Source of the DNA: Burkholderiales bacterium | GTDB lineage: Bacteria; Pseudomonadota; Gammaproteobacteria; Burkholderiales; Burkholderiaceae_C | Reading direction: 5' to 3' | NCBI GenBank assembly: GCA_028864885.1 | Contig: JAGWLR010000032.1 | Location: 1 to 34,748 of the forward strand | DNA: 34,748 nucleotides | Shown: positions 1-34,748 of the stretch, in pieces | Position numbering within the stretch: position 1 is the first letter of the stretch | Layout of the letters: each line of letters opens with the position of its first letter | Translations under genes and position numbers: made by a program | The notes under the pieces: generated by a model | The model's database searches: none | Told to the model about the DNA's origin: nothing | Seen by the model: only the letters and a program-made list of their open reading frames with translations

Positions 1-12
1 GCTTGCCCCCGA

Positions 13-59
13 TGGCCACTTCAAATTCCCCCACCTGTGGCCACCCCAAATTCCCCCAG
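13..59. repeat. Left terminal repeats of the IS21 element
   Basis: Two direct copies of a 22-base unit (TGGCCACTTCAAATTCCCCC at 13-32 with two further bases, and TGGCCACCCCAAATTCCCCC at 38-57 with two further bases) lie 25 bases apart. They match the inverted pair at the other end of the element. Confidence 0.85.
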
Positions 60-73
60 GCAAGACGCTTGGA

Positions 74-847
74 TTATGAGGGTTCAGGCGTGATGGCCAG
101 ACGTGCGGCGGCCTCTTTGAGCCTGTAGCTCTTGCCCTCGAACTCCAGCATGGCGCAGCGGTGCATGAGTCGGTCCAGGATGGTGGTGGCCATGGTGGCA
201 TCACCCAGGTATCGGCCCCAGTCCTGCACGACACGGTTGGAGGTGATGACGATGGATCGGCGCAGCTTGTAGCGCTGGTGCACCAGGGCCTGCAGCAGTT
301 CGGCAGCGTGCTCACTGATGCGCCGCGCCAGGAACAGGTCATCAAGCACCAGCAGGTCGGCAGCGACCCAGCCTTTGAGCAGGCGTGCTCGCTCATCGGC
401 GTCGGCCAGGGCGTAGCGCGCGAACTCGCTGTCGGCTTCGACATAGGCCACGTCGTGGCCCTGCAAGGTGGCCTGGTAGGCGACTGCTTTTGCGATGTGG
501 CTCTTGCCGGTGCCGGGCTTGCCCACGATCAGGGCGTTGGCACCTTCGCTGAGGAACTTGAGGGTGTGCAGCTCGAAGCAGGCCGCACGCGGCAGCTTGG
601 GGTTGAAGCGCCAGTCGAAGTCGGCCAAGGCGGGCTTCTCATCCAGCCCGGAGAGCTTGAAGCGGCGCGCCATCAGGCGGCTGTGGCGCCGGTCGAGTTC
701 GTCCTGCAGCAGGGCCGAGAAAGTGTCCAGGAAGGGCTCCTGGGCGGCCTGGGCCTGCATGAGGCGGGTGTGCAGGGTCTCGGCCATGCCGGACAGGCGC
801 AGCTTGCGCAGGGTGGTCTCAATGTCGTGGGTGGTCATGGCAGTCAT
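74..847 (-). CDS. istB: IS21 helper ATPase IstB
   Basis: This 257-residue AAA+ ATPase is the transposition helper of IS21 elements; it acts with IstA in target selection and strand transfer. A Walker A motif (GKPGTGKSH) and a Walker B motif (DLLVLDDLF) are visible, and the N-terminal helical region is of the usual IstB type. The ATG at 845-847 overlaps the istA stop codon as ATGA, which implies translational coupling, so I chose this start over the longer open frame running back into istA. A second in-frame ATG follows at 836-838. Length is normal for the family and the gene appears intact. Confidence 0.95.
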   Translation of the reverse strand: MTAMTTHDIETTLRKLRLSGMAETLHTRLMQAQAAQEPFLDTFSALLQDELDRRHSRLMARRFKLSGLDEKPALADFDWRFNPKLPRAACFELHTLKFLSEGANALIVGKPGTGKSHIAKAVAYQATLQGHDVAYVEADSEFARYALADADERARLLKGWVAADLLVLDDLFLARRISEHAAELLQALVHQRYKLRRSIVITSNRVVQDWGRYLGDATMATTILDRLMHRCAMLEFEGKSYRLKEAAARLAITPEPS

Positions 848-2439
848 GCGAAGAGGTCTCCTTGAGGTGTGGTGGTGGCAGCGGCTATGGCGAAGAGCTC
901 GCCGTATTCCTGCGGGTTGCGGATGAGCTCGTGCGCTTGCGTTGGGGTGGTTTGCTCGGCCTGTCCCGCTGCCGGGGCGGCATCGAGTTGGGCCAGGGCC
1001 TGGGCCACCAGGCGCTCTGTGATGGCCTTGACATGGCGGTAGCTGTGCACGCCCTCTTCGATGGCCTGTGCGCAAGCGGTGTTGACCATCTGGCGCGGGT
1101 AGCGGTCGGCCAGGTGCACGATGCCCCACAGCTTGCGCTGGCCCACGCGGCCTTCGATGGCAAACAGCATCTGGCACAGCCGGGCCGCGTCCACGCCGAT
1201 GGCATCGGCCTGCTTGAGGATGTGGCGTGTCTCGCGCGAAGGGTTGAAGACGCGCTCGTCCATGGGCAGCACGACGGTGCCAGGGCGTTCGGCCTTGGTG
1301 TGGGTGCGCAGCAAGGCCTGGGTCTGCAGGTCACGGATCTCCAGGCGGTGCTCGAAGATGCGCAACAGCACCTTGGTCCCGATGGCCGCCGGTCTGGCCG
1401 CGTAGCTGCAATGGGCCACACGCACGCAGCCGTCGTCGCACACGGTGCGCTGCTCGTCGCGGAAGTAGGCCATGGGCAGCGCCGGCAGGCTTTGCAGGTG
1501 GGGCAGCTCTTCTTCGAACATGGCCTGCACCTGGCGGCGCTCCGAGCCGTGGATGCGCGAAGCAGCCCACTTGGTCTCCCAGTGCTCCAGGTAGGCGTTC
1601 TGCTCTTCGATGGTCTCGAAGCGCTTGCCCTTGAGCGCCGTGGCCTGGGTATGGCCAATGGCGTTCTCGACGCTACCCTTGCGGTTGGGGTCACGCACGC
1701 GGGCAGGGTCGGCCACGACCTCGTAGTGCGCCAGGGTGGCGGCGTACACGGGGTTGAGCTCGGGCTCGTACAGATCGGGCTTGAGCACGCCCTCCTTGAG
1801 GTTGTCGAGCACCACGTAGCGGCATGAGCCACCGAAGTAGCGCCAGGCTTGTTCATGCAGTTCGGCCCACACCTGCTGGCTCGAGTTCCAGACCACGCGG
1901 CGGAAGCTGCGGCGCGAATACCGCAGCGTGGCCACGAACAGGCGGGGCTTGCGCCAGCGATCCGTGCCGGGCACGCGGGTGGGCGCGCCTTCGCCCCAGT
2001 CCACCTGCATCTCCTCGCCGGGCAGGAAGCTCAGGCGGTCGAACTGCTCGGGCTCGCGCACCCGGATGCGGGCCACGAAGCGCTTGACGGAGTTGTAGCG
2101 CCCGGCAAAGCTGTGGGCATCGACCAGATCCTGGTAGATGGCCGTGGCGTTGCGGCCCAGGCGCAGTTGCGCTTCGATGAAGGCGCGGTGGGGTTCGCAC
2201 AGGGAGGCACCGCCAGGGCTTTTGCCCCGTGTTGATGCCGGTGGCCGGGGTGGGGTAATTTGAACTGATGGGTCGGTGGCCACCCCGGGGGAATTTGACT
2301 GCTCGGCCAGCCACCTCTTGTGATAGCTCCTGACCGTTTTGCGGTCGATGCCTGTCAGGCGGGCGATCTCCCTCTGACTGGTCTTGCGCTCGAGCAGCGT
2401 GTAGACCGTGGCCCTTTGATTGGGTTTCAAGACATTCAC
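844..2439 (-). CDS. istA: IS21 transposase IstA
   Basis: This 531-residue DDE transposase catalyses cut-out and insertion of the element. The N-terminal helix-turn-helix (about residues 15-45, with SQREIARLTGIDRKTVRSYH) binds the ends. The catalytic core shows the acidic residues in QVDWGEG, VVLDNLKEG and KGSVENAIGH. It overlaps istB by four bases. The segment between the HTH and the core (about residues 46-70) is encoded by DNA resembling the element's own terminal repeats (2250-2309; see findings). The start at 2439 places the HTH at the usual distance from the N-terminus. No frameshift is seen. Confidence 0.95.
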   Translation of the reverse strand: MNVLKPNQRATVYTLLERKTSQREIARLTGIDRKTVRSYHKRWLAEQSNSPGVATDPSVQITPPRPPASTRGKSPGGASLCEPHRAFIEAQLRLGRNATAIYQDLVDAHSFAGRYNSVKRFVARIRVREPEQFDRLSFLPGEEMQVDWGEGAPTRVPGTDRWRKPRLFVATLRYSRRSFRRVVWNSSQQVWAELHEQAWRYFGGSCRYVVLDNLKEGVLKPDLYEPELNPVYAATLAHYEVVADPARVRDPNRKGSVENAIGHTQATALKGKRFETIEEQNAYLEHWETKWAASRIHGSERRQVQAMFEEELPHLQSLPALPMAYFRDEQRTVCDDGCVRVAHCSYAARPAAIGTKVLLRIFEHRLEIRDLQTQALLRTHTKAERPGTVVLPMDERVFNPSRETRHILKQADAIGVDAARLCQMLFAIEGRVGQRKLWGIVHLADRYPRQMVNTACAQAIEEGVHSYRHVKAITERLVAQALAQLDAAPAAGQAEQTTPTQAHELIRNPQEYGELFAIAAATTTPQGDLFA

Positions 2440-2532
2440 TCCTTGGCCTTCCCTCGGGGAAGACCGGACTTCAATGTCCTGCCGCAGGTGCCAGCTACGC
2501 CAGCGTTTACCCCCTGACCCCGATCAACTCAG

Positions 2533-2578
2533 GTGGGGGAGTTTGAGGTGGCCATGAGTGGGGGAATTTGGGTGGCCG
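2533..2578. repeat. Right terminal repeats of the IS21 element
   Basis: Two direct copies of a roughly 21-base unit (GTGGGGGAGTTTGAGGTGG at 2533-2551 and GTGGGGGAATTTGGGTGGCC at 2558-2577) lie 25 bases apart. They are inverted relative to the pair at 13-59. Confidence 0.85.
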
Positions 2579-2653
2579 CCGGGGTCTTGGCGAGGGAGGG
2601 ATTTTGATGGTGATTGACCCATGGGAATTCTTTCCTTCTGAACGGTGTGTGGT

Positions 2654-3742
2654 TCACATCGCGCGAGATGACATGTCCTGATGAAAGCTCAGAGCGCGTT
2701 CATTCAGATGTGTGATCAGGCTCAACTGGGAAAGAAGGATGTCGACTGCCTTTTCCAGTTGATGCCCGCCAGACAGCGCCCGAATAGCGTGTGGCGAGGT
2801 GAAGCGGATCACCAAGTCATTCGAGCTTGCTGTGCATCCACCGATGTCTTTGCCTGCGCCAAAGCTGACGCTTCTGACCAGCGATGGCGGAGGTGCCCAA
2901 GTCAGCGGAGTGGATGGAGACATCCTTGCAGGGAGCTGATAGGTCTCGATATCCAGCACCTTCATTCGCAAGGTGAGAACTTCAAGCTCCAGCGCGCGAT
3001 GGCTTTTGTGTCTACGCTCGGTCATACAGAAGACGCCACACCCAAAGGTCTTGAAACCACGCAGCACGACCGCGGCTTGAGATCTGGCTTGATCGGTGTG
3101 CCCAACCACTTCAACCGTGAGAGATTGGGCGACCCTCATCAGCAGGCGGCTGACCGATTGAGCCACTTGAAGCTGACGGACCGAGATGGACTCATCACAG
3201 ATCGCTGGTGATTTGGATTGCTCTGCCAGCGAGGCGTGCAAAGCAAGCGATTCCAAAAGGAACCCAACGGATTGGGACGAGTTCGGGGCTTCCAGGATCA
3301 GCTGGGTCGCCAAGGGCAGGGCGGACATCGCGAACCATTCGGTGTCGCCATCGTGACGGCGTCGGATGTCTGGATTGAGCCGATGCGGGCTCAACGCCTT
3401 GTGCAACATGCACTCCAGTTCGCGTGCCCGCTTGAGGCAATCGAGCCGCACAACGAGCGAGCGGCTGACATCCACCTCGCCTGCCTCTTCAAGCTGCGAC
3501 AGACGCACGATTGGCTCGATGCTGATGCCGATCTTCAGGCGGGGTTCGACCTTGTGTACAAACAGGTACAAGAAGCAGGCCTGCGTGGTTTGACGAATGC
3601 TGTGCCGTGACCAAGGTTTCGCGAGCCTCGGCTTCTTGCCTCGGCGGTTCGGTTGTTGCTCTTGCGCAGGGTTCTGTTCGAGCGTGATCGAATGGGGGGC
3701 CGGGCAGCGAACAATCCCGTCATGAGGAAGTGCCGTGTTCAT
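2654..3742 (-). CDS. GIY-YIG/T5orf172-like domain protein
   Basis: The product is 362 residues. Residues about 57-122 resemble the T5orf172/MUG113 branch of the GIY-YIG nuclease fold: an aromatic strand (FLYLFVH), a KIGIS strand in the YIG position, PIVRL with the conserved arginine, and RELECMLHKAL with the glutamate and a helix. A TEWFAM motif follows, as often seen at the end of this domain. The remaining 230 residues have no recognisable domain. The ATG at 3740-3742 overlaps the stop of the upstream gene (ATGA), so the two are probably co-translated; an alternative upstream start at 3790 is less likely. It is the third gene downstream of the integrase. DNA-cleaving activity is possible by family but unproven here. 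Confidence 0.6.
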   Translation of the reverse strand: MNTALPHDGIVRCPAPHSITLEQNPAQEQQPNRRGKKPRLAKPWSRHSIRQTTQACFLYLFVHKVEPRLKIGISIEPIVRLSQLEEAGEVDVSRSLVVRLDCLKRARELECMLHKALSPHRLNPDIRRRHDGDTEWFAMSALPLATQLILEAPNSSQSVGFLLESLALHASLAEQSKSPAICDESISVRQLQVAQSVSRLLMRVAQSLTVEVVGHTDQARSQAAVVLRGFKTFGCGVFCMTERRHKSHRALELEVLTLRMKVLDIETYQLPARMSPSTPLTWAPPPSLVRSVSFGAGKDIGGCTASSNDLVIRFTSPHAIRALSGGHQLEKAVDILLSQLSLITHLNERALSFHQDMSSRAM

Positions 3743-4191
3743 TGCACACCTCCCCTGTTCATCAGGGCCTGGTTGAGAGCGTGCCCGCACAGCTTGGCCA
3801 GCAAGGCAGGCGCTTCTTCCAGAGAGAGATCACGGCGCGAGTGTTGCCAAGGCTTGTCTTCAGGCTCCAGTGGAACGCGCTGCTGCAAGACGTCGACGAC
3901 GGATGCCAGCGGGAAGGCGACGATGGTCACCAACTGGGGTTGCTCCAATGACCAGAGTGACACGTCAATACGGACTTGGTCCGTGTCGTTTTGATCCAAA
4001 GGCACGCACACAACCCAGTTGTGAGAGTTCGCCACCGAGATACCTTGGGCTTTCATGTGGGCATGCATTCGTCGAAAAAGGGCAGATTGCTGGCCTCGAC
4101 GCGTGTTCGGTTGAAACCCCAACCGGAGGATGATGGTCTGTACTTGGGGTCGATTTGGTGCGACCTGGTTCGTTGAGCTCTTGGCTTTCAT
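3739..4191 (-). CDS. Hypothetical protein of the integrative element
   Basis: I do not recognise this 150-residue protein. It is mixed alpha/beta in appearance, with a strand-rich middle (NWVVCVPLDQ, RIDVSLWSLEQPQLVTIVAF) and a helical C-terminus; there is no signal peptide or membrane segment. I chose the ATG at 4189-4191, although the frame is open to 4314, because the region upstream carries a palindrome and a decamer repeat array that look regulatory. Its stop codon overlaps the start of the GIY-YIG-like gene, so they likely act together. The longer start would give 191 residues. Confidence 0.6.
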   Translation of the reverse strand: MKAKSSTNQVAPNRPQVQTIILRLGFQPNTRRGQQSALFRRMHAHMKAQGISVANSHNWVVCVPLDQNDTDQVRIDVSLWSLEQPQLVTIVAFPLASVVDVLQQRVPLEPEDKPWQHSRRDLSLEEAPALLAKLCGHALNQALMNRGGVQ

Positions 4192-4234
4192 GGAGATGAG
4201 TTCCGATGTTTTGAGGCGGACCGATCCCCTCGCA

Positions 4235-4259
4235 AGTTCTCTTTTTGAAATCGAGAACT
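4235..4259. promoter_or_regulatory. Inverted repeat upstream of the hypothetical gene
   Basis: AGTTCTC (4235-4241) and GAGAACT (4253-4259) form perfect 7-base arms around an 11-base spacer, 44 bases before the chosen start at 4191. The 18-base centre-to-centre distance is near two helical turns. There is no T-tract on either side, so an operator is more likely than a terminator. The function is inferred. Confidence 0.4.
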
Positions 4260-4310
4260 CAGCGATCTGTGGGGATCGACGGTGAATGGGCCACGGCCTG
4301 ACGGCGTCGG

Positions 4311-4370
4311 CCATGGGCCGAAATGGGTCGACATATGCCGACGTGGGCCGAGCTAGATCGGAATGGGTGG
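4311..4370. repeat. Six degenerate tandem 10-base repeats
   Basis: Six consecutive decamers end mostly in GGGYCG or a variant: CCATGGGCCG, AAATGGGTCG, ACATATGCCG, ACGTGGGCCG, AGCTAGATCG and GAATGGGTGG. They occupy the 250-base gap between two minus-strand genes of the integrative element. A period close to one helical turn fits a cooperative protein-binding array, either an operator or iteron-like. Confidence 0.5.
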
Positions 4371-4441
4371 ACCGCGGATGAGGGAACAGTCCGGGCCACC
4401 TTCCCAGGTGAGCAGAGATGAGACGTGCATCTGTCCCCTAC

Positions 4442-5038
4442 TCATTCGGCGTCCGTGGCGAGCGGATCGTCGCGATGGGTGGAGATCCCTCTGGCTTTCT
4501 GGATGGATTCGCGAATGTCTTGCCAGGAATCCGGGCGCAAGCCGGTAAGGTGGGCAGGGCGATTCAATCGGGCAAGTTCATGGGGCTGGGCCTGTCGCTT
4601 GTGGATCAATTCGAACGCGGCCTGGAGCGCGTGTCGTTCATGCGCGTGGTGGGTCTCTACCAGCTGAAGCAGAACCTCAAGCTGTTCTTGGCAGGAGAGC
4701 TGCTCCCACCCGCGAACCCGATAGGACTGACTGTTGACACCGTGAACTGCGCCAGGTGGCTGGGTGATGCTGGCCAGCTTGAAGTCGTGGCTGGCATGTC
4801 GGCGCTGCAAGATGGCGTTGACGAGGATGCCCTCAATCGGTGGGACGTCGATGGCGCGTGCGACAGCGAAGGCCGTGATGGGCAAGATCAGATTAGGTGG
4901 CAGGCTGCTGCCTTTCTCAGACGTGATCGGATCAAGATCGACGCGGGTGCAATTGGAAGAGATCACCCAGTTGTACGCCAGTGCATCAATGCACAGCAGC
5001 AGGGGAGGGGACGTGAGATTGGATTTGGGATCATTCAT
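4442..5038 (-). CDS. Hypothetical protein next to the integrase
   Basis: I do not recognise this 198-residue protein. The N-terminal half is hydrophobic and strand-like without a clear transmembrane segment (PPLLLCIDALAYNWVISSN, NLILPITAFAVARAIDVPP). Residues about 115-185 are predicted helical and rich in Gln, His and Glu (QEQLEVLLQLVETHHAHERH). The ATG at 5036-5038 is preceded by AAAGG at a suitable distance. It is the first gene downstream of the integrase on the same strand, 152 bases away, and probably belongs to the same mobile unit. Confidence 0.6.
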   Translation of the reverse strand: MNDPKSNLTSPPLLLCIDALAYNWVISSNCTRVDLDPITSEKGSSLPPNLILPITAFAVARAIDVPPIEGILVNAILQRRHASHDFKLASITQPPGAVHGVNSQSYRVRGWEQLSCQEQLEVLLQLVETHHAHERHALQAAFELIHKRQAQPHELARLNRPAHLTGLRPDSWQDIRESIQKARGISTHRDDPLATDAE

Positions 5039-5152
5039 GGCATGCCTTTCTGGGCAAAGGGTTGAGTTCCTCCCTGCCGACCTGAAAATCCTTTCAGTGG
5101 CATGTCGATTGGCTTGTGGGCCAGTCAGCGGGAGGGCTTACTCAGCAGTTTG

Positions 5153-5185
5153 CAAAAGTGACTTCGGATAAAAAGCCCACTTTTG
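5153..5185. promoter_or_regulatory. 8-base inverted repeat between the integrase and the next gene
   Basis: CAAAAGTG (5153-5160) and CACTTTTG (5178-5185) are perfect 8-base inverted arms with a 17-base spacer, immediately after the integrase stop codon. It may be a protein-binding site, part of the attachment region, or a weak terminator. The sequence does not decide between these. Confidence 0.35.
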
Positions 5186-5190
5186 ACAAC

Positions 5191-6576
5191 TCAGATCGCG
5201 GTGTGTGTTGCGGCGAACGAGTTGGTTTTGAAACCGCCTAGCGCGACAAAAAGGGGCGGGCCATGGCCGTCTTGGTGACGGTTGGTGTGAGGGGCTGTCG
5301 TCGATGGATGACTTGGGATCGCTCTCCGATCATGGTCCGATGCCGGCGCAGACAATGTGATGTCGCCGCTGGCAAACCGGCTGGACAAAAGCCGATCGAT
5401 CGCCGAGCCGTCCTGCCGGGTGATGTTGGGCACATAGCGGCTGTACACCCGAAACAGCATCTCGGTGCTGCCGTGGCCGAGCTGGCGCGCGATCCACTCC
5501 GGAGATTCGCCTGAGGCAAGCCACAACGTGGCCGCCGTGTGCCGCATCTGGTACGGGCGTCGCATCTCCATGCCGGCGTGACGCAGCAGTGGATACCAGA
5601 CCCGGTCCGTGAAGTTCTTGTTATCCAGCGGCTTACCCTGTCTGTTGCAGAACACGTATTCAGACAGGTGTGCGGTCGCAGCGTGCATCCGCATCAGTGC
5701 TTCGAAGACGGGCTGACTCATCTGAATGTCGCGCTGGGACGAGTCGGTCTTGGTGTACTCGTCTTCCCCCAGAACCTGCGTCTCGCGAATCAGGATCTGA
5801 CGGCGCTCAAAGTCCACGTATTTCCACTTCAGGCCGTGGGCTTCACCCGTTCGCATTCCCGTGAAGATCCGAATCACCAGATAGTCCTTGAAATCTGGGC
5901 GACAGACTGCGAGCAGCTTTTGCACCTCAGTCAAAGAGAACGGGTGCACATCGGTCTTCCGGATCTTCAGAGGCTTGTAGTTCGCCAAGGGATTCGTAAA
6001 GCCGTGGCGGTCCGCCGCATCTTCGAGGATGCGTCGCAGAGGGCCCAGGATTCCGTTGATCCGCTTGTTCGACAAAGTCGATTTGCCGCTGCGACCAGGC
6101 AGTGACGCCAACTGATTGCGAAAGGCCATGATGTCCTCTCGCGTGATGTCACCGATGGGTTTGTCCTGGAAGTACCGAATCAAATGGTTGTCGATCGTGG
6201 ACTGAAGCGTCCTGAGATGTGATCGACGCCATTCGATTTGATGCTCCAGTACCCATTGCTCGACGAACGTGCGAAAGGACGGCGTCGTAGTACTCGCCGG
6301 CAGCTCGCGTTTGAACGGAGCAGCAACGATTGGAGAACTCATCTGATGCAACGCCTGTGCTTCTAGTTCTTGAACGCGAGATGAAGTTGGAAACGCTTTG
6401 GCGTAGTCAAAGGTTCCTTGTTTGATCTCTTGCTCGATCCCCAAGAGCAACTTTTCCAGTCGCTTTCGGTTTGCGGGCGTTTCGGGCAGGAGCGTTTGCT
6501 CCCGGCACCGCTGGCCTTGATACCGGAAGTCCAAGAATAGGAGACCGGTTTCCTTTCGAGAACGCACACTACCCAT
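5191..6576 (-). CDS. Tyrosine-type site-specific integrase
   Basis: This 461-residue tyrosine recombinase integrates and excises a mobile element. Residues 1-65 look like an arm-type DNA-binding domain (DUF3596-like: GSVRSRKETGLLFLDFRYQG). About 100-200 is the SAM-like core-binding domain, and 210-390 the catalytic domain. Visible catalytic residues are Arg242 (GMRTGEA), Lys276 (YTKTDSS), Arg345 (YQMRHTAAT), His368 (LGHGS) and the nucleophile Tyr378 (RVYSRY). The first histidine of HxxR is replaced by tyrosine (YQMR). I chose the ATG at 6574-6576 because GGAGGT lies seven bases upstream (6584-6589). The start lies inside the end of the excisionase-like gene, implying coupling. Confidence 0.9.
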   Translation of the reverse strand: MGSVRSRKETGLLFLDFRYQGQRCREQTLLPETPANRKRLEKLLLGIEQEIKQGTFDYAKAFPTSSRVQELEAQALHQMSSPIVAAPFKRELPASTTTPSFRTFVEQWVLEHQIEWRRSHLRTLQSTIDNHLIRYFQDKPIGDITREDIMAFRNQLASLPGRSGKSTLSNKRINGILGPLRRILEDAADRHGFTNPLANYKPLKIRKTDVHPFSLTEVQKLLAVCRPDFKDYLVIRIFTGMRTGEAHGLKWKYVDFERRQILIRETQVLGEDEYTKTDSSQRDIQMSQPVFEALMRMHAATAHLSEYVFCNRQGKPLDNKNFTDRVWYPLLRHAGMEMRRPYQMRHTAATLWLASGESPEWIARQLGHGSTEMLFRVYSRYVPNITRQDGSAIDRLLSSRFASGDITLSAPASDHDRRAIPSHPSTTAPHTNRHQDGHGPPLFVALGGFKTNSFAATHTAI

Positions 6577-6808
6577 GGAGTACACCTCCATTGGCCATCG
6601 GAATCGGGAGGCTGCTTTCGCGGCTCTTTGATCCCATGTCCTCGGCAATCTGCTCCCAAACGTAGAGGATCTTCCTGCCGCCGAATGGACGGATGTAGTG
6701 AACCCCCTCCAAAAGAACGCTGTCTTTCAGACGTTCGCGTATGGTCCGTTGGTCATATTTGATCCTGGCCGAAAGCTCTTCGGTCGTGAGATAAGTTGGC
6801 CCTGCCAC
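6569..6808 (-). CDS. Excisionase-like small DNA-binding protein
   Basis: This 79-residue protein has a predicted winged-helix or HTH fold (YLTTEELSARIKYDQRTIRE, then a VHYIRPFGGRKILYVWEQI wing). It resembles the small proteins commonly encoded just upstream of integrases, which act as directionality factors or regulators. It starts with GTG at 6806-6808, with GAGAGGTG a few bases upstream (6813-6820). Its 3' end overlaps the integrase start by eight bases and contains the integrase ribosome-binding site. Assignment as an excisionase rests on size, fold and context. Confidence 0.75.
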   Translation of the reverse strand: MAGPTYLTTEELSARIKYDQRTIRERLKDSVLLEGVHYIRPFGGRKILYVWEQIAEDMGSKSRESSLPIPMANGGVLHG

Positions 6809-6841
6809 TGTTCACCTCTCGGAAAAGTTGAGACAATCCAA

Positions 6842-6943
6842 GATGACAGAACTTCTTTCCAAACGTCGTTTTGTCATCCTGAATGGCATTATGACCATTT
6901 AAATGACATTTGCAATAGCTTTTTGTCGTTCTGGGTGACATTT
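6842..6943. promoter_or_regulatory. Operator-rich divergent control region
   Basis: This AT-rich region lies between the leftward xis-like gene and the rightward HTH gene. GATGACAGAAC (6842-6852) and GTTTTGTCATC (6868-6878) form an inverted pair matching at 10 of 11 positions. CATTTAAATGACATTT (6896-6911) contains two overlapping palindromes. TGACATTT is directly repeated at 6904-6911 and 6936-6943, 32 bases apart. Repeated TGACA/TGTCA motifs suggest binding sites for the neighbouring repressor, as in phage-like immunity regions. Which protein binds is inferred. Confidence 0.55.
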
Positions 6944-6959
6944 TTTTCTTCAGGCCAAC

Positions 6960-7163
6960 ATGATCAAGTGCCACCTGTCCCGTCTTATGGGGGAGCGCAA
7001 GCTCAAAATTGCTGATGTCGCGAAGGCAACCGGCTTGCATCGCAACACCGTAACGTTGCTGTATCAAGAGTCCGCTGCTCGTGTAGAGCTGGAGGCGCTC
7101 GATGCACTGTGCAAGTTCTTCGGAGTTGGAGTCTCCGAGCTACTCGAGTACATCGAGGATTGA
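6960..7163 (+). CDS. Small XRE/Cro-type HTH regulator
   Basis: The 67-residue product is almost entirely a Cro/CI-type helix-turn-helix. Helix 2 to helix 3 is IADVAKATGLHRNTVTLLYQ and the C-terminal helix is ALDALCKFFGVGVSELLEYI. Proteins of this type are small repressors of mobile elements or the antitoxin half of toxin-antitoxin pairs. It is transcribed divergently from the xis-int genes across an operator-rich spacer, so it probably represses them, itself, or both. The ATG at 6960 has only a weak CAGG upstream. Base composition is lower in GC than the core genes, consistent with acquired DNA. Confidence 0.8.
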   Translation: MIKCHLSRLMGERKLKIADVAKATGLHRNTVTLLYQESAARVELEALDALCKFFGVGVSELLEYIED

Positions 7164-7356
7164 TCAGGCTTGTACTTGAGGGCCCCGTTTAGGCTGAAGG
7201 AAGTCATTCGCGGGCGACGGCCTGGGAGGCTACTCCGGTCATAACCCGGCATTCGCCGCATAACCGCGACACCTGAGGGATCGAGCATCCGATAGCCAAT
7301 TGATGGCGGCGTAAGCATAGATACTTGTTGCCATTGCGCAGAACAGGAAGCGTTCT

Positions 7357-8352
7357 ATGGGACGTAAATCAAGGGAAAAGAAGGTCCGGAAGCAACTCTT
7401 CAGCGGGGAGGCGCTCGCACTGCTTCGTCCTGCAAGGGCGACCGGAATTGGTCTGCAAGACATCTCGACGTTCAGGGCGTTTGACGAGTCCTATTCGTTG
7501 ACAAAGGTTCCGAAACTGTACAAGTACTTTGACGTTGATCGCCTGGTCAGCATGCTCAAGGCGCCATCGATACGGTTCACGCAGCCCGAGTACCTCAACG
7601 ATCCGTACGAATGTCATTTGACGCTGGACAGGCACGCCCTTACAGCCGACTATCGAGAGTTTCGCAAACGGCGCTCTCCTGGCATCAGCAATTCCGAGCT
7701 TGACAGTGCTGTCGAGGCTGCGGAGTCGCAGATCATCATTGATGCGCTCATCGGGTACCGACGACAGCGGGACAACCTCGGGGTTTTGTCCCTTTCTGAG
7801 GATCCGCTCCAACTTCTCATGTGGTCTCACTATGGAAGCGAGCATGCCGGCGTCTGCGTCGAGTTCGACGTTACGAAATTGATGCCGGACGTGGGAAACG
7901 TTCAGCCCGAACAACTTTCAATCTTGCGCCCGGTCCGATATACGCAACAGAAGGTCTCGGGGCTCCCGCGTCCGGACACAATCATTGAAGTCCTTACTAC
8001 TAAGTCAAATCATTGGTCCTACGAGCGCGAGTGGCGAATGGTTCGCACTCTCGACATGACGCGAAAGGTCAACGAGAGCATCCATGTCGTCGACTTTCCA
8101 ATCGAAGCGATCAAGGCCGTATACCTCGGAGCAAAGTTTCCTGCCGCTAGGCTGGGCGAGGTCACGAAGCTTGCCGAAGCTCAGGGTGGCAGTCACATCA
8201 ACTTCGTGAAGTTGTATATTGCACCGCATCGATTTGAGCTGCGGCAGACAACCCTGGAAAAATACGGATGGAAGCTCCTGCACCGGGAACATCACTTCGG
8301 GGAGGCAGCACATGAAGCGTTGGTATGTCTTCCGATGGACGACGATGCTTAA
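7357..8352 (+). CDS. DUF2971 family protein
   Basis: This 331-residue protein shows the conserved blocks of DUF2971: KLYKYF (about 54-58), IRFTQPEYLNDPYE (72-85), GVLSLSEDPLQLLMWSHYG (142-160), AGVCVEFD (164-171) and SNHWSYEREWRMV (217-229). The biochemical function of the family is not established to my knowledge; it is common in accessory and defence-rich regions. The N-terminus is basic (GRKSREKKVRKQ). The ATG has AGGA eight bases upstream. It stands alone, separated by about 190 bases from the HTH gene, and converges on the nuclease gene. GC content is low relative to the core genome. Confidence 0.8.
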   Translation: MGRKSREKKVRKQLFSGEALALLRPARATGIGLQDISTFRAFDESYSLTKVPKLYKYFDVDRLVSMLKAPSIRFTQPEYLNDPYECHLTLDRHALTADYREFRKRRSPGISNSELDSAVEAAESQIIIDALIGYRRQRDNLGVLSLSEDPLQLLMWSHYGSEHAGVCVEFDVTKLMPDVGNVQPEQLSILRPVRYTQQKVSGLPRPDTIIEVLTTKSNHWSYEREWRMVRTLDMTRKVNESIHVVDFPIEAIKAVYLGAKFPAARLGEVTKLAEAQGGSHINFVKLYIAPHRFELRQTTLEKYGWKLLHREHHFGEAAHEALVCLPMDDDA

Positions 8353-8613
8353 AAGCAGGTAGAAAATGGCAGAGAGTTCTCGAGCGGTGCATGCTCGCGG
8401 CGCGAAGTAGCCGACGAACGACCGTAATGGACCTCACTACGCTCATCCGACGGTAAGCGTCGAATGTCTGAGATCGCTGCTAAACCGACGTTCATTTGTT
8501 CTAAGCGAAAGACCACTGTTGGCAGAGACTGACATTTAGGACAGACTTCTATCGATCGGATGTCGATCCGTCACTTCGCTAAGGTGGATGCCCGTTTAGC
8601 AGCGGTAGCGGCC
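8353..8613. other. Intergenic region, no gene seen
   Basis: These 260 bases separate the convergent DUF2971 and nuclease genes. I find no open frame worth calling, no strong terminator and no clear repeat. Part of it (about 8440-8560) has the look of degenerate intergenic DNA left by earlier rearrangement, but that is only an impression. Confidence 0.3.
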
Positions 8614-9846
8614 CTACAGAAGTGGTCGCTGATTCGAGTCGCCAGATTGCTCGGCTGGCGATCCGACAGAAGAGTCTTTGCCCTGTTTGTTGGTTGACGT
8701 TGCAGGCTTTCCGTCAGGCGCCTTTGCGGAAGCTTCTGGCGGTCGAGGTTGATCAGCCGCCGCGTCATTTGAAGGAGCACAGATCGAGGCGGGTGGTTGC
8801 ACCGGCGCGCTGACGTCGACCACGATGGGCAGGGAACTGCGTTTGACACCGATGAAATCGGCGAAGACCCCAAGGATGGAGCGGGTCTCCAGACTCATGA
8901 CGAACCGCTTCGGATCCCCGGATGTATGGGCCGCTGCCTCGAGCTCCCGCGCAGCACTGAACAGGTGCTGTGCATGTTGCTCGCGCATAAAGTACTCTGC
9001 GATCACTTCCGCGCGAACCCCTTTGAGCCTTCTTTCCAGTTGCTGTCGCGCTTGGGCGGCAATGGCTTTGCCGTTCTGCATTCCTTCGGAAAGGGCTTCC
9101 AGTGCGGTCTGAATGCTGGCTTGGATCCTCCCGTCACCTGAGTCGCCAAAAATCACGCCGTTGATCAGACCTTCATGTCGAGTGTCCACGTCACTGAAGA
9201 CGAACCGTTCAAGGCCGATGTCCAATGCGACGCAAGCGATACCCGCCGACAACAGGGCGCACCGCAGCGCCACCTCGCGATGTTGGACCCGTACCTCGAC
9301 GCGCTCACCAAAGAACCTGAACGCGAACATTGCTCGGTTGAAAGCCGGGAAACCTGGGAGGCTCGCGACGGCAGACTTTGCATCTCCGAGGATGCGTAGC
9401 CAATCACCGTCCTGTTTGTGCCCTGGGTTTTGCTGAATCAAGTCCGCAAGTTCCTCCAGAGTCAGGCGCTCGTCAATGTCGAGTTTCTTGGCCAACTTGT
9501 CCAAGAAGTCTTTCGACAAGACTGCAATGTTTTGGGACTGAGCGAATCGAAGCAGGGACTGCGAGCTATCTGTGGTCGCAACGATGGCGCGATCGCACTT
9601 CATAACAGTCTGAAGTCCTTTCACCCACAGCACTCGTTCGAATGCCTTAGGGGACTTCTTGTTCTTGACGTCAACGATGGCCCGCACGCGCGTGGTTGCC
9701 GACTGCCGCGCGTACAACCAAGTGTCCAAGTCGGTCACATCGTGCTCTTCGTATTGGAACGGTACTGACCGTAGCGCAAAGAACCCCTGTCGCTCGAAGT
9801 ACGCGCGAACAAGCTCTTCCAATGCGGGTCCCTTTCCTGGTGCCAT
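8614..9846 (-). CDS. Predicted PD-(D/E)xK nuclease, second gene of a two-gene operon
   Basis: The product is 410 residues. Residues 5-120 read like a restriction-endonuclease-like fold: a first helix with glutamates (ALEELVRAYFERQGFFAL), the acidic residue in DVTDLDTWLY (Asp39 or Asp41), and the VDVKNKK strand giving the D-x-K pair Asp59/Lys61. A strand and helix follow (CDRAIVATTD). The middle is unrecognised and mostly helical; the last 65 residues are Pro/Ala/Ser-rich and probably disordered. I chose the ATG at 9844-9846 because it follows the upstream stop by one base (TGAGATG), giving tight coupling to the winged-helix gene. Nuclease activity is predicted from the motif only; a role in defence is speculative. 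Confidence 0.65.
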   Translation of the reverse strand: MAPGKGPALEELVRAYFERQGFFALRSVPFQYEEHDVTDLDTWLYARQSATTRVRAIVDVKNKKSPKAFERVLWVKGLQTVMKCDRAIVATTDSSQSLLRFAQSQNIAVLSKDFLDKLAKKLDIDERLTLEELADLIQQNPGHKQDGDWLRILGDAKSAVASLPGFPAFNRAMFAFRFFGERVEVRVQHREVALRCALLSAGIACVALDIGLERFVFSDVDTRHEGLINGVIFGDSGDGRIQASIQTALEALSEGMQNGKAIAAQARQQLERRLKGVRAEVIAEYFMREQHAQHLFSAARELEAAAHTSGDPKRFVMSLETRSILGVFADFIGVKRSSLPIVVDVSAPVQPPASICAPSNDAAADQPRPPEASAKAPDGKPATSTNKQGKDSSVGSPAEQSGDSNQRPLL

Positions 9847-9847
9847 C

Positions 9848-11113
9848 TCAGCCCCCACTGCGCAGGCGATCAAGCGCGCCCGTCACGAATGCTTTGTCTT
9901 GAAGCGTATGCCGCTCGCGAACCCGATGTCGGTTCTCGCTCGGGCCCTGGAAGTTGGTGGCTGGCGACCCGTCGAGAAGAAGCGCGTCGGTGGCGATGTT
10001 GTTGCCACGGATCAGCGCACGGGCCAACTCCCCCACATCCTTCTTCAGCAGTTTCATGGTGCAGCGTCCACCGCCCTTGTTTTCAAGTTGGACAACCTGT
10101 CGCTTCTCCAACTCTTTGTAGTCTTCCGCGATCGCACGCACGCCGTGCTGACCACCGACAGACATGCCGTTAATCAAGTTTCTGAGCAGAGCATCAGGCC
10201 AGGCAATGCTTCCTCGCGCGGCATCGCTGCGGGTCATGCCGTAAGTCAGAGACGCGAGCAATGCCTTCGCATCATCCACGGGATCGTCTTCGAACGGGCG
10301 TCCGTACTTCTGGAAAGCATCAGGAGATGTCAGATACCCCACCGCCTCAGTGCTGTTGCTGACTTCCAGCCTGTCAAAGAGGCCAACGCCCACGAGGCGC
10401 CGGTAGAGTTCATCGCCCAAGATGCTCGTCGCTTCGATGTCAGAGACGGCGCCGCGCTGCTTAATCTTGTCCTGCAGTTCGCTGAGCCGACTGCATTCGG
10501 CTGCGCTCAGCGCTTGCATCAAGTTGTATGCCTTGGAGGCGTACTTCGCGTCCCGAAATGTGTTGCTGTTAAATAGGATCTGGAAGCCCCGGTCCTCTGA
10601 CTGGTCCAGAATAGCAGCAGACCGACAGACGTCGATCAGCGATTCCATGTCCCTGGACGCGATCTTGTACTGATCGGAGATCTGCTGGGCGACAACTGCC
10701 CTTGCCTCGGGCTTCTCGGCGACCTTCTCTGAGAGATGAACGACCGCGCGCTCTTCAATTGAAGGGTTCGCGGCTTCGAAAATCCGGGCCGTCGCTTCCA
10801 AGACGCCCTCGGTGGTCGCGCCGATAACTGCAATATCGCCTGTCGCGGACACATCGATGCGCCCTTCGGCCTGCAGCGTTTTAAGACCCAGTTCGCGCGA
10901 CGCGCGATCAATATTGTTAAGGCGGCAGATGTCGGTGACAGTCGCGGAACTGACGACCGGCGTTCGACCATCCAGGGAGCTGCGACGCAGCAGGTTGTAG
11001 AGCCGTCCTGTACGACCCGCGTACTGGATGTTCTCCAAGCGTCCTACGCCACTGACCGCGTCCAAGCTCTTGGACTGTGCAAGCAGCCAAGCGCCTCTAG
11101 TTTTATCGTCCAT
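9848..11113 (-). CDS. Double winged-helix protein, first gene of a two-gene operon
   Basis: I do not recognise the family of this 421-residue protein. Two winged-helix-like segments are visible: residues 55-98 (VTDICRLNNIDRASRELGLK followed by an EGRIDVS wing) and about 324-370 (AEDYKELEKRQVVQLENKG). The centre is helical (SKAYNLMQALSAAECSRLSE, ELYRRLVGVGLFDRL). There is no signal peptide or membrane segment. I chose the ATG at 11111-11113 because GGAG lies eight bases upstream; a GTG six codons earlier (11131) is possible. It is immediately followed by the predicted nuclease gene, so it may recognise nucleic acid or regulate and target the nuclease. Confidence 0.6.
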   Translation of the reverse strand: MDDKTRGAWLLAQSKSLDAVSGVGRLENIQYAGRTGRLYNLLRRSSLDGRTPVVSSATVTDICRLNNIDRASRELGLKTLQAEGRIDVSATGDIAVIGATTEGVLEATARIFEAANPSIEERAVVHLSEKVAEKPEARAVVAQQISDQYKIASRDMESLIDVCRSAAILDQSEDRGFQILFNSNTFRDAKYASKAYNLMQALSAAECSRLSELQDKIKQRGAVSDIEATSILGDELYRRLVGVGLFDRLEVSNSTEAVGYLTSPDAFQKYGRPFEDDPVDDAKALLASLTYGMTRSDAARGSIAWPDALLRNLINGMSVGGQHGVRAIAEDYKELEKRQVVQLENKGGGRCTMKLLKKDVGELARALIRGNNIATDALLLDGSPATNFQGPSENRHRVRERHTLQDKAFVTGALDRLRSGG

Positions 11114-11131
11114 CCAACGTGCTCCATGCAC

Positions 11132-11558
11132 TTCTCTTTGTACCGACTAATATGCCACAGGGGGCGGACGCTCTGTGTCGATTCGGCGACTCCTACGCCT
11201 CGCCTAGCGCTGCACTCGCGTCACGCGCAACGGGCCGCTTTTAGCGTATCGCAGCCGCTGATGACCCAAGCCGCGAACGTCTCACATCAGCCTATAGCGG
11301 GCATTTCAAGTCAGCGTTATACGAGCGCACTTGGCCAAAGTTTTAAGGCCAGGAGCCTCGCCATTGCCCAAGTGTTTCCAGCAGGTGGCGGTACCAAGTC
11401 AATCCCACTGCCTGTCGTTGGCCCCCCCGGGCAGGGGTTATCGATAGTAACAACCAAGGGTTGCTCCCGAAACTAAAACAGGTGCGTCTTCCGCGGCGCC
11501 AAAGTTCGCGAATCGAAATAGTTGCCCAATGGTCATTTCGGTACCCGAGGTTAAAGAC
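11132..11558. other. Gene-free stretch at the island end
   Basis: This stretch runs from the start of the winged-helix gene to the repeat array beside the tRNA genes. The short open frames in it lack family features and good ribosome-binding sites. It must hold the promoter of the two-gene operon (upstream, on the right), but I see no convincing consensus boxes. It may be remnant DNA of the integration event. Confidence 0.4.
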
Positions 11559-11602
11559 GTGGGCACAACTTGGGCACGCGGTGGGCACAGGACGGGCACA
11601 GA
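11559..11602. repeat. Four tandem 11-base repeats with a GGGCAC core
   Basis: GGGCAC occurs at 11561, 11572, 11583 and 11594, exactly every 11 bases; the units are GTGGGCACAAC, TTGGGCACGCG, GTGGGCACAGG and ACGGGCACAGA. The array abuts the terminator behind a tRNA-fMet gene, where integrating elements commonly insert. An integrase arm-site array is the likeliest reading. A remnant of an integrase 3' end is an alternative. Confidence 0.7.
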
Positions 11603-11606
11603 CGAA

Positions 11607-11636
11607 AAAAAGCCCCTCAAGATTGAGGGGCTTTTT
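11607..11636. terminator. Intrinsic terminator downstream of tRNA-fMet
   Basis: AAAAAGCCCCTCA (11607-11619) pairs perfectly with TGAGGGGCTTTTT (11624-11636) around a four-base loop. The A and T tracts allow it to work in both directions. On the minus strand it lies five bases past the CCA end of the tRNA, so it should end the tRNA-fMet transcript. Confidence 0.9.
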
Positions 11637-11641
11637 GATGA

Positions 11642-11718
<77 letters not shown>

Positions 11719-11738
11719 CCAGATGCGGTGTTCCGGTT

Positions 11739-11752
11739 GATGTGGGCACATC
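11739..11752. repeat. Palindrome between the two tRNA-fMet genes
   Basis: GATGTG-GG-CACATC is a perfect palindrome with 6-base arms and a 2-base centre. It contains a fifth GGGCAC core, matching the array at 11559-11602. Its role, in tRNA processing or protein binding, is unknown. Confidence 0.4.
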
Positions 11753-11802
11753 AGGGCCGGATGGGAAAAGGTCATCGATGAAGAGGCCAATTTCCTGAAA
11801 TG

Positions 11803-11879
<77 letters not shown>

Positions 11880-11956
11880 TCAGAGACATAGATTGTTGCA
11901 CGAAATCAGGGCAGGCGTCTAGTGCTTATGGAATTTACTTTGGTGAAGGGGCTTTC

Positions 11957-12190
11957 GTGTCCAATAGCGCCATGGATGAATCAAACCGCACCGACAGGCG
12001 CCTGATGGATCTGGAAGTGAAAGCCAGCTTTCTGGAGGACTTGGTCGAAGACCTCAACAAGCTCGTCATTTCGCAGCAGCAGCAACTGGATGTCCTGCTG
12101 CGCGAGGTCAAGGCCCTGCGTGAGCAGTTGCCTGAGCCCGGGCAATCGACTTTCCGCAGCTTGCGTGACGAGCTCCCGCCCCATTACTGA
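11957..12190 (+). CDS. slyX: SlyX family protein
   Basis: This small protein (77 residues from the GTG, 72 from the ATG at 11972) is predicted to form a coiled coil: RRLMDLEVKASFLEDLVEDL, then NKLVISQQQQLDVLLREV, ending in DELPPHY. This is the SlyX pattern. SlyX has no well-defined function despite its original link to lysis phenotypes. GAAGGGG lies five bases before the GTG at 11957, which favours that start; the ATG has no good ribosome-binding site. It converges on the membrane-protein gene with a seven-base gap. Confidence 0.8.
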   Translation: MSNSAMDESNRTDRRLMDLEVKASFLEDLVEDLNKLVISQQQQLDVLLREVKALREQLPEPGQSTFRSLRDELPPHY

Positions 12191-12197
12191 TGACAGA

Positions 12198-14039
12198 TTA
12201 CGCAGACGTGCGGGCCGCAGGTTCCAGCAAGGTGCCGCAAGCCGAGCAAAAACGTGCCTCTGGTAGCACCTTGCCCCCGCAGGCGTGGCAAAACCGCGGG
12301 GTGGTAGGGGGCTGTACAGCAGCGGCTTCCAGTGCAGGCGTAGCGTCGGGCAACACCATGCTCAAGCCGGCCATGGCTGGGGGCGATGCTTGGGCCAGCA
12401 CATTTTCTGCCTGACCCAGTGCATTCAAACGTGCATGGTCTTCAGCCGATGTGGGTGCCACCAACATGCTTTGCGACTGGCCAAAAGCGCTGAGGTGATC
12501 GGCCAGGGCTTGCGCCTCGGCCTCGGTTGAAAACAGGGCCGTGACCTGACGGGCGGCATCTTTGCCGAAAGCCACGCTTTCGACGCGGGCGCGCCAGACG
12601 CGCAGGGTCATGGCCTCAACCCGGGTGATCTGGCTTTCGGTTTGCAAGCGAGACGTCAGCATGTTGTGGCCCGTGCCAACTTTGCTGGTTTGGTAGGTGC
12701 CATTGATTTCCACCCATTGCACGATGGATTCGAAATCGAAGCGACCCCACAGTTCGTGCGAGGCGCGCTGACAAAACACGGCCACCAGGATCAGGATGAT
12801 GGCGGTGCCCGCTGTGCTGTAGTGGTTGATGGCAGCCAGGCGACCATCGAAATGCGCCGCGAAGTACAGCACCAGAATCAAGGCCAGGGCAACCAGGCCC
12901 GTCGCATACAGGTCAAGGGCCACGATCCAGCGGTGGCGGTTCGAATGCCATGCCGCAGTCAGCGAAGGGGCCGCGCTCGATTTGATGGGCATGGGCTGGC
13001 TTTCTTCCAAAAACTCACCCTGAAATGACCCCGTGGGCTGATCCTGCGGCAATTGGGGCTCGATGCGGATGTAGCGGCGGTTGGGGATCTTCTCGGTCCA
13101 TTGATCTTGCAACTGACGCTCCAGCTCATCCATCAGTTGATTGGGCGGGCAATTGATCGACAGCCGGCGTTGCACGCTGCTGGTCTGGGTGCGCGGGGGC
13201 GTCTCGACCTGATGCAAGATGGCCAGCACCACCAGGATCGCAGCAACCAAGCCCGTGCACAGCAGCACCAGCGTTTGGGTGGTGAGCGACAGCCCCGCCA
13301 AGCTGGGAAGGGCTGGAGCCAACAAGCCAATGGCGACCGGGCCCAAGATGGCGCCGGCCACCAAGGCCACCACGCTTTGCACGTTCAAGGTGGCGGTGCG
13401 GTTCGAGATCAGCGGGCGAAACAGGTAAGCCACCGCAAAGACAAAGTAGACCAGGCTCAGCCAGGGGCGTTGTTCGGGTTGGCGCACCAGCCCATAAGCC
13501 ACTTCGAAGCTCAGCAAAGTGATGAGCATGGCGCCCAGGTTGAAGAAGTGGGTGCGCGCCAGTTCTTGCAAGCGCATCGGCGCCGTGATCAGGTGGGGCA
13601 CCCAGTGATACAGCAGACCATTGAGGGGGCCTTGCGGTTCGGGGTACACCAGCACACCTTGCTTGAGCATGTCTTTGATGTGATCGGTTTCATGGCCGTT
13701 GCCAGAGGCCCCCTGGGGCAGTTCACGCACCACCCCAACCTGGCCTTGCGGCGTGACAAACGACAACGAAGCAGGGCGCCCGCGCCCGAAGAAAAATCGC
13801 AAACGTGAGGCCACAGCCGACGCGGCGGTCAGCCCGGCCAGCAACAGGCCGATGCCAATGAGCACCGGCACCAGCCCGGTCATGGCCTCATGCGCCAGCC
13901 AGGATTGCCGCCCCTTCCACAAACAAAAGAGGGAACCGATCAGCAGCATCACGCTACAAACCCCCAGCAGCTGGTTTTGCACGCGGTAAGGGTTGGGTAG
14001 TTCGAGTTGTTTCCCTTCCGAGCTGTAGTCGTAACTCAT
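12198..14039 (-). CDS. Polytopic membrane protein with a C-terminal zinc ribbon
   Basis: This 613-residue protein is not one I recognise. About eight hydrophobic segments are visible: roughly residues 25-42, 54-76, 168-186, 196-214, 222-246, 252-275, 386-408 and 418-438. A soluble loop of about 110 residues separates the sixth and seventh. The C-terminal domain ends in a double-cysteine zinc ribbon (CHACGGKVLPEARFCSACG). Soluble parts and the ribbon presumably lie in the cytoplasm. It is transcribed divergently from the MaoC-Pta gene across 111 bases. It could be a scaffold or sensor, but nothing in the sequence fixes a function. Confidence 0.75.
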   Translation of the reverse strand: MSYDYSSEGKQLELPNPYRVQNQLLGVCSVMLLIGSLFCLWKGRQSWLAHEAMTGLVPVLIGIGLLLAGLTAASAVASRLRFFFGRGRPASLSFVTPQGQVGVVRELPQGASGNGHETDHIKDMLKQGVLVYPEPQGPLNGLLYHWVPHLITAPMRLQELARTHFFNLGAMLITLLSFEVAYGLVRQPEQRPWLSLVYFVFAVAYLFRPLISNRTATLNVQSVVALVAGAILGPVAIGLLAPALPSLAGLSLTTQTLVLLCTGLVAAILVVLAILHQVETPPRTQTSSVQRRLSINCPPNQLMDELERQLQDQWTEKIPNRRYIRIEPQLPQDQPTGSFQGEFLEESQPMPIKSSAAPSLTAAWHSNRHRWIVALDLYATGLVALALILVLYFAAHFDGRLAAINHYSTAGTAIILILVAVFCQRASHELWGRFDFESIVQWVEINGTYQTSKVGTGHNMLTSRLQTESQITRVEAMTLRVWRARVESVAFGKDAARQVTALFSTEAEAQALADHLSAFGQSQSMLVAPTSAEDHARLNALGQAENVLAQASPPAMAGLSMVLPDATPALEAAAVQPPTTPRFCHACGGKVLPEARFCSACGTLLEPAARTSA

Positions 14040-14150
14040 GGCGCGATGTTTTGTTTGTGATCAAGAAAAGCCGATCCTAACGCTGCGGCATGTCGCAATC
14101 GTCATATGCTGGCGGCATGATCAGTCAATTGAATGATTTTCGGGTGAGCG

Positions 14151-15542
14151 ATGACCTCCTATACCAATCTGACCTTTGACGAAATCGAGGTGGGTGCCAG
14201 CCTGTCCGTGTTGCACACGGTGACACGTGACGAGGTGACCCTGCTGTCGCTGGTATCTGGGGATGCAGCTGCCCTCAGTCAGGATGAACCCTCGCGCGAG
14301 GCTTGCGACACTTGGTGCGAAGGCGTGGGGGCCGAAGCGCTGATCCATGGCGTGCTCAAGCGCCGCCTGCCGGGGCCGGGAACCCGCATCCTGGCGCACG
14401 ACATGCGCTACGACCACGACGTGCAGGTGGGCGACGAGCTCAATGCCACGATCCGCGTCGACAGTAAGCAAGCGCCCAATGTGCTGGTGCTGGCGTGTGA
14501 GGTGCTGCGTGGCCACGACAAGGTGCTGCGGGGCACCGTGACGGTGGCAGCACCCACGAAGCATATGACGGTCAGCCAGGTCGATACTCCGGCCGTCATG
14601 CTTCGGCGCAACGATGTGTTCGGCAAGTTGATGCGTGCTTGTGAGGGGGCCAAGCCCATTCCTTGTGCGGTTGTGCACCCATGTGATCATGATTCCTTGA
14701 TGGGGGCCATTGAGGCCGCCCGCCATGGCCTGATCGAGCCGGTGCTGGTGGGGCCGCAAGCCAAGATCCAGGCGGTGGCGGATGCCGCTGGGGTCGATTT
14801 GAGCGCGTACCGCCTGGTCTCGACTGAGCACAGCCATGCCGCTGCCGAACAAGCGGTGGCCTTGGCCAAGGAGGGTGAAGTGCAAGCCCTCATGAAGGGC
14901 AGTTTGCACACCGATGAATTGATGGGGGCCGTGGTATCGGCCTCGTCGGGCTTGCGCACCGCGCGTCGCGTCAGCCATGTTTTTGTGATGGACGTGCCGG
15001 CCTATCCGCGCATGCTGTTGGTCACCGATGCCGCCATCAACATCGCGCCGGGCATTCGGGACAAGATGGACATCGTGCAAAACGCCATCGACTTGGCCCA
15101 TGTGCTGGGCGTGCCCAATCCTAAGGTGGCGGTGTTGGCTGCCGTTGAAACAGTCAACCCCGAGATGTCGGCCACGATCGACGCGGCCATGTTGTGCAAG
15201 ATGGCTGATCGGGGGCAGATCACGGGCGGTTTGGTTGATGGCCCCTTGGCCTTTGACAATGCCGTGAGCCCTGAGGCCGCCCGCACCAAACACATCGTGT
15301 CCTCGGTGGCGGGGGAAGCCGACATCCTGATGGTTCCCAACATCGAGGCGGGCAACATGGTGGCCAAGCAGTTGCAGTATCTGGCTGGTGCTGACAGCGC
15401 GGGCATCGTGTTGGGGGCCCGTGTGCCCATCGTTCTCACCAGCCGGGCCGATTCGGTTCGCAGTCGCCTGGCTTCGGCAGCAGTGCTCAAGCTGCTGGCG
15501 CAGGCTCAAAGTGGCAACCCTGCCAACAAGGGGCAGCCATGA
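14151..15542 (+). CDS. MaoC-like hydratase / phosphate acetyl(butyryl)transferase fusion
   Basis: This 463-residue protein matches the bifunctional enoyl-CoA hydratase/phosphate acetyltransferase architecture. Residues about 10-140 form a MaoC-like hot-dog domain; residues about 155-455 form the PTA/PTB domain that exchanges CoA for phosphate on acyl-CoA (GLIEPVLVGP, ALMKGSLHTDELMGAVV, DAAINIAPG, NIEAGNMVAKQL). It overlaps ackA by four bases (ATGA), so acyl-phosphate made here feeds the kinase. GGTGAG precedes the ATG closely. The MaoC domain's exact activity in this fusion is uncertain. Confidence 0.9.
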   Translation: MTSYTNLTFDEIEVGASLSVLHTVTRDEVTLLSLVSGDAAALSQDEPSREACDTWCEGVGAEALIHGVLKRRLPGPGTRILAHDMRYDHDVQVGDELNATIRVDSKQAPNVLVLACEVLRGHDKVLRGTVTVAAPTKHMTVSQVDTPAVMLRRNDVFGKLMRACEGAKPIPCAVVHPCDHDSLMGAIEAARHGLIEPVLVGPQAKIQAVADAAGVDLSAYRLVSTEHSHAAAEQAVALAKEGEVQALMKGSLHTDELMGAVVSASSGLRTARRVSHVFVMDVPAYPRMLLVTDAAINIAPGIRDKMDIVQNAIDLAHVLGVPNPKVAVLAAVETVNPEMSATIDAAMLCKMADRGQITGGLVDGPLAFDNAVSPEAARTKHIVSSVAGEADILMVPNIEAGNMVAKQLQYLAGADSAGIVLGARVPIVLTSRADSVRSRLASAAVLKLLAQAQSGNPANKGQP

Positions 15543-16735
15543 CTGACGCGGTGGTGGTGGTCAATGCAGGCTCATCCAGCCTGAAGTTCGCGGTGCTGGC
15601 CGCGCGTGATCTGCGTCCGCTGGTCAGTGGTCAGGTCGAGGGCCTGCAGACGGCGCCCCACGTGCATGTCGAGTCCGAGGCGGGCGATGTGCTGCTAGAG
15701 CATCGATGGCCCGATGGCACGGCGCTGACACACGAAGACGCCGTGGCCTACTTGCTCGACAACCTGCACGACCATCTGGATGGTCACCAAGTCAAAGCCG
15801 TGGGTCACCGCATCGTGCACGGCGGCTCGCTGTACCGCGAGCCCGTGTTGTTGACCCCTGAAGTGCTGCAACAACTGGCGTCGTTGATTCCGCTGGCGCC
15901 TTTGCACCAACCGCACAACCTCAGTCCGGTGCACGCGTTTCACAAGCTGGCGCCGCATCTGCCGCAGGTGGGGTGCTTTGACACCGCGTTTCACGCCACC
16001 AATCCACCTGTGGCCCAGGCGTTTGCGCTGCCGGCCAGCCTGGCGGCCGAAGGCGTCAGGCGCTACGGCTTTCATGGCCTGTCGTACGAATACATTGCCT
16101 CGCAGTTGCCACACGTGGATCCGCGAGCGGCGGCGGGGCGTACCGTGGTGATGCACTTGGGCAATGGGGCCAGCATGTGCGCGCTGCAAGGCGGGCGCAG
16201 CGTGGCCAGCACCATGGGCTTCACGGCGCTGGACGGGCTGCCGATGGGCACGCGTTGCGGCACCATTGATGTGGGGGTGGTGTTGTGGCTGATGGACCAG
16301 AAGGGCATGGGCGCGCGGCAGATTGAAAAACTGCTCTACAGCCAGTCCGGCTTGCTGGGGGTGTCGGGCGAATCTTCAGACATGCGAACCTTGCTGGCCA
16401 GTGGCAGCGACGGCGCACGCCGGGCGGTGGATCTGTATGTGTATCGGATCGGGCGCGAATTGGGCTCGCTGGCGGCCGCCCTGGGAGGGCTCGACGCCAT
16501 GGTCTTCACCGCCGGCATAGGCGAACACGCGGTGCCGATTCGGGCCCGGGTAGCCCAGGGTGCGGCGTGGTTGGGGGTCAAATTCGACGAGGCCGCCAAT
16601 GAGCGGGTCAAGCCCGGAGCGCCGGTGCGGATTTCGTCTGACGACAGTGCGGTGGCGGTCTGGGTGGTGCCAACCAACGAAGAGCGCATGATTGCACTGC
16701 ACGTGTGTGCGGTTGCACTCCAAGCGGGGGCCTGA
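15539..16735 (+). CDS. ackA: Acetate kinase
   Basis: This 398-residue enzyme interconverts acetyl phosphate and ADP with acetate and ATP. Family motifs are visible: the N-terminal VNAGSSSLKF phosphate-binding segment, GHRIVHGG, the FHATNPP region, RYGFHGLSYEY, HLGNGASMCA, GLPMGTRCGTIDVG and VFTAGIGEHA. Length is normal. Its start overlaps the upstream acyltransferase stop, forming a two-gene operon for energy recovery from acyl-CoA or for acetate assimilation. Propionate or butyrate could also be substrates. Confidence 0.96.
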   Translation: MTDAVVVVNAGSSSLKFAVLAARDLRPLVSGQVEGLQTAPHVHVESEAGDVLLEHRWPDGTALTHEDAVAYLLDNLHDHLDGHQVKAVGHRIVHGGSLYREPVLLTPEVLQQLASLIPLAPLHQPHNLSPVHAFHKLAPHLPQVGCFDTAFHATNPPVAQAFALPASLAAEGVRRYGFHGLSYEYIASQLPHVDPRAAAGRTVVMHLGNGASMCALQGGRSVASTMGFTALDGLPMGTRCGTIDVGVVLWLMDQKGMGARQIEKLLYSQSGLLGVSGESSDMRTLLASGSDGARRAVDLYVYRIGRELGSLAAALGGLDAMVFTAGIGEHAVPIRARVAQGAAWLGVKFDEAANERVKPGAPVRISSDDSAVAVWVVPTNEERMIALHVCAVALQAGA

Positions 16736-16739
16736 GCGG

Positions 16740-16745
16740 TACAAT
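16740..16745 (+). promoter_or_regulatory. Candidate -10 box upstream of ilvE
   Basis: TACAAT lies 65 bases before the ilvE start, just after the ackA stop. The nearest TTGCAC (16713-16718) is 21 bases away, too far for a good sigma-70 promoter, so only the -10 is suggested. Confidence 0.3.
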
Positions 16746-16810
16746 CAAAGGTTCTGCAAGCCCCGCTGAATGTGGCCGGGTGCAACAAGATTCCCCGAAA
16801 GGATTCCCCC

Positions 16811-17734
16811 ATGTCGATGGACGACCGCGACGGCAAAATCTGGATGGATGGCCAAATGGTGGATTGGCGCGATGCCAAGATCCACGTGTTGACCCATACG
16901 CTGCACTACGGTTGCGGCGCCTTTGAAGGCGTGCGGGCCTACAAAACCGACAAGGGAACGGCGATCTTCCGCCTGAAGGAACACACCGAACGTCTGTTCA
17001 ACAGCGCCAAGATCCTGCGCATGCCCATGCCTTTCACGCTGCAAGAGCTGATGCAGGCGCAACTGGATGTGGTCAAGGCCAACAACCTCGAAAGCTGTTA
17101 CCTGCGTCCGCTGGTGTGGCTGGGCTCTGAAAAGCTGGGCGTCAGCCCCAAGGGCGCCAAGGTGCACGCCATGGTCGCGGCCTGGGCCTGGGGTGCCTAC
17201 CTGGGCGAAGAAGGCCTGAAGCGCGGTATCCGCGTGAAGACCTCCAGCTACACCCGCCACCACGTCAACATCACGATGACGCAAGCCAAGGCGGTGAGCA
17301 ACTACACCAACTCCATCCTGGCCAACCTCGAAGCCACCGAAGACGGCTACGACGAAGCCATGCTGCTGGACAGCGCCGGCTTCGTGTCCGAAGGTGCGGG
17401 CGAGAACCTGTTCATCATCAAAGACGGCAAGCTGTACACGCCTGACCTGTCGGCTGGTGCTCTGAACGGCATCACCCGCAACACGATTTTTGCGATCTGC
17501 CAAGACCTGGGCCTGGAGCTCAAGGAAAAGCGCATCACCCGCGACGAGGTCTACATCGCCGACGAAGCCTTCTTCACCGGCACCGCGGCGGAAGTCACCC
17601 CGATTCGCGAACTGGATCGCATCCAGATCGGCCAGGGTTCGCGTGGCCCCATCACCGAGAAGATCCAGAACGCCTTCTTCGATATCGTCAATGGTCGCAA
17701 TCCCAAGTACGCCGAATGGCTGACCTTGGTTTGA
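16811..17734 (+). CDS. ilvE: Branched-chain amino acid aminotransferase
   Basis: This 307-residue PLP enzyme of fold class IV performs the last step of Leu, Ile and Val synthesis and the first of their breakdown. Visible features are HTLHYGCGAFEGVRAY near the N-terminus, ERLFNSAKIL, the catalytic lysine in TQAKAVSNYTNS, EAMLLDSAGFVSEGAGENLF, and EAFFTGTAAEVTPI. I chose the ATG at 16811 because AAAGGA lies about seven bases upstream; the ATG two codons later is an alternative. The CHCC zinc-finger gene follows 38 bases downstream, an arrangement I recall as common in Burkholderiales. Confidence 0.95.
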   Translation: MSMDDRDGKIWMDGQMVDWRDAKIHVLTHTLHYGCGAFEGVRAYKTDKGTAIFRLKEHTERLFNSAKILRMPMPFTLQELMQAQLDVVKANNLESCYLRPLVWLGSEKLGVSPKGAKVHAMVAAWAWGAYLGEEGLKRGIRVKTSSYTRHHVNITMTQAKAVSNYTNSILANLEATEDGYDEAMLLDSAGFVSEGAGENLFIIKDGKLYTPDLSAGALNGITRNTIFAICQDLGLELKEKRITRDEVYIADEAFFTGTAAEVTPIRELDRIQIGQGSRGPITEKIQNAFFDIVNGRNPKYAEWLTLV

Positions 17735-17772
17735 TGCGCCCCACGTTTTCACAGTGAGCAAGGATTGAAGCC

Positions 17773-17985
17773 ATGAGTGCCTCTACCGCATCTCAAAATG
17801 TTGTCGAAGTGACTGCCGCCGATGTGCAAGGCCCGGGCGTGGTGTTTTGCCCCAACCCCAAGCAGGTGTTGTCGAGCATGCACCCCCGCGTCTACATCGA
17901 CGTCAGCCATGGTGAAGGCAAGTGCCCCTACTGCAGCACGGTGTACCGCCTCAAAGAAGGCGAAAAGGTCGGCCACGGTCACTGA
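17773..17985 (+). CDS. CHCC-type zinc-finger protein
   Basis: This 70-residue protein has a C-terminal zinc-finger of the CHCC family: FCPNPKQVLSSMHPRVYIDV, then CPYCSTVYRL. Cysteine and histidine ligands are intact. The fold is related to the NDUFS6-type zinc domain. It is co-directional with ilvE and closed by an intrinsic terminator 30 bases downstream, so the two likely form an operon. The function in bacteria is not established. Confidence 0.85.
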   Translation: MSASTASQNVVEVTAADVQGPGVVFCPNPKQVLSSMHPRVYIDVSHGEGKCPYCSTVYRLKEGEKVGHGH

Positions 17986-18014
17986 GCTGGGGCTTCCCTG
18001 CTGCCTTGAATCGA

Positions 18015-18040
18015 AAGCCCGGCTTGGTCCGGGCTTTTTT
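18015..18040 (+). terminator. Intrinsic terminator after the ilvE unit
   Basis: AAGCCCGG (18015-18022) pairs with CCGGGCTT (18029-18036) around a six-base loop, and a T-run follows to 18040. Confidence 0.9.
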
Positions 18041-18070
18041 CATATTGAATCTCTCGTTGGATCGTTTTTC

Positions 18071-19891
18071 ATGCCGTCTCCCGTTGCCGCGCTCTCTGAT
18101 GTTCAAACCCTGGCCGAGCTGTTGGTCTGGCGAGCGGCCACCACGCCCGATGGGCAGGCTTATCGCCAATTCGATGCCGCCACGCGGCAGTGGCAAACCT
18201 GGACCTGGCGTGAAGCCGCTGAGGCGGTGACACGCTGGGCTCGGCCACTGGTAGCCATGGGCTTGGAGCGTGGGGCGCGGGTGTCGATCTTGCTGCCCAA
18301 TGGGGTGGATGCCATGTGCATCGATCAGGCCTGCCATGCCACAGCGTGTGTGCCTGTGCCCTTGCATGCCATCGACAACCCGGCCAGCGTGGCCTACATC
18401 CTGGCAGACAGTGCGGTGTCGCTGTTGGTGGTGCAAACCGCTGCCCAATGGGATGCCATTGCCAGCGTGGGTACGCCTTTACCCGCTTTGCGCGCGGTGG
18501 TGTTCACCGACAATGGCGTGCCGCCACAGCAGGCGGGCGGGCCCTTGCTGCAATCCTTGACGGATTGGTTGGCCCAGCAGCCCAGCCCTGGGCAATGGGC
18601 TGCCGTGTCTCTCCCAGGGGCTGAAGATCTGGCCGCGATCGTCTACACCTCAGGCACCACGGGCAAGCCCAAAGGGGTGATGCTCAGTCATGGCAATGTG
18701 GTGGCCAATGTCAAGGCTGTGTTCTCGCAGATCGCGCCGGGCCCGCAGGATGTGTTTTTGTCGTTCTTGCCGCTGTCGCACACCTTTGAGCGCACGGCTG
18801 GTTACTACCTGCCCATTGCTGCCGGCGCGTGCGTGGCCTATGCCCGATCGGTCGCGCAATTGGCCGATGACCTCAAGATCATCCAACCGACGGTGCTGAT
18901 TTCGGTGCCTCGCATTTACGAGCGGGTGTACGCCAAGCTTCAGGAAACGCTGGCCACAGCGGGCTGGAAGGCGCGCATCTTTGCCGCCGCCGAAGCCGTC
19001 GGCTGGCGACGCTTCTGCCGCCAGCAGCAATTACCTTGCCCCAGCAGCCCATGGGCGATTCTGGATGGGGTGGTGTGGCCGGTGTTGAACCGGCTGGCGG
19101 CCCGGCCTTTGCTGGCGCAATTTGGCGGGCGCCTGCGCGTGGCGGTGAGCGGCGGTGCACCCCTGTCGCCCGTGTTGGCGCGGTGCTTCCTGGGCTTGGG
19201 CATGCCCCTGCTGCAGGGCTATGGCATGACCGAGACCTCGCCCATCGTGGCGGCCAACTTGCTGCAGGACAACGATCCCACCACAGTCGGCCGCGCCTTG
19301 CCGGGCGTAGAGGTACGCATCGGCGAGAACCGTGAGTTGCAGGTTCGGGGGCCCAGTGTCATGAAGGGCTATCTCAATCGTCCAGAAGACACGGCCAAGG
19401 TCTTGTCCCCCGATGGTTGGTTGGGCACGGGCGATCAAGCCTCGATCGAGAACGGCCGCATCCGCATCTTGGGCCGCATCAAGGAAATCATCGTCACCTC
19501 GACGGGCGAGAAGGTGCCCCCAGGTGATCTGGAACTGGCCCTGACCTCCGACCCCTTGTTTGCCCAGGCCTTTGTGGTGGGCGAGTTGCGCCCCTTCATT
19601 GCGGCGGTGGTGGTGTTGAATCCAACTGAGTGGCGTCGCCTGGCTGCAGGCTTGCAGCTCAACCCCGATGACCCCACCTGCCTGCAGTCGGCCGCGGCCA
19701 GGCAGGCCGCGCTGGATCGGATCAAACGAGCTGCTGCCAGCTTTCCGCACTACGCGGTGCCGCGGGCAGTGTGTCTGACGCTCGAGCCCTGGACTATCGA
19801 AAACACCATGATGACCCCCACGCTCAAGCTCAAGCGCAATAACCTGATGAGCAAATTTGCCGAAGACATCGAACGCCTGTATCAGCGTTGA
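18071..19891 (+). CDS. AMP-forming long-chain acyl-CoA synthetase
   Basis: This 606-residue ANL-superfamily ligase probably activates fatty acids to acyl-CoA through an acyl-AMP intermediate. The P-loop-like motif YTSGTTGKPKGVMLSHGN lies near residue 195, GYGMTETSPIV near 385, then WLGTGDQASIENGRIRILGR and the IKEIIVTSTGEKVPPGDLE hinge and lysine region. The layout matches the FAA1/long-chain type. I chose the ATG at 18071, after the terminator; frames open upstream belong to the zinc-finger region. Chain-length preference cannot be read from the sequence. Confidence 0.92.
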   Translation: MPSPVAALSDVQTLAELLVWRAATTPDGQAYRQFDAATRQWQTWTWREAAEAVTRWARPLVAMGLERGARVSILLPNGVDAMCIDQACHATACVPVPLHAIDNPASVAYILADSAVSLLVVQTAAQWDAIASVGTPLPALRAVVFTDNGVPPQQAGGPLLQSLTDWLAQQPSPGQWAAVSLPGAEDLAAIVYTSGTTGKPKGVMLSHGNVVANVKAVFSQIAPGPQDVFLSFLPLSHTFERTAGYYLPIAAGACVAYARSVAQLADDLKIIQPTVLISVPRIYERVYAKLQETLATAGWKARIFAAAEAVGWRRFCRQQQLPCPSSPWAILDGVVWPVLNRLAARPLLAQFGGRLRVAVSGGAPLSPVLARCFLGLGMPLLQGYGMTETSPIVAANLLQDNDPTTVGRALPGVEVRIGENRELQVRGPSVMKGYLNRPEDTAKVLSPDGWLGTGDQASIENGRIRILGRIKEIIVTSTGEKVPPGDLELALTSDPLFAQAFVVGELRPFIAAVVVLNPTEWRRLAAGLQLNPDDPTCLQSAAARQAALDRIKRAAASFPHYAVPRAVCLTLEPWTIENTMMTPTLKLKRNNLMSKFAEDIERLYQR

Positions 19892-19939
19892 GCCCTTCGT
19901 ATCTGTGTCACGCTCACGCACCTACAATCGTTGGCAATC

Positions 19940-20824
19940 ATGAAGACCACGCACGAATTCGTACTCACCCTGTCTTGTCGAGACACGACGGGGATCGTTC
20001 ACGCTGTTTCCGGCCTGCTGTATCAGGCCGGGTGCAACATCATCGACTCGCAACAGTTCGGTGATGTGCAAAGCGAAGACAGCACCGGCTTGTTCTTCAT
20101 GCGGGTGCACTTTGCGGCGCCTGATCACCTGGCCGATGCCGTGACGCTGGACAAGCTCTTCTCACACGTGCGCGAGCAGTTCAAGATGAGCGCGCAGATT
20201 CATGCCTTGTCCCGCAAACCCCGTGTTCTGATCATGGTCAGCAAGCATGGGCATTGCCTGAACGATTTGCTGTTCCGCTGGCGTTCGGGTTGGTTGCCCA
20301 TCGACATCCCAGCCATCGTGTCCAACCACCCGGACTACGCCGAGCTGGCCGCCAGCTACGGCATCCCGTTTCATCATCTGCCTTTGCCGACTGGCTCATC
20401 GGCGGAAGTCAAGCGCGAGCAGGAGCGCCAGGTCGAGGCCCTGGTCGAGCACGAGGGGATCGATCTGGTTGTGCTGGCGCGTTACATGCAGATCCTCAGC
20501 GCCGATTTCTGTGAGTTTCTCAAGGGTCGGGCGATCAACATCCACCACAGCTTCCTGCCCAGCTTCAAGGGCGCCAAGCCCTACTATCAGGCCCATGATC
20601 GGGGTGTCAAACTGATCGGGGCCACGGCGCATTACGTCACCGCCGACCTGGACGAAGGCCCCATCATCGAGCAGGATGTTGAGCGTGTTGACCATACCCT
20701 CAGCCCGGAAGATTTCACCGCAGTGGGCCGGGATGTCGAGTGCATTGTGCTCGCGCGTGCGGTCAAATGGCATGTCGAGCACCGTGTGCTCATGAACGGT
20801 CACAAAACCGTGGTCTTCCGCTAA
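19940..20824 (+). CDS. purU: Formyltetrahydrofolate deformylase
   Basis: This 294-residue enzyme hydrolyses 10-formyltetrahydrofolate to formate and tetrahydrofolate, balancing one-carbon pools for purine synthesis. Residues about 5-85 form an ACT-like regulatory domain (FVLTLSCRDTTGIVHAVSGL). Residues 90-285 form the formyltransferase-fold catalytic domain, with VLIMVSKHGHCLNDLL, AIVSNHPDY, the INIHHSFLPSFKGAKPY motif and the HYVTADLDEGPIIEQD segment. TACAAT (19923-19928) lies only 11 bases before the ATG and no Shine-Dalgarno sequence is seen, so the transcript may have a very short leader. Confidence 0.95.
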   Translation: MKTTHEFVLTLSCRDTTGIVHAVSGLLYQAGCNIIDSQQFGDVQSEDSTGLFFMRVHFAAPDHLADAVTLDKLFSHVREQFKMSAQIHALSRKPRVLIMVSKHGHCLNDLLFRWRSGWLPIDIPAIVSNHPDYAELAASYGIPFHHLPLPTGSSAEVKREQERQVEALVEHEGIDLVVLARYMQILSADFCEFLKGRAINIHHSFLPSFKGAKPYYQAHDRGVKLIGATAHYVTADLDEGPIIEQDVERVDHTLSPEDFTAVGRDVECIVLARAVKWHVEHRVLMNGHKTVVFR

Positions 20825-20835
20825 AGGATGCTGGC

Positions 20836-21294
20836 ATGAACGATCCCCGTTCCATCAAAGCCACGCAGGCCGCCCTGATGGTGTCGGCCGATGATACCGA
20901 GGCGACCTTCTACGAAGCCTTGCAGCAAGGGGATCTGGATCGCGTCATGTCTGTCTGGGCCGAAGAAGACGAGATCGCGTGTGTGCATCCGGGCGGGCCT
21001 CGCGCGGTGGGCGTTGTGGCCATCCGGGCGTCTCTCGAGGCCGTGTTGTCGCAAGGCTCTTTGCACGTGACGCTGGAGCAGGTTCGCCGGCTGGAGACGG
21101 CCACTTGTGCCGTGCATCATGTGCTCGAAAAAATCCAAGCGATGACGCCGGAAGGCTTGCAGCAAGCCTACGTGATGGCGACCAATGTGTACCTGCGGAC
21201 AGCCCAAGGTTGGCGCATGGTGCTGCATCACGCGAGCCCTGGTCAGCCGCACGACATGCCCGATGTCGTTGAGTTGGGTGCGACCCTGCACTGA
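20836..21294 (+). CDS. NTF2/SnoaL-like fold protein
   Basis: This 152-residue protein resembles the NTF2-like superfamily: a first helix pair (EATFYEALQQGDLDRVMSVW), the strand VHPGGPRAVG, and an end of YVMATNVYLRTAQGWRMVLH. It is probably cytoplasmic. It lies 11 bases after purU with AAAGGA seven bases before the ATG, and its stop is one base from the next gene's start, so it sits in the purU operon. Substrate or enzymatic activity is unknown. Confidence 0.8.
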   Translation: MNDPRSIKATQAALMVSADDTEATFYEALQQGDLDRVMSVWAEEDEIACVHPGGPRAVGVVAIRASLEAVLSQGSLHVTLEQVRRLETATCAVHHVLEKIQAMTPEGLQQAYVMATNVYLRTAQGWRMVLHHASPGQPHDMPDVVELGATLH

Positions 21295-21295
21295 C

Positions 21296-22348
21296 ATGCA
21301 GCACTACCGCGCGCCCATTTGGATGGCGGGGTCTGGTCCCATAGGGGGGCATATTCAGACCATCTGGCCAGCCTTGTTCAGCCGGGCGCATTCCCCTGAA
21401 GACATCGTTGCCGCCACGCCGGGCCACGAGCACAAACTGAACTACACCCGACAACGCTGGGACACGCCAGATGGCGATTTCATCGACGTCGACAGCTTGG
21501 TGCCACCAGGGTGGAGCCCGGGCGATTCGCCGGTGCTGGTGCTGTTTCATGGTTTGGAAGGCTCGTCCCAAAGCCATTACTCGCGCGCCTTTGCCCTGTG
21601 GGCACAGCAGCGTGGTTGGGCTTATGTCGTGCCCCATTTCCGGGGGTGTTCGGGTGAGTTGAATCGGGCGCCTCGGTTTTATCATTCTGGCGATCACGAA
21701 GAGGTCGATTGGATCTTGCGGCGTGTGTCCACGCAGTGGGGCGGGCCAGTGTCTGCCGTCGGGATTTCTTTGGGGGGCAATGCGCTGTTGCGTTGGGCGC
21801 AAGAGGCAGGTTCGACGGCAGCCTCGGTCACCAGCGCCGTGGCGGCCGTGTGCTCGCCTTTGGATTTGACTGCGGCCGGCCATGCCATTGGCTCAGGCTT
21901 CAATCGCGTGTCTTACAACCGCATGTTCTTGCAGACGCTCAAGCCCAAGGCCCTGGCCAAGCTCAAAACCTATCCGGGTCTGTTCGATGCCCAGGCGTTG
22001 GCTGCCGCGCCGGATCTGTATGCCTACGATGCGGTGGTCACCGCGCCGCTACACGGATTTGCCAGCACCGAAGACTATTGGCAGCGGTGTTCGTCCAAGC
22101 CGGGATTGAAGGCGATGAAGCATGTGCCGACGCTGGTGTTGAACGCCCTCAACGATCCCTTTATTCCGGCCTGGTCTTTGCCGGGGCGCGATGATGTAGG
22201 GCCAGCCGTCACTTTGTGGCAGCCGCGTCAAGGCGGGCACGTTGGCTTTCCCGCGGGGCGCCCGCCAGGGCATGTGGCCGCGCTGCCGCAATCGGTGGCC
22301 AGTTGGTTGGCACAACACGCCCCCAAGGGCCATTCGCGAAGGCGCTGA
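21296..22348 (+). CDS. YheT-type alpha/beta hydrolase
   Basis: This 350-residue alpha/beta hydrolase matches the YheT/EMB8 family. Visible elements are GGHIQTIWPALF near the N-terminus, VLVLFHGLEGSSQSHY (oxyanion region), the nucleophile elbow VGISLGGN, the acid NALNDPF and the histidine in GGHVGF. The start ATG at 21296 follows the previous stop by one base. Hydrolysis of an ester is expected from the family, but the substrate is not known. Confidence 0.9.
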   Translation: MQHYRAPIWMAGSGPIGGHIQTIWPALFSRAHSPEDIVAATPGHEHKLNYTRQRWDTPDGDFIDVDSLVPPGWSPGDSPVLVLFHGLEGSSQSHYSRAFALWAQQRGWAYVVPHFRGCSGELNRAPRFYHSGDHEEVDWILRRVSTQWGGPVSAVGISLGGNALLRWAQEAGSTAASVTSAVAAVCSPLDLTAAGHAIGSGFNRVSYNRMFLQTLKPKALAKLKTYPGLFDAQALAAAPDLYAYDAVVTAPLHGFASTEDYWQRCSSKPGLKAMKHVPTLVLNALNDPFIPAWSLPGRDDVGPAVTLWQPRQGGHVGFPAGRPPGHVAALPQSVASWLAQHAPKGHSRRR

Positions 22349-22376
22349 GCCTTCATCAAACCAGTGGGATCACACC

Positions 22377-22925
22377 ATGGATGAGATCGTCAAAGCGGCC
22401 CTGAAAAAATGGCCGAATGTGCCTGCCTGCTATGGGTGGCTGGGGCTGGATGCGCGGGGCGATTGGTATTTGCGCGACGAGGCCACTCAGGCTGCTGGCC
22501 CTTTCCCACAATCGAAGGGCAGTCGGATCGTGCACGACAAACTCAAGGACTTCATTCAGCGCAACTACGACCACGACGCAAACGGCGCCTGGTTTTTTCA
22601 GAACGGCCCTCAGCGCGTGTACGTGCAACTGGAATGCGCGCCCTTGATCCTGGGGGTCCAGCGAGATTCGACCGGAGCATTTGACGTGACCACCCACGCC
22701 GGGCAGCGTGTGGCGCAGGTGCGGTCGTCCTGGTTGGACGAGGCGGGGCGCTTGTACCTCGACACTGATCTGGGCTTGGGCCTGCTTCGCTCGTTGGACA
22801 TGGATGTTGCGGCGGACGCCCTTGAATCCGGGGCCTGGGGCGAACCCACCGAGGTGGCGTTTGAGGCTTTACCTGAGCAATTTGGCTTTTGCCTGAATCC
22901 ACAGCCTTCCTCATCCCAACTGTGA
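22377..22925 (+). CDS. Conserved protein of unknown function (DUF2946-like naming uncertain)
   Basis: This 182-residue protein begins MDEIVKAALKKWPNVPACYG and contains DARGDWYLRDE and NGAWFFQNGPQRVYVQLE. I recall similar proteins in other Burkholderiales beside a YheT-like hydrolase, but I cannot assign a function or a firm family name. It has no membrane segment or signal peptide. The ATG at 22377 has GGGAT seven bases upstream and starts 28 bases after the hydrolase stop. A terminator follows directly, ending the purU operon. Confidence 0.75.
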   Translation: MDEIVKAALKKWPNVPACYGWLGLDARGDWYLRDEATQAAGPFPQSKGSRIVHDKLKDFIQRNYDHDANGAWFFQNGPQRVYVQLECAPLILGVQRDSTGAFDVTTHAGQRVAQVRSSWLDEAGRLYLDTDLGLGLLRSLDMDVAADALESGAWGEPTEVAFEALPEQFGFCLNPQPSSSQL

Positions 22926-22946
22926 TGATTGGCGGTCAGGCATGAA

Positions 22947-22971
22947 AAAACCGGCCATGCAGGCCGGTTTT
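22947..22971. terminator. Bidirectional intrinsic terminator
   Basis: AAAACCGGCC (22947-22956) pairs with GGCCGGTTTT (22962-22971) around ATGCA. It lies between the convergent conserved-unknown and cytochrome genes and has A and T tracts for both strands. Confidence 0.9.
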
Positions 22972-23001
22972 GTGTGTGAGGGCGGCGATGAGGCGCTGCG
23001 A

Positions 23002-23544
23002 TCAGGGCGCAGATGCAGCACTGGCAGCGCCAGCAGGAGCGGGCGGCTCGGCGAACTTGGCACCACCTGCGTTGGCCATGTAGACCACGGCGCGCGCGAT
23101 TTCATAGTCGCTGAACTCGCCACCGCCTTGTGCGGGCATGTTGTTTTTGCCCTTCAAAGCCGAGTGCCACAGGGCCTCAAAGCCGGTGGCAATACGTGGG
23201 CCCCAAGCTGCGGCGTCGCCAAACTTGGGCGCGCCCAATGCGCCAGCGCTGTGGCAGGTGGTGCACTGCGCCTTGAACACTTCTTCACCCGTGCGGGGGC
23301 CTGAATTGGCCGAAGCGGATTTGATCTCAACCGTGCCGACCGGCATGATGCGCTCGGACACCGCCTGAGGGCTCAGCGCATCGCTGCCGCTGGAGCCACG
23401 GCCACCCGCCGAGACAAAATTCACCAACAGGGCAATGATCACCACCGGCAGCACGAAGGCCAGCACGACCGCCACGATGAGTTGCTTGGGCGTTTTGATC
23501 GGGCCTTCATGGCCGTTGTCTTGGGATTGGGGCGCTTGGCTCAT
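23002..23544 (-). CDS. Membrane-anchored cytochrome c (c5-like)
   Basis: This 180-residue protein has one N-terminal transmembrane anchor (about 20-42, LIVAVVLAFVLPVVIIALLV). A periplasmic c-type cytochrome domain follows, with one haem site (CTTCH) and a probable methionine ligand in NNMPAQGG. The C-terminus is Ala/Pro-rich. It resembles cytochrome c5/c555-type electron carriers that donate to terminal oxidases. I chose the ATG at 23542-23544 since it places the anchor about 20 residues in. A TATAAT lies upstream on the minus strand. Confidence 0.9.
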   Translation of the reverse strand: MSQAPQSQDNGHEGPIKTPKQLIVAVVLAFVLPVVIIALLVNFVSAGGRGSSGSDALSPQAVSERIMPVGTVEIKSASANSGPRTGEEVFKAQCTTCHSAGALGAPKFGDAAAWGPRIATGFEALWHSALKGKNNMPAQGGGEFSDYEIARAVVYMANAGGAKFAEPPAPAGAASAASAP

Positions 23545-23607
23545 GGATGTTTGGGGTGCGCAGAGTGTTGATGAACAGGCGGCCAAAGGCCGACCCACAA
23601 AAGGGTC

Positions 23608-23613
23608 ATTATA
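23608..23613 (-). promoter_or_regulatory. Candidate -10 box of the cytochrome gene
   Basis: TATAAT is seen on the minus strand 64 bases before the start. No convincing -35 is visible. A GACCC/GGGTC hairpin (23592-23607) lies in the presumed leader. Confidence 0.4.
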
Positions 23614-23702
23614 GTTTGTGCGGCGCCAATGAGACGTTGTTGCGCAAAACGAGGAGATCCCTGAACGAGTCGTAGGGCGTGACTGTTAGAATCAACCCGC
23701 GT

Positions 23703-23778
23703 GCGGCTGTAGCTCAGTGGATAGAGTATCGGCCTCCGAAGCCGAGGGTCGTGGGTTCGATCCCCGCCAGCCGCGCCA
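23703..23778 (+). tRNA. tRNA-Arg (CCG)
   Basis: This 76-base tRNA has an encoded CCA. The acceptor stem GCGGCTG/CAGCCGC, D-arm AGCTCAGTGGATAGAGT, anticodon loop with CCG, and T-arm GTGGGTTCGATCCC are all intact. It reads CGG codons. Confidence 0.97.
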
Positions 23779-23820
23779 TCTGCCCATCCGTCCAACTCAC
23801 ACAACGATTGCAAGCGATTT

Positions 23821-24156
23821 GTGGAACAGCGAGTAAAACCAAGACTCACGGTTCGTTGGCGAGGGTTCCTTGCACATTCGATCGAAGACCGTCAATTCGT
23901 TCTTGTTGACAACATCAGCGAGGACGGGGCTGGTCTCCATTGTGATTTTGGCGGCTTCAAGATGGGTGAAAAGCTCACCCTGGTCATGGAAATGCCCCCC
24001 AAACCGGGCACAGCGACCAAGCCGTCGATTTTGCAGGCTACGGTCAACGTCGTGTATGTGGTTGCAGAGGCCAAAACCGGGCAATTTCGCATTGGTCTCA
24101 AGATTTTGGACATGAACGAGCTAACGCGGGCCACTTTCCGCAAGCTGCTGGGTTGA
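23821..24156 (+). CDS. PilZ domain c-di-GMP-binding protein
   Basis: This 111-residue protein is essentially one PilZ domain. It has the RVKPR arginine motif at residues 4-8 and the NISEDGAGL motif (N/D-x-S-x-x-G), which together bind c-di-GMP. It starts with GTG without a clear ribosome-binding site, so the start is less certain; no ATG lies between it and the RxxxR motif. It is followed after 33 bases by an HDOD-GAF gene on the same strand, suggesting a shared signalling role. Confidence 0.85.
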   Translation: MEQRVKPRLTVRWRGFLAHSIEDRQFVLVDNISEDGAGLHCDFGGFKMGEKLTLVMEMPPKPGTATKPSILQATVNVVYVVAEAKTGQFRIGLKILDMNELTRATFRKLLG

Positions 24157-24189
24157 TCCAGTCAAAATTGCCACGAGGGATTCGCGCTG

Positions 24190-25806
24190 ATGGAAGACAA
24201 GCCCCAGACTGACGGATCTCAAGACGCCGAAGTCACCCTTGAATATCTTTTGCGCCGGATGCGCTTCAAGAGCGACTTTCCGGCCTTGTCGTCTTCGGTG
24301 GCGCGGGTTCAGGCCCTGTCTGACTCGGATACCGAAAACATGCAAACCCTGTGCGATGAAATCTTGCAGGATGTCGCCCTGACGCAGAAATTGCTGCGTC
24401 TGGTCAACACGGCGCACTTTCGTCGGGCCGGCACCGATCAAATCAGCACGGTGTCGCGCGCTGTTGCCCTGATCGGCATGGCGGGTGTGCGCAACATGGC
24501 GCTGTCGCTGATGCTGCTGGATCACATGCCCGACAAAGGGCACGCCCACCAACTCAAGGTCGAGTTTTTACGCTCGGTCATGGCCGGTACTTTGGCCTCG
24601 GAGTTGAGCCACTCTTCCAAAGAGGCTGAACAGGTCTACATCGGGGCCTTGTTTCGCAACCTGGGGCGCCTGTTGGTGTCTTTCTACCTACCGGAGGATG
24701 CCGAGCAGATCCGGATTCAGATGGCGAACAGCCTAGCCGAAGGCAAGCCCATCGACGAGCTGAAGGCTTCTGAGTTGATTCTTGGCATGTCGTTTGACGA
24801 GCTGGGTCAAGCAGTAGGGCATAAATGGGGTTTGCCGGACACTTTGCTGCATTGCATGGCCGTCCCGTCTGGTGATGTGCCTCGCTTTTCAATGGCCGCA
24901 AGACCAGAACGCATGGTCTGGCTGGCCAGTCTGGCCAATGAGGGCGCTGATGCCATGCTGCATACCGAGCCAGTCGATCTGGGGCAGGCCTTGGAGGGGC
25001 TGACGGACCGTTACGCCAAGGCCTTGGATCTGTCGCCTCACGCGTTGCAGGACGCTGCGGGACGGGCGCGTAAGCGCATGTCAGAGATGACCGAGGCGTT
25101 GAATCTGACTGTACCTGCTCAATCTCCGGCAGAGCGTCTGCTTGATACGTTCTATGTTGATGCACCCAACGCGGGTGAAACTGGCCCAGCAGCCGAAGAT
25201 CTCGGTCTGCTTGACAGCCAGAACGGTGCGCTCAGTCAAGGTGCGCCCATTTTGGAAAATCAATCGCCTTCAGACATTCTGGCTGCAGGCATTCAAGACA
25301 TCACCAACACGCTGGTTGAGCAGTTCCGCCTCAATGATGTGCTGCAGATGATCCTGGAGACGATGCTGCGGGCCCTCGATTGCCGCCGTGTGATCTTCTG
25401 CCTGAAAGACCCCAAGACGGGTTCGCTGCTGGGGCGCGTCGGCATGGGCGAGGGGGCCGATCCGGTCAAAGCCCTGTTCAAGGTGCCGATCGACAAAGTC
25501 AACCTGGCTCAGGCAGATATCTTCAGTGCGGTGTGCTTGAAGAACCTCGACACCTTGATCGCCGATGCCAGCAAGCCCACGGTCAGTTCGCGCCTGCCTG
25601 AATGGTTCAAGGATCAAGTCCAGGCACCGACCTTCCTGTTGCTGCCTATGGTGGTCAAGCGTGGCGCACAAGACATCGTGTTGGGCCTGATCTATGCCGA
25701 CAAGGGCCGGGCTGGTGACCTCAAGATCGACGAGCGTGAACTGTCTTTGCTGCGGACCTTGCGCAATCAGGCGGTGATGGCGTTCAAGCAATCTGCGGGT
25801 GGATAA
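24190..25806 (+). CDS. HDOD and GAF domain signalling protein
   Basis: This 538-residue cytoplasmic protein has an HDOD domain (about 20-225: DFPALSSSVARVQALSD, LLRLVNTAHFR, SRAVALIGMAGVRNMALS) and a C-terminal GAF domain (about 355-535: VIFCLKDPKTGSLLGRVGMG, FLLLPMVVKRG, LGLIYADK). HDOD domains are HD-related but usually lack catalytic residues and act in signalling, including motility and c-di-GMP circuits. It lies downstream of the PilZ gene and 10 bases before trmL. The GAF ligand is unknown. Confidence 0.9.
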   Translation: MEDKPQTDGSQDAEVTLEYLLRRMRFKSDFPALSSSVARVQALSDSDTENMQTLCDEILQDVALTQKLLRLVNTAHFRRAGTDQISTVSRAVALIGMAGVRNMALSLMLLDHMPDKGHAHQLKVEFLRSVMAGTLASELSHSSKEAEQVYIGALFRNLGRLLVSFYLPEDAEQIRIQMANSLAEGKPIDELKASELILGMSFDELGQAVGHKWGLPDTLLHCMAVPSGDVPRFSMAARPERMVWLASLANEGADAMLHTEPVDLGQALEGLTDRYAKALDLSPHALQDAAGRARKRMSEMTEALNLTVPAQSPAERLLDTFYVDAPNAGETGPAAEDLGLLDSQNGALSQGAPILENQSPSDILAAGIQDITNTLVEQFRLNDVLQMILETMLRALDCRRVIFCLKDPKTGSLLGRVGMGEGADPVKALFKVPIDKVNLAQADIFSAVCLKNLDTLIADASKPTVSSRLPEWFKDQVQAPTFLLLPMVVKRGAQDIVLGLIYADKGRAGDLKIDERELSLLRTLRNQAVMAFKQSAGG

Positions 25807-25815
25807 TCCCGCCCC

Positions 25816-26286
25816 ATGTTTCGCATCGTCCTGGTTGAACCCGAAATTCCGCCCAACACGGGCAACGTGATCCGTCTGGCGGCCAACACCGGCTGCGAGC
25901 TGCACCTGGTCGAGCCTTTGGGCTTCTCCATGGACGACAAGTTGCTGCGTCGTGCTGGCCTGGACTACCACGAGTACGCCAATGTGCGGCGCCACGCGAA
26001 CTGGCAGGCCTTTCTGACTGCGATGCAGCCCGATCCGCAGCGCATGTTTGCCTTCACCACGCGGGGCAGCCAACCCTTCGGCCAGGTGGCCTGGCAACCC
26101 GGCGACTGGTTGGTGTTCGGTTGCGAAACCCGAGGGCTGGATCCCACCCTGCGTGAAACCTTTCCCACTGCACAGCGTGTGCGTTTGCCGATGCGGCCCG
26201 AGCAGCGTAGCTTGAATCTGAGCAATGCCGTGGCGGTAGCCGTGTTCGAAGCCTGGCGCCAGAACGGTTACGCCGGCGGCGCCTGA
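25816..26286 (+). CDS. trmL: tRNA (cytidine/uridine-34 2'-O)-methyltransferase TrmL
   Basis: This 156-residue SPOUT methyltransferase modifies the wobble ribose of tRNA-Leu species. Motifs are EPEIPPNTGNVIRLAANTG at the N-terminus, FGCETRGLD in the middle and RSLNLSNAVAVAVFEAWRQ at the knotted SAM-binding end. Length is standard. It follows the HDOD gene by 10 bases and converges on gpsA with a seven-base gap and no visible terminator between them. Confidence 0.95.
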   Translation: MFRIVLVEPEIPPNTGNVIRLAANTGCELHLVEPLGFSMDDKLLRRAGLDYHEYANVRRHANWQAFLTAMQPDPQRMFAFTTRGSQPFGQVAWQPGDWLVFGCETRGLDPTLRETFPTAQRVRLPMRPEQRSLNLSNAVAVAVFEAWRQNGYAGGA

Positions 26287-26293
26287 TGGGCGT

Positions 26294-27307
26294 TCAGCCC
26301 TCGGCCTTGGCCTCGCGGCGCATCAGGTTGACCACGGCTTCGCGTGGCGAGATGCGGCCTTCCAGAACAGCCACCACAGCCTCGGTGATCGGCATCTCGA
26401 CCCCCAGGCTGTGCGCGCGTTGCCACACGGTCGGGGCGCTGTAGACGCCTTCGGCCACATGGCCCAGATCGGTCAGGATCTGTTGCAGGCTCTTGCCTTC
26501 TGCCAGTTGCAAACCGACGGTGCGGTTGCGCGAGAGGCTGCCGGTGGCGGTCAAGACCAGATCACCAAGGCCAGACAAGCCCATGAAGGTGTCGGTGCGT
26601 GCACCCAGTGCCACGCCGAGTCGGGTCATTTCAGCCAGGCCTCGGGTGATCAGGGCGGCACGGGCGTTGAGGCCCAGGTTCATGCCGTCGACGATACCGG
26701 TGGCAATGGCCAGCACGTTCTTGACGGCGCCTCCCACTTCCACCCCGATTGGATCGGTCGAGGTGTACACACGCAGGCTGTCACTGTGGAAGGCGTCCAC
26801 CGCCTGCTCGGCCAGGGCTGCATCGGTGCTGGCGGCCACCAAGGCGGTGGGCTGGCCCAGGGCCACCTCATGCGCAAAGCTGGGGCCCGACAGCACACCG
26901 CAGCGAGCGTGCGGGCGCAGGGCCTGGGCGATTTCGTGGCCCAGACGGCCGGTGCCCTTTTCAAAACCTTTGCACAGCCAGAGCGCCGCGATGTCAGCCG
27001 GCAAGGTCTGCAAGGTGGTGCCCAGGGCCGCCATCGGGGTGCCGATGATGACCAAGCCATCGGGGCGGTGAGCGTAGGCGATGGCCCGATGCAGGTCATC
27101 GGTGACCCGCAGGGAATCAGGAAACGGTGCGTTTGGCAGATAGCGTGCGTTGCAGCGCGCCGAGTTCATCTCAGCGACTTGGGCGGCGTCGCGCGCCCAC
27201 AGCAACACGTTTTCGCTGTGGCGCGCCGCACTGATGGCCAGTGCGGTACCCCACGCGCCCGCGCCAAGCACGCTGATGTACGTGGCGCGCTGATGCTCCT
27301 GAGTCAT
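26294..27307 (-). CDS. gpsA: Glycerol-3-phosphate dehydrogenase [NAD(P)+]
   Basis: This 337-residue enzyme reduces dihydroxyacetone phosphate to sn-glycerol 3-phosphate for phospholipid synthesis. The N-terminal Rossmann motif is [12 protein letters not shown]. Further motifs are [22 protein letters not shown], the catalytic lysine in [12 protein letters not shown] and the C-terminal [14 protein letters not shown] and RNRTVG blocks. It lies 13 bases downstream of secB on the same strand, a conserved proteobacterial pairing. Confidence 0.96.
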
Positions 27308-27320
27308 CCGAGCGAACAGT

Positions 27321-27764
27321 TCAGGCTTGGCCGTTGGCAGCTTGCTGCATCTGGGCTTCGTACATGGCCTGGAAGTTCACTTCAGTCAGGTGCACGGGTG
27401 GGAAGCCAGTGCGGTTGATCACGTCGGCCACCGTGGCGCGCAGGTAGGGGTAGACGATCTGCGGGCAGGCAATGGCCAGGATGGGTTGCAACTGGTCTTG
27501 GGGGATGTTGCGGATCTCGAACAGACCGGCTTGCTTGGCCTCGACCAGGAACAGCACCTTGTCATTGATTTTGGTGGTGACGGTGGCCATGACGGTGACT
27601 TCGAACAGGCCTTCCTGAACGGGCTCACCGTGCAGGTTCAGTTGCACGTCGACTTGAGGCTGACCTTGCTCCAGCAGGATCTGCGGGGCATTGGGTTGCT
27701 CCAGCGACAGGTCCTTGAGGTAGATGCGCTGGATGCTGAAAGTGGGTTGGGCTTGTTCGCTCAT
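27321..27764 (-). CDS. secB: Protein-export chaperone SecB
   Basis: This 147-residue chaperone binds unfolded preproteins and hands them to SecA. The N-terminal [38 protein letters not shown] and the C-terminal [19 protein letters not shown] are characteristic. I chose the ATG at 27762-27764 (MSEQAQ), two codons after another ATG. It is co-transcribed with gpsA. The gene that normally lies upstream, grxC, is separated from it by the DUF1304/TetR pair. Confidence 0.96.
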
Positions 27765-27848
27765 GGTCAATCCTTGTGTGACAGCGTCGTTGTAGATGTT
27801 GGGTTGGGATTATGGCCCAGCCAGATGACGCCACTGTCACACAACGCG

Positions 27849-28202
27849 TCACAGCAGGGTCAGCCCCAATGCGAGGGCGGCGGGCAATCCCTGAACGAAC
27901 AGGATGCGCCGATTGACGGTGAGGGCACCAAAGATGCCCGCGACGACCACGCAGCCCAGAAAGAACACTCGGGTGGGGCCGCCGGCATCACCTTGCATCA
28001 AGCCCCAGACCAGGCCAGCGACCAGAAAGCCGTTGTACAACCCCTGATTGGCTGCCAGCGCACGGGTGGATTCGGCGAAGTCGGCCTTCAGGCCGAAGGT
28101 CTTGCGGCCCAGAGGGCGGGTCCAGAAGATCATCTCCAGTGCCATGAAGTAGGTGTGCAAGAGGGCGACCACGGCGGTGAGGATCAGGTGGGCGGTGTGC
28201 AT
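27849..28202 (-). CDS. DUF1304 family membrane protein
   Basis: This 117-residue protein has four hydrophobic segments (about 5-25, 50-72, 78-97 and 102-117), the FMALEMIFW motif and LAANQGLYNGFLV, as in DUF1304. The function is unknown. AAGGAG lies five bases before the ATG (28208-28214). It is divergent from a TetR-type regulator, and its promoter overlaps palindromes, so that regulator probably controls it. Confidence 0.85.
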   Translation of the reverse strand: MHTAHLILTAVVALLHTYFMALEMIFWTRPLGRKTFGLKADFAESTRALAANQGLYNGFLVAGLVWGLMQGDAGGPTRVFFLGCVVVAGIFGALTVNRRILFVQGLPAALALGLTLL

Positions 28203-28229
28203 CGGGGACTCCTTGTTTGATTTTTGTAC

Positions 28230-28257
28230 TGTATAGTAGGTAAATGACTTCGGTCAA
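28230..28257 (-). promoter_or_regulatory. Sigma-70 promoter of the DUF1304 gene with overlapping operators
   Basis: On the minus strand TTGACC (28252-28257) and TATACA (28230-28235) are spaced by 16 bases. The near-palindrome TACTGTATAGTA (28227-28238) covers the -10 and TGAC-TTCG-GTCA (28245-28256) covers the -35. Both are candidate sites for the divergent TetR protein. The opposite-strand promoter may be TTGATT-N17-GTAAAT (28217-28245). Confidence 0.65.
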
Positions 28258-28272
28258 TGAATTTTTAACTAA

Positions 28273-28893
28273 ATGGTACAAAAAAAGGAAACCAAACCCA
28301 GAGGGCGACCGCGGGCATACGACTCGGCGGTGGTCTTGAACGCCGTGCTCAACACCTTCTGGGAAAAAGGCTATGCCGCCACCTCGGTAGACGACTTGTG
28401 TCGTGCCACGGGTTTGAACAAACCGAGCCTGTATGCCGCGTGGGGTGACAAGCACGGCCTGTATCTGCATGCCCTGGATGCCTACATTGCCCGCGTGGGC
28501 CAAGGCATGGCCGCCGCATTGGCTGATGTGTCAGGCGGGGTGCGACCGGCCTTGGACCGGGTGCTCGGCCAGGCCGTGTCCCTTTATCAAAGCGGACGGG
28601 GATGCTTTTTGGTCACCACGGCGCCTGCCGTGGCCTGGGATGACGAGGTCGTGCGCCAGCGGGTACAGCAGGCCTTGCTTGCTCAGGATCACCTGCTGGC
28701 ACAAGCCTTTGAGCGGGCTGAGCAGGCTGGACAGCGCAGGCTCGGGCCCCCTGTGGCCATGGGGGCGGCGGTGTCAGCGATCCTGCATTCACTGGCTGTG
28801 AGGGCGCGCGCCGGGGCCAGCACGGATGCTTTGCAGGCGTGGGCAAGCGCTGCCCTGGATGCGCTACTGGGGCGAGAGTCGCTCAGCCGTTGA
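28273..28893 (+). CDS. TetR/AcrR family transcriptional regulator
   Basis: This 206-residue repressor has the N-terminal HTH (about 18-60: LNAVLNTFWEKGYAATSVDD, then LCRATGLNKPSLYAAWGDK) and a C-terminal ligand domain with GRGCFLVTTAPA. It probably binds the divergent promoter at 28230-28257 and controls the DUF1304 gene and itself. No Shine-Dalgarno sequence precedes the ATG at 28273, and an A7 run follows four bases after the start codon. Its 3' end overlaps the grxC stop region by 11 bases in convergent orientation. The inducer is unknown. Confidence 0.9.
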   Translation: MVQKKETKPRGRPRAYDSAVVLNAVLNTFWEKGYAATSVDDLCRATGLNKPSLYAAWGDKHGLYLHALDAYIARVGQGMAAALADVSGGVRPALDRVLGQAVSLYQSGRGCFLVTTAPAVAWDDEVVRQRVQQALLAQDHLLAQAFERAEQAGQRRLGPPVAMGAAVSAILHSLAVRARAGASTDALQAWASAALDALLGRESLSR

Positions 28894-29140
28894 GCAAAGG
28901 CTGCAAGCCGCCGCGCTGATCCAGCGCGATCAGGTCGTCACAGCCGCCCACGTGCGTGTCGCCAATGAAAATCTGCGGCACGGTACGCCGGCCGGTGATT
29001 TCCATCATGTGGGCGCGCTGGCCCGGGTCCAGATCGACGCGAACTTCTTCAATCTGGCTGACTCCCCGCTGTTGCAACAGGGCTTTGGCGCGCTGGCAGT
29101 AGGGGCAGACCAGCGTGGTGTACATCTTGACGGCTTGCAT
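28883..29140 (-). CDS. grxC: Glutaredoxin 3
   Basis: This 85-residue dithiol glutaredoxin has the CPYC active site, the TVPQIFIG cis-proline loop and the GGCDDL glutathione-binding motif. It reduces disulfides using glutathione. I chose the ATG at 29138-29140 (MQAVKMY), which matches family length; the frame is open further upstream but without similarity. It is downstream of the rhodanese gene on the same strand, the usual Burkholderiales order before secB. Confidence 0.93.
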   Translation of the reverse strand: MQAVKMYTTLVCPYCQRAKALLQQRGVSQIEEVRVDLDPGQRAHMMEITGRRTVPQIFIGDTHVGGCDDLIALDQRGGLQPLLNG

Positions 29141-29232
29141 GGCTTGAAATGAAAACAGGGCAGCGATGCCCTGCATTGTCGGTCGACGTGGATGTCCGCC
29201 TGGTCTGTATGGACTATGCCGGCGTGAATATC

Positions 29233-29643
29233 TCAGGCTTTTTCGACGGGCAGGTTGGCCGCGCGCCATGCGCCCATGCCGCCACGCAGTGATTGCGCGT
29301 TTTCGTAGCCCATAGACTTGAGTTGCGACACGGCCTTGCCCGAGCGAATGCCGCTGGCACACACCACGACCAGCGCAGTGGTTTTGTTGCCGGGCAGACC
29401 CTTGGCCGAGCCCAGTTGCCCCAGGGGGATGTTCTTGGCGCCGATCAGGTGGCCGGCCTGGAATTCTTGCGGTTCGCAGACATCGATGACCACTGCTTTG
29501 TCACGGTTGATGAGCTGAACGGCTTCGGTGGGAGACAGGCCCGCGCCACCCGCTTTCAGTTGCTGCCACAGCAACATGCCGCCTGAGGCGGCGGCCGTCA
29601 CGATCCAGTACCAGTTGTCGGTGACGTAGCTCATGGAGTTCAT
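29233..29643 (-). CDS. Membrane-anchored rhodanese-like protein
   Basis: This 136-residue protein has an N-terminal hydrophobic anchor (about 10-28, NWYWIVTAAASGGMLLW) and one rhodanese domain with the catalytic cysteine in VVCASGIRSGKA and the DVCEPQEFQAGHL motif. It probably handles sulfane sulfur at the membrane. The start could be at 29643 or the ATG three codons later. It is transcribed away from gpmA and towards grxC. Confidence 0.88.
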   Translation of the reverse strand: MNSMSYVTDNWYWIVTAAASGGMLLWQQLKAGGAGLSPTEAVQLINRDKAVVIDVCEPQEFQAGHLIGAKNIPLGQLGSAKGLPGNKTTALVVVCASGIRSGKAVSQLKSMGYENAQSLRGGMGAWRAANLPVEKA

Positions 29644-29710
29644 TCAAAGGCTTTCTGTGCAATGCGTGGGGCCGGAACCAGCAAATAGGTGGGTGCCGGG
29701 TTAGACCCTA

Positions 29711-29720
29711 ATTATAAAAT
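29711..29720. promoter_or_regulatory. AT-rich divergent promoter core
   Basis: ATTATAAAAT gives TATAAA on the plus strand (for gpmA) and TATAAT on the minus strand (for the rhodanese gene). No clear -35 is seen in either direction. It is 56 bases from gpmA and about 68 from the rhodanese start. Confidence 0.45.
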
Positions 29721-29775
29721 CCCGGGTTCACTGGCTGCGCGCCGGTCCCCCCTTTTTAAACTCTGGATCAATCCC

Positions 29776-30519
29776 ATGTACAAGCTTGTTCTGATTCGCC
29801 ACGGCGAATCGACCTGGAACCTGGAAAACCGTTTCACCGGCTGGACCGATGTGGAGCTGACCCCCACCGGCGTGTCGCAGGCGATGTCTGCGGGCAAGCT
29901 GCTGAAGGCCGAGGGCTATGAGTTCGACGTGGCCTACACCTCGGTGCTCAAGCGCGCCATCCACACCCTGAACTACGTGCTCGATGAAATGGATCGCACG
30001 TGGTTGCCCGTGGTGAAAGACTGGCGTCTGAATGAGCGTCACTACGGTGGCCTGCAAGGCTTGAACAAGGCGGACATGGCCAAGCAGTACGGCGACGAGC
30101 AAGTGCTGATCTGGCGCCGTAGCTACGACACGCCCCCTCCCGCGCTGGATCCGAATGACCCGCGTGGCCAACGCCAGGATCTGCGTTACGCCAAGCTCAA
30201 CCCCGAGCAAGTGCCCCTGACCGAATGCCTGAAGGACACCGTGGCCCGCGTGGTGCCGTACTGGACCGATGTGCTGGCTCCCGCTATCAAGTCCGGTCAA
30301 CGCCTCGTGATCGCAGCCCACGGCAATTCGATCCGCGCTCTGATCAAGTATCTCGACAACATCAGTGACAGCGACATCGTCGGCTTGAACATCCCCAATG
30401 GCATCCCGCTGGTGTATGAACTCGATGCGGATCTGAAGCCCATCAAGCATTACTACCTGGGTGATGCTGCAGCCGCGGCTGCGGCCGCCGCAGCAGTGGC
30501 CAAGCAAGGCAAGGCCTGA
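29776..30519 (+). CDS. gpmA: 2,3-bisphosphoglycerate-dependent phosphoglycerate mutase
   Basis: This 247-residue glycolytic enzyme interconverts 3- and 2-phosphoglycerate. The phosphohistidine motif [50 protein letters not shown] and the second histidine motif [10 protein letters not shown] are all present. I chose the ATG at 29776 since the core begins there. The C-terminus ends in a run of ten alanines before VAKQGKA, a low-complexity tail. A strong terminator lies 75 bases downstream, inside the convergent gene. Confidence 0.97.
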
Positions 30520-30526
30520 TCCGGCC

Positions 30527-31546
30527 TCAGGGCTGCAAAGACCAGACCACAGGGCAGTGATCGGAGAGTTGCCGATCCTGATCTTCGGGTGCGAAAGGCA
30601 GGTGTGCAAAACGCCTGCCTTTTTTCTTGTCTGCCAGACTCTGGCTGATGAGGATGTTGTCGATGTATTGCTTGTGATGGTCTTGCGCATCGCAGGGCGT
30701 GTAGCGCTGGCCCTCGGTGGCCCGCACGAGCACGGCGCCGTGGGGTTCGTCATCACTCCAGGCTTGAAAGAGGTTGACCGGAGCCCGTTCGTCGTTGCCA
30801 GCTGGGTAGCGGGCGTCGTGATCCAGTCGACGATTGAAATCGCCCAGCACGGCAAAGTCAGCCCCCTCGCGTACCCGCGCATCGATCCATGATTCGATGA
30901 CCGGCGCTTGTTGTTGCAATCGTGTACAGGGGGAAAAGTGACGGTCCATGCGGCCATCGAAACAACCACTCTTGAGATGCACGGCCAGCAAACGAATCGG
31001 GTGGGCGGAATCGGGATACAAGGTCATGTCCGCACCTGCTCGGGTGCTGCCATCGATGTCCAGTGCGGACAGGTCGCCGTTGCAGCGATAAGGAATCCCG
31101 TCGCGGATCGCAAACCCGACCTTCTGGGGATGGGCCCGGGCCACAAAGCAGTCGAGATTCCAGCCCTGGCGAAACACCTGGCGCGCAGCCGCAGGCCCAT
31201 CGACTTCTTGCAGGGCCACCACATCGGCGTGCCAATCGCGTTGCAACTGATCAGCGGTGTGGCTCAGCGCCTGAAAATCTGCTGCGCTGCGGTCGGGTGG
31301 TTGAGGTCGACCCGGTGTGCACGGAAACGCGTGCTCGTCACTGGCCGGTTGCTGTGAGGTGCAGCGTGAGGCCAGTTCCCGGTGGGTCTCGGGGGTCATC
31401 AGCCAGTCCAGATTCCAAGTGGCCAGGGTGAGCGTGTCTGGGGCGGAACGGGAGCCAAACCAGCCGGCCCAGCTTGACGAGACCAGCCCGCAGGCCAGAA
31501 AAAAGCCCGCGACGAGGCGGGCTAGGTAAAGGTGAGAACAACGCAT
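30527..31546 (-). CDS. Secreted endonuclease/exonuclease/phosphatase-family protein
   Basis: This 339-residue EEP-fold enzyme has an N-terminal signal peptide (LARLVAGFFLACGLVSSSWA). The catalytic motifs TWNLDWL, VALQEVD, RLLAVHLKSGCF, VLGDFNRRLD and SDHCPVVW are intact, so a metal-dependent phosphodiesterase or nuclease acting in the periplasm or outside is likely. I chose the ATG at 31544-31546 because it gives the signal peptide; GGAG lies 10 bases upstream. Two terminator-like hairpins lie inside the gene: one near its start (31499-31523) and one near its end, on the other strand (30594-30625). Confidence 0.85.
   Translation of the reverse strand: MRCSHLYLARLVAGFFLACGLVSSSWAGWFGSRSAPDTLTLATWNLDWLMTPETHRELASRCTSQQPASDEHAFPCTPGRPQPPDRSAADFQALSHTADQLQRDWHADVVALQEVDGPAAARQVFRQGWNLDCFVARAHPQKVGFAIRDGIPYRCNGDLSALDIDGSTRAGADMTLYPDSAHPIRLLAVHLKSGCFDGRMDRHFSPCTRLQQQAPVIESWIDARVREGADFAVLGDFNRRLDHDARYPAGNDERAPVNLFQAWSDDEPHGAVLVRATEGQRYTPCDAQDHHKQYIDNILISQSLADKKKGRRFAHLPFAPEDQDRQLSDHCPVVWSLQP
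30594..30625 (+). terminator. gpmA terminator inside the convergent gene
   Basis: AAAGGCAGGTGT (30594-30605) pairs with ACGCCTGCCTTT (30611-30622), with one G-T pair, around GCAAA. T's continue to 30625. It is 75 bases past the gpmA stop and within the 3' coding part of the EEP gene. Confidence 0.85.
31499..31523 (-). terminator. Terminator-like hairpin in the signal-peptide coding region
   Basis: On the minus strand AGCCCGC (31523-31517) pairs with GCGGGCT (31510-31504) around six bases, and T's follow to 31499. It lies 50 bases past the PfkB gene stop, where a terminator is expected, but also codons 8-16 into the EEP gene. Confidence 0.75.
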
Positions 31547-31572
31547 GCAGCGCAGGCTCCAAAAAGACCAGA

Positions 31573-32478
31573 TCACACGCCGAGTGCTGCGCGATCCAGG
31601 GTGTAGTTTTGAGGGCCGGCGGCCGCAATCTTGATGGCCCCGATGTGGTTGCCCAAGGTGACCGAGCGAACCAGATCCCAGCCTTGCGACAGGCCATAAA
31701 GCAGACCGCCACGGAAGGCATCGCCGCAGCCGGTGGGGTCGACCACGGCGTCGGCTTTGACGCCGGCCACATGAGTGGCTTCGCCGTTGATCCACACGCG
31801 ACAGCCATCGGCGCCGAGCGTTTCAATCAGACCCTTGAGATTGACCTTGGACAGCTCGGCCAGGCTTTTACCGGTGCGTTCGGTCAGCATCTTGGCTTCG
31901 TAATCGTTGACAGCCACCCAGGTGGCTTGCTCAACGAAACGCAGCAGATCAGCACCGTCGAACATGGGCAGACCCTGGCCTGGATCGAACACGAAGGGGA
32001 TCCCGGCGGCCACCAATTGTTCGGCGTGCTGGATCATGGCGTCTCGACCGTCTGGAGCCACGATGGCCAGCTTGATTGCAGGGTTGGGCTCGATGCGCTG
32101 CACGTGGGCTTGCATCATCGCGCCAGGGTGGAACGCCGTGATCTGGTTGTTGGTCTGGTCGGTGATGATGATCGCCTGGGCCGTGTAACTGTCGGGCACG
32201 GTTCGGACATGGTCCATGGGAATGCCCCATTCGCGCATGCGCTGCAAGTAGGGGGCACCGTCTTCGCCCAGTGTGGCCATGATGTAAGGCGTGCCGCCCA
32301 ACTGGTACAGGCTGTAGGCAATGTTGCCGGCGCAGCCGCCGAACTCACGCTTGAGGGTCGGGACCAGGAAGGACACGTTCAGGATGTGGACCTGCTCGGG
32401 CAGGATCTGTTCGGCAAAACGACCGCCAAAGGTGGTGATGGTGTCAAAGGCCAGAGAGCCGCAGATCAGAACGGACAT
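31573..32478 (-). CDS. PfkB-family carbohydrate/nucleoside kinase
   Basis: This 301-residue ribokinase-fold sugar or nucleoside kinase has the N-terminal GSLAFDTI, FGGCAGNIAYSLYQLGG, a middle AFHPGAMMQ and the C-terminal DPTGCGDAFRGG motif with the catalytic aspartate. Substrate cannot be read; adenosine kinase-like members are the closest in feel. It follows the DUF3426 gene on the same strand after 30 bases and is often seen next to prmA in Burkholderiales. Confidence 0.9.
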   Translation of the reverse strand: MSVLICGSLAFDTITTFGGRFAEQILPEQVHILNVSFLVPTLKREFGGCAGNIAYSLYQLGGTPYIMATLGEDGAPYLQRMREWGIPMDHVRTVPDSYTAQAIIITDQTNNQITAFHPGAMMQAHVQRIEPNPAIKLAIVAPDGRDAMIQHAEQLVAAGIPFVFDPGQGLPMFDGADLLRFVEQATWVAVNDYEAKMLTERTGKSLAELSKVNLKGLIETLGADGCRVWINGEATHVAGVKADAVVDPTGCGDAFRGGLLYGLSQGWDLVRSVTLGNHIGAIKIAAAGPQNYTLDRAALGV

Positions 32479-32508
32479 GATGTGGGTGCGATCCGGAAGG
32501 ATCGAGGT

Positions 32509-34107
32509 TCAGGGATAGAACAGCTCGGCGGTGTAGCCGGCTGGCTTGATGTCTGGGGCGCGCAGGTGCCAGACCAGGGTGGTGCTGCGGTCGGCCGGAA
32601 CGGCTTCAGGGGTGGTGCCAGGCTTGGCGCTGTTTTGAGCCGCTGGCGAACGCGGGGCGGCCTCGGCCTTGGCGTCAGCAGTGTCCAGCCATTCCGCATC
32701 GCTGGGCGCAAACGCGCGGCGTGCGATGACTGTGCCGGTCTCGTCAGACAATGTGAGATCGATCAAAGGCCACGCCAAGCCGATGTGGGCCTTGTTGTGC
32801 ACCACCACGGCCAGTCGGTAATTGTCCGGCCCTTCCGAGCTGGCGCGCACCAGGGTCGCACTTTCAACTTGCAGGTCATCCAGGCGGAGCGGCGGCTTGA
32901 TCCGGCAGCCGGCGTAAGCGCACCAGCGTTCGAGGTAGGGACGGGTAGCGGGGTGATGGGCGGCAATCAGGTCGCGGAACTGATGGGTGATCTGCAGGGC
33001 CAGGGTGCCCAGGAGTGCCACGCAGAACACGCCCAATACCGCGCGGGTGGCGGGGTGCTTCCAGAATGCTTGACGCTGAGCGCGGCGAACGAATTCGGGG
33101 GTTTGCGCGCCAGGGTCGCGGCCGCGTGTGCCGGGTTTGCCTTGGCGTTTGCTGGGGGGCTCCAGCGAGCGCTCGGGGACGTAGTCTCTCTTCCGGCCTG
33201 AGGCGACTGCCGCGGCAGGGGGCTCGACGGGGGGGGCGGCAGTTTGGCTAGCAGACGGGGGGGCTTCCTCAACCCCTGGTGAAGTGCGTGTCAGCAGCCC
33301 GGCTGTCTGGACGGGGCTGGCATCGGGGGCACCACCTTGCAAGCCGGAATGGCCAAAGCCAGAGGCCCATTCGTCTTCTGCTGCATCCAGGAACGCGTCG
33401 TCGGGGAACTCAGCGTCGGCAAACTCGCGTTCTACATTGCGGGTGCGGCGCTTGGGTGCCTTGCGCTCGCGCGTAGAAGGCATCAGGTAACGCGAATCAA
33501 GCGCGTCTGATTCATCCGTTTCCGGGACCTCAGCTTCAGGTGGGGTGCCCAACCAGGGTTGCGGGTTGTCACGCAAGTTCAGCGATTCGACAGCCCGGGT
33601 GACGGTGCTCGGCTTCTCAGTGAACCCGCTGACCGAGGTATCGAGGTCGAAGTCGGTCGCGCTCGCCTGGGGGGCCGCGGGCGCTTCGGGCAGCTCATCT
33701 TCGATACCGGGAGCAACCGATGGCTGGGGCTGGACTGCGGGGGTCTCCGCCGGGGAAGGCGTCGTAACCGCGGCGGCTTCGCGTGCGGCCGCTACCATGC
33801 TCGGGCGAATGGGCGCGGTCTTTTCCCACTCTTGCTCGGGCGGCGGCGCAGGCGGCGTCGTGTCAACCGGTATGGGTTGAGGATGTGGCGGGCTGGGCTC
33901 AGCCGGTTCAGCACCAATCGGCGGCGTGGGCGTGCGCGGTTTGGGCCGCGGAGGCGGCGGCTCGCGTTCGAGATCGAACAGGCCCGGCAGGGCGTTGAAG
34001 ATCTCGTTGCAGCGGCCACAACGCACCCAGCCTTCCGAGACCTTCAATTGGTCTTGCACGATCTTGAAGATCGTGCCGCAATGGGTACATCGTGTCGCCA
34101 GACTCAT
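32509..34107 (-). CDS. Zinc-ribbon and DUF3426 protein
   Basis: This 532-residue protein has an N-terminal MJ0042-type zinc ribbon (CTHCGTIFK, then RCGRCNEIFNA). A long Pro/Ala/Glu-rich low-complexity region (about 45-345) precedes one transmembrane segment (about 357-377, AVLGVFCVALLGTLALQI). A C-terminal DUF3426 domain follows (about 385-530, with YLERWCAYAGCRIKPP and PAGYTAELFYP). The zinc ribbon would face the cytoplasm. The function is unknown. It lies eight bases downstream of prmA on the same strand. Confidence 0.88.
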   Translation of the reverse strand: MSLATRCTHCGTIFKIVQDQLKVSEGWVRCGRCNEIFNALPGLFDLEREPPPPRPKPRTPTPPIGAEPAEPSPPHPQPIPVDTTPPAPPPEQEWEKTAPIRPSMVAAAREAAAVTTPSPAETPAVQPQPSVAPGIEDELPEAPAAPQASATDFDLDTSVSGFTEKPSTVTRAVESLNLRDNPQPWLGTPPEAEVPETDESDALDSRYLMPSTRERKAPKRRTRNVEREFADAEFPDDAFLDAAEDEWASGFGHSGLQGGAPDASPVQTAGLLTRTSPGVEEAPPSASQTAAPPVEPPAAAVASGRKRDYVPERSLEPPSKRQGKPGTRGRDPGAQTPEFVRRAQRQAFWKHPATRAVLGVFCVALLGTLALQITHQFRDLIAAHHPATRPYLERWCAYAGCRIKPPLRLDDLQVESATLVRASSEGPDNYRLAVVVHNKAHIGLAWPLIDLTLSDETGTVIARRAFAPSDAEWLDTADAKAEAAPRSPAAQNSAKPGTTPEAVPADRSTTLVWHLRAPDIKPAGYTAELFYP

Positions 34108-34115
34108 AGACGCGT

Positions 34116-34748
34116 TTATGCCATTGATTGCGCAGGTTTTTGCGCCGTCATCAGAATCCAGCCGTCCTGGGCGTTGGCGACTTGCAACTGCAAGCCCACC
34201 GTTGCATAGGCGTCTTTCAGTTCTTGTTCCTGGCGTGCCAGGATGCCGGCCAACACCAGATGGCCGCCCGGCGCCACGTGCCCGGCCAGCAAGGGCGCCA
34301 GCATCTTCAAGGGAGTGGCCAGGATGTTGGCCAGCACCACAGGGTAGGCGGCTTGGGCTTCGCCAACCAGATCAGGCAGCCCGGCGCGAATCGGCAATTG
34401 GCCTTGCGCATCCTTCAGGTGCGCCAGATTGGCCTGCGCATTGGCTTCGGTGGCATCGACGGCAGCCGGGTCGATGTCGACCGCGTCCACGACACCCGAG
34501 CCATGCAAAGCGGCGCCAATGGCCAGGATGCCGGAGCCGCAGCCGTAATCCAGCACAGGCTGGCCTTGGAAGGCCGAGCTGTTCCTGGCGATCCACTGCA
34601 GGCACATGTGGGTGGTGGGATGGGTGCCGGTGCCAAATGCCAAGCCCGGATCCAATCGCATCACCTGGGTGGCGCCCGGGGGCACCTCGTGCCAGGTGGG
34701 CACGATGTAGAAAGTGTCGGTGATGGGCACGGGCTTGAACTGAGATTG
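34116..34748 (-). CDS. prmA: Ribosomal protein L11 methyltransferase (partial)
   Basis: This is the 3' part of prmA; the 5' end lies beyond the window. The visible 210 residues include FYIVPTWHEVPPGA, LDPGLAFGTGTHPTTHMCL, the SAM-binding VLDYGCGSGILAIGAA, VDIDPAAVDATEAN and NILATPLKMLAP. The enzyme trimethylates L11 on the ribosome. The frame continues open to the window edge (QSQFKPVPITDTFY), so the N-terminal substrate-recognition domain is missing only because of the cut. It is followed by the DUF3426 gene. Confidence 0.95.
   Translation of the reverse strand, partial: QSQFKPVPITDTFYIVPTWHEVPPGATQVMRLDPGLAFGTGTHPTTHMCLQWIARNSSAFQGQPVLDYGCGSGILAIGAALHGSGVVDAVDIDPAAVDATEANAQANLAHLKDAQGQLPIRAGLPDLVGEAQAAYPVVLANILATPLKMLAPLLAGHVAPGGHLVLAGILARQEQELKDAYATVGLQLQVANAQDGWILMTAQKPAQSMA

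Follow-up and report, generated by a model that had tools for sequence, protein, structure and literature searches.

The 34,748-nucleotide stretch of Burkholderiales DNA analysed here (hereafter the window) carries on its reverse strand two adjacent genes that we present as an uncatalogued candidate for nuclease-based mobile defence, with a winged-helix partner and a C-terminal motif that appear to be new. Gene 1 (9848..11113, 421 aa), the first gene of the operon, encodes a predicted tandem winged-helix protein, as judged from its open reading frame and homologues, a structural model and fold matches of modest score. Gene 2 (8614..9846, 410 aa) encodes a predicted PD-(D/E)xK nuclease with a helical domain and a disordered tail, as judged from its model and fold matches. 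The start of gene 1 at 11113 agrees with the homologue consensus M-D-x-K-T-K-G-A-W, and the genes are separated by one base in the junction TGA-G-ATG, exactly as read in a first-pass annotation of this DNA. That annotation recognised no named system, and none was matched in the libraries scanned: neither protein reached the curated cut-off of any Pfam or NCBIfam model, and no family of PADLOC-DB 2.0.0 (2023) matched either of them at E 1. The six proteins of three distant pairs gave one weak PADLOC match only (Upx, E 0.038), and the best PHROG match of the window pair had an E of 0.14. Searches of open PMC texts turned up no description of the pair, which may nevertheless be in print elsewhere, in subscription papers, preprints or supplements.

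The proposal that gene 2 encodes a nuclease was borne out by its model (mean pLDDT 82.5) and fold matches. Residues 1-125 (9472..9846, reverse strand) are predicted to adopt a PD-(D/E)xK fold, and the alpha-beta-beta-beta-alpha-beta core is present in the model. The residues named at first reading, E10/E11, D39, D41 and D59-x-K61, are all there, and their conservation is far from chance: D39 and D41 (9724-9732, reverse strand) as well as D59 and K61 of the (D/E)xK motif D59-V-K61 (9664..9672, reverse strand) are identical in 32/32 pairs, at sequence identities as low as about 13%. Position 10 is E in 26/32 pairs; the remaining six come from a distant clade, five of them with K and one with a gap at this place. 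One more pair, the 33rd (L056), was read by eye and has E at the position of D59 (ECK), which the (D/E)xK motif permits. In the Foldseek search with gene 2, MspJI occupied the top row (E 0.013) and AspBHI was also among the fold matches, while neither gene 1 nor gene 2 had a match with E < 0.001. Judging by the model, gene 2 is probably a DNA-cutting enzyme. Longer forms of gene 2 were also seen: one of 573 aa (L050:7932-9653) has a C-terminal extension and adjoins a DNA methyltransferase gene, and another of 595 aa (L056:9244-11031) has an N-terminal tandem-repeat region.

The likeness to MspJI and AspBHI fits a split type IV restriction system, a narrower form of our main explanation, in which gene 1 would recognise a modified base or a structure, leaving the cutting to gene 2. 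In support of that, gene 2 has a sub-threshold match to Mrr_cat (PF04471; 17.2 bits vs the Pfam cut-off of 21), as have two of three distant relatives, PF04471 is carried by two of the 120 listed gene 2 homologues (P0060 and P0071 only), and a methylase partner does not recur. However, enzymes of the Mrr/MspJI type have their recognition and nuclease parts in one protein, whereas here these functions are in two genes, and the Mrr_cat match falls short of the Pfam cut-off. Moreover, the Pfam scan of gene 1 revealed none of the known reader domains for modified bases, and winged-helix units are generic. We consider a split type IV system distinctly unlikely.

As to gene 1, the first-pass annotation was right about the winged-helix fold but probably not about its being double. 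The topology of the model and close fold matches point to winged-helix units at residues 23-97 (unit 1, 10823..11047, reverse strand) and 118-184 (unit 2, 10562..10762, reverse strand), and the order of secondary-structure elements only, a likeness of lower confidence, suggests two tentative units at residues 204-262 and 278-355 (units 3 and 4, 10049..10504, reverse strand). A three- or four-unit array, with two units fairly supported and two tentative, is thus more likely on this model than a double winged-helix protein. The mean pLDDT of the model is 69, and that of the region of units 3 and 4, where gene 1 has many of its most strongly conserved residues, is 43-87 per block of ten. Mean column identity is 67% for gene 1 and 53% for gene 2, the latter figure being lowered by the tail. 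A sensor of phage proteins that evolve fast would not be expected to be the better conserved of the two, as gene 1 is. In a Vibrio plasmid (NZ_CP047989.1, 20802-23118) the gene 1 match is split in two and spans an ISVa2 transposase annotation, so that this copy is probably interrupted.

Multi-unit proteins of this kind are not foreign to defence operons: the BrxA/DUF4007 protein of BREX is described as having several HTH and winged-helix units (PMC12839542), and gene 1 is likewise predicted to be multi-unit, although the Pfam scan of the pair gave no match to DUF4007. The CRISPR ancillary nucleases Can2 and Card1 probably differ in the CARF ligand-binding domain described for them, for which the Pfam scan of gene 1 and gene 2 gave no match, the model of gene 1 being of low confidence.

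The claim that the two genes belong together was upheld by strict pairing, seen in adjacency, shared plasmids, upstream ORFs and correlated distances. Gene 1 and gene 2 were adjacent in 18/19 loci (L001-L019, a count that includes the window itself (L013) and a duplicate, L014=L009), and at the exceptional locus, L011, the contig ends. In tblastn searches of 72,556 plasmid records, the 7 records matched by gene 1 were also the 7 matched by gene 2. Searches with gene 2 also reached distant sets, namely 11 viral contig loci, 7 plasmids found via the L023 relative (5 regions of which were opened) and the genomes G554, G458 and G454. At 18/19 gene-2 loci a same-strand ORF of 398-471 aa ends at or just before gene 2; in this set, L040 and L012 are two cuts of one contig, and L044 and L047 look near-duplicate to L043 and L046. 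When these upstream ORFs were compared with the gene 1 profile, 12 matched strongly (E 2e-70 or better) and six weakly (E 5e-5 to 6e-3 in the 19-ORF set); for one of the weak ones, the L023 upstream ORF, the profile comparison with gene 1 was colinear over 327 columns (E 3.4e-4, probability 38%). The 19th locus, L024, was rejected as an unrelated match of the gene-2 search, and L056 provided a further pair. The distance matrices of gene 1 and gene 2 correlated with r=0.94 over 32 pairs and r 0.78 over 12 close pairs, with 0/2000 permutations as high in either case.

No third gene shares this behaviour. Among 1115 ORFs (overlapping ones counted) within 6 kb of the pair at 29 loci, none recurred in >3/29 loci, and similar neighbours were confined to the siblings L005/L006, to P2-like prophages and, besides these, to seven clusters that each span two or three loci, identified as integrase, recombinase, primase, methylase and TrbB/VirB11 ATPase, with two lacking an identification. 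This near absence of recurring neighbours indicates that the unit consists of two genes. It also bears on the DUF2971 gene of the window (7357-8352), which matches the PADLOC candidate PDC-S31 (E 1.7e-40) and which the first-pass annotation had noted beside the pair when it called a defence or element-maintenance system plausible. No relative of it was found near the pair in the 28 other loci compared, so it probably lies outside the unit.

The integrase reported close to the pair was recovered as a tyrosine integrase at 5191..6648 (reverse strand; Pfam Arm-DNA-bind_2 and Phage_integrase). Also found with the two genes are a transposase, a tRNA-Met pair and a small gene of the HTH kind, and we infer that all of these form one island. 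The GC content of the window stays within 0.53-0.59 between 3 and 12 kb; outside that interval it is mostly 0.60-0.68, apart from two stretches of 0.58-0.59 near 24-26 kb. A transposase with rve and Mu-transpos_C_2 domains (847-2439) and a T5orf172/MUG113 protein (2657-3790) are possibly within the same foreign region, and GGGCACA-like tandem repeats at 11561-11600, near the 3' end of the tRNA-Met, are possibly integrase arm sites. On the whole, the first-pass interpretation stands as to the nuclease fold, the winged-helix protein, the co-occurrence and the nearby integrase, and probably needs correction as to the number of units and the place of DUF2971. The three outcomes that it had singled out as damaging did not occur: a nuclease fold is predicted, homologues of the two genes are found together, and no known unrelated family was matched.

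The distribution of the pair is patchy. Pairs were found in Proteobacteria, Bacillota and Actinomycetota, and gene 1 occurred in 3/300 genomes of the order and 2/369 of the class, its own genome included. Gene 2 gave matches in 4/369 class genomes; G458 provided a further distant pair, while G454 was rejected, its gene 2 match being unrelated. A scan of 84,980 species genomes, pattern-limited, yielded 11 loci. Plasmids carrying the pair come from Vibrio, Mesorhizobium, Rubrobacter, Roseomonas, Komagataeibacter, Burkholderia, Priestia and Streptomyces (in the last of these it is unannotated), and in one of them the pair sits between a relaxase gene and transfer genes. On the Priestia plasmid (L060, 8232-9842), genes for a Y-family polymerase and a YolD-like protein are located near the pair. 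Four protein searches of 50,697 phage records and a DNA-level search of E. coli genomes gave no match.

In IMG/VR the pair was found in 12 distinct contigs. It lies antisense to its neighbours between head genes and primase in L012, and between tail sheath and portal genes in L042. When six of the 12 viral contigs were compared with P2 proteins, five (L043-L047) had the pair between S and V, and the sixth, L049, had no P2 protein match; owing to near-duplicates, the five represent about three lineages. The P2 annotation gives orf30 at this place, antisense and non-essential. The pair thus shares with orf30 its place and antisense orientation, but the genes differ, and orf30 is annotated merely as non-essential. 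The loci orf30, Z/fun and TO are described as three loci of horizontally acquired genes in P2-like phages (PMC3091744), accessory exclusion genes of P2 are reported to include old and tin (PMC9122126), and fun(Z) is annotated as blocking T5. Accessory carriage on mobile elements, the P2 accessory locus, the conserved nuclease and the winged-helix partner are best fitted by defence or inter-element exclusion.

Carriage on mobile elements would also suit a toxin-antitoxin or element-maintenance pair, in which gene 2 would be a putative chromosome-cutting toxin restrained by gene 1, so that loss of the element is punished. The DNA-binding-like protein is encoded first and the genes overlap or are closely spaced, which agrees with such an arrangement. 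However, toxin-antitoxin proteins are usually smaller, and both proteins here are large for that kind of pair. Neither did the 150 bases upstream of gene 1 contain a palindrome common to 28 loci, in a crude test in which some starts were approximate; the lowest shuffle counts were 3, 6, 8 and 10 of 60 in four loci (mononucleotide shuffles). In addition, a prophage pair at the P2 S-V locus would have no obvious need for an addiction function of its own. We regard a toxin-antitoxin function as unlikely.

Defence-type neighbours of the pair include the PDC-S31 DUF2971 gene in the window, DUF262/DUF3696 genes at L059, and methylases. Matches to defence models were obtained for 2/10 chosen neighbours at E 1e-6, a figure that has no matched control, and 106 neighbours matched 65 PADLOC families, the 25 families shown each matching one protein, mostly through methylase models. 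As the matches are sparse and lack a matched control, the association with defence islands is weak. The nuclease domain proves little on its own. In one study, PD-(D/E)XK domains occur in 13/31 E. coli systems that had been newly validated, and of the units selected on the basis of remote homology, which include six with such a domain, only 1/24 defended (PMC13092281).

The conserved C-terminal peptide of gene 2 did not figure in the first-pass description. Residues 346-410 (8617..8811, reverse strand) form a tail predicted to be disordered (pLDDT under 50), which ends in Q-R-P-L-L (8617..8631, reverse strand), an instance of the motif Q-x-x-L-[L/I]. After 120 gene 2 homologues had been thinned to 88 non-redundant ones, Q-x-x-[LMI]-[FLI] was present within the final eight residues in 60/88 and absent from them in 28/88, compared with a mean of 0.3 and a maximum of 3 in 1000 runs with shuffled tails. 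L occupies position -2 in 82/88 tails and Q position -5 in 61/88. Column entropy is high along the tail and lower at -1, -2, -3 and -5, with no drop in the 25 preceding positions. As controls, gene 1 proteins (0/120) and neighbouring ORFs (1/228) practically lacked the motif. The counts, the entropy drop and the controls together point to a genuine linear motif on a variable disordered leash. By eye, 7 tails of the 32-pair set showed the full motif and 12 had L-[LIF] at the end; the Q is lacking in several alphaproteobacterial tails, and prophage, Vibrio and most other distant copies are without the motif. As distant clades keep gene 1 but not the motif, the motif is unlikely to be a contact for gene 1.

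The best single candidate for a docking partner of the tail, judged from its sequence, which resembles peptides that dock on it, is the sliding clamp. The bacterial clamp-binding motif is described as QL[S/D]LF and, in a revised form, as Q-aliphatic-x-[L/M]-[F/L], where Q helps without being required (PMC13254535). Strict Q-aliphatic-x-[LM]-[FL] is found in 3/88 tails and canonical QL[SD]LF in 0/88, position 2 being mostly K, P, Q, G or R, and clamp docking is for this reason a candidate and not a finding. The peptide may also be a protease tag or a dock for another host protein.

A further alternative is an accessory DNA repair or mismatch endonuclease module, EndoMS/NucS-like and riding mobile elements. 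In NucS an N-terminal DNA-binding domain precedes the nuclease domain, and NucS is not known to have a gene 1 partner. The catalytic part of EndoMS/NucS is described as C-terminal, whereas the nuclease domain of gene 2 starts at the N-terminus with no DNA-binding domain, or anything else, before it. NucS of many Actinobacteria is reported to have [E/K]-[L/Y]-[T/R]-L-F in its C-terminal region (PMC8228993), while the gene 2 peptide departs from the strict clamp consensus and is missing in some clades. The very patchy distribution and the accessory-locus position in P2-like prophages also argue against repair, which we hold to be quite improbable.

From the computed fold, motif conservation, pairing, mobile carriage and C-terminal motif we infer a defence function, and we judge it somewhat probable that the pair is a self-contained mobile nuclease module putatively protecting a cell, plasmid or prophage from other genetic elements. 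In such a module, the winged-helix array of gene 1 would bind nucleic acid or a nucleoprotein structure, acting as a sensor or licensing subunit, and gene 2 would be a metal-dependent endonuclease (D41, D59 and K61, with E10) with a helical domain, presumably acting on DNA and cutting when gene 1 permits. In the window's clade, gene 2 probably uses its flexible leash, with Q-x-x-L-[L/I] at the end, to dock on a host protein; were that protein the sliding clamp, the nuclease would be put on replicating DNA. We think it rather unlikely, in the full form, that the pair is a clamp-docked immune nuclease, with the leash tying gene 2 to DNA-loaded sliding clamps and the gene 1 array judging invader DNA.

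Should the pair prove to be a defence module, it would be uncatalogued and would extend across three phyla or more and several kinds of mobile element. Its division of labour, between a winged-helix array and a nuclease, would be unusual, the unit having neither an ATPase nor a methylase. If clamp docking were true, foreign DNA would be found via the host replication machinery, independently of methylation, guides or an ATPase. Binding of the peptide to the sliding clamp would tie innate immunity to the replisome. It would also suggest, in a form open to direct test, how a nuclease that has no guide is brought to invaders as they replicate.
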